DNA from: an uncultured Verrucomicrobiales bacterium
GTDB taxonomy: Bacteria > Verrucomicrobiota > Verrucomicrobiia > Verrucomicrobiales > DEV007
DNA: 58,478 nucleotides
Assembly: GCA_937922595.1 (NCBI GenBank)
Contig: CALAIY010000019.1
Span: forward strand, 1 to 58,478
Direction: 5' to 3'
Part shown: piece by piece, positions 1-58,478 of the stretch
Layout of the letters: every line of letters starts with the position of its first letter
Position numbering within the stretch: position 1 is the first letter of the stretch
The notes under the pieces: model-generated
Told to the model about the DNA's origin: nothing
Database searches by the model: none
The model's input: the letters and a program-made list of their open reading frames with translations, nothing else
Program-made: the position numbers and the translations under genes

Positions 1-6
1 GTTTTT

Positions 7-1179
7 TTAAGCGCCGATGAAGAAGACGGCGGATGCGGTGTAGCCGTGGACGTAATTGGTATCGCCTACGGGACCGATTTCGCCGTTGCAGAAGAAGCCG
101 GCGGAGGGGAGGGGGCCGAAGGAATCGGAGAGGACGCCGGCGTCGTGATTGGGCACGCCGAAGAGGTGGGAGCCGCGGCCGGTGCAGCTGAAGAGGAGGG
201 AGGCGGCGGGCTTGGGGACTTTGCTGTTGAGCGCTTTGGCTCTGATGCGGAGGTCTTCGTCTGCGGTGTCGCCATCGCGGAGCTGGAATTGTAGGGTCTG
301 GCCGACGCGGGGGAAGGCTCCGAGGGCGATGGCTCCGGCGTCGGGGTCGCCGCCGAGGATATTGCGGACGAGGAAGTCCCCGCGCTTGAAGTCTTCGAGG
401 TATTCGCTGGTGGCGAGGCCGGCAAAGATGTTTCCCTGGACGCTTTGTCGGGTGTCTGGATCGAGGGTCTCGACGGCTTCTTCGAGCATCGTGTAGGCGG
501 GCTTGGAGGCGATGCTGTAGACGACGTTTTCGTTGGTGGCGGTGATGGTGTAGGGCTCGCCGATGGGGCGGCAGCCTTGGCTGACGACGCCTTCGAGGCG
601 GATGCCTTTGCCGAAGCCGATGGCGATGCATTCGGAGGGGTTGATCTGGCCGTTGTGGAGGAGGAAGAAGTCTTCGGGGCGGCGGGCACCGGAGGCGAGG
701 CCGCCGAAGATGGGGGTGCCGGGGAAGGCGGCGTTCCATTGGCGGAGCCAAGATTCTCCATCAAAGGTGGCGGGATTGGCCATGGCGATCCAGCTGTGGG
801 TATCGGTGGTTTTCCCTGCGAGGGCGGCCCATTTTTCGGGTGATGGGGAGGCGGCTACGTCTTCTTGGGAGAGGTGGGCGACGTGGATCTCGGCTTCGGG
901 CGCGGCGAGGAGCATGAGTGAGACTCCCGATACATTTTCGCTTTCTTCGGCTTCGCCGATGATGCCATCTGCGGAGCAGCCGACGACGTGGGTGGCACGA
1001 CCGTAGACTTGAACGATTTCTTGGAGATCGGCGAGGTGGGGTGCCCAGTCTGCACTGGCGAAGACGAAGGCGATTGCTGCGGTGGTGCCAAGCTCCTCGT
1101 GGCAGGTCTTAACCGCTTCGATGAGTTTATCTTCATCAAAGGTAGAGAGGAAGACGCGGGAGGAGGCGGTGATGGACAA
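7..1179 (-). CDS. FIST domain protein (FIST_N + FIST_C)
   Basis: This is a cytosolic protein of the FIST family, a sensory domain thought to bind small ligands such as amino acids. The N-terminal part (about residues 5-210 of 390) carries the FIST_N pattern, including the FASADW strand, the GCSADGIIG segment and FGGLASG. The C-terminal part carries FIST_C, including the LLFSCTGRG segment and the terminal GFFCNGEIGP motif. The open frame runs upstream to 1242, but that lies inside tRNA-Leu. I therefore choose the TTG at 1179, which gives a normal FIST N-terminus; no strong Shine-Dalgarno is visible, so the start is uncertain. It has no fused GGDEF, kinase or chemotaxis domain, so its output partner is unknown. 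It lies just downstream of the tRNA. Confidence 0.85.
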   Translation of the reverse strand: MSITASSRVFLSTFDEDKLIEAVKTCHEELGTTAAIAFVFASADWAPHLADLQEIVQVYGRATHVVGCSADGIIGEAEESENVSGVSLMLLAAPEAEIHVAHLSQEDVAASPSPEKWAALAGKTTDTHSWIAMANPATFDGESWLRQWNAAFPGTPIFGGLASGARRPEDFFLLHNGQINPSECIAIGFGKGIRLEGVVSQGCRPIGEPYTITATNENVVYSIASKPAYTMLEEAVETLDPDTRQSVQGNIFAGLATSEYLEDFKRGDFLVRNILGGDPDAGAIALGAFPRVGQTLQFQLRDGDTADEDLRIRAKALNSKVPKPAASLLFSCTGRGSHLFGVPNHDAGVLSDSFGPLPSAGFFCNGEIGPVGDTNYVHGYTASAVFFIGA

Positions 1180-1199
1180 CGGAGCTGGAAAAAGAGGAG

Positions 1200-1285
1200 T
1201 GGTACCAGGGACAGGAATCGAACCTGCACGAGCAAAGCTCACCAGAACCTAAATCTGGCGCGTCTACCAATTTCGCCACCCTGGC
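1200..1285 (-). tRNA. tRNA-Leu (anticodon UAG)
   Basis: The reverse strand folds as an 86-nt class II tRNA including an encoded CCA end. The acceptor stem GCCAGGG pairs with CCCTGGT with one G-U pair. The anticodon stem CCAGA/TCTGG encloses TTTAGGT, giving anticodon TAG (leucine, CUA codons). There is a variable arm and a GGTTCGATTCC T-arm. A short T-run (CTCTTTTTCC) follows the 3' end and may help termination. The FIST gene begins about 20 nt downstream. Confidence 0.97.
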
Positions 1286-1336
1286 ATGGATGTCGGGAGG
1301 GGAAGGTGGCGAGGTGAGGCGGTGGTGCAAGTGCGA

Positions 1337-2743
1337 TCAGAAGCGTCCGCGATTTGCTTGGGGGGAGGTGGTCTTGGTGCCTTGGGCTTCGATGGTGCCG
1401 AAGCCTTGGCGGTCGAAGTTGGCGTTGTCGGTGAAGATGGAGACGTTTCCGGAGGCGCGGACGCGTGAGCCGGGGTCTACTTGGACGGTGCGGCCGGAGA
1501 GTTGGGTGGTGGGGGAATTGAGCTGGACGTCGCCGGAGAAGCGGAGGCGGCTGTCGCCGGTGGCGTAGAGGCGGATGAGGCGGGAGGCGTCGATGCGGCT
1601 GTTGTTGAGGACGAGGGCGTCGCGGCCGCCGGTGTTGAAGGTGCGGGCGCGGACGATATCAGCGGCGAGGACGGAGTTGTTGATTGTGAGGGTGCGTTGG
1701 AAGATCTCGCCGGCGTCGATGGAGATTCCGCCACGGCGGGTGAATTTGGAGCCTTCGATGGTGATGTTTTCGCCGAAGTTTGCGAGGGCGATGGCTTGGG
1801 CGAGGGCGTTGAGATCGGTGCTGTTGGTGACGCGGATGGGGGCGAGCTCTTTGCCGTCGGTGAGATTTCCACGGTCGGCGTTGTTGGCGATGGTGACGCC
1901 TTCGCGGGTGGCGGTGCTGCCTCCTGCGGGGGCGGCGATGCCATTTTCAGAGCGGGTACCGGTGTTTTCTCCGGAGACTTGGGATGGGATGATTGGGACT
2001 GTTTGCCTCGGACCGAGGCTGAGTGAGGAGGGTCAACAAGCTCCTCCGTGGCTCCCTCCAGCGGCACCGCTTCCCGCTGCGGCAGCGCTGCCTCCGCTGC
2101 CACTACCACCACTACCACCTCCACTGCTACTGCCGCTGCTATTTTGATTGGATGATGAGGAGGTGCTGCCACCGATTTCGGCGCTATCGCCATCGCCGTT
2201 GAGGGAGACGTTTGATTTTATGAGGAGGCCTTTCTCGATTTCGCGCTGTTGCTTGCGTAGTGCTCGTTCCATGGATCGTGCGGTGGGCAGCTCCGGGTTG
2301 GTTTTGGAGAGGAGGCGTGCGGTGGAGTGGATTGTTCCAAGATCAATTTCGATGGCGGCGGGGAGGTTGCGGGCACCCTCTTCAACGAGGATGAGCTGAC
2401 CTGCTTGGAGTTCGATAAATTGGCGGCTGTTTTGCGCGAGGCGCACATCAATGCGGCCTTCGAGGCAGGTGATTTTTGCGTTTCCGCGGGAGGTGGAGAC
2501 GAGTGCGGTGCCTTTACTGCGGAGGGTGACTGGGCCGACATCGAGCGCTTCGCTACGTCGGACGAGGCTGCGGCCACTGGCGACGAGTGCGGTGCCACCG
2601 AGGAGTGCTCCAGAGTCGATCTGGGCGCTATCCGCAAGGCGGAAAACTCCGCCGCCGCGGGTGGTGCGGTCGCTGGCGGCATCGGCAGTGAATACGGTGA
2701 ATGCCAGGGCGGCAGTGATGGTGGTGGTGAGGATCGAGCGCAT
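1337..2743 (-). CDS. Secreted FecR-domain protein continuing through an in-frame UGA into a repeat-like domain; candidate selenoprotein
   Basis: A signal peptide (residues 1-22) leads into a FecR-type domain (about 30-150) and a Gly/Ser-rich linker ending GGSHGGAC at residue 236. A TGA at 2033-2035 (codon 237) then interrupts the frame. The same frame stays open for 231 more codons to a TGA at 1337, with the C-ending codons typical of real genes here (gcc, atc, aac, ctc). That tail has repeated strand-like segments such as DALVLNNSRIDASRLIRLYA, resembling surface beta-helix repeats. It has no ATG, GTG or TTG near its beginning, so independent translation is unlikely. A hairpin follows the TGA (2005-2019). 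If decoded as Sec, the protein is 468 residues with a vicinal Cys-Sec pair on a flexible linker. Alternatives are a 236-residue FecR protein (2033-2743) with a decayed tail, or a sequence error. FecR identity is secure; decoding is not. Confidence 0.6.
2005..2019 (-). promoter_or_regulatory. Candidate bacterial SECIS hairpin downstream of the UGA at 2033
   Basis: On the minus strand GCCTCG-GTC-CGAGGC is a perfect 6-bp stem with a GUC loop. The loop begins 19 nt after the UGA at 2033-2035. The bacterial SECIS model as I know it asks for a stem-loop whose apical loop lies about 16-37 nt from the UGA and has a G in its first two bases; both hold. No T-run follows and the frame continues, so it is not an ordinary terminator. 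Confidence 0.55.
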
Positions 2744-2768
2744 GGTCGCGATGGATAAAAGGGTGGTT

Positions 2769-3725
2769 CTAAAAACGGAAGGAGGCGCGGAGGGTCGGCC
2801 CGGCGGTGGTGTTTTCGTAGTCGAAGGTGTCGAGATTGGATTCGCTGATGAAGTAGGCGAGTGAGCCTCCGATGCTGAACCATTCGCGGGGGACGTAATC
2901 GAGGGCGACGGATGCAGAGTAGTTTAGATCATCGTGTTGGTCGTAGTGGAGAAGGCTGACTCCGGCGGTAGCGGTGGCTTTCCAGCGGGGGGCGAGCTTT
3001 ATTGTGTAGACGCCGATTAGGCTGTATTCGTCGCGTTGCGCTTCTTCGGCGCTGGCGGAAAGACTGACGTCGGCATTGGCTCCGATGAATAGGGTGCTGT
3101 TTCTCCCGAGGGTGAAAAGTCGGCTGAGGCCTGCGGTGGCGCTGAAGTTGGCGAAGAGTTCCTCGCCGAAATCGTCGGGGAGCGAGAGCCTGTAGTAACG
3201 TGCTCCGAGCGTGGCGACGAATTGGCCGGGGAGGAGCTGGATGAAATTGGCGGAGGTATCGACTCGGTCGAAATCAAGGATGTCGAGTTCACGGTAGCGG
3301 AGCGTCTGTTCCTGGACGCTGAGACTGATGTATGAACTGGTGAGAAGCGGGGCGGCGGTGAGGCTCGAAAGGGGGACTGTGGCGGCTAGCGAAAGGTTCT
3401 GGGAAAATATCTCGTCTTCTTCATTCATGACCGGGCTGAGCGCGGCATTCGTCTGGTAGGTGTAGCTGGCGGAGGCATTGATTGAAAAAAATTGCCAGGG
3501 GTCGTTCCGGACGAGCACTTCCTGCTCGCCGTAGGCGGATTGGTTTGCGGATGAGGAGGATTCTGCAGCTTGGGAGGCGACCTTCGCCACGGCGGGGAGA
3601 GTTTGCTCGGAGAGCGGACGGATGTTTTGAATTCCGGTGTCCCGACGTTGGAGTGAGGAATCTTGGGCGTTGGCACCGATCATCGCTGATGCGAGAAGAA
3701 GGGCGGAGAGGATGGGGGATCGCAT
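2769..3725 (-). CDS. Outer-membrane beta-barrel protein
   Basis: A 318-residue protein with a signal peptide (MRSPILSALLLASAMIGANA). Beyond about residue 85 it consists mainly of alternating amphipathic strands and ends in the aromatic strand LRASFRF, typical of barrels inserted by the BAM machinery. The frame is open to 3875, but upstream of the chosen ATG it only overlaps the preceding gene, so I start at 3725. It sits between the thioredoxin-like gene (9-nt gap) and the FecR gene (25-nt gap), so the three probably form one transcript. A surface or porin role is likely; the substrate is unknown. Confidence 0.8.
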   Translation of the reverse strand: MRSPILSALLLASAMIGANAQDSSLQRRDTGIQNIRPLSEQTLPAVAKVASQAAESSSSANQSAYGEQEVLVRNDPWQFFSINASASYTYQTNAALSPVMNEEDEIFSQNLSLAATVPLSSLTAAPLLTSSYISLSVQEQTLRYRELDILDFDRVDTSANFIQLLPGQFVATLGARYYRLSLPDDFGEELFANFSATAGLSRLFTLGRNSTLFIGANADVSLSASAEEAQRDEYSLIGVYTIKLAPRWKATATAGVSLLHYDQHDDLNYSASVALDYVPREWFSIGGSLAYFISESNLDTFDYENTTAGPTLRASFRF

Positions 3726-3735
3726 GAGGGAGGAT

Positions 3736-4776
3736 TTAAAATTCGAATTCGGGTAATTCGACGCGGACCCGGAAAAATTGTGCGGGAGGGGAGCCGTCTG
3801 TTGCGACGGCAGCATCGCGGCGCACGGTGACGAATTCGGTGCCGGTGCCGTCGTAAGGATCGGTGACGTCGACATCTAAGAAGCCTTCAGCATTCCAAGT
3901 AACCCCATCCGATGACATTTCGGGGATGTATTTGAGACGCTGGCCTTCGCCGCCGAGCCTGCGGCGATAGGTAATGGAGGGAAAATTGTCTTTTCCGATT
4001 TCCATGATTTCCATTCGGGGCTGTGCCGATGGGAGGTATCGCTTGGGGTCTCCGGAAAACGCGTAGCTCAATAAAAGCGGCTGGTTGGATTCGGTGATAT
4101 CGGTGGAGAACACATCGATGTTTTCGACGAAATCTAATTCCCAAGGATCGGGGATGCCGTCGATATCCGAGTCCGAGACGGCGGAGCGGGTTGTTTCCAG
4201 GATGAAGTTTTTGAAAATTTCGCGGTTGCTGGCGTTATCGAGGCCCTTTTTCAGGAGGTTTTGAAATGCGAGGAAACGGTTGTTTTGGTCTACGATGAGG
4301 AGGTCGCGTTGTTGGATGCTGTTGCCTTCGATAACGTTGCCTTCGCCGTCGATTTTCGTAGGGATGATCCAGCTAGTGTAGGGTTCGTTGCCAGGATCTG
4401 GGATAGGAGAGCCGTTGGCGTCGAATTTCCCTTCGCGCATCCATGGCAGTCTGCTGTTGCGAAACATTTGGTCATTTAGGGTTTCTCCGCGGCGGTGGAT
4501 TCCGATTATCTCGACGGGAATCGGAGTGTCCGCTGTATCGAACTCATCCTGAAGTTGTTCCAAGATCTCAAACTGAGATCGGCAGATGGGTCACCATTCG
4601 GCACCGAAATAGACGACCGTGATGCGCTGGAGATAGTCTCGTGGTGAAATTTCCTGTCCGAAGCGCTCAGAATTTGGGGAGAGGTCCTCGCTGGTGAATG
4701 CCGGTTGAAGAAAGCTCTGGGAAAAAGCGGTAGAAGCTGTGGCAAGAAGGACAGAGACGGTGAGGGGGTGGATCAT
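3736..4776 (-). CDS. Secreted thioredoxin-like selenoprotein (UPIC redox motif)
   Basis: A signal peptide (about residues 1-19) is followed by a thioredoxin-type beta strand VVYFGAEW. An in-frame TGA comes next (4591-4593, codon 62), then PICRSQFEILEQL. The context is the classic FxAxWCxxC redox site with the first, nucleophilic cysteine replaced by UGA (U62-P-I-C65). Both sides are one frame: 61 codons before and 284 after, 346 residues in all. A perfect hairpin lies 17 nt after the UGA (4560-4582). I read this as selenocysteine. The C-terminal half has a DSDIDGIPDPWE calcium-loop-like segment and a tail (PAQFFRVRVEL) of the kind seen on verrucomicrobial secreted proteins. It is the first gene of a minus-strand operon with the beta-barrel and FecR genes. 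No Sec machinery lies in this window. A Cys-to-stop mutation or sequencing error is the alternative. Confidence 0.82.
4560..4582 (-). promoter_or_regulatory. Candidate bacterial SECIS hairpin downstream of the UGA at 4591
   Basis: On the minus strand GATCTCA-GTT-TGAGATC is a perfect 7-bp stem with a GUU loop. Two further C-G pairs form at its base across a 2-nt TT bulge. Ten nucleotides separate the UGA from the inner stem and 17 separate it from the loop, whose first base is G. Position, size and loop fit the bacterial SECIS model that SelB recognises. Confidence 0.75.
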
Positions 4777-4893
4777 TTGGACGAGGGTTATGCGCAGTGG
4801 AGAGGGTAAGACCGCAATTATTCCGAAAAAAGGTTAATTTTTCTGAATGGGGAAACCTGCTTGAGCCTTATCGCCGTCGCGCGAGGATAGGCG

Positions 4894-6330
4894 ATGGCAG
4901 AAAATGAGTATGATGCAGTAGTGGTAGGCTCCGGACCAAACGGCCTCGCGGCGGCTCTCACTCTATTGGATGCCAGGAAATCGGTGCTCGTGCTTGAGGC
5001 GCGAGAAACGCCGGGCGGCGGAATGCGGACGAAGGAGCTTACGCTGCCTGGCTTCCGGCACGACGTGTGTGCGGCGGTGCATGCAATGGCTCCGGTGGCA
5101 CCATTCTTTCGGAGGTGGATGCCGGATCTGGAAGCCGCCGGGCTGGAGCTGGTTGAGCCGGAGTTGGTGGTAGCGCACCCGCTTGATGGTGGACGTGCCG
5201 CGTGGCAGGCGAAGTCGCTGGAAAAGACGATAGAAGATCTTGGGAGTGATGGCGGTGGCTGGGATTCGTTGATTGGAACAACCGCGCGAGGGGATGTGCC
5301 AGGGTTTTATGAGGAAGTGCTGGGGCCGGCATCGCTGCTGCCGAAACGGCCTTTTGCGCTGGCGAAATTTGGCGTGAAGGCGGTGTGGCCAGCGGTGGCG
5401 ATCGCTAAGCACTATTTTTCCACGGAGGAGGGGCGGGCGCTTTTCGCCGGACATGCGGCACACTCAATTTTGCCGCTCGAGGATCCGCTCACAGCGGCGG
5501 TGGGAATGGCTTTGGCAGTGTCCGGTCACGAAGGCGGATGGCCTCTGGCCAGGGGCGGGAGTGCTTCGCTCGCGAATGCCCTCGTGAAGGTGGTAGAAGG
5601 CAAAGGCGGTGTCGTGCGATGTGGCGAGGAGGTGAGCGATATTAGGGCCTTACCTGCGGCGCGCGCTTACCTATTTGATACCGGGCCGCAGGCAATGGCT
5701 CGAATTTGTCATGACCGACTCCCGAAGCGATATCAAAAAAAGCTGCAAGGATTCCGCTATGGGCCGGGCGTTTTTAAGCTCGATCTTGCTCTATCAGGCG
5801 AGGTTCCTTGGACGAACGAATTGTGCGGGAAAGCGGCCACTATTCATGTGGGAGGGACTTTAGAAGAGATCGCATTTTCTGAAAGTGAGTGCTGGCAGGG
5901 GCGCGTTTCCGAAAAGCCGTTTGTCCTGGTCGTTCAGCCTGGAGTCTGTGATGCTTCACGCGCTCCTGAAGGAAAGCATACGCTGTGGGCTTATTGCCAC
6001 GTGCCGCATGGCTACGAAGGCGATGCGAGTGAAGCGATCCTTTCTCAAATAGAGCGTTTCGCCCCTGGTTTCCGCGATCTTATCCTGGCAACTCATACGA
6101 TGACGCCGGCTAACTTCGAGAGTTACAATGCCAATTACATTGGCGGCGATATCGTGGGCGGTGTGCAGGATTGGAGGCAGCTGTTTACCCGTCCGCTCGC
6201 GCAATTTGATCCTTATGCCACTGCGGCGAAAGATATCTTCCTCTGCTCAAGTTCCACGCCACCGGGTGGTGGCGTGCATGGGATGTGCGGGATGAAGGCG
6301 GCGGAATCGGTTTTGCGGAAGCTGTTTTAG
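4894..6330 (+). CDS. FAD-dependent phytoene-desaturase-like oxidoreductase
   Basis: A 478-residue NAD(P)/FAD-binding amine-oxidase/CrtI-like protein. The N-terminal Rossmann motif VVVGSGPNGLAAAL (residues 10-23) is followed by the VLVLEAR acidic end and the GGGMRTKELTLPGF segment typical of the phytoene dehydrogenase superfamily. The C-terminus has the SSSTPPGGGVHGMCG flavin motif. It has no signal peptide and should act in the cytosol or at the membrane. No carotenoid genes lie nearby, so the substrate cannot be named. A GAGGA element precedes the ATG. It is divergent from the selenoprotein operon and ends immediately next to the opposite-strand nitroreductase. Confidence 0.88.
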   Translation: MAENEYDAVVVGSGPNGLAAALTLLDARKSVLVLEARETPGGGMRTKELTLPGFRHDVCAAVHAMAPVAPFFRRWMPDLEAAGLELVEPELVVAHPLDGGRAAWQAKSLEKTIEDLGSDGGGWDSLIGTTARGDVPGFYEEVLGPASLLPKRPFALAKFGVKAVWPAVAIAKHYFSTEEGRALFAGHAAHSILPLEDPLTAAVGMALAVSGHEGGWPLARGGSASLANALVKVVEGKGGVVRCGEEVSDIRALPAARAYLFDTGPQAMARICHDRLPKRYQKKLQGFRYGPGVFKLDLALSGEVPWTNELCGKAATIHVGGTLEEIAFSESECWQGRVSEKPFVLVVQPGVCDASRAPEGKHTLWAYCHVPHGYEGDASEAILSQIERFAPGFRDLILATHTMTPANFESYNANYIGGDIVGGVQDWRQLFTRPLAQFDPYATAAKDIFLCSSSTPPGGGVHGMCGMKAAESVLRKLF

Positions 6331-6969
6331 CTAGAGAAATTCCACGACTTTCTCGGTGGCAAAGCGCACTTTTTCGCGTGCTGCTGCGTGGTCGTCCGCC
6401 GCGCGGAAACCGATCGCACAGCATACCACAGGCACGAGCCCTTTTGCTTCGAGGCCGAGAATTTCAGAATACTGAGTGGCGTCGAAGCCTTCCATGGGAC
6501 AGGCGTCGATTTGCTCAGCAGCGCATACTGTCATCAGTTGGCCGAGGGCGATGTAGACTTGTTTCTCCATCCATTTAGCGCGTGCATCGCCGTCCATTGC
6601 TCCCAGGAAACCGCCGATCATTTCTTCGTAGCCGGCGAAGGACTCGCGCGGGACTTTTTGTGTCTCCGCAGCGAGATCGAGGAATTCGATGGCGTCTTCT
6701 GGGGAGTATGTGGCGGGACGGCAGAGGATGAAGTGGTGAGAGCAGGTGCTCACCTGGGGTTGATTCCAACTTACTTTCTGAAGTGATTCTTTGGTCGATT
6801 GATCGGTGACGACGAGAAATTTCCACGTCTGCAATCCGAATGACGATGGAGTGAGGCGAAGCGATTCTACAATGAGTGCCACTTGCTCTTCTGAGAGTTT
6901 TTTTGTGGGGTCGAAAGATTTGGTTGCGTAGCGCCAGCGGAGGGCATCGAGGATTGCGTTTTCGGGCAT
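6331..6969 (-). CDS. NAD(P)H-dependent nitroreductase family protein
   Basis: A 212-residue FMN enzyme of the NfsB-like nitroreductase family. Near the N-terminus ALRWRYATKSFDPTKKL matches the RxSxRxFxxxxL pattern that starts the family. TPSSFGLQTWKFLVV is the conserved FMN-contacting segment. ACPMEGFDATQYSEILGL is the usual PxxGF motif. The ATG at 6969 is preferred because extension to 7071 overlaps the divergent gene at 7021. The likely role is two-electron reduction of nitroaromatics or quinones, or flavin reduction. It converges with the oxidoreductase with no spacer, which leaves no room for a terminator between them. Confidence 0.9.
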   Translation of the reverse strand: MPENAILDALRWRYATKSFDPTKKLSEEQVALIVESLRLTPSSFGLQTWKFLVVTDQSTKESLQKVSWNQPQVSTCSHHFILCRPATYSPEDAIEFLDLAAETQKVPRESFAGYEEMIGGFLGAMDGDARAKWMEKQVYIALGQLMTVCAAEQIDACPMEGFDATQYSEILGLEAKGLVPVVCCAIGFRAADDHAAAREKVRFATEKVVEFL

Positions 6970-7020
6970 GATGGCGAGTGTGGCATTGCTGGCCTTGAGG
7001 CCAAACCTTTTTTTCTTTCT

Positions 7021-7341
7021 GTGACTGCACCTGATAATATTCAATCCGTGGGCGACATGATCGCTATTCACTGGGCCGATTCGTCCGAGAGCTACTATCC
7101 GATGGATGTGCTTCGGGCGGCTTCCCCGAGCGCGGAGACCGCCGGTGAGCGCGACCTCTTCGGCAAGCTTATTGGGGGGAATCCTGGCCAGGAATATCCG
7201 GGCGTCACCGTCACCGGATGGGAGGGGGTAGGGGGATACGCTGTGCTGTTTAAATTTTCAGATGGGCACGCCACTGGGATCTACACTTTCGATTATCTCA
7301 GGAAGCTAGGCATAGCGCTCAGTGAAAACGGCCTGGTGTAG
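7021..7341 (+). CDS. DUF971 domain protein
   Basis: A 106-residue protein that is almost entirely a DUF971 (gamma-butyrobetaine hydroxylase N-terminal-like) domain. IAIHWADSSESYYPMDVLR and the GHATGIYTFDYLRKL tail are recognisable. In hydroxylases this domain binds Zn through Cys/His, but those cysteines are absent here. Stand-alone copies are often near Fe-S or Mrp-type genes, which are not adjacent in this case. The GTG start keeps the usual N-terminal lead-in; an ATG 12 codons downstream is the alternative. It overlaps the following methyltransferase gene by 20 nt, so the pair is probably co-translated. Confidence 0.8.
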   Translation: MTAPDNIQSVGDMIAIHWADSSESYYPMDVLRAASPSAETAGERDLFGKLIGGNPGQEYPGVTVTGWEGVGGYAVLFKFSDGHATGIYTFDYLRKLGIALSENGLV

Positions 7342-7999
7342 TCTCGCTGCCGCCTTTGTGGTTGCGGTTTCTCCGGCAGAGGAAATTCCCCAGCCGCTTG
7401 CAGAATATCTTGGCCGCACCATCGCGACTACGATGCACTGGAAAGGTGCGGGCTGGCTGATTCGGGCGACGCGAGAGCGCGAAGAAAATGCGGCAAAGAT
7501 GCTCGAAGAGCTTCGGCTCGTCGAAGGGATGCGGGTCTGCGACCTCGGTTGTGGGAATGGTTACCATGTGCTTCCGATGGCAAGGAAAGTGGGGAAATCG
7601 GGGCAGGTGATCGGAGCTGATATTCAGAAGGAGATGCTCCAGATGCTTGAGGCCAGAGCGAAAGGGGAAGGCTTGGAGAATATTCAGACCGTGCTTTCCC
7701 TTCCGCATGATCCGAAGCTACCAGAGTCATCAGTAGATCTCGTGCTCATGGTCGATGTATATCATGAAGTAAACTATCCGGTGCAATTGCTCGCGGGAAT
7801 AAAAAAGGCGCTCCGGCCGGGAGGACGTGTCGTGCTTGTCGAATACCGTGCGGAAGATCCCACCGTCCCGATCAAGCCCTTGCACAAAATGAGTAAGGAG
7901 CAGATTCACAAAGAAATGGTCGCCAATGGCTTCAAGCTCTCCCGGGCTTACGAGGGGTTACCTTGGCAGCACCTTTTGTTCTACGCTCCCTCCAAGTAG
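7322..7999 (+). CDS. Exported class I SAM-dependent methyltransferase
   Basis: A 225-residue protein with a Rossmann-type methyltransferase core. Motif I is VCDLGCGNGYHVLPMA (about residues 72-87), followed by GADIQKEML and the SVDLVLMVDVYHEV strand. The ALRPGGRVVLVEYRAE segment is typical of UbiE/Methyltransf_11 families. Unusually, the N-terminus (KTAWCSLAAAFVVAVSPAEE) reads as a signal peptide, which would put the enzyme in the periplasm where free SAM is not expected. The GTG start overlaps DUF971. The next in-frame start candidates would remove the signal but also cut into the sequence before the domain. The substrate is unknown. Confidence 0.82.
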   Translation: MKTAWCSLAAAFVVAVSPAEEIPQPLAEYLGRTIATTMHWKGAGWLIRATREREENAAKMLEELRLVEGMRVCDLGCGNGYHVLPMARKVGKSGQVIGADIQKEMLQMLEARAKGEGLENIQTVLSLPHDPKLPESSVDLVLMVDVYHEVNYPVQLLAGIKKALRPGGRVVLVEYRAEDPTVPIKPLHKMSKEQIHKEMVANGFKLSRAYEGLPWQHLLFYAPSK

Positions 8000-8053
8000 G
8001 GAGGTTCGAATGATTACCGCTTGTCCTCCGGGTAGAGATCACCATTATTGTGT

Positions 8054-9004
8054 ATGCGACTCTCTATCCTTGCCGGAATTTTCCTCAGCCTGACAAGTAT
8101 TGCTCCAGCTGAGCCTGGCGACCCGAATTCACCAATCGTCACCGTAAATGGCGAAGTGATCACTAGGGGGGATCTTGGAATGCGCGTCCTCGCCCGACTT
8201 CTCTCCGAAGGTAAACCGGTAGATACTGCACGCGAAGCTGGAGAAATCTCTCGCGTGGCACCCTCCGTCACGACCGAACTCGTCGTAGAGAAGTTACTCG
8301 ACCAAGCGGCAAGAAGGAAAAAACTCAGCGCCACAGAAGAAGAGATCGAAGCGGGTTTGAGCGCTTTCCGGGAATCGGTGCCTGATGGGCTCACTTACTC
8401 TGAGTATCTCCTGAGCTACGGCACCACTGAGCCAATCGTGCGCAATGACATCGCTCGAAATATACGAGTGAAAAAGCTCACCGATCTCATCACTTCAAAG
8501 ATCAAAGCGCCAGATGACGCGACCTTGCAGGCCGCATATTCGCGAAATCGGGATAAACTCAAAGCGGATGTCCTCCAGGCTCGCCACATCGTGGTGAAGA
8601 CGCGCGCTGAGGCTGAAGCGGTGCGCGCACGTGTTACGGGAAGCGAGACCGAGGATTTCGCGGAAGTCGCGGCGGAAGTGTCTATTGGAGCCACCGCTGA
8701 TCGTGGTGGTGCGCTCAATGAATTTCCGCGTGGCTTCCTTGATCCTGCGTTTGATGAAGCTGCATTCGCACTCGAGCCGGGGGAGATCAGCCAGGTCGTT
8801 GAGACATCGGCTGGCTTTCATCTGATTAAGCTAGAGGCCGTGAAAAAAGACGCTCTTCTCGCTTTTGAGACCGCTGAGCCGCGCCTTCGAAGCGAGATTT
8901 ATGGGCGTCAGCACAATGCGCTCGTTCATCGTCTCATCTACGAGCTTCGTGCTGCCGCTGCCTTGGAGTGGGCGGATGGTGTCACTCCGCCTCCCGCGGA
9001 ATAG
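8054..9004 (+). CDS. Parvulin-type peptidyl-prolyl isomerase (SurA/PpiC-like)
   Basis: A signal peptide (MRLSILAGIFLSLTSIAPAE) precedes a SurA-type N-terminal chaperone helix region (about 30-165). One parvulin domain follows (about 170-275), with QARHIVVKTRAEAEAV, the GGALNEFPRGFLDPAFDEAAF segment and SAGFHLIKLE, the normal rotamase core. It probably folds outer-membrane proteins in the periplasm. I use the ATG at 8054 rather than the TTG two codons upstream because it gives a cleaner signal peptide. It is followed by an AT-rich region and the exopolysaccharide operon. Confidence 0.9.
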   Translation: MRLSILAGIFLSLTSIAPAEPGDPNSPIVTVNGEVITRGDLGMRVLARLLSEGKPVDTAREAGEISRVAPSVTTELVVEKLLDQAARRKKLSATEEEIEAGLSAFRESVPDGLTYSEYLLSYGTTEPIVRNDIARNIRVKKLTDLITSKIKAPDDATLQAAYSRNRDKLKADVLQARHIVVKTRAEAEAVRARVTGSETEDFAEVAAEVSIGATADRGGALNEFPRGFLDPAFDEAAFALEPGEISQVVETSAGFHLIKLEAVKKDALLAFETAEPRLRSEIYGRQHNALVHRLIYELRAAAALEWADGVTPPPAE

Positions 9005-9073
9005 GGTTCTTTTTGCCGAGCCTGCTTATTTGTGGCGCTGTTGCTACACGTGTGTCGTTTGGTGAAGTTTATA

Positions 9074-9096
9074 ATTATCATACATACAACGATAAT
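9074..9096. repeat. Inverted repeat ATTATC-N11-GATAAT in the exopolysaccharide promoter region
   Basis: ATTATC at 9074-9079 and GATAAT at 9091-9096 are inverted half-sites in an AT-rich 182-base intergenic region. They may be an operator for the operon that begins at 9187. No regulator gene is adjacent, so the binding protein is unknown. Confidence 0.35.
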
Positions 9097-9160
9097 AATT
9101 TTTTTAGTTTTCCTCGTAAAAACTGGACATCTCTCACATTTTTGCTATTTATGGTCGCAT

Positions 9161-9178
9161 ATGAGAAATTATTCTCAT
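9161..9178 (+). promoter_or_regulatory. Perfect inverted repeat ATGAGAA-ATTA-TTCTCAT ahead of the exopolysaccharide operon
   Basis: A 7-bp perfect palindrome ends eight bases before the ATG at 9187, covering the ribosome-binding region. It could be a repressor operator (a Fur-like TGAGAA/TTCTCA arrangement) or an RNA hairpin that masks the start. The Shine-Dalgarno between it and the ATG is weak (AGAAA). Confidence 0.45.
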
Positions 9179-9186
9179 TTTAGAAA

Positions 9187-10767
9187 ATGACTGTGAAAAC
9201 GAAAATCGTAAACCGCCAGGAGCCTCTACCGCTTCTTATGGGGCTCGCCGTTGCTGTGCTGCCAACCGCGCTTCATGCGCAGGAATTCGTCGAATCCGAT
9301 GCGGCGGCAGTGCTTCCAGCACCTGCTGAGATCATTGAAAACGCTCCTGTTGCCGTCGATCCAAGCTTTTCCAGTGCACTTCAAGCGCCTGCGACCGACC
9401 CTGAGTTGAACGCGCCGCTCGATGACCTTTTCCCTTCACCCGTCGAAGCAGCGGGACCGCCTCCTGGATTCATCCCCGCTTCTGAGTTGCCTATTTTCTT
9501 CCCTACGGCTCTTTCAGGAGGTGCTACGGAGAATGCCGCAATTCCAGATGAGCTCGCGAATCTTGATCTCACGTCCCCACGCCCCGTGCTCATTGAGCCG
9601 GAGGGTGCGCCCGAAGGTGAAGTCTTTGGCTCCATCGATGAAGGGCAGCTTCTTGCTGAAGGCGCGGCACGCACTGCAGTGCCGGAAGAAACGATTGATG
9701 ATCGCCGTCGCCGCAAAGGTCCATTCACCTTTAGTCTCGATGTAGGATCTTCCTATGATGACAACATTTTCCTAAGCCCAACGGAAAAGGTCGAAGACTA
9801 CATCTACGCCATCAGCCCATCCATCCAAATCGGCCTCGGTGATGCTGGAGAACAGCAATCATCCTATATCCTCATCAACTACGATCCCACCGCACTCTTT
9901 TTCCAGAACAGCCCTGAAGAAAACGCCGTGGATCAAGATATCTCCACTACCATTGCCTACCGCACTGGGAAAACGGGCGTCACCGCTCGGGGACGCTTTC
10001 AGACGCTTAGTGGCAACCTCCAAGATCTTGGCGATCGCGCGGATCGATCGGTCGCTAGCGCTTCGCTCGGCTTCTCTTACGGCTGGGGGAGAAAAATCTC
10101 AGTAGATACCACCCTCGCCTACGAAAATACCGATTTTGATGACTTCCTCGATACCACGACCTATAGCGCCGAAATAGCCCTCGCGTATCAGGCTACGCCT
10201 AAAACTGCTCTTGGTTTCGGTGTGCGTGGAGGCACGGTCGAGACTGGTAATGGAATCGCTGACCAGGACTTCTCTCAAGCTTTCCTCAGCGTCACCACCG
10301 ATCCTCGCGCCAAGGTTTCTCTCCGCGCTCGTGCAGGAGCTGACCTTCGCCAAACGCCAGCTGGCGATCGTGTGACCCCAGTTTTTGCTGTAGGTGGAAC
10401 CTACGCGCCACGTGAGCGCACTCGCATCAATCTCGATGGTGTTCGCGATGTGCAAGTCTCCTCCGCCGATGAGGGCACAGGATTCACTCGCACGAGCCTT
10501 ACTCTTGGGCTTGAGCAATCGATCGGCCAACGCTGGACTTTTGGTCTTGATCTCGGATACGAGGAACTCGCCTACGACGCCGTCGCCGCCAACGTCACCA
10601 CAGACCGTATCGATGAACTCTACTTCATTCGCCCGAGCGCACGCTACGCCTTCCGTGAAAATCTTACCGGAAGTGTCTTCTACGCCTTCCGCGAAAATAG
10701 CTCCACCGAAGGTTCTCAGTCCTTTACAAATAATCAGGCCGGAATCGAAGTCGGTTACGAATTTTAG
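9187..10767 (+). CDS. Outer-membrane beta-barrel protein of the exopolysaccharide operon
   Basis: A 526-residue secreted protein. A signal peptide ends near ALHAQE (residue 36). A Pro/Ala-rich, disordered-looking segment (about 37-170) follows, and then a long beta-barrel region beginning FTFSLDVGSSYDDNIFLSP, the typical entry strand of BBP2-like outer-membrane barrels. The protein ends QAGIEVGYEF, with a terminal aromatic. It lies directly upstream of the exporter and Wzc-like genes and probably helps polysaccharide cross the outer membrane or anchors it. The likely operator at 9161-9178 would control it. Confidence 0.82.
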   Translation: MTVKTKIVNRQEPLPLLMGLAVAVLPTALHAQEFVESDAAAVLPAPAEIIENAPVAVDPSFSSALQAPATDPELNAPLDDLFPSPVEAAGPPPGFIPASELPIFFPTALSGGATENAAIPDELANLDLTSPRPVLIEPEGAPEGEVFGSIDEGQLLAEGAARTAVPEETIDDRRRRKGPFTFSLDVGSSYDDNIFLSPTEKVEDYIYAISPSIQIGLGDAGEQQSSYILINYDPTALFFQNSPEENAVDQDISTTIAYRTGKTGVTARGRFQTLSGNLQDLGDRADRSVASASLGFSYGWGRKISVDTTLAYENTDFDDFLDTTTYSAEIALAYQATPKTALGFGVRGGTVETGNGIADQDFSQAFLSVTTDPRAKVSLRARAGADLRQTPAGDRVTPVFAVGGTYAPRERTRINLDGVRDVQVSSADEGTGFTRTSLTLGLEQSIGQRWTFGLDLGYEELAYDAVAANVTTDRIDELYFIRPSARYAFRENLTGSVFYAFRENSSTEGSQSFTNNQAGIEVGYEF

Positions 10768-10804
10768 AATCTTTTTTCCTTTATCTATCCCTCCCCCCAA
10801 AAAT

Positions 10805-11419
10805 ATGAAAATAAGACTGCAATCTATTGCATTCCTCCTCGCGCTCATGCTGTCGATTCTGCTGGGATTCGGCACGACGAATGCGTCCGCTCAGGCCGGG
10901 CACCAAAGCTCCGCCGGAGTAGGTTACTGCCTTCAGCCGGGAGATGTCATCCAGGCAAATGTATTCCAAGAGGCTGAGCTGAGTGTAAGGGTCAGAATCT
11001 CGAAAGATGGAACTGTACGCCTGCCACTTATCGGTAGTATTATGCTCGGCGGTTTGACCTCTGATCAAGCCTCTGAAGTCGTTCGATCCCGCTACGCAAA
11101 TGGCTTTCTCGTGAATCCTCAGGTGAACGTTACCGTTCTATCTTATGTGAAGCAACGCTTCACCATCCTCGGGCAAGTAAAGCGCCCGGGAGCCTACACT
11201 ATTCCCGAAGCAGGCACGCTTACGTTGCTCCAGGCAATCGGCTTTGCTGGAGATTTCACCAATCTTGCCAACCGTAAAAAGGTTGTGCTCAAGCGCCAAG
11301 TGAACGGAGTCGGGAAAGCTTACGTGATTAATGTGAAGGAAATCGCAAAACGCCCTGAGGCGAACGATGTTCGCGTTCTTCCCGGGGATGTGATCAGCAT
11401 TCCTGAATCCCTCTTTTAG
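10805..11419 (+). CDS. Polysaccharide export protein (Wza/Poly_export + SLBB type)
   Basis: A signal peptide (to about residue 36) is followed by a Poly_export domain (YCLQPGDVIQANVFQEAELS and DGTVRLPLIGSIMLGGLT). A single SLBB-type beta-grasp domain follows (RFTILGQVKRPGAYTIPEAG, then TLLQAIGFAGDF). At 204 residues it is about half the length of E. coli Wza, as is usual for short exporters paired with a separate barrel, here the preceding gene. The ATG at 10805 is chosen because everything upstream overlaps the previous gene. It would form the periplasmic/outer-membrane channel for the polymer. Confidence 0.92.
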   Translation: MKIRLQSIAFLLALMLSILLGFGTTNASAQAGHQSSAGVGYCLQPGDVIQANVFQEAELSVRVRISKDGTVRLPLIGSIMLGGLTSDQASEVVRSRYANGFLVNPQVNVTVLSYVKQRFTILGQVKRPGAYTIPEAGTLTLLQAIGFAGDFTNLANRKKVVLKRQVNGVGKAYVINVKEIAKRPEANDVRVLPGDVISIPESLF

Positions 11420-11448
11420 GTTTTAAATTTCCGTCATCTCTCTCTATT

Positions 11449-13659
11449 GTGATAGCTTCTGTTCCCATACCTCCCTCGAAAGAAGAGGGCACCGCCATCC
11501 CTGTTAGCAACATCACTCCGATGCCTCAGCAGAAATCGAAAACGCCCTTTGAAGGCACGCCGCCTGCTCCCTATTCAGGGTTGGTGCCGCTTTCTGCTGC
11601 ATCACCAGCGCCTCCCACCGTATCGGATTCCGGTAACGATGGCGGATTCTTCGATTTTATGGGGCTGCTCACCGGCCTCATGAAGCGTTGGTGGGTTCTT
11701 GCAATTTGTCTCGTTCTCGGGCTTATCGCTGCCATCGCTTATGTAAAGACCGCTGAGCCAATATATGTAGCCACTGCGACGCTGAAGGTCGAGCAGGGGC
11801 AGAGCAGCCTTCAGCCGCTTCAAATCCGCGACGAAGACTTCCGTTCGCTCGAAGTTCTCCGTACGGAGGAAGCAAGGGTCATGAGTAGTAATATGCTTGT
11901 CCGTGTTGCCCATGTGGTAGGTCTTGATTCTAGGGGGACGCAGCTTCCTGAGATTGGAGAAGATGAAAGCTATTCAGATTCTCAGCTTATTGATGCTCTT
12001 CGGGCGAAAGTGGGAGCGAATCTCCAGCGTGGAACGCGCCTCATCGTGGTTACCGTTGAAGACCCGGATCCTGAACGAGCAAAAGAAATCGCTGCTGCGT
12101 TTGTCCTCCAGGCAAAGAATTTTTCATCAGAGAATATTTCTGAGCAGGCTGCTAGCGCCCAGAAAGGACTCATTGCTGAAGCAAAGCGCCTCAGCCGCGA
12201 ACTCGCCAATGCTGAGGAGAATATCCAAGCCTACCGCGATGAGCATAATAATGTCCCACTCGGTGAAAAGAACGACACCCTTGAAAGTAAGCTGCGCAAC
12301 CTATCGGACGCAGTGACCAAGGCACGTGATGAGCGCCTTCGCCTTGGCTCGCAGATTGGGAAATCGGCACCTGCTGATATCTTACGTGTTCCCTCTGTTG
12401 CATCCTCTGCCGAGATCGTTGCCCTTCGGCAAAATATTGATCGAGCCAAAGCGAAGTTTGCCCGCGTCCGTGAGCAGAAGGGAGCCAGCCATCCCGCTTA
12501 TATTGCTGCGCAATCCGAGCTTACGGAGCTCCAAGGTTCTCTTGAAAACGCCGCACTCCAAGCCGCCGCCTCTATTCGTCGTGGCTACGAAGCTGCCCTT
12601 GAAACAGAAACTCGGCTTGAAACCGCTATCGATGAGCAGCGACAGCAGCTTCTCGCACGTGCTGCCCTCTCTACCGAATACGAGCGTCTCGTTCGCGAGC
12701 GGAAAGCGCTTCAGGGGCTCCATGATAAGGTGAATGTGAACCTTCGTCGCACTCAGGTCGATCCTAAAGTTCTCGGCGTGTCCAATATTACTAGTTTTGC
12801 TGATCCTGTCGTCCCGGATTACCCGTGGTTCCCGCGTAAAAAGCTCTGCCTCGTGCTCGGCGGTTTCGCCGGAGGCAGCGCAGGTCTTGGTCTCGCCCTC
12901 CTTCTCGCTCTTATGGATCAGAAGGTGCGTGGCCCACGCCAGATCGAACGCATCATCGGAATGCCCGCTCTCGCCTCGATGCCCGAAGACCCACAAGGCC
13001 GCGTCGATCGTGTCCTCCGCACCAGCGCTGAGCCACGAACGCTTTCTTCCGAAGCTATCCGCACCCTAGGAGCCGGGCTCGAATCCATTGCACGGCAGAC
13101 GGAAGGGGAAGCCACCTCAGTGCTCTTTACCAGTGCTCGGCCTAATGAAGGCACGTCATTCTGCGCTGCTCACTTCGCCGCTTTCCTCGCCCGCCAAGGC
13201 TATCGAACTCTCTTGGTCGATGCGAACCTCCGCCGTCCGGCTCAGGAGAAACAACTCGTCGGCCAGACTTCCGGATTCGGCCTCGCCAATTACCTGGATC
13301 GCACCACCGAGACCGTCCAAGGCTGCCGCGAAACAGCTGTGCCTCGCCTCTTCCTTCTCCCAGCAGGGGAGAGTGAGCGCAATCCCGGCGAACTCCTCGC
13401 AAGAGGTGAACTCCTCGGCACCGTCATTGGCGATGCCGGGCGCCGCTTCGATCGCGTCGTGATCGATGCTCCGGAAGCGGGTGTCCTCTCTGATGCCATC
13501 CGTCTCAGCCATCACGCCCAGTCCGTCTGCCTTGTCGTCCATGCTGATAAGACAAAGCGCTCCGACGTAGAAAACACCGCAAGGCGCCTTCGCATGGCTG
13601 GAGCAAACCTCGTGGGCTTCGTTCTCAATCGCACCGAAGACGGTAGCGACAGCAGATAA
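11449..13659 (+). CDS. Wzc-like chain-length determinant / tyrosine-kinase-like protein with degenerate P-loop
   Basis: A 736-residue inner-membrane protein: proline-rich N-terminus, first TM (about 78-98), Wzz domain, long coiled coil (about 230-420), GNVR-type segment before the second TM (PDYPWFPRKKLCLVLGGFAGG, near 460-490), and a C-terminal BY-kinase-type domain (about 540-736). It controls polymer length and export. The Walker A equivalent reads SARPNEGTSF: the lysine expected before S/T is T569. Walker A' (LLVDANLRRP) lacks the usual second Asp, Walker B is RVVIDAPEAG, and no C-terminal tyrosine cluster is present. I infer a pseudokinase or structural copolymerase. The start is GTG; an internal ATG at codon 25 is the alternative. 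Confidence 0.88.
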   Translation: MIASVPIPPSKEEGTAIPVSNITPMPQQKSKTPFEGTPPAPYSGLVPLSAASPAPPTVSDSGNDGGFFDFMGLLTGLMKRWWVLAICLVLGLIAAIAYVKTAEPIYVATATLKVEQGQSSLQPLQIRDEDFRSLEVLRTEEARVMSSNMLVRVAHVVGLDSRGTQLPEIGEDESYSDSQLIDALRAKVGANLQRGTRLIVVTVEDPDPERAKEIAAAFVLQAKNFSSENISEQAASAQKGLIAEAKRLSRELANAEENIQAYRDEHNNVPLGEKNDTLESKLRNLSDAVTKARDERLRLGSQIGKSAPADILRVPSVASSAEIVALRQNIDRAKAKFARVREQKGASHPAYIAAQSELTELQGSLENAALQAAASIRRGYEAALETETRLETAIDEQRQQLLARAALSTEYERLVRERKALQGLHDKVNVNLRRTQVDPKVLGVSNITSFADPVVPDYPWFPRKKLCLVLGGFAGGSAGLGLALLLALMDQKVRGPRQIERIIGMPALASMPEDPQGRVDRVLRTSAEPRTLSSEAIRTLGAGLESIARQTEGEATSVLFTSARPNEGTSFCAAHFAAFLARQGYRTLLVDANLRRPAQEKQLVGQTSGFGLANYLDRTTETVQGCRETAVPRLFLLPAGESERNPGELLARGELLGTVIGDAGRRFDRVVIDAPEAGVLSDAIRLSHHAQSVCLVVHADKTKRSDVENTARRLRMAGANLVGFVLNRTEDGSDSR

Positions 13660-13678
13660 TCTGGATATTGAAGAGGGG

Positions 13679-14323
13679 ATGCCCACCCCTGAATCACTTT
13701 GGCAGGAAATCTCCCGAGGAAACACCTCTAAGCGCCTCGTCGCCGATTTCCTTCGCGCTGGCTCCGCCCGATGGGAGCCTGGCACTTGGATTTTCGAGTT
13801 AGCTCGAGTTCTAGGCGTCGAGCACGAACTCGAAAATTCGTCAGGAATGCGTGGCAAGCCCGAGCCCCTTGTGCTCGCGAAGCTTACCGAGGTTCCTCAG
13901 ACCCAGCGTATCGATGGCATCATTTCGCTGAAAATCCCCAAGCCTCTCGATGTATCGATTCTCGTGGAAAGTCTCTGCGATCAGGTGCTGCGGCTGAAGC
14001 TTGGATCCTTTCCCGAGGCCGACTCGCGTGTCCGCTGCGAACTCGAAATCTGCCTCTTAGCGCTTCTCCATCGCCGCAATCTACTTACCGATCATCACCT
14101 CAGGCTTGAACTCTACGTGAGCTGCCCCCAAGGCTCGAACGGCAAATTCGCTAAAACCCTCCACCTTGCAGCCGATCTTCCACTCGGGGGGAGAATCACC
14201 ATTTTTCATACAGGCCTCCACGCAGAGGAATCGTGTGCATTTCCTCCTCAGGGAGCCTGCTATGCAAAGTGTCTACGAACGATTCGGGACGATGCGCAAA
14301 TGCTCCGTTTCGACCGCGACTGA
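13679..14323 (+). CDS. Unknown protein, last gene of the exopolysaccharide operon
   Basis: A 214-residue protein that I do not recognise. It has no signal peptide or membrane segment. It begins PTPESLWQEISRGNTSKRLV and contains a leucine-rich helical centre (LEICLLALLHRRNLLTDHHL) and several cysteines in the C-terminal third. A GAAGAGGGG element just ahead of the ATG is a good ribosome-binding site. The gene is 19 nt downstream of the Wzc-like gene, so it is probably co-transcribed, which suggests a role in polymer assembly or its control. It converges with the methyltransferase at 14335. Confidence 0.65.
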   Translation: MPTPESLWQEISRGNTSKRLVADFLRAGSARWEPGTWIFELARVLGVEHELENSSGMRGKPEPLVLAKLTEVPQTQRIDGIISLKIPKPLDVSILVESLCDQVLRLKLGSFPEADSRVRCELEICLLALLHRRNLLTDHHLRLELYVSCPQGSNGKFAKTLHLAADLPLGGRITIFHTGLHAEESCAFPPQGACYAKCLRTIRDDAQMLRFDRD

Positions 14324-14334
14324 CTTACCACCGC

Positions 14335-15369
14335 TCACTTACGAAACCTATAATGAGAGACGAACCATTCTCTCCCAGCATCGTATCCCCACAGCTCAGC
14401 GCAGGCCATGTAAAAGCAGCGCCAGTAGACCCACCACTTTGTCGTCTGGTGAGCACCATAGGTTTCCTCAAGTAGTGGTAGGATCTCATGGGAATTTTGA
14501 TCCATGTTTTCCAGCCAAGCATTCGAAGTTTTCTCGTAATGGGTTCCATCTACGCGCCAGTGTTCTTGAATCTTCAGCTGGTCTTGAAAGCTTAAGAGCA
14601 AATGATCGGAAGGCATCTGCCCGCCCGTGAAGAAGTATTTTGCCATCCAATCCGAGTCGTCCTTTACCTCGTAGTGATACGCGTAATCCCGGTGAGTGAA
14701 GATATGGACGAATAGCTGCCCTCCGGGCTTGAGCCAATCTGCGACACGTCCCATGAGCTTCCGATAGTTTTTCATGTGCTCAAACATCTCGACCGACACC
14801 ACACGATCATAGCTTCCCGAATCGGGCGCTTCGAAGGTATTCATATCACAGGTAATCACTGTGAGATTCTCTAGCCCGCGCTCTTTCGCTTGTGCTTCAA
14901 TGTGCGCGCGCTGCGGAGCGGAATTGGAGACAGATGTGATCCGTGAATTCGGATAGTGCTTGGCCATCCAAAGGCTGAGCGAGCCCCAGCCGCAGCCGAG
15001 TTCGAGGATCTTCTGCCCATCTTCGAGCGCAGCGCGTTCGCAGGTGAGTGCGAGCATCGTTGCCTCCGCCTCGTCAAGAGTGCGGGTGTCTTCCTTCCAG
15101 TATCCCGAGGAATACTTGAGGTGCTTGCCCAGGCAAAGCTCGAAGAAGCGCGGGGGGAGTTCGTAGTGCTGCTCGTTCGCCGCATCGGTCTCGATGGCAA
15201 TGGGCGCTTCCTCGAGTGATGCGATGTGCTCTATGATTGCTTTTTGATTCTCCTCTTCACTTCCACGATTGAATTCTTTGAGCTGCCCAGCAAGACGCTG
15301 GCGAATGCCCCAGCGGATCACTTGATCGGGGAGGATGTTCTTTTCGAGTAAAGTATCGGAGAGTGACAT
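14335..15369 (-). CDS. Cyclopropane-fatty-acid-synthase-like SAM methyltransferase
   Basis: A 344-residue member of the CFA-synthase/coclaurine N-methyltransferase-like family. HYELPPRFFELCLGKHLKYSSGYW is the characteristic pre-motif. KILELGCGWGSLSLWMA is SAM motif I. SVEMFEHMKNYRKLM is the catalytic-loop segment with the conserved EMFEH. It has no signal peptide. The likely substrate is an unsaturated phospholipid acyl chain or a related lipid. Its ATG overlaps the stop of the DUF1295 gene by one base (TAATG), so the two are translationally coupled. DUF1295 plus CFA-like methyltransferase is a recurrent pair in lipid-modification loci. Confidence 0.88.
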   Translation of the reverse strand: MSLSDTLLEKNILPDQVIRWGIRQRLAGQLKEFNRGSEEENQKAIIEHIASLEEAPIAIETDAANEQHYELPPRFFELCLGKHLKYSSGYWKEDTRTLDEAEATMLALTCERAALEDGQKILELGCGWGSLSLWMAKHYPNSRITSVSNSAPQRAHIEAQAKERGLENLTVITCDMNTFEAPDSGSYDRVVSVEMFEHMKNYRKLMGRVADWLKPGGQLFVHIFTHRDYAYHYEVKDDSDWMAKYFFTGGQMPSDHLLLSFQDQLKIQEHWRVDGTHYEKTSNAWLENMDQNSHEILPLLEETYGAHQTTKWWVYWRCFYMACAELWGYDAGREWFVSHYRFRK

Positions 15370-16163
15370 TAGGATTGGGGAGATTTTGGAAACCAGGGGA
15401 TGAATGGCGAAGTCTCTTTTTGGTATTGGCGATAGTGATCACCCTTGGATTTAAGCGACTGTATTTCGGACATCGCAATTCCGGTTACTTTGAGGAGAAA
15501 CCAAAGCATGAGAATTGGTGCGAGAAGTGCAAGCCAACCAATACTGGTGGCGCTGAAGCCAAAGGCTCCAATGCCCACCCAGAAGAGCCATTCAAAGAAA
15601 TAATTCGGGTGCCGAGAGACCCGCCAAAGACCGCGTTTACAGACCTCGGAGTGGTCTGTGCGTTTTTTGAGAAACGTCTTGAGCTGGTGATCGGCGAGGG
15701 ATTCTCCTGCGATGGAAATTGCCGCGAGCGAAAGGCCGATGATTTCCATGAGGGAGAAGGCAGTTTCCTCTCTGAGGAAGGCGAGGCAGAAGGGGAGGGT
15801 GAGTGCGGTGCTCAGGGCTCCTTGGAAATGGAAGATCAGGAAGAAATAGGGGAACCATGGGGAGTCCTTGCCTTCGCGGAGACTGGTGTAGCGCTTATCT
15901 TCCTCGGGGTGTTTTTTTAGAGTGCGTTTGGCGAGGTGGGTGCCGAGGCGGAGTGACCAGGCGAGGGCGATGATGGTGCCCGCGATGCGGCGTGGCTCCC
16001 AGCCGCTATCCGCAAGAATTGCGACAAGGGGGACGAGAAACGCAATGCTATAGCTCCACGCGATATCGACGAGCGTGGCATTCTCGGTGTGCCGGGAAAG
16101 AACCCAGGTGATGGTGAAATAGATCGCGCAGAAGGCGGCGGCGGCGAGGACGAGGGGAATCAT
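15369..16163 (-). CDS. DUF1295 steroid-5-alpha-reductase-like membrane protein
   Basis: A polytopic membrane protein of about 264 residues. The DUF1295 signature is clear in the C-terminal half: GLWRVSRHPNYFFEWLFWVG, and later KSKGDHYRQYQKETSPFIPW. Members are NADPH-dependent reductases or methyltransferase-like membrane enzymes of lipids. Here it is coupled to the CFA-synthase-like gene and probably modifies the same fatty acyl substrate. I start at the ATG at 16163, which overlaps the stop of an upstream small ORF (ATGA). A TTG at 16202 would add 13 residues. Confidence 0.88.
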   Translation of the reverse strand: MIPLVLAAAAFCAIYFTITWVLSRHTENATLVDIAWSYSIAFLVPLVAILADSGWEPRRIAGTIIALAWSLRLGTHLAKRTLKKHPEEDKRYTSLREGKDSPWFPYFFLIFHFQGALSTALTLPFCLAFLREETAFSLMEIIGLSLAAISIAGESLADHQLKTFLKKRTDHSEVCKRGLWRVSRHPNYFFEWLFWVGIGAFGFSATSIGWLALLAPILMLWFLLKVTGIAMSEIQSLKSKGDHYRQYQKETSPFIPWFPKSPQS

Positions 16164-16288
16164 GACCGGGCGAAAAAATCGTGCGCGGAAGAGATTTCCC
16201 AAAAAGGCTCGCGGATGCTCGCCCCCACGATGAGGGCGGGCATCACAACGAGAGGGATGCTGCGGAAGAATTTGAAGAGACCGTTCAC
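16160..16288 (-). CDS. Possible 42-residue membrane peptide upstream of DUF1295
   Basis: A short frame from a GTG at 16288 encodes NGLFKFFRSIPLVVMPALIV followed by GASIREPFWEISSAHDFFARS. It ends in a TGA that overlaps the DUF1295 ATG as ATGA. The middle is hydrophobic (one possible membrane helix) with basic residues before it. The overlap and position suggest translational coupling in the sdhA-DUF1295-methyltransferase transcript. No strong ribosome-binding site is visible, so this is tentative. Confidence 0.42.
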   Translation of the reverse strand: MNGLFKFFRSIPLVVMPALIVGASIREPFWEISSAHDFFARS

Positions 16289-16321
16289 TCTAAGTATAAC
16301 GGTCGAGAGGCGCGTGCGGTT

Positions 16322-18274
16322 CTATTTATAAGAGCGCACTGCGAGATGGACTTCTTCGAATTCGAGAGCCTCTTTATTGAGCGTGGGAGGATTTCCGATT
16401 CCATTGAAGCCCCAGGCTGCGACGTAGGCGAAATTATCATCGCGGCGTTTGGCTTCGCCGGCGGCAGTGATGCCGTTTTTCACGGGCTCATCAGCCTCGG
16501 TGAATTGGTGCTCAAGACGGAAGTGACCGCCGCAGGATTCTTCGCGGTCGAGGGCGTCGGTGCAGAGGAGCTCGGCGAATTCGATGAAATCGGCGACGCG
16601 GCCAGCTTTTTCGAGCTCAGGATTGAAGCTATCTGCGGTGCCGGGAACGCGGACGTTCGTCCAGAATTCCTCGCGGATCTTGGGGATCTTTGCGAGGGCT
16701 TCACGGAGGCCTTCGGCGGAGCGTGCCATGCCACACTTGTCCCAGACGAGGAGGCCGAGTTCGCGGTGGAAGGAATCGACGCTGCGCTTTCCGTTGATCG
16801 AGAGGAGTTTTTCGATGCGTTCGCGTGCTTCATTCTCGGCGGCTTCGAATGCGGGATCGTCGATCGATGCAGAGCCGGGAGTTTGCGTAGCGAGGTAGTT
16901 CGGCAGGGTCGCGGGGATGACGAAGTAGCCATCGGCAAGGCCTTGCATGAGTGCGGAGGCTCCAAGGCGATTCGCGCCGTGATCCGAGAAATTGGCTTCG
17001 CCAAGGACGTGAAGACCGGGGAGATTGGACATCAGATTGTAGTCCACCCAGAGGCCACCCATTGTGTAGTGGACGGCGGGATAGATCCGCATTGGCGTCT
17101 GGTAGGGGTTCTCACCGGTGATCTTCTCATACATCTGGAAGAGGTTGCCATAGCGAGCGCGGATCGTGTCTTCGCCAAGCTCGGAAATCCGGCGGGAGAA
17201 ATCGAGATAAACGCCCAGGCCGCCAGGACCCACGCCGCGGCCTTCGTCGCAAACTTCCTTCGCCGCGCGTGAAGCAATATCGCGGGGGGCGAGGTTTCCG
17301 AAGGAGGGGTATTTACGCTCCAGGTAGTAATCACGGTCCTCTTCGGCGATTTCACTGGCGGGCTTGCCGCAATCTTCCTTTTTCTTAGGAACCCAGATGC
17401 GTCCATCATTACGAAGAGACTCGGACATCAAGGTGAGCTTCGATTGGTAGTCGCCGGAGACCGGAATACACGTCGGGTGAATTTGCGTGTAGCAGGGATT
17501 CGCGAAGTAGGCTCCCTTTTTGTGTGCGCGCCAGGTGGCGGTGACATTGCAGCCCATCGCATTGGTGGAGAGGTAAAATACATTTCCGTAGCCGCCGGTG
17601 CAGAGGAGCACGGTATCGCCCACGTGGCGTTCGATGGCACCGCTCTTGAGATCGCGGGTGATGATGCCTTTCGTCTGCCCGTCCACCACGACGAGATCGA
17701 GCATCTCGGAGCGCGAGAGCATCTCGACGCCGCCTTTGGCGATTTCTTTATTGAGCGCGGAGTAGGCTCCAAGAAGGAGCTGCTGCCCAGTCTGGCCACG
17801 GGCGTAGAAGGTGCGGGATACTTGAGCTCCACCGAATGAGCGGTTGTCGAGTAAACCGCCATATTCGCGGGCGAACGGCACGCCTTGGGCGACGCATTGG
17901 TCGATGATCTGCACGCTCACCTCCGCAAGGCGGTGGACGTTCGCCTCACGGGAGCGGAAGTCGCCGCCTTTTACCGTGTCATAGAAGAGGCGGTGGACGG
18001 AATCGCCGTCGTTTTGGTAATTTTTTGCAGCGTTGATTCCGCCTTGGGCAGCGATCGAGTGGGCGCGGCGTGGAGAATCTTGGAAGCAGAAGCACTTCAC
18101 TTTGTAGCCAAGCTCGGAAAGTGTCGCAGCGGCCGAGGCTCCGGCGAGGCCAGAGCCTACGACGAGCACGGTGTACTTGCGCTTGTTGTTTGGGTTGATG
18201 AGCTTCGAGTCCATCTTGTGACTCGTCCACTTATCGGCCATCGGGCCATCGGGAATATTAGCGTTCAGTTTCAT
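16322..18274 (-). CDS. sdhA: Succinate dehydrogenase / fumarate reductase flavoprotein subunit
   Basis: A 650-residue SdhA of the long type found with trimeric b558-class complexes. The FAD Rossmann motif [19 protein letters not shown] lies near residue 40. [15 protein letters not shown] contains the histidine that binds FAD covalently. HPTCIPVSG and the [20 protein letters not shown] region belong to the active-site and capping domains. It oxidises succinate to fumarate on the cytosolic face of the membrane. The ATG at 18274 lies 19 nt after sdhC. No sdhB iron-sulfur subunit follows; the next gene downstream is a small ORF and then DUF1295, so sdhB must be elsewhere in the genome. Confidence 0.97.
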
Positions 18275-18293
18275 GCTGAAAATAGAGGGGAAA

Positions 18294-19004
18294 TTATGCG
18301 GGAAGTTTGAGGGCACCGAGCATCACGGCGACCGGAATGCTGACGAAGCCGAGGAAAATGAGGATCGCGAATGCGGTGCCCGCCTTGCGGATCACCGGCC
18401 AGCTCTTGTCCGTAGCGAGGCCAAGGGTCTGGAAGATTGAGGAGACTCCATGCCCGAGGTGGGAGCAGAGGAGCGCCATTGCGATGACGTAGAAGAGAAC
18501 GGTCGGCCAAAACTGGAAGCCGGTAATGACCATGCTGTAAACGTCGTGGCGGGTCGTGCCATCGGCCATCGTTTGGGTGAGGCTATCGTAGTCGTTTCCG
18601 GCGCGAACGGTAAAGTGGAGGATGTGGAAAACGATGAAGGAAAGAATCGTGAGCCCGCTCACCGCCATGATTCGAGAAGAAATCGATGCCTGGACGGTGC
18701 TTTTCTTTGCGTATTCGGAGCCTCGCGCTGCGCGGTTCATCCGCACGAGCTGGAGCGTCGTCGAGACGTGGAGGACGAGCGCCACGAGAAGACTGATCCG
18801 AGCGATCCAGACGCCAGCTCCGTGGAGCATGCCGTGGAGGAATTCTGCGTAATCATTCATGGCATCCTGACCGGCATACATGAGGAGATTGCCAGTAAGG
18901 TGCCCAGCAAGAAAGAGGACGAGGACGACGCCGCTAAGGGCGACGATCACTTTTTTGCCGATGGACGATCCATAGAACCGTGCGGCAGTAGCGAGGGGGG
19001 ACAT
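18294..19004 (-). CDS. sdhC: Succinate dehydrogenase cytochrome b558 subunit
   Basis: A 236-residue membrane protein of the single-polypeptide di-haem b558 family seen in Bacteroidetes/Chlorobi-type complexes. Helices include [50 protein letters not shown] and a C-terminal [20 protein letters not shown]. Histidines in the first four helices (GHL, LHV, FHILHF, CSHLGHG) are the likely haem ligands. I use the ATG at 19004 after a good spacer; the longer frame to 19082 overlaps the upstream region of the divergent symporter. It is co-transcribed with sdhA. Confidence 0.95.
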
Positions 19005-19127
19005 AAAAGAGGTGAAAAAAGAGAGAAGTGAAAAAGGATGTGGCGGAGTATCGACCGCAAGCAGGGCAAGGATCAAGCGCATAAGATGGGAAACTCTGAA
19101 TTGAGCCTCGTTCTCTTCGTGCTACGG

Positions 19128-20867
19128 ATGAACGCTATGACTGGACACCCCTTCTCCCTTCGCCGCGTAATTGCTGTGATTTTCGTGTGGTTTTTGTCGC
19201 TTGGTGCCACAATGGGGCAAGAAAAGTCCGTTGGCCTGGACGAACGGCTTGATGACGCTCTAAATCCTGTTGCCTCTTTTATGGAAGGGATCGTTTTTTA
19301 TTCGATCAACATTAAAGAGCAGGGGCTTCCCATTGTCCTCATTCTATTGGCTGGCACCTCGCTATTCCTCACAATTTATTTTAGAGCGATCAATTTAAGG
19401 TCAATCAGACTCGCCTTGAGGACGGTAAAAGGACGCTATACGCGGGACGATGCGCCAGGGCAGATTACGCACTTTCAAGCGCTCAGTGCAGCGCTTTCGG
19501 CCACCGTCGGCCTTGGGAATATCGCCGGTGTCGCCGTGGCTATAGGCTTGGGTGGGCCGGGCGCGACTTTTTGGATGGTCTTGATAGGCCTCTGTGGCAT
19601 GACTACGAAATTTTGCGAGTGCACCCTGGGTGTTCGTTACCGCCAGGTGGATGCCAATGGCAAAACCTACGGTGGGGCAATGTATTATCTGAGAGATGGG
19701 CTAGCCGAATATGGGAAGGGTATGGGTGTCATCGGCAAGATCCTCGCTATCTTCTTCGCCGTCATGTGTATCGCTGGAGCCTTCGGAGCGGGGAACATGT
19801 ATCAGGTTAATCAGGCGGTTTCCCAAATCACAAATGAGTTTCATATCTTCACCGATACAAAATGGATAGCAGGTCTCATTATCGCGATTGTCGCCGGCTT
19901 GGTCATCGTGGGTGGAATTCGCTCTATTGCCCGGGTCACCGCATTCCTCGTCCCTTTCATGTGCGGGGTTTACATGCTTGCTGCGACTGCGATTATTCTA
20001 ATGAATCTCGGATCGGTAGGTGCCGCGTTTGGAGAAATTATCTCGGGTGCTTTCAATCCTGTTGCCGTTGGAGGCGGCATCGTCGGTGTTCTCATTCAGG
20101 GCATCAAGCGGGGCGTTTTTTCAAACGAGGCGGGGATCGGCTCATCGCCAATCGCTCACTCAGCCGTAAAGACTGATAAACCTGCAAGTGAAGGGCTCGT
20201 CGCGCTGCTTGAGCCATTCGTTGATACCGTCGTTGTCTGCACAATGACGGCGCTCGTCCTCGTCATTACTGGGACATGGCGCGTGGATCGCGAGGCTCCA
20301 AGGGACTATAATCTCGTATCTTCCGCTGCTGGCACCGAGCAGATCGCGCAAGTCTCTGCTGGGCAGTTTCTCAAAGTGGTTGGCGAAACGAAAGTGAACG
20401 GCAATGTCTGGACGCAGGTTCAGCCACTCGATGCAGAAAATCGCTTCGTTGATTCCGGTGAAGCTGGCTGGCTGGCTGGCGAAGCGCAATCGCTCATCGA
20501 TCAGGGGGGAGTTCGTCGTACCTCGATGGCGTTCGACTCGATCTTCAAGGGGTTCGGTTACGTCTTAGCAATCGCCGTCGTTCTCTTCGCCTTCTCTACA
20601 ATGATCTCTTGGGGCTACTACGGAGAGCAAGCCGTCATCTACTTGTTTGGGCGTTCAGAAATCGTCATCAAGATTTACCAGGTCGTATTCTGCTCCCTCG
20701 CGATTGTTGGAGCCGCCGCGTCGCTCGATAGCGTGCTCCGCCTCTCCGATGCCATGCTCTTCGCCATGGTCTTGCCAAACCTCATCGGGATCTACCTCCT
20801 TCTTCCGAAGATTCGCGAATCGCTCAACGATTTTCTTGCTCACGCCAAAAAAATCGACGGCCAGTAA
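19128..20867 (+). CDS. Sodium:alanine symporter (AGCS family) with inserted extramembrane domain
   Basis: A polytopic AGCS transporter of about 579 residues. The family signature is clear: QALSAALSATVGLGNIAGVA, MTTKFCECTLGVRYR and the GIKRGVFSNEAGIGSSPIAH motif. It imports alanine or glycine with Na+. Two features are unusual. The N-terminus has an extra signal-like hydrophobic segment (VIAVIFVWFLSLGATMGQE). An insertion of about 90 residues between the TGTW helix and the next helix contains FLKVVGETKVNGNVWTQVQP and GEAGWLAGEAQSL, which looks SH3-like. Starts at 19137 or 19086 are also possible. The helicase gene follows after 6 nt. Confidence 0.9.
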   Translation: MNAMTGHPFSLRRVIAVIFVWFLSLGATMGQEKSVGLDERLDDALNPVASFMEGIVFYSINIKEQGLPIVLILLAGTSLFLTIYFRAINLRSIRLALRTVKGRYTRDDAPGQITHFQALSAALSATVGLGNIAGVAVAIGLGGPGATFWMVLIGLCGMTTKFCECTLGVRYRQVDANGKTYGGAMYYLRDGLAEYGKGMGVIGKILAIFFAVMCIAGAFGAGNMYQVNQAVSQITNEFHIFTDTKWIAGLIIAIVAGLVIVGGIRSIARVTAFLVPFMCGVYMLAATAIILMNLGSVGAAFGEIISGAFNPVAVGGGIVGVLIQGIKRGVFSNEAGIGSSPIAHSAVKTDKPASEGLVALLEPFVDTVVVCTMTALVLVITGTWRVDREAPRDYNLVSSAAGTEQIAQVSAGQFLKVVGETKVNGNVWTQVQPLDAENRFVDSGEAGWLAGEAQSLIDQGGVRRTSMAFDSIFKGFGYVLAIAVVLFAFSTMISWGYYGEQAVIYLFGRSEIVIKIYQVVFCSLAIVGAAASLDSVLRLSDAMLFAMVLPNLIGIYLLLPKIRESLNDFLAHAKKIDGQ

Positions 20868-20873
20868 AACCGC

Positions 20874-22898
20874 ATGGCACGTTCTTACACCCTCAAAAAA
20901 TCGCCGCGCAAAGGGAGCGGCATCGATTTTAAAGCGGAGCTGAACGACCAACAGTATGCCGCAGTCACCGCGTCTCCTGGGCAGCAGCTCGTGATCGCAG
21001 GGGCTGGCTCCGGTAAGACCCGCACTCTTACCTACCGGGTCGCCTACCTCTTGGATAATGGGATTGCCCCAGAAAACATCCTCCTGCTCACCTTCACCAA
21101 TAAAGCATCTCGCGAGATGCTCGATCGGGTAGGGGAGCTTATCCCCGGCGATATCTCCGCACTCTGGGGGGGGACTTTCCACTCCATCGGCAATAAAATC
21201 CTTCGCAAGCATGCCGATCGCCTCGGCTTCAATCGCAGTTTTTCAATCCTCGACCGCGAGGACGCTAAGGATCTCCTCGCCGCCTCCATCGTAGATGCTG
21301 GGATCGATCCCAAAGCAATGCGGTTTCCCAAGCCCGACGTCGTCGGGGACATCGCCAGTATGGTTCACAATACGGGGATGGATCTCGAAGATCTCCTGCT
21401 GGAGCGCTACAGCTACTTCGCCCACATCACGGATGAAATCCAAGCGGTGATCAACAAGTATCACGAGAAGAAAAAGGAGACCAATTCGATGGACTTCGAT
21501 GATCTCCTGGTAAAAACCCTCGAACTTCTCAAAGGCCAGCCCGATCTCCTCGAGACCTATCAATACCAATTTCAGTTCATCCTGGTAGACGAATACCAAG
21601 ACTCGAATCACCTCCAATCTGAAATCGTCGATGTGTTAGCAGGTAAGCACGCCAATATCATGGTCGTTGGTGATGACGCCCAGAGCATCTATTCGTGGCG
21701 GGGCGCAAATTTCGAAAATATTCTCAAATTCCCTGAAACCTACCCGGACGCCGAGGTCTTTAAAATTGAGCAAAATTACCGCTCTTCTCCCCAAGTGCTC
21801 GCGCTCGCCAATGCCGCGATCTCTGCGAATAAAAAGCAATTCAAAAAAGCCCTCACGCCCACCCGCGGCGAAGGCAAGCTCCGTCCCGCACTGGTTAAGC
21901 TCAACGACCCCCAAGAACAGGCCAATTTTGTCGCTCAACGGATTCTAGAGCTTCGCGACGAAGGCATCGAGCTCGATGAGATCGCCGTTCTTTACCGCGC
22001 GCATTTCCACGCCATGGAAATTCAGCTCGAGCTCACCAATCGCGACATCCCATTCCTCATCACCAGTGGCCTTCGCTTCTTCGAGCAAGCCCACGTCAAA
22101 GACATCGCTTCCTTCATCCGCTTCGCGGTAAACCGCCGAGACGAGGTCGCATTCAAGCGCATGGTGCGGCTCATTCCAGGTCTGGGAAATGTCGCCGCCA
22201 AAAAACTCTGGGACGCCTGGCTCGCCTGTGAAGGGAGCCAGGGAGACAAGCCGCCCGAGTCGTTTTCCGAATACCTTCTCAAAATGAAGGTTGGCGCAAA
22301 GATCAAAGAGCCGTGGGCTCAAATGGCCTACACCCTCGATGAACTCATCCCCGGCGGCGAATTCCAAGCCCCCTCCGAGATGATCAAATCCATCCTCGGC
22401 GGCGTGTATGACGAATACATGCAGACGGCTTTCAAGAACTACGAAATCCGTCTCCAAGACCTCCAGCAGCTCGCCACCTACGGCGACAAATTCCCCGAGC
22501 CCCAAGAATTTCTCAATCAACTCGCCCTCCTCTCCGGAGTCGATGGCGACCCCGCAGGGGATCAAGGCAAAGACACCAAAGACGACGAAAAGGTCACCCT
22601 CTCCAGCGTCCACCAAGCCAAAGGTCTCGAATACAAAGCCGTCTTCGTCATCTGGCTCACCGACGGCATGTTCCCTGGCCGGAGAGTCCTTGAAAGTGGC
22701 GATGAAGACAGCCTGGAAGAAGAGCGCCGTCTCTTCTACGTAGCCGTCACCCGAGCCAAGGACGAGCTCTACCTCGCCGTCCCCATGTTCTGGCCCGGAA
22801 GCTACACCGGAGATGTTGTTCAGCGCCAATCACGCTTCCTGAAAGACTTCCCCGCCGAACTAGCCGAGGTCTGGGACGTCAATGCTGGCGGCTGGTAG
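20874..22898 (+). CDS. UvrD/PcrA-family superfamily I DNA helicase
   Basis: A 674-residue ATP-dependent 3'-5' helicase with all SF1 motifs in order. These are the Q-motif (LNDQQYAAVTA), Walker A (VIAGAGSGKTRTLTYR, near residue 45), Ia (LLLTFTNKASREMLDRV), Walker B (FILVDEYQDSNHLQ), III (VVGDDAQSIYSWRGA), IV (KIEQNYRSS), V (LSSVHQAKGLEYKAVF) and VI (ERRLFYVAVTRAKDELYL). It is slightly shorter than E. coli UvrD. The role is DNA repair or replication-fork processing. It is tightly spaced behind the symporter and probably shares its transcript. Confidence 0.95.
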   Translation: MARSYTLKKSPRKGSGIDFKAELNDQQYAAVTASPGQQLVIAGAGSGKTRTLTYRVAYLLDNGIAPENILLLTFTNKASREMLDRVGELIPGDISALWGGTFHSIGNKILRKHADRLGFNRSFSILDREDAKDLLAASIVDAGIDPKAMRFPKPDVVGDIASMVHNTGMDLEDLLLERYSYFAHITDEIQAVINKYHEKKKETNSMDFDDLLVKTLELLKGQPDLLETYQYQFQFILVDEYQDSNHLQSEIVDVLAGKHANIMVVGDDAQSIYSWRGANFENILKFPETYPDAEVFKIEQNYRSSPQVLALANAAISANKKQFKKALTPTRGEGKLRPALVKLNDPQEQANFVAQRILELRDEGIELDEIAVLYRAHFHAMEIQLELTNRDIPFLITSGLRFFEQAHVKDIASFIRFAVNRRDEVAFKRMVRLIPGLGNVAAKKLWDAWLACEGSQGDKPPESFSEYLLKMKVGAKIKEPWAQMAYTLDELIPGGEFQAPSEMIKSILGGVYDEYMQTAFKNYEIRLQDLQQLATYGDKFPEPQEFLNQLALLSGVDGDPAGDQGKDTKDDEKVTLSSVHQAKGLEYKAVFVIWLTDGMFPGRRVLESGDEDSLEEERRLFYVAVTRAKDELYLAVPMFWPGSYTGDVVQRQSRFLKDFPAELAEVWDVNAGGW

Positions 22899-22947
22899 CG
22901 CATCGAAAATTGGACGGAACAAGTCTCCCAGGCTATAACGTCATCAG

Positions 22948-23310
22948 ATGTCCCCGATCAAATTCACCCTCGGCAACGAGACCCTCATCAAGGTGCTCGA
23001 TGGAGCCTCCGCGCGTCTCACCGGCCTCCTAAAAAAGCAGGGCAGGATCGAAGAAGGCGGCCTCCGTGTCGCAGTTGTCGGCGGCGGCTGTTCCGGGCTC
23101 CAGTATAAGATGGATCTAGTCGATGGCCCTCGCGACCGGGATATTATGGTGGAATCCAATGGCGTGCGCGTTGTCATCGATCCCAAAAGCGCGCTCTTCG
23201 TCACCGGCTCCGAGCTCGATTACTCGGACGACCTCCAGAGCGGCGGTTTTAAAGTGACGAATCCCAACGCCGTCGTCACGTGTTCCTGTGGTGAAAGCTT
23301 CGCCGCTTAA
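22948..23310 (+). CDS. Iron-sulfur cluster carrier, HesB/IscA/ErpA family
   Basis: A 120-residue A-type carrier protein that delivers Fe-S clusters to apo-enzymes. The three ligand cysteines are in the expected pattern: GGGCSGLQYKMDL in the first half and the CSCGESF pair near the C-terminus. The N-terminus is a little longer than in E. coli IscA. The stop codon is followed immediately by the ATG of the HscB-like gene, so the two are coupled. The pairing supports a role in Fe-S maturation. Confidence 0.95.
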   Translation: MSPIKFTLGNETLIKVLDGASARLTGLLKKQGRIEEGGLRVAVVGGGCSGLQYKMDLVDGPRDRDIMVESNGVRVVIDPKSALFVTGSELDYSDDLQSGGFKVTNPNAVVTCSCGESFAA

Positions 23311-23850
23311 ATGAAAGATGCCTTCGCCGAGCTCGGCCTTCCGCGCCGCGCGGCTCTCGATCCAGAGACCATTCGCCAGCGTCTTCACGAGCTAAGTAAA
23401 ACCCTCCACCCCGACGGCGGCAGTAATCCCGATGCGGAAGCTCTCGAGCGCGCCAATCAAGCCGCCGCAATCCTCTCCGATCCCGCTCAGCGCCTCCGCC
23501 AATGGATTGGAGAATCCCAAGCGCACTCTGGCAGCATCGCCCCGGAGCTGATGAATCTATTCTCCGAAATCGGCCCTGTGATCCAGGCCGCCGATGCTCT
23601 CATCGCAAAAAAGCGCACCGCAAAAACCGCCCTCGCCCAAGCACTCCTCACTCCAGAAGTGACCAATGCCCAGCAGGCGCTCATGGCCGTAGGAGCCCAG
23701 ATTCGCGAATCGCTCGCCGCCTGCGAAGCGCGGCTCCCGCAAATCGATCAAGACCCCAATCTGGAAACCGCCGAATCCCTCTCCCGCGAATTTGCCTTCC
23801 TCGGAAAATGGCAGCGTGAAATCCAGGCGAAATTTTCGAGCCTCTTTTAG
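23311..23850 (+). CDS. HscB-like J-domain co-chaperone
   Basis: A 179-residue protein with an N-terminal J-like domain and a C-terminal helical domain, the HscB layout. The J domain carries the HPD motif (SKTLHPDGGSNPDAEALERA), which stimulates a DnaK/HscA ATPase, and AILSDPAQRLRQWI is the family's conserved helix end. The C-terminal three-helix region (about 80-179) would bind an IscU-like scaffold. It starts immediately after the IscA-like stop codon. HscA and IscU are not in this window. Confidence 0.82.
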   Translation: MKDAFAELGLPRRAALDPETIRQRLHELSKTLHPDGGSNPDAEALERANQAAAILSDPAQRLRQWIGESQAHSGSIAPELMNLFSEIGPVIQAADALIAKKRTAKTALAQALLTPEVTNAQQALMAVGAQIRESLAACEARLPQIDQDPNLETAESLSREFAFLGKWQREIQAKFSSLF

Positions 23851-23863
23851 CGCCGCTAGCCCA

Positions 23864-23895
23864 CAAAAAAAGCGGCGAGCTTTCGCCCGCCGCTT
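23864..23895 (-). terminator. Rho-independent terminator downstream of ndk
   Basis: On the minus strand AAGCGGCG pairs with CGCCGCTT across a 10-nt loop and is followed by a run of seven T residues. It lies 15 bases past the ndk stop. The same stem may slow plus-strand transcription from the HscB-like gene, but that side lacks a T-run. Confidence 0.85.
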
Positions 23896-23910
23896 CAGCA
23901 GAATTTCGAT

Positions 23911-24333
23911 CTAGCGATTGAAGACCTCGCCTTCGGCGAAGAAACGCTTCAACTCATCAGCCGCAGCTTCCGGAGAATCCGAAGCGTGGCAGACGTTCGT
24001 CATCTTATCCGTGCCGAAATCGCCACGGATTGTTCCGGCGGGAGCCGCTGCCGAATCCGTAGGTCCGAGAAGATCACGGACGCGCGTGATTACATTCTCG
24101 CCCTCAAGAGCAAGCGCGACGACTGGCGTCTTCTTCATGAATGCGACAATCTCCGGGAAGAATGGAAGCTCGGCGACGTGGGCATAGTGCTCTTTGAGCA
24201 GCTCATCCGTGAGCTGCATCATTTTGAGGCCGCGCACAGTGAAGCCTTCGGCTTCAAATCGCTTAAGGACATCGCCTACGATGCGTTTCTCAACGGCATC
24301 CGGCTTGAATAGGATCAGTGTGGTTTGTGACAT
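23911..24333 (-). CDS. ndk: Nucleoside diphosphate kinase
   Basis: A 140-residue enzyme of standard length that transfers a phosphate from ATP to other NDPs through a phosphohistidine. TLILFKPDAVEKRIVGDV is the N-terminal signature, and NVCHASDSPEAAADELKRFF contains the active-site histidine with the usual surrounding serines. The nucleotide-binding residues R and T of the VRDLLGPTDS loop are present. It starts 6 nt after the lipoprotein gene and ends in a clear terminator. Confidence 0.98.
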   Translation of the reverse strand: MSQTTLILFKPDAVEKRIVGDVLKRFEAEGFTVRGLKMMQLTDELLKEHYAHVAELPFFPEIVAFMKKTPVVALALEGENVITRVRDLLGPTDSAAAPAGTIRGDFGTDKMTNVCHASDSPEAAADELKRFFAEGEVFNR

Positions 24334-24339
24334 AAATTT

Positions 24340-25158
24340 CTAAAAAGGTTTCGCATAGCCAGCCGTGCGGTTTAGCCAACCCGGCAGCCAGCGAGATTCA
24401 TTACGCGCCGGAGGGCTATTGGCAACGCGGCGTTTTAAAGTAAGGCTCGCAGAAGCAGAAAATTCCCTCGCCGCAGCCGCCCCGCGCGGTTGTCCCTTCA
24501 TATTCTCAAGCACTTGGAGCAGTCCCCAGCCTTGTCCTTTGTAGGACTCCGAGGCTTTCACTCCCTCACCCTTGAAATTCACGTAATCGATCAGCGCGTA
24601 AATTCCATTCGCAGATTCTGCCACCGCATAAAAACGCCCCCGCACCAGGTCTTGATCCCGCGTCTTCGAGAGCATCTTGGGCAATGCAGATTCCAGACGT
24701 GCCACGATAAACGCCGTCTGCTCCGGGACGCTATTTTTCAGCATCCGCCGAAGATCCGCGATCCGCTGCCCGCCAAGGTCGCGCTCAAAAGCTGCCCGGT
24801 TTGGCCAAGGGCAATCAGGCGTATTCTTCAGCCAGCCAGGAATCGCAACTCCCTTGCTCGAAAGAAACTTCAGAAGGGGAGGGAACGACTCTTCAAACGG
24901 CCCATTCTGCCCCGCCGGATACCAGATGAAATGCCCGATTCCAAACGAGCCAAAGGACTCACCCTTGTTCCAACTCGTGAGCCCCTCAACTGTCCCCGCG
25001 CACTCGCTCACCCATATTTTTCGCCCAATTTTGGCTGCCTGAGATTGGGATACCTGGATCCGCGAATCGGAAGCCTGCACCGTCGCCTGGGGACTACTGC
25101 AAGCAGCGATGGAAAGTGCAGCAAGGAGGGGGAGAGAGAATTTAGATGGATAAATCAC
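24340..25158 (-). CDS. Conserved lipoprotein with lysozyme-like GIGHFIWYP motif
   Basis: A protein of about 272 residues. From the GTG at 25158 the N-terminus (IYPSKFSLPLLAALSIAAC) is a lipoprotein signal with lipobox IAAC, so it should be membrane-anchored. The core has VSECAGTVEGLTSWNKGESF followed by GSFGIGHFIWYP. This arrangement of a glutamate and a GIGH motif resembles lysozyme-fold peptidoglycan hydrolases of poorly characterised families; that link is an inference. The C-terminal third is basic and Trp-rich (RWLPGWLNRTAGYAKPF). A longer start at 25239 would add an arginine-rich region. It is 6 nt upstream of ndk and probably co-transcribed. Confidence 0.7.
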   Translation of the reverse strand: MIYPSKFSLPLLAALSIAACSSPQATVQASDSRIQVSQSQAAKIGRKIWVSECAGTVEGLTSWNKGESFGSFGIGHFIWYPAGQNGPFEESFPPLLKFLSSKGVAIPGWLKNTPDCPWPNRAAFERDLGGQRIADLRRMLKNSVPEQTAFIVARLESALPKMLSKTRDQDLVRGRFYAVAESANGIYALIDYVNFKGEGVKASESYKGQGWGLLQVLENMKGQPRGAAAAREFSASASLTLKRRVANSPPARNESRWLPGWLNRTAGYAKPF

Positions 25159-25296
25159 GGCTAAAACCCCATAGCCCCACTTTGCGCGATTGGCTAGAGC
25201 CGAGGGTAGCGGGCGGAATCTCCGGGCTTGTGGCTCCATTCTATAAACGAAGAGCTGTCCATATGGCTATAAACAAACTCTTGATTTTAGGGGTAA

Positions 25297-25324
25297 TTCA
25301 ATAGTAAATAGTAGTTATTATAAT
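25297..25324 (+). promoter_or_regulatory. Putative promoter of the NRPS-like gene
   Basis: A consensus TATAAT at 25319-25324 lies 12 bases ahead of the GTG start. A weak TTCAAT at 25297-25302 sits 16 bases upstream. Transcription would start about 5 nt before the start codon, giving a nearly leaderless mRNA. Upstream there is an imperfect direct repeat of CTATAAAC (near 25239 and 25268). Confidence 0.4.
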
Positions 25325-25335
25325 TTCAGTCATTT

Positions 25336-27948
25336 GTGCCTTCTCATCGTTTATTAACCGTCAAGCTCCCTGTTCTGGAGTCATACCCTGATTGGTTCCG
25401 AAGAGCGGCTTCTGACCACCCTGATCAGATTTGTCTCTGGGTATGCGATGATCAATACACCTACGAGCAAGTCGCCACGTGGGCTAATGAACTTGCGTCT
25501 CGCCTCGTAGAAAGGGGCGTTTTCGGTCGCCCCGTTGCGATCTGCATGCCCAAATGCCTAGAGCTTTATCTCGCCCAACTCGCCGTGATGCAGGCAGGTG
25601 GTTTTTTTGTTCCCATCGATCCAGCGTACCCCTCCGAGCGGATTTCCCATCTCCTGGAGGACTCCCAGCCCGCTCTCATTCTCACCCAAGCAGGAGCTGG
25701 GCTCACTCTTTCCGATTCGAGCGAAATCCCCATCGAGTCGATTGATCTCCCGCAGCTCCAAAGCGCTACCTCCTGCCCTCTCCTCAATAATGCCCTCACC
25801 GGGCAGGATACTGCCTACATGATTTACACTTCGGGCTCCACTGGACGCCCCAAAGGAGTGCCCATTCATCACGAAGCCCTTTTGAATCATAATCATTGGG
25901 CTCAGGAAGCTTACCGCCTTGAGAGCACTGATCGGATCCTCCAATTCGCCTCCATCAGCTTCGATATATCCATCGAAGAAATTTTCCCCACGTTTCTCAC
26001 CGGAGCGACACTGGTCAGTGCTCCTGCAGAAATAATTGCCTCCATCGGTCATTTTCTCTCCTGGGTTCAAGAACAGAAAATTACGGTTCTCAATCTACCC
26101 ACCGCCTTCTGGCACGAGTTGGTACAAGCTTTGGAATCCCAAGCGCTACCCGATTGTGTCCGGCTGGTCATCATCGGTGGCGAACAGGTTTCCCCTAGTC
26201 TGGTTGAAAAGTGGTTCCAAAATACTCCCGCCGATCTCCCGCTCATCAATGCCTACGGCCCTACGGAAACGACCATCACGTCATCCATTACCGTTCTGAG
26301 CCCTGATTCCCCGCCAACGATTGGTCAGCCAATTCGAGGTTTGGAATATCATGTTCTCGATAAAGAGCTCATACCCGTTCCTGCAGGAGAGGTGGGAGAG
26401 CTGGCGATTAGTGGCGTCGGTCTAAGCCAAGGATACTGGCAGCGTCCCGATCTTACAGAGAAGAGCTTTGTCGATTCACAGGGACGCCGTCTTTATCGCA
26501 CGGGCGATCAAGTCCGCTGCTTGGAGAATCAGGACTACGAATATCTGGGGCGTATCGACGATCAGGTCAAAATTCGTGGCTACCGCATTGAGCCTGGCGA
26601 GATTGAGAAACGTTTGCTGGAGCACCCCAGTCTTCTAAAAGCTCTCATCCGCCCTTTTCAGCAATCTGGGCAAACCTACCTCGCTGCGTATTATTTAAGC
26701 GAAGGCTCCACATCCCTCTCCGAGCAAGAGTTGGCACAATTCCTTCAGGATCGTTTGCCCGCCTACATGATCCCCACACGATTTATTGCTCTATCTTCGA
26801 TTCCTGTCACTTCGGGGGGGAAAATCGACTTTAAAGCCCTGCCTAATCCTCAAGAAAATCTTTCCGAAGGCTCCGGTTCAGAGCCCTCTAGTGACACTGA
26901 AAAAAACATCGCAAAAATCTGGTCGGAAATTCTCAATCAATCGACGCCCTCAATCGACGCTGATTTTTTTCAAATAGGCGGGAATTCTCTCATCGCTCTC
27001 CGCTTGGTGTGTGCGCTCGAAAAAGCCTTTCCCCATCTTAAGCTTCCCGTCTCCACTCTCATTGATCATTCTACCATTCGATCTCTTGCGACCTTAGTAG
27101 ATCAAGCTCCTCATCAAGAGAAAGCACCATTCCAAGGCGAGCCTTTGATCACTGTCTTGAATCCGGATGAGCCTGCGATTCCTATCATCGCCATTCATGG
27201 GGCAGGAGGAGCAGGTCTGTTTTTTCGGGAATTTGCTGAGGCGCTCCCTAGGCGCCACCCTTTTTACATTCTGGAATCCGGTCTGCTCACGGCAGGATCA
27301 CAAGCTGAGCTCCCTCAACAAACTCTCGAGGAAATCAGCCAGCTATACTTGGAAGCCATTCTCTCCAAGCTCAAGCACTCCTCCATCATCCTCACTGGAT
27401 ACTCTACAGGAGGGCTTATTGCCTATGAGGTAGCCCGACGTGCCACCAAATATGGGATCACAGTAAAAGCCCTCATCAATCTTGATGCTCCCAATCCTCA
27501 AGTAATTGTACCTGCTCCGAAATCTCTTTTTCTAAAGCGAATTGTTCTCACTGCCTTTCGCGATTCGAGAGAGTTTATCGATCGACTTCGCATGAACTGG
27601 TATCATTTCATTGAGTCCCGGAATTCCCGCCAGGGGATTGATGAACTCAGTGTGCTCACTGAGCATATTCGACCGGTCTACGAAAAAATTGAATCCCGAT
27701 TTCGCCCTCAAGAATACTCTGAAGGAATGATTCTAATCGCCTCTAAAGGAGGGGAACTCAGTTCCATTGTTCCTGATGATATGGGCTGGAACGCGCATCT
27801 GGGTGGGCCTCTCAAGATTCATGAGGTGCCAGGTACTCATCTCACAATGCTGGAGAAGCAAAACCTGCCTCACACCGTAGGCAAGTTTCGCGAGATCCTC
27901 ATGCAAACTCTAGAAGATGAAGCCCCTTCACTCCAGTCCTCTAGCTAA
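25336..27948 (+). CDS. Single-module A-T-TE NRPS-like enzyme
   Basis: An 870-residue enzyme with an adenylation domain (about 15-510), a carrier domain (520-600) and a thioesterase domain (610-865), and no condensation domain. A-domain motifs: A3 YTSGSTGRPKG (164), A4 SFDISIEEIF with D210 present, A5 NAYGPTETT, A7 YRTGD, A8 GRIDDQVKIRGYRIEPGEIE and A10 GGKIDFKAL with its lysine. D210 and the A10 lysine suggest an alpha-amino acid rather than a keto acid substrate. The carrier serine is S551 in FFQIGGNSLIAL. The thioesterase nucleophile is S690 in GYSTGG. It would activate, load and release one acid. The formyltransferase gene converges 8 nt away and may tailor the product. Its bases look more AT-rich than those of its neighbours, which may mean transfer. 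Confidence 0.92.
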   Translation: MPSHRLLTVKLPVLESYPDWFRRAASDHPDQICLWVCDDQYTYEQVATWANELASRLVERGVFGRPVAICMPKCLELYLAQLAVMQAGGFFVPIDPAYPSERISHLLEDSQPALILTQAGAGLTLSDSSEIPIESIDLPQLQSATSCPLLNNALTGQDTAYMIYTSGSTGRPKGVPIHHEALLNHNHWAQEAYRLESTDRILQFASISFDISIEEIFPTFLTGATLVSAPAEIIASIGHFLSWVQEQKITVLNLPTAFWHELVQALESQALPDCVRLVIIGGEQVSPSLVEKWFQNTPADLPLINAYGPTETTITSSITVLSPDSPPTIGQPIRGLEYHVLDKELIPVPAGEVGELAISGVGLSQGYWQRPDLTEKSFVDSQGRRLYRTGDQVRCLENQDYEYLGRIDDQVKIRGYRIEPGEIEKRLLEHPSLLKALIRPFQQSGQTYLAAYYLSEGSTSLSEQELAQFLQDRLPAYMIPTRFIALSSIPVTSGGKIDFKALPNPQENLSEGSGSEPSSDTEKNIAKIWSEILNQSTPSIDADFFQIGGNSLIALRLVCALEKAFPHLKLPVSTLIDHSTIRSLATLVDQAPHQEKAPFQGEPLITVLNPDEPAIPIIAIHGAGGAGLFFREFAEALPRRHPFYILESGLLTAGSQAELPQQTLEEISQLYLEAILSKLKHSSIILTGYSTGGLIAYEVARRATKYGITVKALINLDAPNPQVIVPAPKSLFLKRIVLTAFRDSREFIDRLRMNWYHFIESRNSRQGIDELSVLTEHIRPVYEKIESRFRPQEYSEGMILIASKGGELSSIVPDDMGWNAHLGGPLKIHEVPGTHLTMLEKQNLPHTVGKFREILMQTLEDEAPSLQSSS

Positions 27949-27955
27949 GCTATGG

Positions 27956-28774
27956 CTATGGCTTACGGATCTCCTCTGCGCGTAATAACTGTGTGGGATC
28001 GCCCCCTTTTCGGCGGAAAAGATACTGGAGATCTTGAATGATCCCATAATCATCGTGGCGAATTTCGCGACCAGCGTGGGCATTTTTTGGAGAATATTCT
28101 TGAGGCAGGGGAGTGTCATGGAAGGCTGAAACCACTACTTTAGCCGCTAGGGTTGTGAGTCTAGCCTCGATCTTTTCTAGGCTATCACCAGCATGGATTT
28201 CGGGATGCATCGAAGCCACAATACTGCCTGTATCAATGCCCTCATCAATGAAGTGTAGAGTGGCTCCGATCTTCTGGAAATCGCCGGCCAAAAATGGGAA
28301 AAACAATGTGTGCTGTCCTCGGTAGTCTGGAGAGATTCCAAAGTGCAAATTCAAGGCTCCATTCTTGGGGATTCCAAAAATGGCCTTCTTTAAAATGGGT
28401 GCCCCACTGACAAAGAGATAATCTGGCTCGTACGAAGCGATCTTTTCCTGGGTGGCGGGCTGATTGATCTCGGTGCTCTTTACCATTACCCGCTTTTCAT
28501 TCACTCGCTCCATCTCTGTAGCATCAACCGGCTGAAGAAAGGACTCCACCAAAGCGCTGCGTGGATGGCGCTCTCGCAAAGAGAAATAGACCCTTCGCAT
28601 GGCCTTCTTGATCAATTGGGGTGCCGTTAATTTACGACGCTTCTTGCGAGGCACATACTCAGTCGATAAGACGAGGGGGACATCGAATTCGCGAGTAAGT
28701 GCGGCAATAATACGATCATTCTGAGGACTCTGATCCGCGAGACAAACAATCCTTATTTTTGAGCGTTGAGACAT
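27956..28774 (-). CDS. Formyltransferase-fold protein (Formyl_trans_N family)
   Basis: A 272-residue protein with the 10-formyltetrahydrofolate-dependent formyltransferase core. ALNLHFGISPDYRGQHTLFF corresponds to the NxHxSxLPxYRG motif, with the catalytic Asn and His present. ATLHFIDEGIDTGSIV matches the conserved HxVxxxxDxGxI strand containing the catalytic Asp. It lacks the C-terminal domain of Fmt, so it is not the Met-tRNA enzyme. It probably N-formylates an amine on a sugar or small molecule. Its position against the A-T-TE gene suggests a tailoring step in the same pathway. Confidence 0.82.
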   Translation of the reverse strand: MSQRSKIRIVCLADQSPQNDRIIAALTREFDVPLVLSTEYVPRKKRRKLTAPQLIKKAMRRVYFSLRERHPRSALVESFLQPVDATEMERVNEKRVMVKSTEINQPATQEKIASYEPDYLFVSGAPILKKAIFGIPKNGALNLHFGISPDYRGQHTLFFPFLAGDFQKIGATLHFIDEGIDTGSIVASMHPEIHAGDSLEKIEARLTTLAAKVVVSAFHDTPLPQEYSPKNAHAGREIRHDDYGIIQDLQYLFRRKGGDPTQLLRAEEIRKP

Positions 28775-28812
28775 CGGTGGAAAAGTAAGCTCTTTTTTGC
28801 GTCACAACAACT

Positions 28813-28870
28813 GAGCGTTGGGTATCTGCTGCTGGCGGCGGGGATGAAGGATTGGGCGGCGCACTTGGGG
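28813..28870 (-). pseudogene. Remnant of the 3' end of an AAA+ ATPase gene like the one at 33064
   Basis: This 58-base stretch aligns without gaps to 33136-33193, in the last part of the AAA+ gene, with about seven mismatches by eye. It would encode KCAAQSFIPAASSRYPTL against KRAAQSFIAASTSSYPAL in the intact gene. Similarity stops abruptly on both sides. It is best explained as the scar of a lost paralogue or a partial duplication. Confidence 0.6.
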
Positions 28871-28999
28871 ATCAATGTCGATCGTCGTCCTCATGTATCA
28901 AATGTTCCTAGAAAACACATCAGATGTCAAATGTGGTGAGGTTCTTGGATCGCAAATGACGAGCTGGATTCAGCCTCGCGGCGAGAGTATGCTGTGTGA

Positions 29000-29875
29000 G
29001 TGAATACCCGATCTTTAGCTGCTCGATTATTTGGAACGCTGGTAGTAGCCGTTGCATTACTGAATTCAGGTTTCCTGAACTTTGCATCCGGGCATGCCGA
29101 TCCGAGTGGGGATACCCACCCGAATGTGCAGGTAATTGATGGAAACTTTGCCGTCGTTTTTGTTCCTGGTAGAACGGGGAAAGAGCCCTACGATTACACG
29201 GCATCAGAAGCTGTCGTAAGGATGATTTATTCATCGGAGGGGAAGTTGATTGCTCCACGACACCCTTTGGATCGGAAGCGCTTTCATGGTGAAAGTGGGC
29301 CGGTGGGGATTTATGGACGTCAATTTTCGTTTGGTGAATCTCGGGTCATTTTTCAGGGGCGCTCCGTGAAACCTGGTTATGTGATCCGGTCACCCAAGGG
29401 AGATTTAGAAAAGGTGCGGCTGCCGTGGCCCGAGGAAACTCAGTTGTCCTTATTCGAAGACGTAAACTTTACTCCCGACGGCTTGGCAATTACCGGGAAG
29501 GAAGATCCGGATGATCTCAGGTTTTATTGGTTCGAGCACGATTCGGTGAAGCCGCCCGTCGTCCAGATGATCGGGGGTACTTCTACGATCTACGACTTTC
29601 CGGTCGCTTCGAATCTCGCGTTTGCTGGTGGAAGGTTTTGGGTGGCGTTTATACGCCCTCGGGAGACGGATGGCTGGGATTTGGTGCTTTGGTCTTGGAA
29701 GCCTGGTGAGGCGGAAGGGAGGTTTGAAGTTTTAGATTCTCCTGCCCACTGGAATTGCCAGTTATCAATGGCGGCTATCGGGGATCGGCTTTGCCTCGCT
29801 TACCATTGTGCGACTGCTGAGGAAAACTATAGGACTGGAGCCCGGATCGTGACGGTTTTCCGCAAAGCGGAGTAA
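29000..29875 (+). CDS. Secreted protein of unknown function
   Basis: A 291-residue protein with a signal peptide (SLAARLFGTLVVAVALLNSG, ending near GHA). I do not recognise the family. The mature part is rich in short beta strands with repeated aromatic and glycine turns (NFAVVFVPG, RFYWFEHDS, GRFWVAFIRP, WDLVLWSWKPGE). This may be an irregular propeller-like fold, which is an impression only. The start is GTG. It converges with the ankyrin gene 7 nt away and follows the AAA+ remnant region, in which its promoter must lie. Confidence 0.65.
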   Translation: MNTRSLAARLFGTLVVAVALLNSGFLNFASGHADPSGDTHPNVQVIDGNFAVVFVPGRTGKEPYDYTASEAVVRMIYSSEGKLIAPRHPLDRKRFHGESGPVGIYGRQFSFGESRVIFQGRSVKPGYVIRSPKGDLEKVRLPWPEETQLSLFEDVNFTPDGLAITGKEDPDDLRFYWFEHDSVKPPVVQMIGGTSTIYDFPVASNLAFAGGRFWVAFIRPRETDGWDLVLWSWKPGEAEGRFEVLDSPAHWNCQLSMAAIGDRLCLAYHCATAEENYRTGARIVTVFRKAE

Positions 29876-29882
29876 TCGAAAA

Positions 29883-32800
29883 TCAGTTTTTCGGCTGGTG
29901 TTTTTCTAGTAGTGCAGTGGTTGCCGAAGCCTTCATTTTCCGGGCAAGATCGAGCGGGGTTTGGCCTTTGGCCGTTTTTGCCTGGGGATTTGCGCCGTGT
30001 TGAAGGAGAAGTTTGGTGGCGCGCACGTCATCGTTCCCGGCGGCGTGGTGGAGAGCCGTCTCGGTGTTGAAATCGACAAGTTCGGTTGGGGCACCGTGAT
30101 TGAGAAAATAGTGGAGCATCTCGTATTGCCGGTTGATGACGGTGAATGTTACTGGGGGGGATCCGCCGCGGGTGCGTCCGGTGATTTCTACTTCTCGATC
30201 CACGAGAAAGCGGACGACATTGTCATGGCCTTCTTCCAGGGCTCGGCTCAGAGCTGTGTATCCCCTTACAGGTTGGGGCTTGTCTTTTTCTGGAGAGTCC
30301 ACGCGAGTTACGCCACCCATGCCATGATCCAATAAACTGTCGGGGTCTGCCCCTAGCTGGTCGATAAGATATTTTGTGTGAGGGAGTTTACCTGCGTCGG
30401 CCGCGTAGTGGAGGGCGGAATTCAATATGTAAGGATCGTCCGATCCAGAAGCCTTGGGGAATTCATGAAGAATCTTGAGCATATCTAGATTTTTAGATCT
30501 GGCTGCCGCGACTAAAGGATCTTTGGCGCTGCTAGTAGTAGTTTTATCGAAGGTGTCTGCTGAGGCTTTTTTACGTTCTTCGGGTGGAATAATTTTAGCT
30601 CCAGCTTTTAAGGCTTCGCGGAGAAGGTCGGTGTTTTCTGAAAATACGAGCTGTTGGAGAAGGCTGGATTCGTTGTGGACGAGGGCTCCTTTGGTGTGGA
30701 GTAGAATCTTGGTGGTATCCCAGTGCTCGAAGCGTATTGCGAGATCCAGTGCCCGCTGTTCGTTGCTATTGCGGAGGGTGACGTCGGCCTTCTTTTTTAG
30801 GAGAAGTCGGACTGCTTCGGAGTGGCCGTTGGTAGCAGCCGACATGAGGGGGGTCGTGCGATCTTCGAGCCGAATATCAATCGGCGCACCGCGATCGATG
30901 AAGGTCTCAATGGCCGCGAGATCGCCTAGAGTGGCGGCGAGATGGAGGGGGGAGTATCCGGAGATCCGGTGTTCCTTATCCCAGGTGTCTTTCTCAAGAT
31001 ACTTGGCGAGGGCGACCGCCCGGGTGCGGGCGATCCTTTGGTTTAGAGGTGCTTGGTCGGGTGAAACCGTAGATGTAAAGGCGGGGCGAGAATAGTTCGC
31101 TGCCCAGGTCGACCAATCTTCGGCGGTTTTCCCTGCATGATCGTGGAGTGTTTCGTCTGCTCCAGATGCACGGAGCGCTTCAATCGATTTCGCGGCGCGG
31201 GCGCTCGCCGCCCACATGAGCGGGGTGCGCCCGTCGTGTGAGCGGGCGTTTAGGTTGGGCTTCTGCTTGAGGATCGCGGTTAATGCCGATTGGTTATTCG
31301 AGGAGGCTGCCCACATGAGAGGGGTGAGACCCTCGGCATCGGGCGCGTTAATATTCTTTACGAGTGGTGCGAGGACTTCGATCCGAAAACTATAGTGATC
31401 TCCATTGACCGGGTGGTCGTGGAAATGGCGGACGGCGTGGAGCAGTAGAATATCTGGGGCGGCCAGTTTCCCTGGATCTGCTCCCTGATCGATGAGGAGT
31501 CGAATGTGCTCAAAATTATCGTCCGCCATTGCCGCTTCGAGTAATGTTCTGTCGGTTTTATCCACCGCATCGATATTGGCACCGGCGCGGAGGAGGTGAA
31601 GTGCCAATTCATTACGATTTGCGATTAAGGCCTCCCAAAGAGCGGTTCTCCCTTTGTGATCGACCGCTTCGAGATCAACGTGTGGAAGCATAAGATCGAC
31701 CGCAGCGGTGGAACCCGATGAGGCCGCTTCGTGGAGAATGGTGCGACCGCTTTTGTCACGGATGTTGAGCACGCTGTAATGGGGAATTAGAAATTCGACG
31801 ACCGGCGCGACCCCTAACTTCGCCGCGATGTGGAGCGGCGTGATTCCTTTGGAGTCGATCGGATCAAGAGGAATACCTTGCTCAAGAAGAAAGCGGAGTA
31901 TGTCGATTACTTCTTTGGAGTGCGCTGCTCGTTCCTCCTTCGATGTTTTCCGGAAGCGCGGGGGACTGTTCATCGTCGCCCAGTGGACGATGGAGGCTCC
32001 GGACTTGTCTTTACGCGTTAGTGCTAGCCCCCGTTTTTGCAGTGCGCGGATGAGGGGGATGTCGGCATTTCTCGCGGCGAGCATTATTAGATCTACCCCG
32101 TCATTGTCGATGATTGTGGGATCGGCTCCTCGCTCGAGCATGGTGGTGATGGCCTTCGGAAACATGTCGCGCTGGACTGCCGTGAAGAGGGGAGATGCGC
32201 CGGTCTCGGGGTCTAGTACGTCGAGTCGAGGCTTTGCTTCTAGGAGGGTATCCACAATAGGTTCCTCAGCCCACCAATCGTTGAGGATGTTCAGAAGGGC
32301 GGTTTTTCCTGATTGGTCTCGGAGTTCGAGATCAGCACCTCCGGCGATCAAGATCCGCACCGCTTCAGGGGCTTTTTCTGCTGTGTTATAAAGCTCGTCC
32401 ATTGCGAGCATGAGCGCGTTTTTTCCCTCAACATTCTGCACATCAACGTCGGCTCCCGCCGCGACCAGCGTCTTCATTGCCGCAAGGTTTCGCGATCCAG
32501 CAGCAATCATGAGCGAGGTATTGCCTTCAGAATCGATCAGGTTCGGATTGGCTCCGAGATCTATCTTCGCCTGGATATCGTTTTCTTTTGCGTAAGGTGC
32601 ATCCCTCATCAGGGCGGTGATACCCTTCGAGTTTCTCGCGTCGATTGGATGTCCCTGAGAAATAAGGTGTTGGGCAACCCGGATCGTGTCGTGATCGGAG
32701 GCATGAACCATTACAGGGTCTCCGTTGTCATCTTCGAGCTTAGGATCGGCTCCCGCCTCCAGCAGGATTTTGGTAAGCTCGAGGTCGTCGTTATTGACCG

Positions 32801-32996
32801 CAATAAATAGTGGGGTGTAATTGAGCCAGTGGCGAGGGATCCGGGTATTTGGATCGAGTCCTTCTGCAAGCATCGTTTCAACGGTAGCGCGGTCGCCTGA
32901 TTTTACCGCTTTCGCGAATTTTTGGATCGGTTCTTCTGCGACGGCGGAACAGAGGGCGAGAACTATCGCAACTAATATTGCAGTTTGATTCATCAT
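29883..32996 (-). CDS. Large secreted ankyrin-repeat protein
   Basis: A 1037-residue protein with a signal peptide (AILVAIVLALCSAVAEE). It is composed almost entirely of ankyrin repeats from about residue 25 to the end, well over 20 by eye. Typical units are NYTPLFIAVNNDDLELTKIL and GHSEAVRLLLKKKADVTLRN. Ankyrin stacks bind proteins. Export to the periplasm or beyond is less usual than cytosolic forms and suggests envelope scaffolding or interaction with other cells. No catalytic domain is visible. It begins 67 nt downstream of the nine-gene PspA/ABC operon on the same strand and could be its last gene. Confidence 0.92.
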   Translation of the reverse strand: MMNQTAILVAIVLALCSAVAEEPIQKFAKAVKSGDRATVETMLAEGLDPNTRIPRHWLNYTPLFIAVNNDDLELTKILLEAGADPKLEDDNGDPVMVHASDHDTIRVAQHLISQGHPIDARNSKGITALMRDAPYAKENDIQAKIDLGANPNLIDSEGNTSLMIAAGSRNLAAMKTLVAAGADVDVQNVEGKNALMLAMDELYNTAEKAPEAVRILIAGGADLELRDQSGKTALLNILNDWWAEEPIVDTLLEAKPRLDVLDPETGASPLFTAVQRDMFPKAITTMLERGADPTIIDNDGVDLIMLAARNADIPLIRALQKRGLALTRKDKSGASIVHWATMNSPPRFRKTSKEERAAHSKEVIDILRFLLEQGIPLDPIDSKGITPLHIAAKLGVAPVVEFLIPHYSVLNIRDKSGRTILHEAASSGSTAAVDLMLPHVDLEAVDHKGRTALWEALIANRNELALHLLRAGANIDAVDKTDRTLLEAAMADDNFEHIRLLIDQGADPGKLAAPDILLLHAVRHFHDHPVNGDHYSFRIEVLAPLVKNINAPDAEGLTPLMWAASSNNQSALTAILKQKPNLNARSHDGRTPLMWAASARAAKSIEALRASGADETLHDHAGKTAEDWSTWAANYSRPAFTSTVSPDQAPLNQRIARTRAVALAKYLEKDTWDKEHRISGYSPLHLAATLGDLAAIETFIDRGAPIDIRLEDRTTPLMSAATNGHSEAVRLLLKKKADVTLRNSNEQRALDLAIRFEHWDTTKILLHTKGALVHNESSLLQQLVFSENTDLLREALKAGAKIIPPEERKKASADTFDKTTTSSAKDPLVAAARSKNLDMLKILHEFPKASGSDDPYILNSALHYAADAGKLPHTKYLIDQLGADPDSLLDHGMGGVTRVDSPEKDKPQPVRGYTALSRALEEGHDNVVRFLVDREVEITGRTRGGSPPVTFTVINRQYEMLHYFLNHGAPTELVDFNTETALHHAAGNDDVRATKLLLQHGANPQAKTAKGQTPLDLARKMKASATTALLEKHQPKN

Positions 32997-33063
32997 GAGA
33001 AGGTTTGTCCTACGTGACTGGCGATACCGCGTGGTGCAAGATTGGCCTACTCATTCGGTAAGA

Positions 33064-34887
33064 CTATGAAGATAACAACGCCTTTGCCCTGCGGACTTCA
33101 TCTTCGAAGTTAGGTGTGTTGAAGCGGGATGGGACGAGGGCTGGGTAGCTGCTGGTGGAGGCGGCGATGAAGGATTGGGCGGCGCGCTTGGTGACGATAC
33201 CTTTTGAGGCGGACCAGGTTTCTAGGACTTGGGGGACGGTGATTTTGGGGGTGTCTCGGCGGGCGCTTTTTACTTCGCGGATGAGGAAGTCTAGGTCGCG
33301 GTTGGAGTACCAGGTGGTTTCGGCGATGACGTGGGTGAGTTCCGCTTCCTCTAGGGTGATTCCTTTGCGGGAGAACATAGCGCTGAAGAATTCGGCTCTT
33401 TCGGTGCCTTCTAGATCGAAGATAGGAATTTGCTTGGGGGCGCGGCTGAGGACGTCGGGGTCGAGGAGGTCGGGGCGGGTGGTCATGAGGCACCAGACGA
33501 CTTTGGAGAGGAGCGTTTTGTCGGACATCATTTTGATGATGTTTGCCATGAGGCGCTTTTCGGTGTCGTGGGTTTCCCCGGAGTGGATGCTGCCGAAGGC
33601 GGCGTGGGCTTCGTCTACTAGGATGGCGACTTTGCCGTAGATTTCGACATAGCGGCGGACCATCTCGAATAGTTTATCCGTGCCACCGAAGTCTGAGGAG
33701 CGGATTTGGGAGAGTTCGATGACGATGCGGCCGGAGTCGGCGGCGTGGGCTTCGACGTTGAAGGTTTTTCCGACGCCGTTTGGGCCAGAGACGACGAAGG
33801 CTGAGATGGCGGTGTCGGGGTCTTCGCAGTCGCGGAAGACGCGTTTGATGGCATCGCGGGCACCGGTGTAGCCGCAGAGATCGGCATCGCCGTGCTGGGG
33901 GCGTTTGATGGTGACGACGCCATCGAGCTGGGCTTCGAGGATTTCGTTGAGGAGAGAATTTACGGATTCACGTGTGACGGGTTTCCCGGAACGGGCGGAT
34001 TCTTCGAGGAGGGAGGAGATGGCGTTGAGGCTGAGGCCGGCGGCGCCTTCGGCGAAATCCTCTTCGCTGGTCTCGAAGGTGGGGGTGGCGAAGGCGGGGT
34101 CGTTGCGGAAGGTGGCGGCGCGGTGGGCGATGAAGTGGCGGCGGGTGGGCTCATCAGGAAAGCCGACTTCGATGGATTGGCTTGAGGGGAGTGAGTGGAT
34201 GCGAGCATTTAGCTCGGAGCGGCTATCGGCGATGAGGATCGTGATGTGTCCGGCGCGCTGGCATTCTGGGTCGTTGAGCCAGCTGAGGAGGGTGGCGAGG
34301 CGGCCACGATCTAATTCGGATAATTTACCAAATTCGCCGGGTGGGAAAAACGCTCCGGCGAGGCGGATGACGGTGCAGACGGGTTTTACCGATTCCCCGC
34401 GTTCGTTGGCTTCGCGAACCATTCCGGTGAGTTCGCGGAGGAGAACGAGGGCGGCTCCGGGACGCTGGCGGGTGCGCTCGAGGAGCTGCTCGGGGCTGGG
34501 GGCGGTGGGGGCTTTTTCTTTGCTTCGGGAGCGTAGGTGGCGGTTTACGATTTCGGAGCCGAAATCGATAAGGCCTTCGAGTGGATCTGAGGGGTCGGAT
34601 TTTCTGCCCCAGCCGATGCTATTGAAGAGAGCCTGGCGCTGGTCGCTATCATAGAAGCCGACGCCGAGTGAGAGATCGAGGCGCACCATGTTGTAGTGGC
34701 CGGTGAGTGATTGGCAGAGGCGTTCTTCGATGGGAGAGTAGCCTGCGTCTTCGCGGTTTGGGAAAATCCCCATGACATCGCCAGTGAGCATGAAGATGCG
34801 CTTACCGCGTTGCTTCACGCCATCGACGAGGGCCTCCATGAAGGGGGGAGTGGGACCGGGGTCGGTGAGGGAGTTTTCCTGGTTCAT
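33064..34887 (-). CDS. AAA+ ATPase, last gene of the PspA/ABC operon
   Basis: A 607-residue protein. Residues 1 to about 330 form a P-loop-like but non-canonical region (MLTGDVMGIFPN, later HITILIADSRSELN), which may be an inactive ATPase half. An active AAA+ domain follows with Walker A VVSGPNGVGKTF (about 370) and Walker B VAILVDEAHAAFGS. Sensor 1 (CLMTTRPD) and an arginine-containing VLSRAPKQIPIF segment come next. The start overlaps the ABC ATPase stop (ATGA), indicating coupling. By analogy with PspF- and Vps4-type partners it may remodel the PspA-like protein of this operon; that is inference. A fragment of a paralogue lies at 28813. Confidence 0.85.
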   Translation of the reverse strand: MNQENSLTDPGPTPPFMEALVDGVKQRGKRIFMLTGDVMGIFPNREDAGYSPIEERLCQSLTGHYNMVRLDLSLGVGFYDSDQRQALFNSIGWGRKSDPSDPLEGLIDFGSEIVNRHLRSRSKEKAPTAPSPEQLLERTRQRPGAALVLLRELTGMVREANERGESVKPVCTVIRLAGAFFPPGEFGKLSELDRGRLATLLSWLNDPECQRAGHITILIADSRSELNARIHSLPSSQSIEVGFPDEPTRRHFIAHRAATFRNDPAFATPTFETSEEDFAEGAAGLSLNAISSLLEESARSGKPVTRESVNSLLNEILEAQLDGVVTIKRPQHGDADLCGYTGARDAIKRVFRDCEDPDTAISAFVVSGPNGVGKTFNVEAHAADSGRIVIELSQIRSSDFGGTDKLFEMVRRYVEIYGKVAILVDEAHAAFGSIHSGETHDTEKRLMANIIKMMSDKTLLSKVVWCLMTTRPDLLDPDVLSRAPKQIPIFDLEGTERAEFFSAMFSRKGITLEEAELTHVIAETTWYSNRDLDFLIREVKSARRDTPKITVPQVLETWSASKGIVTKRAAQSFIAASTSSYPALVPSRFNTPNFEDEVRRAKALLSS

Positions 34888-35843
34888 TTAGGGGAGGTGC
34901 TGTCGGTGTGGTCGTGGTCGAATGCGGCGATGTGCTGCCGGTGCTTGGGATCGAGGACGTCTTCGTGAACTTTGTGGCGCAGCTCGCGGAAAGTGGGGGC
35001 GTCGACGACGGAGGTGGGGCGGGGGTGAGTGCCTCCGAGGGCGGTGGTGACATCGCGGTCGGTCACGATGCGGGCACCGATCTGGTCGCTGGCAGAATCT
35101 GCTTTCCAATATTGGGAGAGGCCGATGATGCGGGTGCCAAGGAAGAGTGCTTCATCGAGATCGTGGGTGACGAAGACGACGGTGAGGTTGTTTTTCTTTG
35201 CCTGCTCAAGGATGAAGAGCTGCATGTCTTCACGTGTGCTGTGATCGAGTGCACCAAAGGGCTCATCCATGAGGAGGACTTTGGGCTTCATGATCGTGGC
35301 CTGGGCAATGGCGACGCGCTGGCGCATCCCGCCGGAGAGCTCGTGGGGGAATTTGTTTCCATCGGCTTCCTCGAGCCCTACGTTTTTGAGGAGGGCGAAT
35401 GCTTCTTCGCGTGCTTCCTGGAAGATCCGGCGGTAGCGGGGGCCGATGCTGCGGAAGAGGGATTCAAGCGGGCCGGTCTGCTGGAGGAGGGGGCCGAGTG
35501 CAATGTTATTCGCCACGGTGAGGTGGGGGAAAAGCGAGTAGCGCTGGTAAACGATGCCGGTCTTCGGGGTGACGTTTTCTACCGGCTCACTATCGATGAG
35601 GACTTTGCCTGCGGTGGGGAATTGTGAGCCGAGAATTAGCCTAAAGAGGGTCGATTTTCCGCAGCCGCTTGGGCCAACGATGGTGGTGAATTCTCCTTCG
35701 CGAATTTTTAAGTCGAGGTCGCGAAAAACGGTAACGGATTTGCGCTCAAAGCGAGGGCCGCCCTTGAAGGTGAGCGTTGGTTTTGAGGTGTAGGTGACTT
35801 CAATCCCCTCCATCTCAACGACTATATTTCTATCTTCGTTCAT
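34884..35843 (-). CDS. ABC transporter ATP-binding protein, NitT/TauT type
   Basis: A 319-residue ABC ATPase related to SsuB/TauB/NrtD. Walker A is TIVGPSGCGKSTLFRL. The Q-loop lies in GIVYQRYSLFPHLTV. The signature is ELSGGMRQRVAIAQA. Walker B is VLLMDEPFGALD and the H-loop is VVFVTHDLDEAL. It is longer than SsuB because of an insertion after the Q-loop (about 110-145) and a His-rich C-terminal tail (about 255-319, ending HDHDHTDSTSPK). It overlaps the permease stop by 4 nt and the AAA+ start by 4 nt. It would energise uptake of the ligand of the solute-binding protein at 36765. Confidence 0.93.
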   Translation of the reverse strand: MNEDRNIVVEMEGIEVTYTSKPTLTFKGGPRFERKSVTVFRDLDLKIREGEFTTIVGPSGCGKSTLFRLILGSQFPTAGKVLIDSEPVENVTPKTGIVYQRYSLFPHLTVANNIALGPLLQQTGPLESLFRSIGPRYRRIFQEAREEAFALLKNVGLEEADGNKFPHELSGGMRQRVAIAQATIMKPKVLLMDEPFGALDHSTREDMQLFILEQAKKNNLTVVFVTHDLDEALFLGTRIIGLSQYWKADSASDQIGARIVTDRDVTTALGGTHPRPTSVVDAPTFRELRHKVHEDVLDPKHRQHIAAFDHDHTDSTSPK

Positions 35844-36694
35844 GAGTTTTGGCCTGCGAGCCATTTGTAGCGGTGTTTGATCCAGAGACTGATTGTGAAA
35901 TCGAGGAGGAACATGAGAAGGGTGAGCCAAATTACATAGACGATGGTGGAATCCATTGCGGTGGTTCGGTAAAATTTGATGAAGATCCGGTAGCCGATGC
36001 CTGCTTCGGCGGAGATGGATTCGCCGGCAATCATGAGCACGGCCATGATGCCAAGATTGAGGCGAATGGTATTGAGGACGTCTGGCCAGATTTGAGGGAA
36101 AACGACACGCCATGGAAGCTCGATTTCACACGAGCCGAGGCTTTGAGCCTTGTAGAATTGCTGCCGGGGGATTGCTCTGGCTCTGAGGTAAGTATCGAGG
36201 CAGACCATCGGGAAAACGCCAAGTACGATCAGGCTTACTTTGGCTACTTCGCCGGTGCCCAAGGTAAGGAAGAGAATCGAAAGTAAGGCGAGAGCGGGGA
36301 TCATGCTCAAGATGACCATGATCGTTTTGCCGAGCGATTCCGCCCAGGGATAGCTTCCCATCATCACGCCAAAAGGGACGGCGAGAAAGATCACGAGCAT
36401 GGCCCAAGCCATGCGCTTGAAACTGGCGAGGGTATCTTTAAATAGCATAAATTGCCGCTCTTCTCTCAGCTCCTTGCGGCGTTCGCTTTCGGTTTCTGGT
36501 GCGGGAATGGGCAGGGCCACCCGCTTTGCCGCCTCGATTAATTTACCCGCAGTGGGCATTAGTTTTGCCCGGTCGGTATCGGCCAGGCTCGAAGATTGCT
36601 TGAAGTAGAGGAAACTCAGAAGCAAAATTGGGATCAGTGTGAGCGCGAGCTTTCCGATCCAGGGGAGTTTGGCATCCGTGCGGAGGAGTGTCAT
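35840..36694 (-). CDS. ABC transporter permease, NitT/TauT type
   Basis: A 284-residue BPD-type permease with an N-terminal helix (LALTLIPILLLSFLYF). A charged, probably periplasmic segment of about 60 residues follows, then the five-helix core. The EAA loop, YKAQSLGSCEIELPWRVVFP, is the coupling helix that contacts the ATPase; the usual GA is SC here. ESISAEAGIGYRI is typical of SsuC/TauC/NrtB. The extra N-terminal periplasmic segment may contact partner proteins. Start and stop overlap or adjoin neighbours, in the same transcript as the PspA-like gene. Confidence 0.92.
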   Translation of the reverse strand: MTLLRTDAKLPWIGKLALTLIPILLLSFLYFKQSSSLADTDRAKLMPTAGKLIEAAKRVALPIPAPETESERRKELREERQFMLFKDTLASFKRMAWAMLVIFLAVPFGVMMGSYPWAESLGKTIMVILSMIPALALLSILFLTLGTGEVAKVSLIVLGVFPMVCLDTYLRARAIPRQQFYKAQSLGSCEIELPWRVVFPQIWPDVLNTIRLNLGIMAVLMIAGESISAEAGIGYRIFIKFYRTTAMDSTIVYVIWLTLLMFLLDFTISLWIKHRYKWLAGQNS

Positions 36695-36714
36695 TCGGAG
36701 GGGGGCGGGAATGA

Positions 36715-36744
36715 CCCGGCCTCCCTAGTAGGTGGGAGGCCGGG
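36715..36744 (-). promoter_or_regulatory. Strong intra-operon stem-loop between binding-protein and permease genes
   Basis: CCCGGCCTCCC and GGGAGGCCGGG form a perfect 11-bp stem with an 8-nt loop in the 70-nt gap. No T-run follows on the minus strand. Such hairpins after solute-binding-protein genes usually protect the upstream mRNA from 3' exonucleases and so raise binding-protein levels over the permease and ATPase. Confidence 0.7.
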
Positions 36745-36764
36745 GCTGGGGGAGAGGGCGGGGG

Positions 36765-37811
36765 TTACTTCGATGCCGGTGTGGTGAAGCGAAGCTTCAC
36801 GTTGGCTTTGTCGCCGAGGATTTCGCCGTCTGCGAATTGGATGCCGATGTAATCTGCGCTTTCGGCGTCTTCGCCGAGGAGTGCTTGATCAAAGCAGAAG
36901 TCGCGTACGAGTGTGGTGGCTTGCTTGTGCGCTTTTGTGGTAAGTGCATCGCTCATGGCCTCAGGTGTGTAGTAGAAGTGCGTCGTCTTCAGCTGGGCTT
37001 TCGCTTCGTCGACGGTGACATTTGCTGCCTGGGCGATGGTGGCGATCATATCTTCTGTCTCTTGTCCGCTGCCATTGAGTGTGGCCATTGCTTCGAACCA
37101 AGCTCCGGAGATTGCTTTTGCGAGGTTCGGATCGGCTTTCATTAGGTCGGTGCGCATGACGAAGCCATCGAGGATTTCGCCGGGAATTTTCGATGAATCA
37201 AAGACGGAGTTTACCCCAGGTTGTTGCATGAGGCCGAGGGCGTGCGGGTTCCACGTGGCGGTGGATTTTTTTGCGGCGTCATCGCTGGTGAATCCGCTGA
37301 CGATGCCTTTTTCTGCGCGGTGGGCGAATTTGAAGTCGCTTTCTTTCTGTCCGCCGAGCACGATGCCGCGATAGACGAGGTAGTGACTTACGGTGAATTC
37401 TTCGCCGTAAATGGTGGAGCCTTTGAGGTCGGCTACGGATTTGGCTCCGGTGGCGAGCCATTTGTCATTTCCATTTGAGTAATCGCCTACGACGAAGAAT
37501 GTCGTGTCGATCCCTGCTTGGCTAATGAGGGTGAGGGCGTCCATGGTGGTGACGGGGACGACGTCGATGTTATCTGTTTTAAACGCTTCGATTGAACTAA
37601 CGTAGCCGAATTCTTTAACGGCGATTTTGATGTTGTTGGCCTTGGCGTGCTTTTCGAGGATGCCGGTATCGGCGAGATACTTGACTGGGCACCAGCCGAT
37701 GTAGTTACTCCACCCGAAGGTGTAGTCGCCGTCTGCTTCGGCGCTGGCGGATACGGTGAGGGCTGCGGTGAGGGCTGCGGTGATGGCCGCGAGGGTTAGT
37801 TTAGCTTTCAT
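36765..37811 (-). CDS. Periplasmic solute-binding protein, NitT/TauT (NMT1-like) type
   Basis: A 348-residue protein with a signal peptide (KAKLTLAAITAALTAALTVSASA). The mature part begins FGWSNYIGWCPVKYLADTGI and contains the segments IDVVPVTTMDALTLIS and GDYSNGNDKWLA, which resemble binding proteins associated with urea-carboxylase and related loci. The ligand is therefore probably a small nitrogen compound, but this is only a resemblance. It is the soluble receptor for the permease and ATPase encoded downstream, and the only one of three binding-protein-like products in this operon without an OmpA domain. Confidence 0.85.
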   Translation of the reverse strand: MKAKLTLAAITAALTAALTVSASAEADGDYTFGWSNYIGWCPVKYLADTGILEKHAKANNIKIAVKEFGYVSSIEAFKTDNIDVVPVTTMDALTLISQAGIDTTFFVVGDYSNGNDKWLATGAKSVADLKGSTIYGEEFTVSHYLVYRGIVLGGQKESDFKFAHRAEKGIVSGFTSDDAAKKSTATWNPHALGLMQQPGVNSVFDSSKIPGEILDGFVMRTDLMKADPNLAKAISGAWFEAMATLNGSGQETEDMIATIAQAANVTVDEAKAQLKTTHFYYTPEAMSDALTTKAHKQATTLVRDFCFDQALLGEDAESADYIGIQFADGEILGDKANVKLRFTTPASK

Positions 37812-37837
37812 GGGTTTTTTTCTTTTTGGTTGGTTTG

Positions 37838-38659
37838 TTAAGCTTTGAGTTCACTTTCACCGTCGAGAGGCGAGGTGTCACTGGTGCCTTCGGGGGTGTC
37901 GGCGGCGAGCATCTCATCGAGGAGATCGAGGCCGGCTTGATCGGCCATGGTGGCTTGGAGTTCGGTCTCGATGGAATCGGCGGAGGCTCCTTCGAGGTCG
38001 GATTTGATTTTCGCCTTTTGTTTCATCTGAGCGACGCGGTTGGTTACGGTATTGAGTGCGGAGCGATCCGAAGAGGATTCGAGACCACTGAGACGATCCA
38101 TGAGATCGGAGGTGGTTTTCGCATCGACGAAATCGGCGATGGCTTGTGCCTTCTGGTTGTCGAGGGCTTTGATTTCGCGTTGGCGTTTCGCGAGTTGAGT
38201 CTTGAGTTGATCGAGGCGGTTTTGGCTTTCGTTGAAGTCGGGCTCGATGCGTGCTTGGAGCTCGTCTTCTGTTTTTACCTTTTGTTGGTAATCGATGAAG
38301 GCGCGCTGCCATTTCATGACGTCGGCGTCGGACTGGGCGGCTTCGCGGGTGAGGCCTTTTGTCTTGAGGACTTTCGCGAGCTGTATCTTGGCAGCGTCGC
38401 GCATCTTGATGGCGTTGTCTTCGCGCTCGAGGCTTTCTTCTAGCCGCTTTTTAGTCGATTCGACATTTGCTGCGAGTTGAGAAACGGCATTGATGAATTC
38501 TGCGTGGTCTTTGATTTCTTTGTCCTTTTGGATATCGAAGGCCATGCCGACACCTTCGGCGGAGCTGGTGAAGGTTTCTTCGGCGGCTTTGTTTACTTTT
38601 CCGCCTGCCCAGAGCCATTTGAAGGTGAGGAAGCGGCCAATTGCTGTGAGGAGTCCCAT
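37838..38659 (-). CDS. PspA/IM30-like membrane-associated coiled-coil protein
   Basis: A 273-residue protein of the PspA/IM30 (ESCRT-III-like) type. Its N-terminal amphipathic stretch (GLLTAIGRFLTFKWLWAGGK) could insert in the inner leaflet. The rest is long charged helices (about 45-200). A PspA-like hinge, VTNRVAQMKQKAKIKSDLEG, precedes a short acidic C-terminal tail. Family members polymerise on damaged membranes. Here it sits in the middle of an ABC/OmpA/AAA+ operon instead of the classical psp set. It is 26 nt upstream of the binding-protein gene and 21 nt after the membrane/coiled-coil gene. Confidence 0.82.
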   Translation of the reverse strand: MGLLTAIGRFLTFKWLWAGGKVNKAAEETFTSSAEGVGMAFDIQKDKEIKDHAEFINAVSQLAANVESTKKRLEESLEREDNAIKMRDAAKIQLAKVLKTKGLTREAAQSDADVMKWQRAFIDYQQKVKTEDELQARIEPDFNESQNRLDQLKTQLAKRQREIKALDNQKAQAIADFVDAKTTSDLMDRLSGLESSSDRSALNTVTNRVAQMKQKAKIKSDLEGASADSIETELQATMADQAGLDLLDEMLAADTPEGTSDTSPLDGESELKA

Positions 38660-38680
38660 AGGTTTTATTGTGTTTTTGGT

Positions 38681-39577
38681 TTAGAGTTGGGTGGGTGTTT
38701 CTTGATGGATGTTTTGAAGAAATTCTTTCATGTCTGTTTCGGCAGCAGCAGCGGCGGCGACAACGTGGGAGAGGCGGGCAGCGGGATCATCAGAGCCTTG
38801 TTGGAGGGTGAGATCGGAGCGGCCAGCATCGGCCATGTGGGCGTTTTTTATTGCGGCTTCCAATTCGTTTGAGCGGGCGATGTGTCGGTCGCGTTCTGTG
38901 GCAAGTTGTTGGTAGCGCTCGATTTGAAGGGAGTGGGAGGCGAGCTTGCTTTCGAGTGCGGCACTGATGGAGGCGTTTCCGTGTTCCTTTTCGTGGGACC
39001 AGGCGGAGTGTTCGTGCTGGAGCAGTGTGATATTGATGGCGGCAAGTGCGGTGTGCATTTCTGCGGCCTGGCTGAGGTGTGCTGCTCCTGCTTGGCGGGC
39101 GGACTCTGCGAGCGAGAGGCGCTGGCCTACCATATTTCCTAGTTTTGAAGAGGCGCTGGATTCGAGGAAGCGGGTGTAGTGGGTGTAGGCTTCGGAAAGT
39201 TCGGAGGCTTCTTTGGCTGCTTCGGTGAGCCCGATTTTGCGACATTTTTCTTCGATCTCGGGGAGTGCTGAGTGGCGCTCTTTTTTGATCTGCTCCATAA
39301 GCCAGTGAACGTGACGCTTGGCCAGTGTCTCGCCGCGCACCCATAGATTGTAGACGAATGCTGCGCCGCCGAGGACTCCGAACACGATGGCGCTGAATAC
39401 TCCAAAAAATCCCAGCCCAAATGCTCCGGTGAGGAGGGCAAGGCCGCCGGCGAGGGCAAGGGGGATTATCGTGATGGGGGATTGGAGGCATTGATTGCGG
39501 ACGGCTTTGAAGATGGCTTCTTCATCCGTCAGACTTGCGAGGCTGATTTTTGATGGAGCGTCTTCCTTTTTTGCCAT
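38681..39577 (-). CDS. Membrane/coiled-coil protein of the PspA/ABC operon
   Basis: A 298-residue protein of unrecognised family. Residues 33-80 form two hydrophobic helices (TIIPLALAGGLALLTGAFGL and FGVFSAIVFGVLGGAAFVY) separated by a very short turn. The remainder (85-298) is predicted helical, charged and coiled-coil-like (ERHSALPEIEEKCRKIG, LESKLASHSLQIERYQQLA). A helical hairpin anchor with a cytosolic coiled coil next to a PspA-like gene suggests a membrane docking partner for that polymer. This is inference from position only. Confidence 0.7.
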   Translation of the reverse strand: MAKKEDAPSKISLASLTDEEAIFKAVRNQCLQSPITIIPLALAGGLALLTGAFGLGFFGVFSAIVFGVLGGAAFVYNLWVRGETLAKRHVHWLMEQIKKERHSALPEIEEKCRKIGLTEAAKEASELSEAYTHYTRFLESSASSKLGNMVGQRLSLAESARQAGAAHLSQAAEMHTALAAINITLLQHEHSAWSHEKEHGNASISAALESKLASHSLQIERYQQLATERDRHIARSNELEAAIKNAHMADAGRSDLTLQQGSDDPAARLSHVVAAAAAAETDMKEFLQNIHQETPTQL

Positions 39578-39604
39578 GGGTGATGATATGGAAGATATGG
39601 GTGA

Positions 39605-41215
39605 TTAGAGTCCTCCGCGCTCGATAAGGATGGCTTCGACACGGGGGACGCGGCCTCGGTAGGCGCGTGAGCGAGGGTTTTCTCCGGGGCGGAGTTCGGG
39701 GGGCTGGGATGAGCCCACTCCTTGAATGCGGAGGCGATCTTCATCAAAGCCGTGGACGAGGATGAGGCGCTTTGCGATTACTTCGGCGCGCAGGCTAGAG
39801 AGGTCGCGGTTTTCTGGGCTATCTTCGCCGCCGGTATGGCCGCGAATGATGACGCGATAACTTGGGTAGTTTACGGAGAGGAGTTTGGCGATTTTATCTG
39901 CTTCGGCAGCGGCGCCTACTTCGAATTCAGTTTTATTTCGGAATCGAATCGGGCGAACTTGAAGCTTGGCGACTTCGCGGAGCTTATCCCATTCGGCGTC
40001 TTCCAGTGGCTCAAAATCGATGAGTGCTTGTCCGTTTTTTCCGAGATTGCGGGGAGCTGTATTTTTAAGGGATTCGACGATTCTTGAATTCACGAGCCGA
40101 TAGGGATCGGAGATGTCGCTGGAGCCGATCCTGCCGGTGTCCACGAGGACATCTGCACAGGAGAGGATGGTGTCGATGACGCCTTCTTGGGGTTGGATCG
40201 TGGAGCCTTGGGTGGCGATGCCGAATTGGAATTGGCAGTTATCATGGAGGTCGAGCCAGTCGATTTTCTTTTGGTCGACGATGGCTTCGATGGCGTCGCG
40301 ATCAATGTCAGCCCAGCGAGCCATGTCGGTGGTGCGTTCTTCGGCGTGGCGGCGGTAGTGGTCGAGCGAGCGGAAGTAGGCTTTGAAGTAGCGGAGGACA
40401 TCATCTTCGCGGTTGGCGAGGGTCTTCTTATTTACTACGAAGTAATCGATGATATATCCGGCGAATTTATCTGATCCCCAGACGTAGGTGAGGTTGGGGT
40501 TTTTCTTGAGTGCGCGCGAGATATCGGGCTCCCACATGACGAAGGCATCGCCTTGGCCGTTCATTGCTCGGGCGAAGACTTCGGGAGAGGATCCGAGTGG
40601 TTTCCGCCAGGAGCCTCGCTGCTTACCTCCGGCGGTGTCGGCGGCGCGGAGATTGAAGAGATCGAGATCTTTAACGGTGATATCGACGAGGAATTCGCTT
40701 GGGCTTTCACCGGTGTAGACCCATTCGAGTGAGGCGTCGTTGAGGTCGGTGATGTCGTTGTTTGGGAGTTTATCTTTGAGGGCTACGATACCATCACCGC
40801 CATTGGAGCGTGCGATTCCGGCGACGATGACGCCGGGGAAATTGCTGGCATGGCCGTGGATCAGATACTCGGCGGCGGGGATTGCGATGATATCGTATTC
40901 GCCTTTGGCTAACTTTGCGACGCGCTCGGAGACGGCAGCTCCATCATCGGTCCAATCGATTGCGAGTCCTTGGCGTGCGGCTTCCTTTTTGGTCTGTTTT
41001 GCGGAAGCGAAGAAATACCCGAGGTAACTATCTCCGGCTATCTTGAGTGAAGAGGTGACTTTGGCGTCTGAGATTTCGCGTTCGAATTGCTCTTCTTTTT
41101 CTTTTTCAATGGCTGCCTGGTGCTCTTTGAAGAAGGGCTTGATGGCGAACCAGGCTCCTGCGATGAGGGCGCAGGCGGCGAAGATGAGGGTGGCGAGTTT
41201 GGAGGCGGAACTCAT
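39605..41215 (-). CDS. Membrane-anchored solute-binding-protein/OmpA fusion
   Basis: A 536-residue protein with an N-terminal uncleaved-looking helix (KLATLIFAACALIAGAWFAI). An acidic linker follows, then a periplasmic NMT1-like binding domain (about 55-350, with VAKLAKGEYDIIAIPAAEYL and GDAFVMWEPDISRALKK). The C-terminal OmpA-like domain lies at about 425-536. That domain keeps RVIIRGHT, the LSSLRAEVIAKRL helix and VGSSQPP, but the Asp usual after GHT is Gly. It would link the inner membrane to peptidoglycan while presenting a ligand-binding module. The next gene upstream, the vWA lipoprotein, ends 3 nt before its start. Confidence 0.85.
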   Translation of the reverse strand: MSSASKLATLIFAACALIAGAWFAIKPFFKEHQAAIEKEKEEQFEREISDAKVTSSLKIAGDSYLGYFFASAKQTKKEAARQGLAIDWTDDGAAVSERVAKLAKGEYDIIAIPAAEYLIHGHASNFPGVIVAGIARSNGGDGIVALKDKLPNNDITDLNDASLEWVYTGESPSEFLVDITVKDLDLFNLRAADTAGGKQRGSWRKPLGSSPEVFARAMNGQGDAFVMWEPDISRALKKNPNLTYVWGSDKFAGYIIDYFVVNKKTLANREDDVLRYFKAYFRSLDHYRRHAEERTTDMARWADIDRDAIEAIVDQKKIDWLDLHDNCQFQFGIATQGSTIQPQEGVIDTILSCADVLVDTGRIGSSDISDPYRLVNSRIVESLKNTAPRNLGKNGQALIDFEPLEDAEWDKLREVAKLQVRPIRFRNKTEFEVGAAAEADKIAKLLSVNYPSYRVIIRGHTGGEDSPENRDLSSLRAEVIAKRLILVHGFDEDRLRIQGVGSSQPPELRPGENPRSRAYRGRVPRVEAILIERGGL

Positions 41216-41218
41216 GGG

Positions 41219-41983
41219 TTAGAGGTCGGATGCGGCGGAGTCATCGAGTTCGGCGAGGGTTTCTTGCATGGCAATGAGAAGTTCTTGTTCGTCATTTGCG
41301 GTGAAGTAGGCTTCGGAGACTTTGCGGAGAGCGTGGGCGCTTTTGATGCGGAAGCCGATTGTGTAGATGGGGACGTGGTATTTTTGTGCGGCGTTGATCC
41401 CATTAGAAAATTGCCGTGCGTCGTTGGCTTCCCCATCGGTGACGACGATGAGGCGGATGTCGCCGTAGCGGAGCTGCTGTTGGAACTGGGTGATGAGTGC
41501 GTTGGTGCCGGTAAGGATAGCTGAGCCTAGTGGGGTGCCTCCGCCTGCGGAGATGGCTTTGATCTCGGAGGTGAGTGCATCGCGCTGAGCGGTGCCGCGA
41601 CCAAGTGGGGTGACTTCGCGTCCTTGGGAATTTCTTCCATCGAAAACGAAGAGTCCGATATTAAGATATTCGGGAGCATTTGCGACGAAGGTGGAGACGG
41701 CACGTTTAGCGGCTTCGATGGGCTGGCCGGACATGCTGCCGCTCCCATCGAAAATGATGTAAGCATTCGAACTTGGATCCATGTGTGATCCAGGCGGGGT
41801 GGTGTTTGGGACGGGTTCGCGCTCGATTGCGGCTTCTTTGAGTGCTGGGAGTGCCGCCGAAGAGCCCGAGGCTGCATTCATTGGTGAAGCCTTTTGCTGT
41901 GTGTATTCGACGGGGGCTTCACCACAGCTGGGCAGTATGAGGGAGACTAAAGCGACGCCTGCGATATTAAGGATCTGATTCAT
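41219..41983 (-). CDS. vWA-domain lipoprotein
   Basis: A 254-residue lipoprotein: the signal NQILNIAGVALVSLILPSC has lipobox LPSC. A linker of about 60 residues is followed by a von Willebrand A domain (about 75-250). All MIDAS parts are visible: IIFDGSGSMSGQPIEAAKRA (DxSxS), the threonine in GGGTPLGS and the aspartate in VTDGEANDARQF. vWA domains bind proteins in a metal-dependent way. It sits between two solute-binding/OmpA fusions and probably bridges them or the AAA+ partner. vWA plus AAA+ ATPase pairs are common in remodelling systems. Confidence 0.9.
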   Translation of the reverse strand: MNQILNIAGVALVSLILPSCGEAPVEYTQQKASPMNAASGSSAALPALKEAAIEREPVPNTTPPGSHMDPSSNAYIIFDGSGSMSGQPIEAAKRAVSTFVANAPEYLNIGLFVFDGRNSQGREVTPLGRGTAQRDALTSEIKAISAGGGTPLGSAILTGTNALITQFQQQLRYGDIRLIVVTDGEANDARQFSNGINAAQKYHVPIYTIGFRIKSAHALRKVSEAYFTANDEQELLIAMQETLAELDDSAASDL

Positions 41984-42005
41984 TTTTGTAAGCAGGGGCT
42001 GGGGG

Positions 42006-43745
42006 TTAGAAGTCGATCTCTACATCGTCGCCAACTTCGAGAACTTCGAGGCGCTCAAGGATGATGACGCCTCGGCGGTTTTCTGCGCGCTTTTTAGGGG
42101 TGTCTGCGTTTTCGTAGACGGGGGCGGTGGCTCCCCGACCAATGGCGACGATGCGGTTGTTATCGATTTTGAGCTTCTGATTCCGGCAGTAGGTGACGAA
42201 GGCGTCGCGAAGGGCTTCGGCGCGTTGGGCGGATTTTGTTTTCAGCGAACGTTCGAGTAGGGTGGCGGTTTGTGCCGTAGGCGGAGATGCCATTTTGAGC
42301 ACCTTCTGGATTTTTCCGAGAAGGACGGAGTCATTTTTGGCGAGTGCTTGCCTGAGGCGCATGAGGAGATAGCCGTCTGCGTGAGCTTCGATGATCATGG
42401 TGGTGCCGGCGTAGGTATCGACGAGTCCCATGGCTTGGCCGAAATAGCTTTTCAGGCTTTCGTCGTCGGAATTGAAGCTGTCTTGGTTGGCTGCAAAGGG
42501 GACGGCAAAGTCGAAGAGTGCGGTGTCGCGCTCATTAAGTTCTGGGTTTTCGATGAGGAATTCTTCGATTTTTTGCTGTGCTTGCTCATTGGATTTGAAG
42601 ACAGACTTGGTTACTGTTACTTCACCGGCGTATTTGAGCCCGGTACTAAGATCTGCCCAGTCCCAGTCGGCGATGGGCATTTCGAAGCGTCCAATGCTGC
42701 GGCCTGCTTTTTCGAATGAGATCTGAATTTCTTCGGTGAGGGTTTCCATGCTACGTGTCGTTCCTTGTCCGGTGAAGAAGGCGACGTTGCCGGAGTGGCC
42801 GACGAGTTCGGCTTCAGAGAGCATGGCTTCAGTATCGCCAACGAGTCCGGCATCGCCGAGGAGGAGCTTAGCTGAAGCGGCCATGAGCTTCCGGTGACTT
42901 GCGTCCGAAGAGGGGAGGTCGCGGAGTGATTCTTCTGCTTTGAGAAGGCTCTTTACGACATTTTTGACGTTCGCTTTGTTTGCATCAAAGTAGTCTTTCC
43001 TTACTGCATAAACGTCTGGGATGATTCGGCTTGCTTGCTTGGAGGTGAAGAGGATTTTCGCTCCTTTCACGGCGTAATCGCCTTCGGTGAGAGCGGCTGC
43101 ATCTGGCGAGATTACCCACACGGCGTCGATATCATCGCGTGCTTCGAAGAGGCCTGGTGGGGATACGATCTTGTCTCCTTTTCCATCGAGTGGTGCGGCG
43201 AGCTCGGGGAGGTAGTGGAATTTCACTTTCGAAGGGTCGATTCCGGAATCTTGCAGGACTTTGATTGCAGGGTGCTCGTGTGGTCCGAAGAGCTGGAGTG
43301 CGACGGATTTGATGTCTTTGATGGATTTCACCCGGTCACGGACGACGAGGCAATCTCCACCGTTGCTCCAGGAGAGCTGGTAGATGACGACGAGATCGGT
43401 TCCGGCGTTTTGGAAGGTTTTCCGTGCCTGGAGGATCATTGGGAGCGTTCCGCGGAGGTAGGGGGATTCGCCGCGGAGGCAATTGGTGACTTGGCTAGGG
43501 AAGTTGTCTTCGCGGTAGATCTCGAAACCGGGGAGGATGTCTTTCGAAACGGCGAGCTGGGTCGCGACGTCGGCTCCCCAGGCGATGACGGGGAGGCGTT
43601 TGTCGTTGGCGATCGGAGTGAGCGCGGATTTAATCGAGCTTTCGAGTGGTCGGTATTCGACGAGTTCGGCTTTTTGAGCGGGCGAAACGGCGGTGCTCAA
43701 GCCGAGGAGGAGGGAGAGGAATGGGGCGAGCGGGTATTTTTTCAT
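42006..43745 (-). CDS. Secreted solute-binding-protein/OmpA fusion, first gene of the PspA/ABC operon
   Basis: A 579-residue protein with a signal peptide (KKYPLAPFLSLLLGLSTAVS). An NMT1-like binding domain (about 35-340) contains PVIAWGADVATQLAVSKDIL and YQLSWSNGGDCLVV. The C-terminal part (about 410-570) is OmpA-like, with IIEAHADGY, the SAQRAEALRDAFVTYC helix and IVAIGRGATAPV. An insert of about 40 residues separates the first strand from the helix. The ATG at 43745 is chosen; the frame to 43832 adds no plausible sequence. It likely binds peptidoglycan from the periplasm. The 494-base promoter region lies upstream. Confidence 0.85.
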   Translation of the reverse strand: MKKYPLAPFLSLLLGLSTAVSPAQKAELVEYRPLESSIKSALTPIANDKRLPVIAWGADVATQLAVSKDILPGFEIYREDNFPSQVTNCLRGESPYLRGTLPMILQARKTFQNAGTDLVVIYQLSWSNGGDCLVVRDRVKSIKDIKSVALQLFGPHEHPAIKVLQDSGIDPSKVKFHYLPELAAPLDGKGDKIVSPPGLFEARDDIDAVWVISPDAAALTEGDYAVKGAKILFTSKQASRIIPDVYAVRKDYFDANKANVKNVVKSLLKAEESLRDLPSSDASHRKLMAASAKLLLGDAGLVGDTEAMLSEAELVGHSGNVAFFTGQGTTRSMETLTEEIQISFEKAGRSIGRFEMPIADWDWADLSTGLKYAGEVTVTKSVFKSNEQAQQKIEEFLIENPELNERDTALFDFAVPFAANQDSFNSDDESLKSYFGQAMGLVDTYAGTTMIIEAHADGYLLMRLRQALAKNDSVLLGKIQKVLKMASPPTAQTATLLERSLKTKSAQRAEALRDAFVTYCRNQKLKIDNNRIVAIGRGATAPVYENADTPKKRAENRRGVIILERLEVLEVGDDVEIDF

Positions 43746-44239
43746 GATTCTAGTAAAGCGGGGGGAGGTGGGCAACGGGTGGAGGATAACACGAGAAATA
43801 GTTCGTTTCTGTATTTCTGTGGTCACTGCCAAGATGGCAGAAGGTGTTGATAAGCACGGCGCTATCTTTACGAAAAGGTGGGTTTTTTGCGATTATAAGC
43901 CTGGGCTTATTTTGGAGGAGTGATGGGGGGGCGTGTCTAATGGAGTCTTTTTTTGCGCATTTGTGAGATTTTTTTGGGCCGATACGGGCGGAGGGTAAGA
44001 TTTTTTTAATAGCCGGTGGCTCAGTTGGATTTCGATATTAGAAATTTTTTGCCACTTGTGTAAAAAAATATGTGTCTTTTTCAGGCGAATGTCCTTGTTT
44101 GAGAGTCTTCTGATGGTTAAGATATATGTAAGTTATTACTTTCTGAGTAGTGAGCTTTGAAAATATCAAAATTATAGAAATTCCACTGGATTTCTCCTTT
44201 CTGAACCTTAATCTTTAGCTGAACCCCTCCTTGCAGCTC
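43746..44239. promoter_or_regulatory. Long AT-rich divergent intergenic region with phased T-tracts
   Basis: No convincing gene is present. It separates the nine-gene minus-strand operon from a small plus-strand gene and must hold both promoters. T-tracts at 43948-43954, 43969-43975, 44001-44007 and 44045-44050 are centred about 21, 32 and 43 bases apart, close to multiples of one helical turn. That suggests intrinsically bent DNA. It also contains the inverted repeat at 43895-43910. Confidence 0.5.
43895..43910. repeat. Inverted repeat ATAAGCC-TG-GGCTTAT
   Basis: A perfect 7-bp inverted repeat about 150 bases upstream of the operon start at 43745. It is followed by TTTT on the plus strand. 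It may be an operator for the operon or a weak plus-strand terminator. Confidence 0.4.
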
Positions 44240-44464
44240 ATGAAACCAAATCGCCTCGATCACACTCTTGCCACATTTACTGCACTTGCTCTTATTGGAG
44301 CGGGTAGCTTTCTCTTTGCTCGCAATGATGTGAAGCTTGCGTCTTTTGACGAGATGATGAAAAACGGGCAGGCGACGGTGGATGAAATTGCGAATTTCAT
44401 TCCTGCTCCGGCAGTTGCTCCTGTGAGCAGCAAGCCTTCGCGGACGGGAATTGCTGTGAAGTAA
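44240..44464 (+). CDS. Small exported peptide of unknown function
   Basis: A 74-residue product. A hydrophobic N-terminal segment (HTLATFTALALIGAGSFLFA) reads as a signal peptide or anchor. A short charged segment (NDVKLASFDEMMKNGQATVD) and a Pro/Ala/Ser-rich tail follow. I do not recognise the family. I use the ATG at 44240 rather than the TTG at 44231. It sits alone between the bent-DNA region and a convergent gene. Coding status rests on frame, signal peptide and codon use only. Confidence 0.55.
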   Translation: MKPNRLDHTLATFTALALIGAGSFLFARNDVKLASFDEMMKNGQATVDEIANFIPAPAVAPVSSKPSRTGIAVK

Positions 44465-44484
44465 TTTTTCGAGCCTCTACGGCT

Positions 44485-46764
44485 TTATCGGTCTGCGTAG
44501 GGGCGTGCTTGCTTGATGGCAAGCGAGCCCTCGCGGGTGATTTTGAATTCGACCTCCATGGCGAATTCGGCATTTTCGCGGTTGGGATCGTATATTTTGC
44601 GGAAGTTTCGCTGAATTATCGCGAGCTGCTCCGAGAGATCGATGGCTTGGGCGCGGGAGAGGACAGTTTCGCCTTCGGCGAGTAAATTAGAGAATCGGGC
44701 GTATTGGATTTCATAGGGGTAGGAGTTCGTGGCGAAGTCATACTGACCAATTTGCGAGATGAGGAATTCTTCGGGGAGAGCGTCGGGCTCGGGGTTTGTC
44801 ACGAGTGATTCGCCTACCTGGGCATTGATGTAGTAGCCTACCCAGCCTGGATCGGGATTGAAGAGATTCCGAGTGACGGCGACTCCATTGGCCTGCTCGT
44901 TTTTATACGCAGGATGGCAGAGGACCCCCATTGAGGCTTCTAGGTGAGGGATGCGGGAGAAATCACGCTCAGCAAAGGCTCGATCGGTCCAGGTGCTCGC
45001 CCATACCTGTTTGATGGATTTGATTAAGTGACCCTCGTCTGAGTGGTGGGTGAAGCTATCGAAGAGACCTGCTCCATTGAATCCCTCAAGATCTTCGATA
45101 TTCGCGCTGGAGCGACACCGAATGGGGGTGTTTTGAGGGAAACTGCTTTGTAGGGCTCCGAGGGCTTGGAGGATTTCGGGAGGTGTATTCCCGCGTTTGA
45201 TGGCTTTGCGGATGTCTGCTAGGCGCTGGACGCGGAACTCGGCGTCGGATTGGAATGTGGGCTCGGCGAGGATTCGGGGGATGAGAGAATCGAGGCCATT
45301 GTGGCGGAGAAAATCGTGGTAGAGAGCAAAAGGCACGGCGAAGCCTTCTGGTGCAATGCCGGAGGGGAGCATGCGTCCGAGTTCGGCGACGTTGGCCGCT
45401 TTCGATCCGTAGGCATTGGCGTCTCGGTGGCGGAGGGTGTCTAGTGGAGCGATTTCGCGGATCGTGAGGTCGCGGGTAGGGGACTGTGGGGAGGATGGGC
45501 GGAGCGTTTCGAGAAAGGCATCGGCTTCCGCTTCTGTGGCGGGAGTGAGGGTGAAGCCATTCGGGATCACTTCGTAGCGGACGGTTGTTCCGAGCAGTGC
45601 GACGACATCGTCCCGCGTGGCGGCACCTCGAATAAAGCTATTCGGCACGCCATCCTGTCGGGCGCGAATGTTGATGTGGGAGAGGGGGTTTTGAGGGGTG
45701 TCGGTGATGATGCCGCCGGTGCGACCGAGGCTGTTTGGGATGGTGCGGAAGATTGCGATGTCGCGTGCGGTGGCGGTCTCGCCGGGGCCGATGACACGGA
45801 GTCGTCCGATGCCGGTGCCGGAATTGAGTGCGGTGAATGCGATATCGCCGAAAAGCGCGGCGCTATCGATAGTGGCGACGCCGGCGTCGCGCAGTGTGTT
45901 TCCGCTGGCGCGGAGTAGAGCCTGTTGAGTCTCGCCTGCCGGGTGATAGAGAATGCGTGTATTGATGAAGGGGGTGGCGCGGCTCACCATATTGTAAGCG
46001 AGGGTCACGAATTCATCGGCCACTGGATCGGTTGGCCAGAATTCGACGACGTAAACTCCTGGTGTGCCATCGGGATTGATCACGGCATCGTGGGCGAGGA
46101 TGCTGCCGGCAATGTTTTTGCGATTCGTGTTCGTCCAGTAAGTCTGTGAGTTGAATAAGCGAAGGGCGCTGTTGTAATTGGTGATGTCGGGGCGGTAATC
46201 GAGGACCTCTCTGGCAAAGAAGAAATGGGATTCGTGCTTCTTGGTATTCAGGAAATGGAGCGTCGGCGAAGCGGTATCGATATTGCGGATGAGGAATTTT
46301 ACTTGGAGAGCGCCTGGAGCTCCTGCCACGGGGAACCCGCGAGCCATGCGGTCGAACGTTGCCCGGTCTGGGATTGCGGTCGTTCCATCATCCGCTGGAA
46401 CTTGGATTGCTGGGTTTAGTGGGTTTTGGTTTCCAAAATAGAGAAGTTCGAAGGGGTCTGGGATTGTGTCGCCATCGGTGTCTACGGGCGACCAGAGAGG
46501 TGTCGCGTCGATTCGGTAAAACCCCTTCGATGTCATTGGCGCGGGATCTCGCATCGAAAGAGTTTTCCCATTTCCTGCCACGACGGCGACCACTTCGCCT
46601 TTGCCTTCGAGGTCTGCTGAGCGCCAAAGCCGGTAGGTCATCACGGGATCTGAAGGCACCTGAATGGTGAAGCGCCCGTTATCGGTAGCCTCGATTTTAT
46701 TGAGGGGAACTAGCTCCGCCGAAGCGGTTCCAAACAGGATAAGGATATGTAACAGGATGCGCAT
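44485..46764 (-). CDS. Secreted dikinase-like protein (phosphohistidine domain + PPDK_N ATP-grasp domain)
   Basis: A 759-residue protein with a signal peptide (RILLHILILFGTASA) and an N-terminal secreted-type region with a DTDGDTIPDPFELLYFG calcium-loop-like element (95-111). A phosphohistidine-type segment, PQNPLSHINIRARQDGVP (H363), follows. Beyond about 450 is a PEP-synthase/PPDK N-terminal ATP-binding domain (YGSKAANVAELGRMLP, RCRSSANIEDLEGFNGAGLF). Histidine domain before ATP domain is the order of alpha-glucan, water dikinases, and LSHINIRAR resembles their LSHVSVRAR motif. ATP is not expected outside the cytosol, so the signal peptide is puzzling. In-frame starts at 46821 and 46800 would add a basic N-region. 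Confidence 0.8.
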   Translation of the reverse strand: MRILLHILILFGTASAELVPLNKIEATDNGRFTIQVPSDPVMTYRLWRSADLEGKGEVVAVVAGNGKTLSMRDPAPMTSKGFYRIDATPLWSPVDTDGDTIPDPFELLYFGNQNPLNPAIQVPADDGTTAIPDRATFDRMARGFPVAGAPGALQVKFLIRNIDTASPTLHFLNTKKHESHFFFAREVLDYRPDITNYNSALRLFNSQTYWTNTNRKNIAGSILAHDAVINPDGTPGVYVVEFWPTDPVADEFVTLAYNMVSRATPFINTRILYHPAGETQQALLRASGNTLRDAGVATIDSAALFGDIAFTALNSGTGIGRLRVIGPGETATARDIAIFRTIPNSLGRTGGIITDTPQNPLSHINIRARQDGVPNSFIRGAATRDDVVALLGTTVRYEVIPNGFTLTPATEAEADAFLETLRPSSPQSPTRDLTIREIAPLDTLRHRDANAYGSKAANVAELGRMLPSGIAPEGFAVPFALYHDFLRHNGLDSLIPRILAEPTFQSDAEFRVQRLADIRKAIKRGNTPPEILQALGALQSSFPQNTPIRCRSSANIEDLEGFNGAGLFDSFTHHSDEGHLIKSIKQVWASTWTDRAFAERDFSRIPHLEASMGVLCHPAYKNEQANGVAVTRNLFNPDPGWVGYYINAQVGESLVTNPEPDALPEEFLISQIGQYDFATNSYPYEIQYARFSNLLAEGETVLSRAQAIDLSEQLAIIQRNFRKIYDPNRENAEFAMEVEFKITREGSLAIKQARPYADR

Positions 46765-46878
46765 AGACCTCACGAAGAGACGGATACGCCGCCGCGTCAT
46801 TCCACGATACTCTATTTTCATGCTGTCGAAACACCTTTCCGTTTGTCCCCGAGGCACTTTGAAGGGACTCTACCCACA

Positions 46879-47985
46879 ATGTCTCAGCGACTCGCCGAAA
46901 ACTCTAAAAGCCTCAGAATCATGCTCACGGCTGGATGTGTGGTTGTGATGATCTGGGCGCTGAAAATGTCCCAGCCATTTCTTGCTCCCGTGGTGGTGGC
47001 GTTTTTCCTCGCCCAGCTTGCCGCTCCAGTGATGAAGGGAATGCGCAAGAATCGGGTGCCGCTGCCGCTTGCTGTGGCGTTCACTGTGATGCTCAATATT
47101 CTTATCGTGGTTGGCTTTGTCGTTGTGAGCGTCAATCTCATCACTGATTTCCAGCCGCAGGTGCGCGATTACATTGCGGCGCTTCTTGCGCGAGGAGACG
47201 AATATGCGCTCCATCTTCAAGAGGTAAGGAATATGGAGGATGCTGTCAGCTATTGGAAAGATTTCTCAAGGCCAGGAGCTGAGGCGATTGTTCGTTTTGT
47301 TGGTGGAACAGACATCATTGGACGTGTCATTGCGCTCTTTTCGACCGCGTTTTTCATCCTACTCCTCATGGTCTTCATGCTTCTTGAAGGTGGTAAATTC
47401 ACTGGAAGGATCGCTGCGATACGGCGGCTTCACGGTCCTAACTTCGCTCATCTCGGAACGGTCTCGAAAGATATTCAGAAATACCTCGGAGTAAAAACGC
47501 TCGTGAGTGCGGCTACGGGGACTTTGGCAGGTGGGCTCTGCGCATTATTGGGCGTCGAAGGTGCGCTTCTCTGGGGGCTTGTCGCATTTATCCTGAATTT
47601 CATTCCTGCCATCGGGTCCGTAGTTGCAGCCGTCCCACCAGTGCTTATCCGGCTTGCGGAGGGGGAGCCCTTCCTCGCGACGATGGTTCTTACCGGCTAC
47701 ATCATCATCAATATTATTTTTGGAAACTTTCTTGAACCTCTTCTTCTCGGACGTCGTTTTGGAGTTTCCACACTCGTCATTCTGATCTCGGTTCTTTTTT
47801 GGGGCTGGCTTTGGGGGCCGCTCGGGATGTTTCTCGCCGTCCCGCTCACGATGCTTGTGAAGGTTGTTCTCGATAATACAGAGGACTTCGAATGGATCTC
47901 GGTTGCGATGGGAAAGAGCGGCATAAAGCCTCTTAAAGTAAAGTCGGGTGAGCCCGTTGTGGCTCTCCATGAGCAAGAGCCGTGA
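46879..47985 (+). CDS. AI-2E family permease
   Basis: A 368-residue polytopic membrane protein of the AI-2E exporter/TqsA/YdiK family. Helices include LKMSQPFLAPVVVAFFLAQL, VAFTVMLNILIVVGFVVVSV and FILLLMVFMLLEGG. The C-terminal conserved block GRRFGVSTLVILISVLFWGW followed by LWGPLGMFLAVPLTMLVKVV is the family signature. The substrate varies among members (autoinducer, Na+/H+ antiport), so none is assigned. The ATG at 46879 is chosen because the extension overlaps the divergent gene. Its stop overlaps the next start (GTGA). Confidence 0.93.
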   Translation: MSQRLAENSKSLRIMLTAGCVVVMIWALKMSQPFLAPVVVAFFLAQLAAPVMKGMRKNRVPLPLAVAFTVMLNILIVVGFVVVSVNLITDFQPQVRDYIAALLARGDEYALHLQEVRNMEDAVSYWKDFSRPGAEAIVRFVGGTDIIGRVIALFSTAFFILLLMVFMLLEGGKFTGRIAAIRRLHGPNFAHLGTVSKDIQKYLGVKTLVSAATGTLAGGLCALLGVEGALLWGLVAFILNFIPAIGSVVAAVPPVLIRLAEGEPFLATMVLTGYIIINIIFGNFLEPLLLGRRFGVSTLVILISVLFWGWLWGPLGMFLAVPLTMLVKVVLDNTEDFEWISVAMGKSGIKPLKVKSGEPVVALHEQEP

Positions 47986-50132
47986 CATCGGCTTTGAAGC
48001 GAAAGCTCCCTACTTACTACTACCTTGATCATTTCGATGAGGTCATCCGCTTTGTGCGGGAGCGCTACTCTGATCTTCTGAGTGCGGAACTCGTTCCGCT
48101 ATTCAGTAGTCTTGATTCCCTTTCCCGAGATGCGCGTTGTCTCCTCGTTCGTCTCTTAAACCGCAAGGGGACGGTATTTTGCCGGACTCAGTTCACTTAT
48201 TCAGAAATTTCCAATATTCCCGCTGCTTTTGTGGAACTGGAGCAAGCCGGTTTCACTGGGAAACTCCTTCGCGCTGATTTTGACGCCTTTCTGCACTCGC
48301 GGACAAAGAAGCAGCTCCTTGATCTTGCCCGCGATTCCGGCTGCGGGATGCGCGGTCTTTCTGCCAAAACGAAAGACGTTCTCATTGCCTACCTGCGTGA
48401 AGAAATTATCTTCGCTGATTTTCAATCCTCTGCCGCTGCGACTAACAGTTTCGCTCAGCGCCGGACGGAGTCTTTTGGGTTTCTCTTCTTCCTCCATTTT
48501 GGGCATATCACGCCGGATCTTACCTCCTTTACGATGCGTGATCTCGGCCTGGTGAAGACCAATGCTCTTGGAGATCAGAAGAATTACCGAGCCCGTTTTG
48601 ATGATGCTTCTGCTGCTCGCGACGCCTACTTTTTCGCCCGGCTTGCAGATGAGTTTAAAATCGCACCGCTTGAATCCCTCCTCGTTTTTGCTGCCGATGC
48701 TCCTTCCTGGCCAGCAGGGAATCATCCCGAAGCTGCGCGGCTTCGGGTAAAAGCGCTTACTCGGCTGGGACATTTACTTGAGCGTGCTGATGAAAAGGCG
48801 GCTGCGCTTACTGTATTTCGATGTGCCGGTGAATTTCCTGCCTCTGAGCGTGCCATTCGTATTGGCTATGCGCTTGAAGGCAAAGACGCCGTCGAGTCTG
48901 CGCTTCTAGCGATGATCGAGAATCCTGCTTCTGATGACGAACTCCTTTTTGCAGAGGATTTTTACGCCCGGAAATACAAGAAAAAACGGATGGGAGAGAT
49001 GTCGTGTATGCTTCGTGAAGCGCCCGTCATTCGAGCTGATGAGTCCCTTCGCGATCAACCTGAAAAGGCTGCTGTGAAATGGTATGCGAGCCAGAAAATT
49101 GAAGCTTTCCGCACAGAAAATCATTTTTGGAATTCTCTTTTTGGTATCGTTTTTTGGGATGTGCTCTTTGGGGCAAAAGCGGATCTTCACAGTGGGTTTG
49201 ATCGGATTCCTTCATCTCTCAAGCAGTGTACATTCTATGAGAGCAATGCTGGGGTAATTGAGCAGCGGCTTGAGGATCTTCAGGACATTTCCCGCTTCGC
49301 GGAAACAATCGCCACTCATTCGGATACTTTGAATGGTGTCTTCAATTGGCACCCACCGTCGCTTCCGCTCCTTGAAGTTTTTCTGAAAACGGCACCTCTT
49401 GAAGCGATTGCCGTTGTGCTACGTCGCATGGCTGAAGATTACCCTGGCACAAAAAGTGGTTTTCCTGATCTTATGGTGAACCTGTCGGAAGGTTGGACGT
49501 TTATTGAGATTAAGGCTGAGGGAGATCAGCTTCGGCGCAATCAGCTTAAGCAGCTGGGTCTTCTTTCGCTCGCTGGCTTTGGGGTGGGGGTTCGTCGTGT
49601 CTCTTGGATGGTGGATCCAATGCAAGATTATGTGGTCGTCGATATTGAGACGAATGGCCAAAACGGCCCCTCAGGGCGTATCACCGAGATTGCTGTGGTA
49701 AAGGTGCGTGGAGGTGAGGTGATCGGTGAATGGCAATCACTTATCAATCCGGGAAAGCCGATCACCAAATTCGTCGTTAAGCTCACCGGTATTACCGATG
49801 AGATGGTACGTGATGCTCCACCATTTGAAGAGAAGGCGGATAGTCTCCGCGAGTTTCTTGAGGGGAGCGTCTTTGTCGCGCATAACGCGACTTTTGATTA
49901 TGGGTTCATCCGAGCGGCCTACCAAAGAATGGAGCAGCCTTTTCAGTCGCCCACGCTTTGCACCAAAGTCGGTATGCGGCGTTTCTATCCTGGTCTTGCG
50001 AAGTACGGGCTGAAAAGCCTCTGTGCTGAATTCGAGATCCCACTAGAATCCCATCACCGGGCGATGTGCGATGCAAAAGCTACGGTGGGGCTTCTTAAGC
50101 TTATCAATGATAAGCGCATGGAGCTTCAATAA
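47982..50132 (+). CDS. FAN1-like VRR-NUC nuclease fused to a DnaQ-type 3'-5' exonuclease
   Basis: A 716-residue fusion. The N-terminal 60 residues (YYLDHFDEVIRFVRERYSDL and LCRDARCLLVRLLNRKG-like helices) and the middle helical region match bacterial FAN1. The VRR-NUC nuclease (about 395-545) has PGTKSGFPDLMVNL and the EIKAEGDQL metal site. The DnaQ-like exonuclease (about 550-716) has Exo I VVVDIETNG, Exo II VFVAHNATFDYGFI and Exo III HRAMCDAKATVGL. FAN1 nucleases incise branched or crosslinked DNA. The fused exonuclease could trim the product. The GTG start overlaps the AI-2E stop by 4 nt. Confidence 0.9.
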   Translation: MTSALKRKLPTYYYLDHFDEVIRFVRERYSDLLSAELVPLFSSLDSLSRDARCLLVRLLNRKGTVFCRTQFTYSEISNIPAAFVELEQAGFTGKLLRADFDAFLHSRTKKQLLDLARDSGCGMRGLSAKTKDVLIAYLREEIIFADFQSSAAATNSFAQRRTESFGFLFFLHFGHITPDLTSFTMRDLGLVKTNALGDQKNYRARFDDASAARDAYFFARLADEFKIAPLESLLVFAADAPSWPAGNHPEAARLRVKALTRLGHLLERADEKAAALTVFRCAGEFPASERAIRIGYALEGKDAVESALLAMIENPASDDELLFAEDFYARKYKKKRMGEMSCMLREAPVIRADESLRDQPEKAAVKWYASQKIEAFRTENHFWNSLFGIVFWDVLFGAKADLHSGFDRIPSSLKQCTFYESNAGVIEQRLEDLQDISRFAETIATHSDTLNGVFNWHPPSLPLLEVFLKTAPLEAIAVVLRRMAEDYPGTKSGFPDLMVNLSEGWTFIEIKAEGDQLRRNQLKQLGLLSLAGFGVGVRRVSWMVDPMQDYVVVDIETNGQNGPSGRITEIAVVKVRGGEVIGEWQSLINPGKPITKFVVKLTGITDEMVRDAPPFEEKADSLREFLEGSVFVAHNATFDYGFIRAAYQRMEQPFQSPTLCTKVGMRRFYPGLAKYGLKSLCAEFEIPLESHHRAMCDAKATVGLLKLINDKRMELQ

Positions 50133-50135
50133 GGT

Positions 50136-51539
50136 CTACGTGAGAATCGCTTTCTTTACATGCCCGTGCACGTCGGTGAGGCGGAAGTCGCGACCCTGGT
50201 AGCGGAAAGTGAGGCGGGTGTGATCGATTCCACACATGTGGAGCATGGTGGCATGGAGATCGTGCACGTGGACTTTCTCATTGTTATCGATGTAGCGATA
50301 GCCGAGTTCATCGGTGCTACCAAAGCTCATTCCTCCTTTGATTCCACCGCCAGCGAGCCAGACTGAGAACGCATTGATGTGGTGATCCCGGCCTGAGCCC
50401 TGACCCATCGGAGTGCGGCCGAATTCGCCGCCCCAGATGACGAGCGTATCATCGAGCATCCCGCGATCTTTGAGGTCTTTGACGAGCGCTGCGGAAGCCT
50501 GATCGGTCTCGAGGGCGCGCTTGGTAAGATCTTGTTCGATGTCTTTGTGGTGGTCCCAGCCTCGGTGGTAGATCTGGATGAAGCGCGATCCGCGCTCAGC
50601 GAGGCGGCGTGCCATGAGGCAGTTTGAAGCGAAGCTTCCATCTCCAGGCTGTTTAATTCCGTAGAGGTCGAGCACGTGTTGAGGCTCAGCGCTCATGTCG
50701 GAAAGCTCGGGGACTGAGCTTTGCATTTTGAATGCCATTTCATATTGCGCGATCCGGGTTGCAATCTCGGGATCGTAAGTGCGCTCGGATAGTATGCCAT
50801 TCAGGCGCTGCACTTCATCGACGACTTGGCGCTGGGTGCTCTGGCAGACGCCCGATGGGCTCCCGACGTAGTGCACCGCATCGCCATGGCTCTGGAACTG
50901 GATGCCTTGAAATTTCGAGGGAAGGAACCCGCTCGCCCATTGGCGGGAGGAGATGGGTTGGCCGCCTCCGGAGACGAGGACGACAAAGCCAGGGAGATCT
51001 TCGGTCTCGGAGCCGAGGCCATAGAGCAGCCAAGAGCCCATGGAAGGGCGACCTTTAATGATCGACCCGGTGTTCATGAAGGCGTGTGCCGGATCGTGAT
51101 TGATCTGCTCGGTGTGCATCGATTTGATGATGCAGATGTCATCAGCGATTGAGCCGATGTGAGGGAAAAGTGTGGAGATTTCCTGGCCGGATTGCCCGTA
51201 TTTTTTGAATTCCGAGAACGAACCGCGTGCTGTGAGTTTAGCTCCCTGGAGCTGGGCTAGCTGCTGACCTTTGGTGAATGACTTAGGAAAGGGCTTCCCG
51301 TCGAGCTCGTTGAGCTTTGGTTTGTGATCGAAGGTATCAACGTGGGAGGGGCCGCCTGCCATGCAGAGGTGAATGACGCGCTTTACTCGTGGCGGGACGT
51401 GAAAATTGTTTCCGATAATTCCGGAGTTTTTCGCCTGGGCGACGCCGGGTTGGAGGAATGAGGCGAGAGCTGCTCCGCCGAGTGAAAGGCCTCCTCGCTG
51501 GAGGAAGGTGCGGCGATTGAGATCGGTGAAATAATTCAT
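50136..51539 (-). CDS. DUF1501 protein with Tat signal
   Basis: A 467-residue DUF1501 protein, a sulfatase-fold-like family expanded in Planctomycetes and Verrucomicrobia. The N-terminus has a twin-arginine signal (NRRTFLQRGGLSLGGAALAS). Family motifs include HLCMAGGPSHVDTFDHKPKL, VVLVSGGGQPISSRQWASGF and IWGGEFGRTPMGQGSGRDHH, with conserved Asp and His residues that look like a metal site. The biochemical role is unknown. It is 3 nt downstream of the DUF1549/DUF1553 gene, its near-universal partner, and the pair is thought to act together outside the cytoplasm. Confidence 0.95.
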   Translation of the reverse strand: MNYFTDLNRRTFLQRGGLSLGGAALASFLQPGVAQAKNSGIIGNNFHVPPRVKRVIHLCMAGGPSHVDTFDHKPKLNELDGKPFPKSFTKGQQLAQLQGAKLTARGSFSEFKKYGQSGQEISTLFPHIGSIADDICIIKSMHTEQINHDPAHAFMNTGSIIKGRPSMGSWLLYGLGSETEDLPGFVVLVSGGGQPISSRQWASGFLPSKFQGIQFQSHGDAVHYVGSPSGVCQSTQRQVVDEVQRLNGILSERTYDPEIATRIAQYEMAFKMQSSVPELSDMSAEPQHVLDLYGIKQPGDGSFASNCLMARRLAERGSRFIQIYHRGWDHHKDIEQDLTKRALETDQASAALVKDLKDRGMLDDTLVIWGGEFGRTPMGQGSGRDHHINAFSVWLAGGGIKGGMSFGSTDELGYRYIDNNEKVHVHDLHATMLHMCGIDHTRLTFRYQGRDFRLTDVHGHVKKAILT

Positions 51540-51542
51540 AAC

Positions 51543-54500
51543 TTACAAACGCGTGATGGTTTCGTGTAGGTTGAGGATAATGCGGGTGACACTGGTGAGA
51601 GCTGCGAGTTGAGCTACATCACCATCTGGTTTTAAGCTGTATCCCGTGGAGAGAAGCTTCGAAGCGTCTTCTCGGTTGTTCTGATAATAGATCAACTGCC
51701 GGGTGTAGTGGGCATGTAGGTAATTGCGCTCTGCGTCGCTCGGGACGCGGGAGAGGGCGCGGGTGAAGGCTGTATTGAGTTGGGAATCAAAACTCGTGCC
51801 TTTTTTCGAGACGAACGTGGCCAAGCTATGGGCTGCTTCGACAAAGCTCGGGTCGTTCAGAAGGGTGAGTGCTTGCTGAGGTGTATTCGAATTCGGACGG
51901 CTTACGGTGCACTCTTCGCGGCTGGGAGCATCGAAGTTTGCAAGCATTGGGTGAAGGAATGTGCGCTGCCAGTGGCTGTAAATACCACGGCGATACTGGT
52001 CTTCATTGCGGCTGTTTATATACGCCCGCTCGGGGAAATTGAGGTTCCCGTAGTAGCCTTCAGGCTGGTAGGGCATCGAACTCGGGCCGCCAATTTCACT
52101 TTGAAGAAGTCCCGATATGGCGAGGGCATTGTCGCGGACGAATTCGGCATCAAGGCGGCGGGGGGATTGCCGTGCGTAGAGTCGGTTGTCCGGGTCTTTC
52201 TCTGCGAGATCAGAGGAGCCTTTTGATGATTGGCGATAGGTGTGGGAATTCACCATGATGCGGGCGAGGTGCTTGATGTCCCAGCCTGATTCTATGAATT
52301 CAACAGCAAGCCAGTCTAGAAGCTCTGGATGAGTGGGCCATTCGCCTTGATTGCCCAGATCTTCGAGTGTGCGTGAGATGCCGTGGCCAAAGAATTGAGC
52401 CCACAAGACGTTCACGAAATGGCGTGCTGTGAGCGGATTTTCTGGATTAGTGATCCACTTTGCGAGATCGAGACGGGTGGTTTGTTTGGATGGATCGCCA
52501 CCGAGGAATGCAGGGGTGGCGGGCTGAAGGACTTCGCCTGAATTGTCCTGCCAATCGCCACGGGGAAGCACGCGGGTGACGAGGGGCTTCTTCCTCTGCT
52601 CGGTGACCATTGTGTATGCTTTTCCTTTGTTTAGGGCAGCGATTTCAGTGCGGAGTGAATTTGCGCGTTGGCGGGTGTCTGAGGGCGTCTTCGAGGAGGC
52701 GAGCATCTGGACGAGCTTGGCGTTAGTCTTCGGGTCGGTCTTATGGCCTTCTGGCGCAATGCCGTGGCTCACGAGTGGGCTCACGGAGATGCGGAATGCA
52801 TTCACCGATTTACTGTGAAGCTTCAGCTCGAATGGCTTCAAGGTCGGGCGCTTCAAGTGGTAGATGATGGAGAGGTCGCTGCCTTCAGCTGCTTTTTCGG
52901 AGGCTCCGAAATTCCACCCGTCCTTGGTGGGGGGGATATCGTGTCCATCCTGATATCCAGTGGTGCTGCCGCCATTCGGGATTCCTACGAGAAAGCCATC
53001 TTGGGGGAGTTCTCCTTTGTTGTCCTTCTTACCCTCTAGATCGGGAGTGGTAAGCTTGATGTGTGCTGAGGAGCCGTCACGGGTGTTGCGGTTGCTGCTG
53101 GCTTTTGTTGCGAGAACTTCAATTTTTACAGTGGTGACTGGGAAGTCCTGAGCTGGGAATTTGAGGGTGAAAACCTCGTCTTTTTTGGGCTCACCGCTGA
53201 GTTGAACGATGTTGTTCTTAAGCGTCTCGAATGAGGTGTCTTTTTGGGCTTTGATCGAATTTGGAGTGAGCGCGTGCCATTCTTCTTGCGAGGCAAAGCG
53301 GATCCTTTCAGGCGCTTTTGTCTTGTCTGCAAGGTCGGTGAGCTGATTCCATAGTCTTGCAATTTTGGATTTCAGAAATGGGGACTCAACAACGATCTCG
53401 GGAGGAAATGGGTGGTGGTTGTGGTAACCTCGGAGGTCTGGGTTTGGTGTGTAGCCGTGGTCGGCGTAGATGCCCCATTGTTTTACGTCGGAGAAGAAGG
53501 CTCCCATCGCGTAGAAATCCTTAATCGAAAACGGGTCGAACTTGTGATCGTGGCACTCACAGCATGCCATGGTTGAGCCGAGAAATGCTGTAGATACAGC
53601 GCGAACCCGATCGGCCTGGTATTTCGCCAAGTATTCCTTTGCCTGAGCGCCGCCTTCACGGGTCATCATATTCAGCCGGTTGAATCCAGTGGCTACGATC
53701 TGTTCTGTATCTGCCTCTGGGAGAAGATCGCCGGCAAGCTGCTCGGTGATGAATTCGTCGTAGGGTTTGTTCTTGTTAAAGGCATTAATTACGTAATCCC
53801 TGTAGGGGAAAATGTGCTGATTCTGATCGCCGTGGTATCCGACGGTGTCGGCAAAGCGCACCATATCGAGGTAGGGTACGGCAAGGCGTTCGCCAAAATG
53901 AGGGGAGGCGAGAAGCTCGTTGGCGTATTCCTCTACCGCTTTGTCGGCATTCGCTTTGTGGGCTTTCACAAAGGCTCCGACGCGCGCAGGAGTGGGGGGG
54001 AGGCCGGTGAGGTCGAGGCTGAGACGGCGTGCAAGGATTGCGGACGAGGCTTCGGGAGAGAATTCTACGCCCGCGGCGTCCTGGCCGGCCGCGACGAAAT
54101 TGTCGATGGGGGTTTCGATGGAATCGGACTGGGAGTTTTTCGGAAGTGCGGGGCGCGTCGGCGCTACATAGGCCCAGTGCTTGGCATATTCGGCACCTTC
54201 ATTCACCCACTGGGTGAGGATTTCGCGGTCGCGATCCGTGAGTGGCTTGTGGATATCCGCTGGTGGCATCAGCTCATCATCGCCGTCATCAGATGGATCA
54301 ATGTGGGTGCGGTAAATGATCTCGGAGGCTTCGGCATCACCAGGGACGATGGCTCCGGCGGCAATTGCTGCGTCGCGGTCGTCTAGCCGGAGATCCGCTT
54401 TGCGGTCGGCTTCATCAAAGCCGTGGCATTGGAAGCAGGTGTTCGAGAGGATCGGGCGAACATCGCGGTTAAAATCGATTTTCTCCGATGCTGATAGCGC

Positions 54501-54569
54501 GACCGGAGTAAGGATGAGGAATTTGGCAAAATGGCTTAGCGTCATTGGAAAAATGGCTTCGAGTAGCAT
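51543..54569 (-). CDS. Cytochrome-c/DUF1549/DUF1553 protein (planctomycete type)
   Basis: A 1008-residue secreted protein. A signal peptide (LSHFAKFLILTPVALSAS) is followed by a planctomycete-type cytochrome c domain with haem motif CFQCHG near residue 43 and a distal segment DDELMPPADIHKPL. DUF1549 follows (about 140-350, including LSLDLTGLPPTP and TGFNRLNMMTREGGAQ). A carbohydrate-binding-like central region comes next, and DUF1553 closes it (about 690-960, including FVNVLWAQFFGHGISRTLED and RRLDAEFVRDNALAISGLL). Such proteins are suspected to act on complex sulfated or marine polysaccharides. The start could also be the ATG at 54545. It is in an operon with the DUF1501 gene. Confidence 0.94.
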   Translation of the reverse strand: MLLEAIFPMTLSHFAKFLILTPVALSASEKIDFNRDVRPILSNTCFQCHGFDEADRKADLRLDDRDAAIAAGAIVPGDAEASEIIYRTHIDPSDDGDDELMPPADIHKPLTDRDREILTQWVNEGAEYAKHWAYVAPTRPALPKNSQSDSIETPIDNFVAAGQDAAGVEFSPEASSAILARRLSLDLTGLPPTPARVGAFVKAHKANADKAVEEYANELLASPHFGERLAVPYLDMVRFADTVGYHGDQNQHIFPYRDYVINAFNKNKPYDEFITEQLAGDLLPEADTEQIVATGFNRLNMMTREGGAQAKEYLAKYQADRVRAVSTAFLGSTMACCECHDHKFDPFSIKDFYAMGAFFSDVKQWGIYADHGYTPNPDLRGYHNHHPFPPEIVVESPFLKSKIARLWNQLTDLADKTKAPERIRFASQEEWHALTPNSIKAQKDTSFETLKNNIVQLSGEPKKDEVFTLKFPAQDFPVTTVKIEVLATKASSNRNTRDGSSAHIKLTTPDLEGKKDNKGELPQDGFLVGIPNGGSTTGYQDGHDIPPTKDGWNFGASEKAAEGSDLSIIYHLKRPTLKPFELKLHSKSVNAFRISVSPLVSHGIAPEGHKTDPKTNAKLVQMLASSKTPSDTRQRANSLRTEIAALNKGKAYTMVTEQRKKPLVTRVLPRGDWQDNSGEVLQPATPAFLGGDPSKQTTRLDLAKWITNPENPLTARHFVNVLWAQFFGHGISRTLEDLGNQGEWPTHPELLDWLAVEFIESGWDIKHLARIMVNSHTYRQSSKGSSDLAEKDPDNRLYARQSPRRLDAEFVRDNALAISGLLQSEIGGPSSMPYQPEGYYGNLNFPERAYINSRNEDQYRRGIYSHWQRTFLHPMLANFDAPSREECTVSRPNSNTPQQALTLLNDPSFVEAAHSLATFVSKKGTSFDSQLNTAFTRALSRVPSDAERNYLHAHYTRQLIYYQNNREDASKLLSTGYSLKPDGDVAQLAALTSVTRIILNLHETITRL

Positions 54570-54637
54570 ACGGTCTAAAGTATAGAATCATGCATTTTTT
54601 TGAGCGTTTACCCCAATTGAGGGCATAGAGAAAACGG

Positions 54638-55237
54638 ATGTGTGATCATTTCGATTGGGAAAAATGCTATCAGGAGAAAACCGCTCGCTGGGATAAGGGG
54701 GCGCCCGTCCCTGCTCTGGTAGATTGGCTAACAGAGAGTGCTGCTCGTGGCGGGAGTGTAGCAGTCCCCGGATGTGGGCATGGGCATGAGGCAGCCGCAG
54801 TGGCACGAGCGTGGCCGAAGGCGGAAGTCGCCGGGATTGATCTCTCGGAAACCGGCATCGAGGGCGCGCGGGATAATTACCCGCTCGCAAATCTTCGATT
54901 CGAGGTCGGTGATTTTTTCGCAGGCTCGGCCGAGGGGGATCTCACTGCAATTATTGAGCACACCTGCTTTTGTGCCATTCCTCCGCAACATCGAAAGCTC
55001 TATCGCGACACCTGTGTGCGTCGGCTGGAGAGAGGCGGTTTACTCGTGGCCGTGTTTTATCTGAACCCGATTGAGACTGAAGATGATCCGGATGATGGGC
55101 CTCCTTGGGGGGCTTCAGTGCCCGAATTGGATGCGTATTTTGGGGAGCATTTCGATGTGATTCTTTCGAAAGTGCCCAGTCGAGCATTCCCTGGGAGAGA
55201 GATGCGGGAGCTATTACGTGTTTTGCGGAAAAAATAA
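54638..55237 (+). CDS. TPMT-family SAM methyltransferase
   Basis: A 199-residue enzyme of the thiopurine S-methyltransferase/halide methyltransferase family. ARWDKGAPVPALVDWL is the N-terminal family motif. VAVPGCGHGHEAAAVAR is SAM motif I. AIIEHTCFCAIPPQHRKLY is the conserved EHTCFCAI catalytic segment. Members methylate thiols, selenols or halides. Given the selenoprotein candidates nearby, detoxification of thiol or selenium compounds is possible, but this is speculation. The divergent DUF1549 gene shares the 68-base promoter region. Confidence 0.92.
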   Translation: MCDHFDWEKCYQEKTARWDKGAPVPALVDWLTESAARGGSVAVPGCGHGHEAAAVARAWPKAEVAGIDLSETGIEGARDNYPLANLRFEVGDFFAGSAEGDLTAIIEHTCFCAIPPQHRKLYRDTCVRRLERGGLLVAVFYLNPIETEDDPDDGPPWGASVPELDAYFGEHFDVILSKVPSRAFPGREMRELLRVLRKK

Positions 55238-55310
55238 GAATTGGGAAATTCGCGAAAAATTGTCTCAGTTTACTTGAAATTTCATAAATCTGAAGTTTCT
55301 TGGGATTCTA

Positions 55311-56102
55311 ATGTTCGGCGACCCTTACAATAATGATCTAGAGCGTTGGGAGATTGCGGAGCGAATTGCGGAGAAGGAGGCGAGGAATGCGGGGAAGGTG
55401 CCATTTTGGAGAAGGCCAAAGGTGATTGCGATGGGTGTGCTAGGTGTCTTCGCGGCGGCTGGAATTCGCGGATTGAGTGTCGATAAGAGTGTGGTGCCTG
55501 CATCACGGCTTTCGGTGCAGACTGCTGGATTTGATGGCGGTGGGTTTGTGAAAGCAGGGGCGTTTGGGACGCTGCACAGGGAAGGTGAAAACGCTAAATT
55601 TTCTAAATTGGTTCTTCGCACTCCTGATGCTGCTGCGTGGCCGCAATTGGATCGAGCACGACGTGAAGAAGGGCGTGCGCTTGTGCGAGAGATGCTTCGG
55701 GAGCCTTTTGATGGTGATTGGGAGTTTCTTAGCCGGAATCTCAGGGGTGGGCTTGATCAGGCGGGCGCTCAGGCGGCGGATTGGAATGATATCAGTCTGC
55801 ACTGGAGCCACACCCGCTCGGGAAATGCTCGGATGCTTCGCGCATACCACCAAGGTGTTCGAGGTTTGGCTGGCGGAATGGCGTATCATTTTGTGATCGG
55901 GAATGGCAGTGGTGCAGGCAATGGTGAAATCACGATTGGCGAGCGCTGGGAAAACGGCATTTCGAGTGGTGCCCCAGTTTCTCCGGAGTCGGTATCGATT
56001 TGCCTTATTGGTGATGGCGATCCCACAGATGCTCAGGCGGCTGCACTTCGTGAGCTGGTGATTTATCTTGAGGCGAAAGTGGGTGAGTTGATCACCCGAT
56101 AG
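55311..56102 (+). CDS. Membrane-anchored PGRP/amidase-fold protein
   Basis: A 263-residue protein. After about 40 charged residues there is one membrane helix (KVIAMGVLGVFAAAGIRGLS), giving an N-in anchored protein. The C-terminal half resembles the peptidoglycan-recognition/N-acetylmuramoyl-L-alanine amidase fold: ISLHWSHTRSGNARMLRAYH, GMAYHFVIGNGSGAGNGEIT and the SVSICLIGDGDPT strand. The first zinc position reads HW instead of the usual HH; the second histidine (AYHFVIG) is kept. It may cleave or only bind peptidoglycan. Confidence 0.78.
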   Translation: MFGDPYNNDLERWEIAERIAEKEARNAGKVPFWRRPKVIAMGVLGVFAAAGIRGLSVDKSVVPASRLSVQTAGFDGGGFVKAGAFGTLHREGENAKFSKLVLRTPDAAAWPQLDRARREEGRALVREMLREPFDGDWEFLSRNLRGGLDQAGAQAADWNDISLHWSHTRSGNARMLRAYHQGVRGLAGGMAYHFVIGNGSGAGNGEITIGERWENGISSGAPVSPESVSICLIGDGDPTDAQAAALRELVIYLEAKVGELITR

Positions 56103-56136
56103 TTTCTATCTCGGATTGCGGGGCGTATGTCCTCAT

Positions 56137-57027
56137 ATGAAAATAGGTATCACCGGCGTCACTGGGTTTATTGGGCGTGCCCTTGCTGCAAAAGCGCGCG
56201 AAAATGGGCATGAAGTAATCGGCTTCACGCGAAATAAGCAGGCGAGGCTTCACTTTGTGGATGAGACCCGCCATTTCGGGGAAGTCGTTAATGTCTCGGG
56301 GCTTGATGCGGTGTGTCACCTCGCAGGAGAATCGGTGGTGGGGCTTTGGGCGAATGAGAAGAGGCGCAAAATTCGCGATTCGCGAGTGAACGGGACGAGG
56401 GCAGTGGTCGAAGGGTTTCAGGCGGCGGCAGAATCTGAGTGCCCGTCAGTTTTAGTCTCATCATCAGCAGTTGGCTACTATGGTGATCGGGCAGATGAAG
56501 AGCTTAGTGAGTCCTCTGATCCGGGGCGCGGTTTCCTTACGGAGGTGGTCGAGGCATGGGAGAAAGAGGCGAGGGCTGCTGAAGCGCTCACACCTCCGGC
56601 TCGTGTCGTCTGTGTGCGCACGGGAATTGTGCTGGGAAAGGGTGGGGGAGCCGGGCCGCTTTTGAAGACGGTCTTTAAATCCGGGGTTGCTGGTCGCCTC
56701 GGCTCCGGTCGGCAATGGATGCCATGGGTTCATGTCGATGACGTCGTGGGGATTTATCTGAAAGCCTGCGAAGATGCAGCAGTCTCTGGGGCTGTGAATG
56801 CCGTCACCGCAGCTGTGCGGAATCGTGATTTTACCAAAGTGGCAGCTTCGGTTGCCCGCCGCCCTGCGATTATCCCTGTTCCGGCGTGTATCCTGAGGAC
56901 TGTGCTCGGTGGTTTTGCTGAAGAGCTGCTTTCGAGTAAGCGAGTTGTTTCCAGTAGTGCCCGTGATTTTGGCTACGCATTTTCCCAGCCGGATCTCGAA
57001 GGTGCGTTGAAAGACGTTTTTAGTTGA
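56137..57027 (+). CDS. TIGR01777-family NAD-dependent epimerase-like protein (YfcH-like)
   Basis: A 296-residue extended SDR of the TIGR01777 family. It has the N-terminal nucleotide motif GITGVTGFIGRALA, the family segment HLAGESVVGLWANEKRRKI with RDSRVNGTRAV, and SSSAVGYYGDRADEEL with catalytic YYG and serine. RVVCVRTGIVLGKGGGAG and the GRQWMPWVHVDDVVGI segment are also typical. It is related to YfcH and plant SulA-like (GC1) proteins; the substrate is unknown. The ATG at 56137 gives a start directly at the Rossmann strand. Confidence 0.95.
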   Translation: MKIGITGVTGFIGRALAAKARENGHEVIGFTRNKQARLHFVDETRHFGEVVNVSGLDAVCHLAGESVVGLWANEKRRKIRDSRVNGTRAVVEGFQAAAESECPSVLVSSSAVGYYGDRADEELSESSDPGRGFLTEVVEAWEKEARAAEALTPPARVVCVRTGIVLGKGGGAGPLLKTVFKSGVAGRLGSGRQWMPWVHVDDVVGIYLKACEDAAVSGAVNAVTAAVRNRDFTKVAASVARRPAIIPVPACILRTVLGGFAEELLSSKRVVSSSARDFGYAFSQPDLEGALKDVFS

Positions 57028-57057
57028 TCCACAAGGCACGGGCGGGGACGGTCGTGC

Positions 57058-57936
57058 ATGGCATCCCCGCAAAATACGATCGGCATCATTTATGATTACG
57101 ATCAGACGCTTAGTCCCACCTACATGCAGGATGCGGTGCTCTTCCCAGCGTTCGGGATTGACCCTGCTGCATTTTGGAAAAAATGTAGCGAGCTTGTCGA
57201 TGATGAGGGCTACGACAATGAGCTGGCCTACCTCAAAGCGATCCTTGATTACCTTCAGCTAGACACCCCGACAAATGCGGAGCTTGAGAAGCTGGGCGAA
57301 AAGCTCGAATTTTACCCGGGGCTTCCCGAGATGTTTGGTGAGCTCGATGTCATCCTTACTGATGCACATCGCGCCATGGGGATCACGATCGAGCACTATA
57401 TCGTGAGTTCTGGGATGAAAGCGCTGATCGATGGGTCGCGTCTCGCTCCATATTTAAAGGCTGTTTTTGGCTGTGAATTTGCCACCGATAAGGAAGGCCG
57501 AATCACCTTTCCGAAGCGCGTCATCAGCCATACCCAGAAAACTCAGTATCTTTTCCGGATCAATAAAGGCCTGCTCGATCCCACCGAGGACGTGAATGAT
57601 CACATGCCGCCGGAGCAGCGCCCCATGCCGTTTTCAAATATGGTCTACGTCGGTGATGGCCCCACCGACGTTCCGTGCTTCACCGTGATGAAGAAAAATG
57701 GCGGCCAGGCAATCGCCGTTTACAATCCCCATGATCCTACCCGGAAAAGCTTCCGTAAATGCTACCAGCTCTCTGCTCACGCCGACCGAGTGAACCACAT
57801 TGCCCAGGGTGATTACCGCGAAGGCTCACACCTTCGTCTCATCTTAGAAGAGATGATCACTGAAACCGCCGACCGCATCCTCGAGCGCCGCAGGGCAGAG
57901 ATCGCCGATAGCACTGTCGCTGCACCAGGATTCTGA
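57058..57936 (+). CDS. HAD-family phosphatase
   Basis: A 292-residue haloacid-dehalogenase-superfamily hydrolase. Motif I is IIYDYDQTLSPTYM with the nucleophile and acid/base aspartates. Motif II is HYIVSSGMKALIDGS, motif III lies around SHTQKTQYLF and motif IV is MVYVGDGPTDVPCF. The overall arrangement is like phosphoserine-phosphatase-related HADs with a helical cap (about 35-100). The substrate is unknown. It is 30 nt downstream of the epimerase gene and 4 nt upstream of a small membrane protein gene. Confidence 0.9.
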   Translation: MASPQNTIGIIYDYDQTLSPTYMQDAVLFPAFGIDPAAFWKKCSELVDDEGYDNELAYLKAILDYLQLDTPTNAELEKLGEKLEFYPGLPEMFGELDVILTDAHRAMGITIEHYIVSSGMKALIDGSRLAPYLKAVFGCEFATDKEGRITFPKRVISHTQKTQYLFRINKGLLDPTEDVNDHMPPEQRPMPFSNMVYVGDGPTDVPCFTVMKKNGGQAIAVYNPHDPTRKSFRKCYQLSAHADRVNHIAQGDYREGSHLRLILEEMITETADRILERRRAEIADSTVAAPGF

Positions 57937-57940
57937 TTCG

Positions 57941-58255
57941 ATGTTTATAACTTTCGATACTGCACTTTACTATATCAACTGCGCCGTCGTCTCTGGTGTC
58001 TATGCTGTCGTGCTCGTGTATTCTGCCAGTGCTTGGATCCGAAAGCGTAAAGACTACTTTTGGATGCTCGCGCTCTCCAATTTCCTCGGGTTTGTTTTTA
58101 GTTTCGGAAGCCTCACCTTTGCTACAAAGCTATCTACCGAGGGATACCAGATTTTTACTCGCTGCTGGTATTTCGGAAGTATCGCTGAGATGCTATTTTT
58201 CGCCGGAGCAATCATCAAGATTTTTCGTGCGCTGGAGCGAGGTGATAGCCTTTAA
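57941..58255 (+). CDS. Small membrane protein of unknown function
   Basis: A 104-residue protein with three predicted membrane helices (YYINCAVVSGVYAVVLVYSA, YFWMLALSNFLGFVFSFGSL, YFGSIAEMLFFAGAIIKIF). A basic loop RKRKD follows the first helix, so that loop is probably cytosolic. I do not recognise the family. The ATG is 4 nt after the HAD stop, so co-transcription is likely. Confidence 0.7.
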   Translation: MFITFDTALYYINCAVVSGVYAVVLVYSASAWIRKRKDYFWMLALSNFLGFVFSFGSLTFATKLSTEGYQIFTRCWYFGSIAEMLFFAGAIIKIFRALERGDSL

Positions 58256-58280
58256 TCTTAAACCTTAAATCTTTCCTTCT

Positions 58281-58478
58281 TTGAAACACCTCTATTTTCT
58301 CGGCATCTGCGGTACCGCAATGGGCTCCGTCGCGGCGGCATTCGCTGAACTTGGCTATAAAGTTTCCGGCTCAGACGCCGGTGTCTATCCACCGATGTCT
58401 ACCTTCCTTGAGGATAAAGGCATCACGCTTCTCAATGGCTTCGATGCCTCGCATATCACCGATGATGTGGATCTTTAT
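58281..58478 (+). CDS. mpl: UDP-N-acetylmuramate:tripeptide ligase, 5' part
   Basis: The frame opens with a TTG and runs off the window end after 66 codons. KHLYFLGICGTAMGSVAAAF followed by ELGYKVSGSDAGVYPPMSTF is a close match to the N-terminus of Mpl. Mpl reattaches recycled L-Ala-gamma-D-Glu-meso-DAP peptide to UDP-MurNAc. GxCGTAMGS is the nucleotide-binding loop, and the VYPPMSTFL segment distinguishes Mpl from MurC. It implies meso-DAP peptidoglycan and muropeptide recycling. Confidence 0.9.
   Translation, partial: MKHLYFLGICGTAMGSVAAAFAELGYKVSGSDAGVYPPMSTFLEDKGITLLNGFDASHITDDVDLY

Follow-up and report, generated by a model that had tools for sequence, protein, structure and literature searches.

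A predicted selenocysteine-containing redoxin with a UPIC site in an uncultured Verrucomicrobiales bacterium

Related families

Selenocysteine (Sec) forms are known for the redoxin, thioredoxin and thiol-disulfide isomerase families (PMC13188914, Table 1). Verrucomicrobiota are without mention in this and a second review of prokaryotic selenoproteomes (PMC9312934). The closest catalogued family is NF053656 (redoxin_TUGYCR, 'TUGYCR motif thioredoxin fold (seleno)protein'), and searching the literature for TUGYCR gave no publication in which it is named. Here we describe a gene that resembles this family, located in a 58,478-nucleotide stretch of DNA, referred to as the window, which comprises contig CALAIY010000019.1 of the draft assembly GCA_937922595.1.

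The window protein scores 111.8 bits against NF053656 (cut-off 100), and each of the 12 aligned members hits this model with E ≤ 1e-5; hence NCBI curators had recognised the family before. The protein shares with NF053656 the Sec/Cys position and the C[RQ]xQF motif, but differs in having EWUPICR for TUGYCR and an insert near residues 115–155, and its best-matching stretch covers only profile positions 2–93 of 146. The literal TUGYCR motif is absent from the window protein, which reads WUPICR at this site. TUGYCR appears to be no strict requirement for membership, because the site varies among members (USTCQ, UAYCR, UPYCQ, CPTCQ) and the Cys form CPTCQ also scores over the cut-off. By sequence, the window gene is a new, divergent UPIC member of a catalogued family and does not define a new one. 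What is new here is this UPIC member, a conserved pair of neighbouring genes, and two more selenoprotein candidates in the same genome.

Two other groups are also similar. TlpA/ResA/DsbE oxidoreductases share an exported redoxin fold with a UxxC site, but the window protein has an additional Asp-rich linker and C-terminal beta domain and falls under the curated cut-off of all Pfam redoxin models. The Sco1/SenC copper proteins provide the best structural matches, but their sequence match is sub-threshold and the window protein has Sec in place of the first Cys. We estimate a probability of about 95% that this is a genuine selenoprotein gene, in which UGA-62 would be read as Sec in an exported redoxin.

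The gene, its UGA codon and the RNA hairpin

The features of the gene that bear on UGA decoding are as follows.

3736..4776, minus strand: putative selenoprotein gene, 346 codons plus TAA, with ATG at 4776..4774 (single-TGA frame, coding signal, full-length homologues)
4591..4593, minus strand: predicted Sec codon UGA, residue 62 (U62-P-I-C65; homologues have TGA here, or Cys in three cases)
4582..4584, minus strand: codon for C65, presumed to be the resolving cysteine (column invariant in the 12-protein alignment)
4564..4580, minus strand: bSECIS hairpin with a 7-bp stem and GUU loop (folding, covariation, bSECIS criteria of PMC13188914)

The initial annotation reported one continuous 346-codon frame containing FGAEW-UGA-PIC, with its strand unstated. 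This frame is present on the minus strand (4776..3736), where translation around codon 62 gives FGAEW-U-PICRSQF. Also as anticipated, standard gene callers split the gene. ORF calling with table 11 returns 3736..4563 alone (275 codons), lacking codons 1–62 and thereby the active site, meaning that the function is lost in ordinary annotation. The same call is what would be expected if the TGA were a plain stop, with a nonsense mutation having left the 275-codon ORF as a relic or internal restart. However, the codon-usage signal is similar on both flanks of the TGA, at 0.335 and 0.408 bits/codon in the same frame, and is negative in the remaining frames. With the homologue and hairpin evidence below also opposing it, a stop or pseudogene is highly improbable.

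The bSECIS model defines a loop of 3–9 nt with G in its first two positions, a stem of 4–16 bp, a distance of 16–37 nt from the UGA and an MFE ≤ -7.5 (PMC13188914). The window hairpin lies within every one of these limits (GUU loop, 7 bp, 17 nt, MFE -8.4 kcal/mol). Its stem, GAUCUCA/UGAGAUC, starts 10 nt past the UGA and pairs 4580-4574 with 4570-4564 around the loop at 4573-4571, and outside it, beyond a UU bulge, 4582-4581 form two more C-G pairs with 4561-4560. The perfect 7-bp hairpin, the loop 17 nt past the UGA and the two added C-G pairs described initially are thus all in the sequence. Taken singly, however, this hairpin is within chance and is weak evidence. A comparable hairpin, defined as a stem of at least 7 bp whose loop has G at position one or two, within 14–25 nt of the TGA, accompanies 77 of the 1912 TGAs in the window (~4%). 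Given this rate and a folding z-score of -1.1, we discounted the energy of the hairpin on its own.

Comparison between homologues is more informative. In 20 distinct TGA-bearing sequences, with the stem taken at the identical place in each, 92.9% of stem cells are paired versus 68.2% in shuffled and 28–44% in slid controls. Double-sided stem changes number 36 against a shuffled mean of 12.7, and the covariation score is 0.652 against 0.178; an earlier version with 11 sequences agrees. The codons flanking the QF motif co-vary with pairing kept, for example GCC with GGC, TCG with GCG, and TCT with GAG. As both position and pairing are maintained across these 20 sequences, the hairpin is above chance, and its covariation is difficult to reconcile with a nonsense mutation. 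In the three Cys homologues the hairpin is absent or weak, with 2, 5 and 5 of the 7 stem pairs left and folding energies of -5.7, -4.7 and -1.9 kcal/mol, compared to about -6 to -17 for the TGA forms. The Pirellulaceae Cys homologue additionally lacks the loop G.

Homologues and Sec machinery

Alignment of homologues at codon 62, proposed initially as a check for Cys or UGA, returned one or the other. In a set of 57 related genomes, which includes the window's own, TGA occupies the same codon (UxxC) in 10 homologous loci from nine other genomes, and a single homologue has Cys (L024, CPTC, in genome G056). Contigs of named genomes gave no match when searched with the window protein alone, whereas the family alignment as query recovered 20 family loci, 17 with TGA and three with Cys. 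Eight of these 17 TGA loci are the same as those in the relatives set and nine are additional. All 17 are in metagenome-assembled genomes (MAGs) labelled Verrucomicrobiota or groups within it. The Cys forms, with L024 counted among the three, are in MAGs labelled Akkermansia, Pirellulaceae and Myxococcales; the last two (L140 and L144, respectively) lie beyond Verrucomicrobiota. A phylum-wide scan with NF053656 found, besides the window gene, just distant TGA-free redoxins below the cut-off.

The TGA is retained among divergent homologues, at about 26–40% identity, which is not expected of a pseudogene. The three Cys homologues could be taken to mean that the real codon is TGC or TGT and that TGA is a sequencing or assembly error. 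Such an error would need to recur at one codon across independent assemblies and to coincide with a SECIS hairpin that the Cys forms lack or retain only weakly, so we give this explanation almost no weight.

The distribution of the TGA form follows that of the Sec machinery, again in conflict with a plain stop. It is confined to the 27 of 57 genomes with Sec machinery, which is found in 10/10 TGA-form genomes (own included) vs 17/47 others (Fisher P = 2e-4, in a test that takes genomes as independent when related genomes are not). Genome G056, the sole Cys-form genome examined for machinery, has neither selB nor tRNA-Sec over cut-off.

The window's own assembly is a draft of 3.27 Mb in 174 contigs, estimated as 92.9% complete. 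It encodes a tRNA-Sec (60.5 bits against a gathering cut-off of 47; ARAGORN calls it SeC(tca)), SelA (483.5 bits, cut-off 267.9) and SelD (255.7 bits, cut-off 125). The tRNA-Sec gene (L012:1498-1594, minus strand) is flanked by an integrase-like gene and nusA-infB, and SelD carries an NADH-dehydrogenase-like FAD domain fused at its N-terminus, giving a 772 aa product (L057:945-3263, plus strand). Directly 3' of selA are genes resembling, by eye, a PhnD/PhnC/PhnE ABC transporter (L056:5594-8978, plus strand), a candidate selenium oxyanion importer.

Of the four genes selA, selB, selD and selC for which a genome search had been suggested, only selB was not found in this 92.9%-complete assembly, using TIGR00475 and then a profile of nine relatives' SelB. 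The matches were to other GTPases: the best (C146) is EF-Tu judging by length and score, and those assigned by ORF or gene context are IF-2 (C86), a CysN-like GTPase (C76) and LepA (C70). That selB was not found is in keeping with a plain stop. Among the 57 genomes, selB is over cut-off in 22 and a clear tRNA-Sec (at least 52 bits) is present in 23, with both in 18 and one only in 9, the latter being consistent with draft gaps. Four other tRNA-Sec genomes in the set (70–85% complete) are also without a SelB match over cut-off. Considering these genomes and the fragmented draft, the missing selB is likely, if unproven, to be an assembly gap. Decoding by tRNA-Sec, SelA and SelD without a recognisable SelB, with some other factor delivering Sec-tRNA, is very unlikely.

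Together, the UGA or Cys at codon 62 of homologues, the presence of selC, selA and selD, the hairpin covariation, the co-occurrence with Sec machinery and the weak hairpin of Cys forms favour the secreted selenoprotein with a U-P-I-C site that the initial annotation had proposed.

Fold, neighbours and further candidates

The remaining features are the parts of the protein and the two genes downstream.

4717..4776, minus strand: probable N-terminal secretion signal, ~20 residues, boundary inferred (hydrophobic stretch ending AFSQS)
4183..4704, minus strand: redoxin/thioredoxin-fold domain, residues 25-198 (NF053656, sub-threshold AhpC-TSA, AlphaFold, Foldseek)
4138..4179, minus strand: Asp-rich linker, residues 200-213, around DSDIDGIPDPWE (conserved columns)
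3739..4077, minus strand: C-terminal beta domain, residues ~234-346 (AlphaFold; mainly strands, few short helices)
2769..3725, minus strand: downstream neighbour, secreted and putatively outer-membrane-barrel-like by eye (L024 counterpart)
2033..2743, minus strand: second neighbour, FecR-like by eye (L024 counterpart)

An AlphaFold model built from the 12-sequence alignment (pLDDT 85.8) predicts a redoxin domain, the Asp-rich linker and a mostly beta C-terminal domain, with pLDDT < 50 over the signal region (residues 1-19). The NF053656 match spans residues 25-115. All Pfam redoxin/thioredoxin models are under their gathering cut-off, the best being AhpC-TSA at 25.4 vs 26. In the linker D202, D204, D206, D210, W212 and E213 are nearly invariant across the 12-protein alignment, and it may possibly bind Ca. 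The C-terminal domain also matches many other ORFs in relatives. At the site of the cis-proline loop of thioredoxins, the family appears by eye from the alignment to show (Y)RD[VL] (residues 153-161, window 4294-4320, minus strand).

Foldseek matches to the model are led by Sco1, thioredoxin, ResA and DsbE-type chains with E of about 1e-6 to 1e-5, the value being about 1e-6 for Sco1 and thioredoxin chains and slightly higher for ResA; TlpA is likewise among the best matches. The product is thus predicted to be an exported, thioredoxin-like redoxin with a TlpA/ResA/Sco fold. Human SCO1 ranks first and a number of Sco proteins score highly, raising the alternative of a true selenoprotein with a metal partner, a Sco-like copper-binding or assembly protein and not a disulfide reductase or peroxidase. 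However, comparable scores are obtained for ResA, TlpA, DsbE, GPX and peroxiredoxin chains, and no Sco-type distal His ligand was noticed, making a copper role unlikely.

The sequence evidence consists of the conservation of the UGA and of the RNA hairpin, the Sec machinery apart from selB, and the predicted fold; we infer Sec insertion itself, the redox chemistry, where the protein is located and which partners it has. In the proposed mechanism, SelA would charge tRNA-Sec using selenium supplied by SelD, SelB would bring it to the ribosome, and UGA-62 would be decoded as Sec under the direction of the bSECIS hairpin. The product would be exported and adopt a TlpA/ResA/Sco-like redoxin fold. 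In its U-x-x-C site, Sec62 would be the attacking nucleophile and Cys65 would resolve the intermediate as a selenenylsulfide. It most likely acts in the cell envelope as a thiol:disulfide (or peroxide) oxidoreductase, and may do so together with the barrel-like and FecR-like proteins encoded alongside.

The products of both neighbouring genes have no Pfam match. The first (2769..3725) is 30% identical (E 1e-39) to its counterpart downstream of the L024 Cys form, and the second (2033..2743) matches the next gene there (E 6e-10). L024 belongs to the taxonomic order of the window genome but to a different family. Since both neighbours have counterparts beside the Cys form, conservation of this arrangement suggests that the gene and its neighbours share an envelope function, in which the neighbours' individual roles are presumptive. 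The locus appears to represent a selenium-based envelope redox protein found mainly in Verrucomicrobiota. Cys versions occur beyond Verrucomicrobiota and in one relative without selB or tRNA-Sec over cut-off, and their existence beside the Sec family provides a Sec/Cys pair for studying selenium retention.

Elsewhere in the genome, a TlpA/ResA-like secreted protein has an in-frame TGA in FWGTWUAGC (L004:802-1875, plus strand), and its match to NF041054 (WAxxUGC) is far under that model's cut-off. A second gene with an in-frame TGA could reflect genome-wide reassignment of UGA (table 4 or 25-like), or readthrough as Trp or another residue without a SECIS. Yet the in-frame TGAs found in conserved genes are close to a Cys within a redox-type motif (UPIC, UAGC or UC), Cys stands at the window gene's codon in relatives, the genome encodes tRNA-Sec, SelA and SelD, and the long ORFs of the window are closed under table 11. 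Reassignment is therefore scarcely credible, and reading of UGA as Sec is preferred.

Directly 3' of the TlpA/ResA-like gene is one for a secreted FG-GAP repeat protein with an in-frame TGA in VWUCHSSTPQFVD (L004:1897-3168, plus strand; same gene in L106). The protein has no NCBIfam match over cut-off and PMC13188914 contains no FG-GAP entry, so with its UC motif it may represent an uncatalogued selenoprotein family. In its homologues L107 and L108 the corresponding codon is likewise TGA (VWUCTSSTPQ), and a short stretch of self-complementary sequence, CCACAGTTTGTGG, lies 3' of the TGA in 2/3 loci (own and L108).
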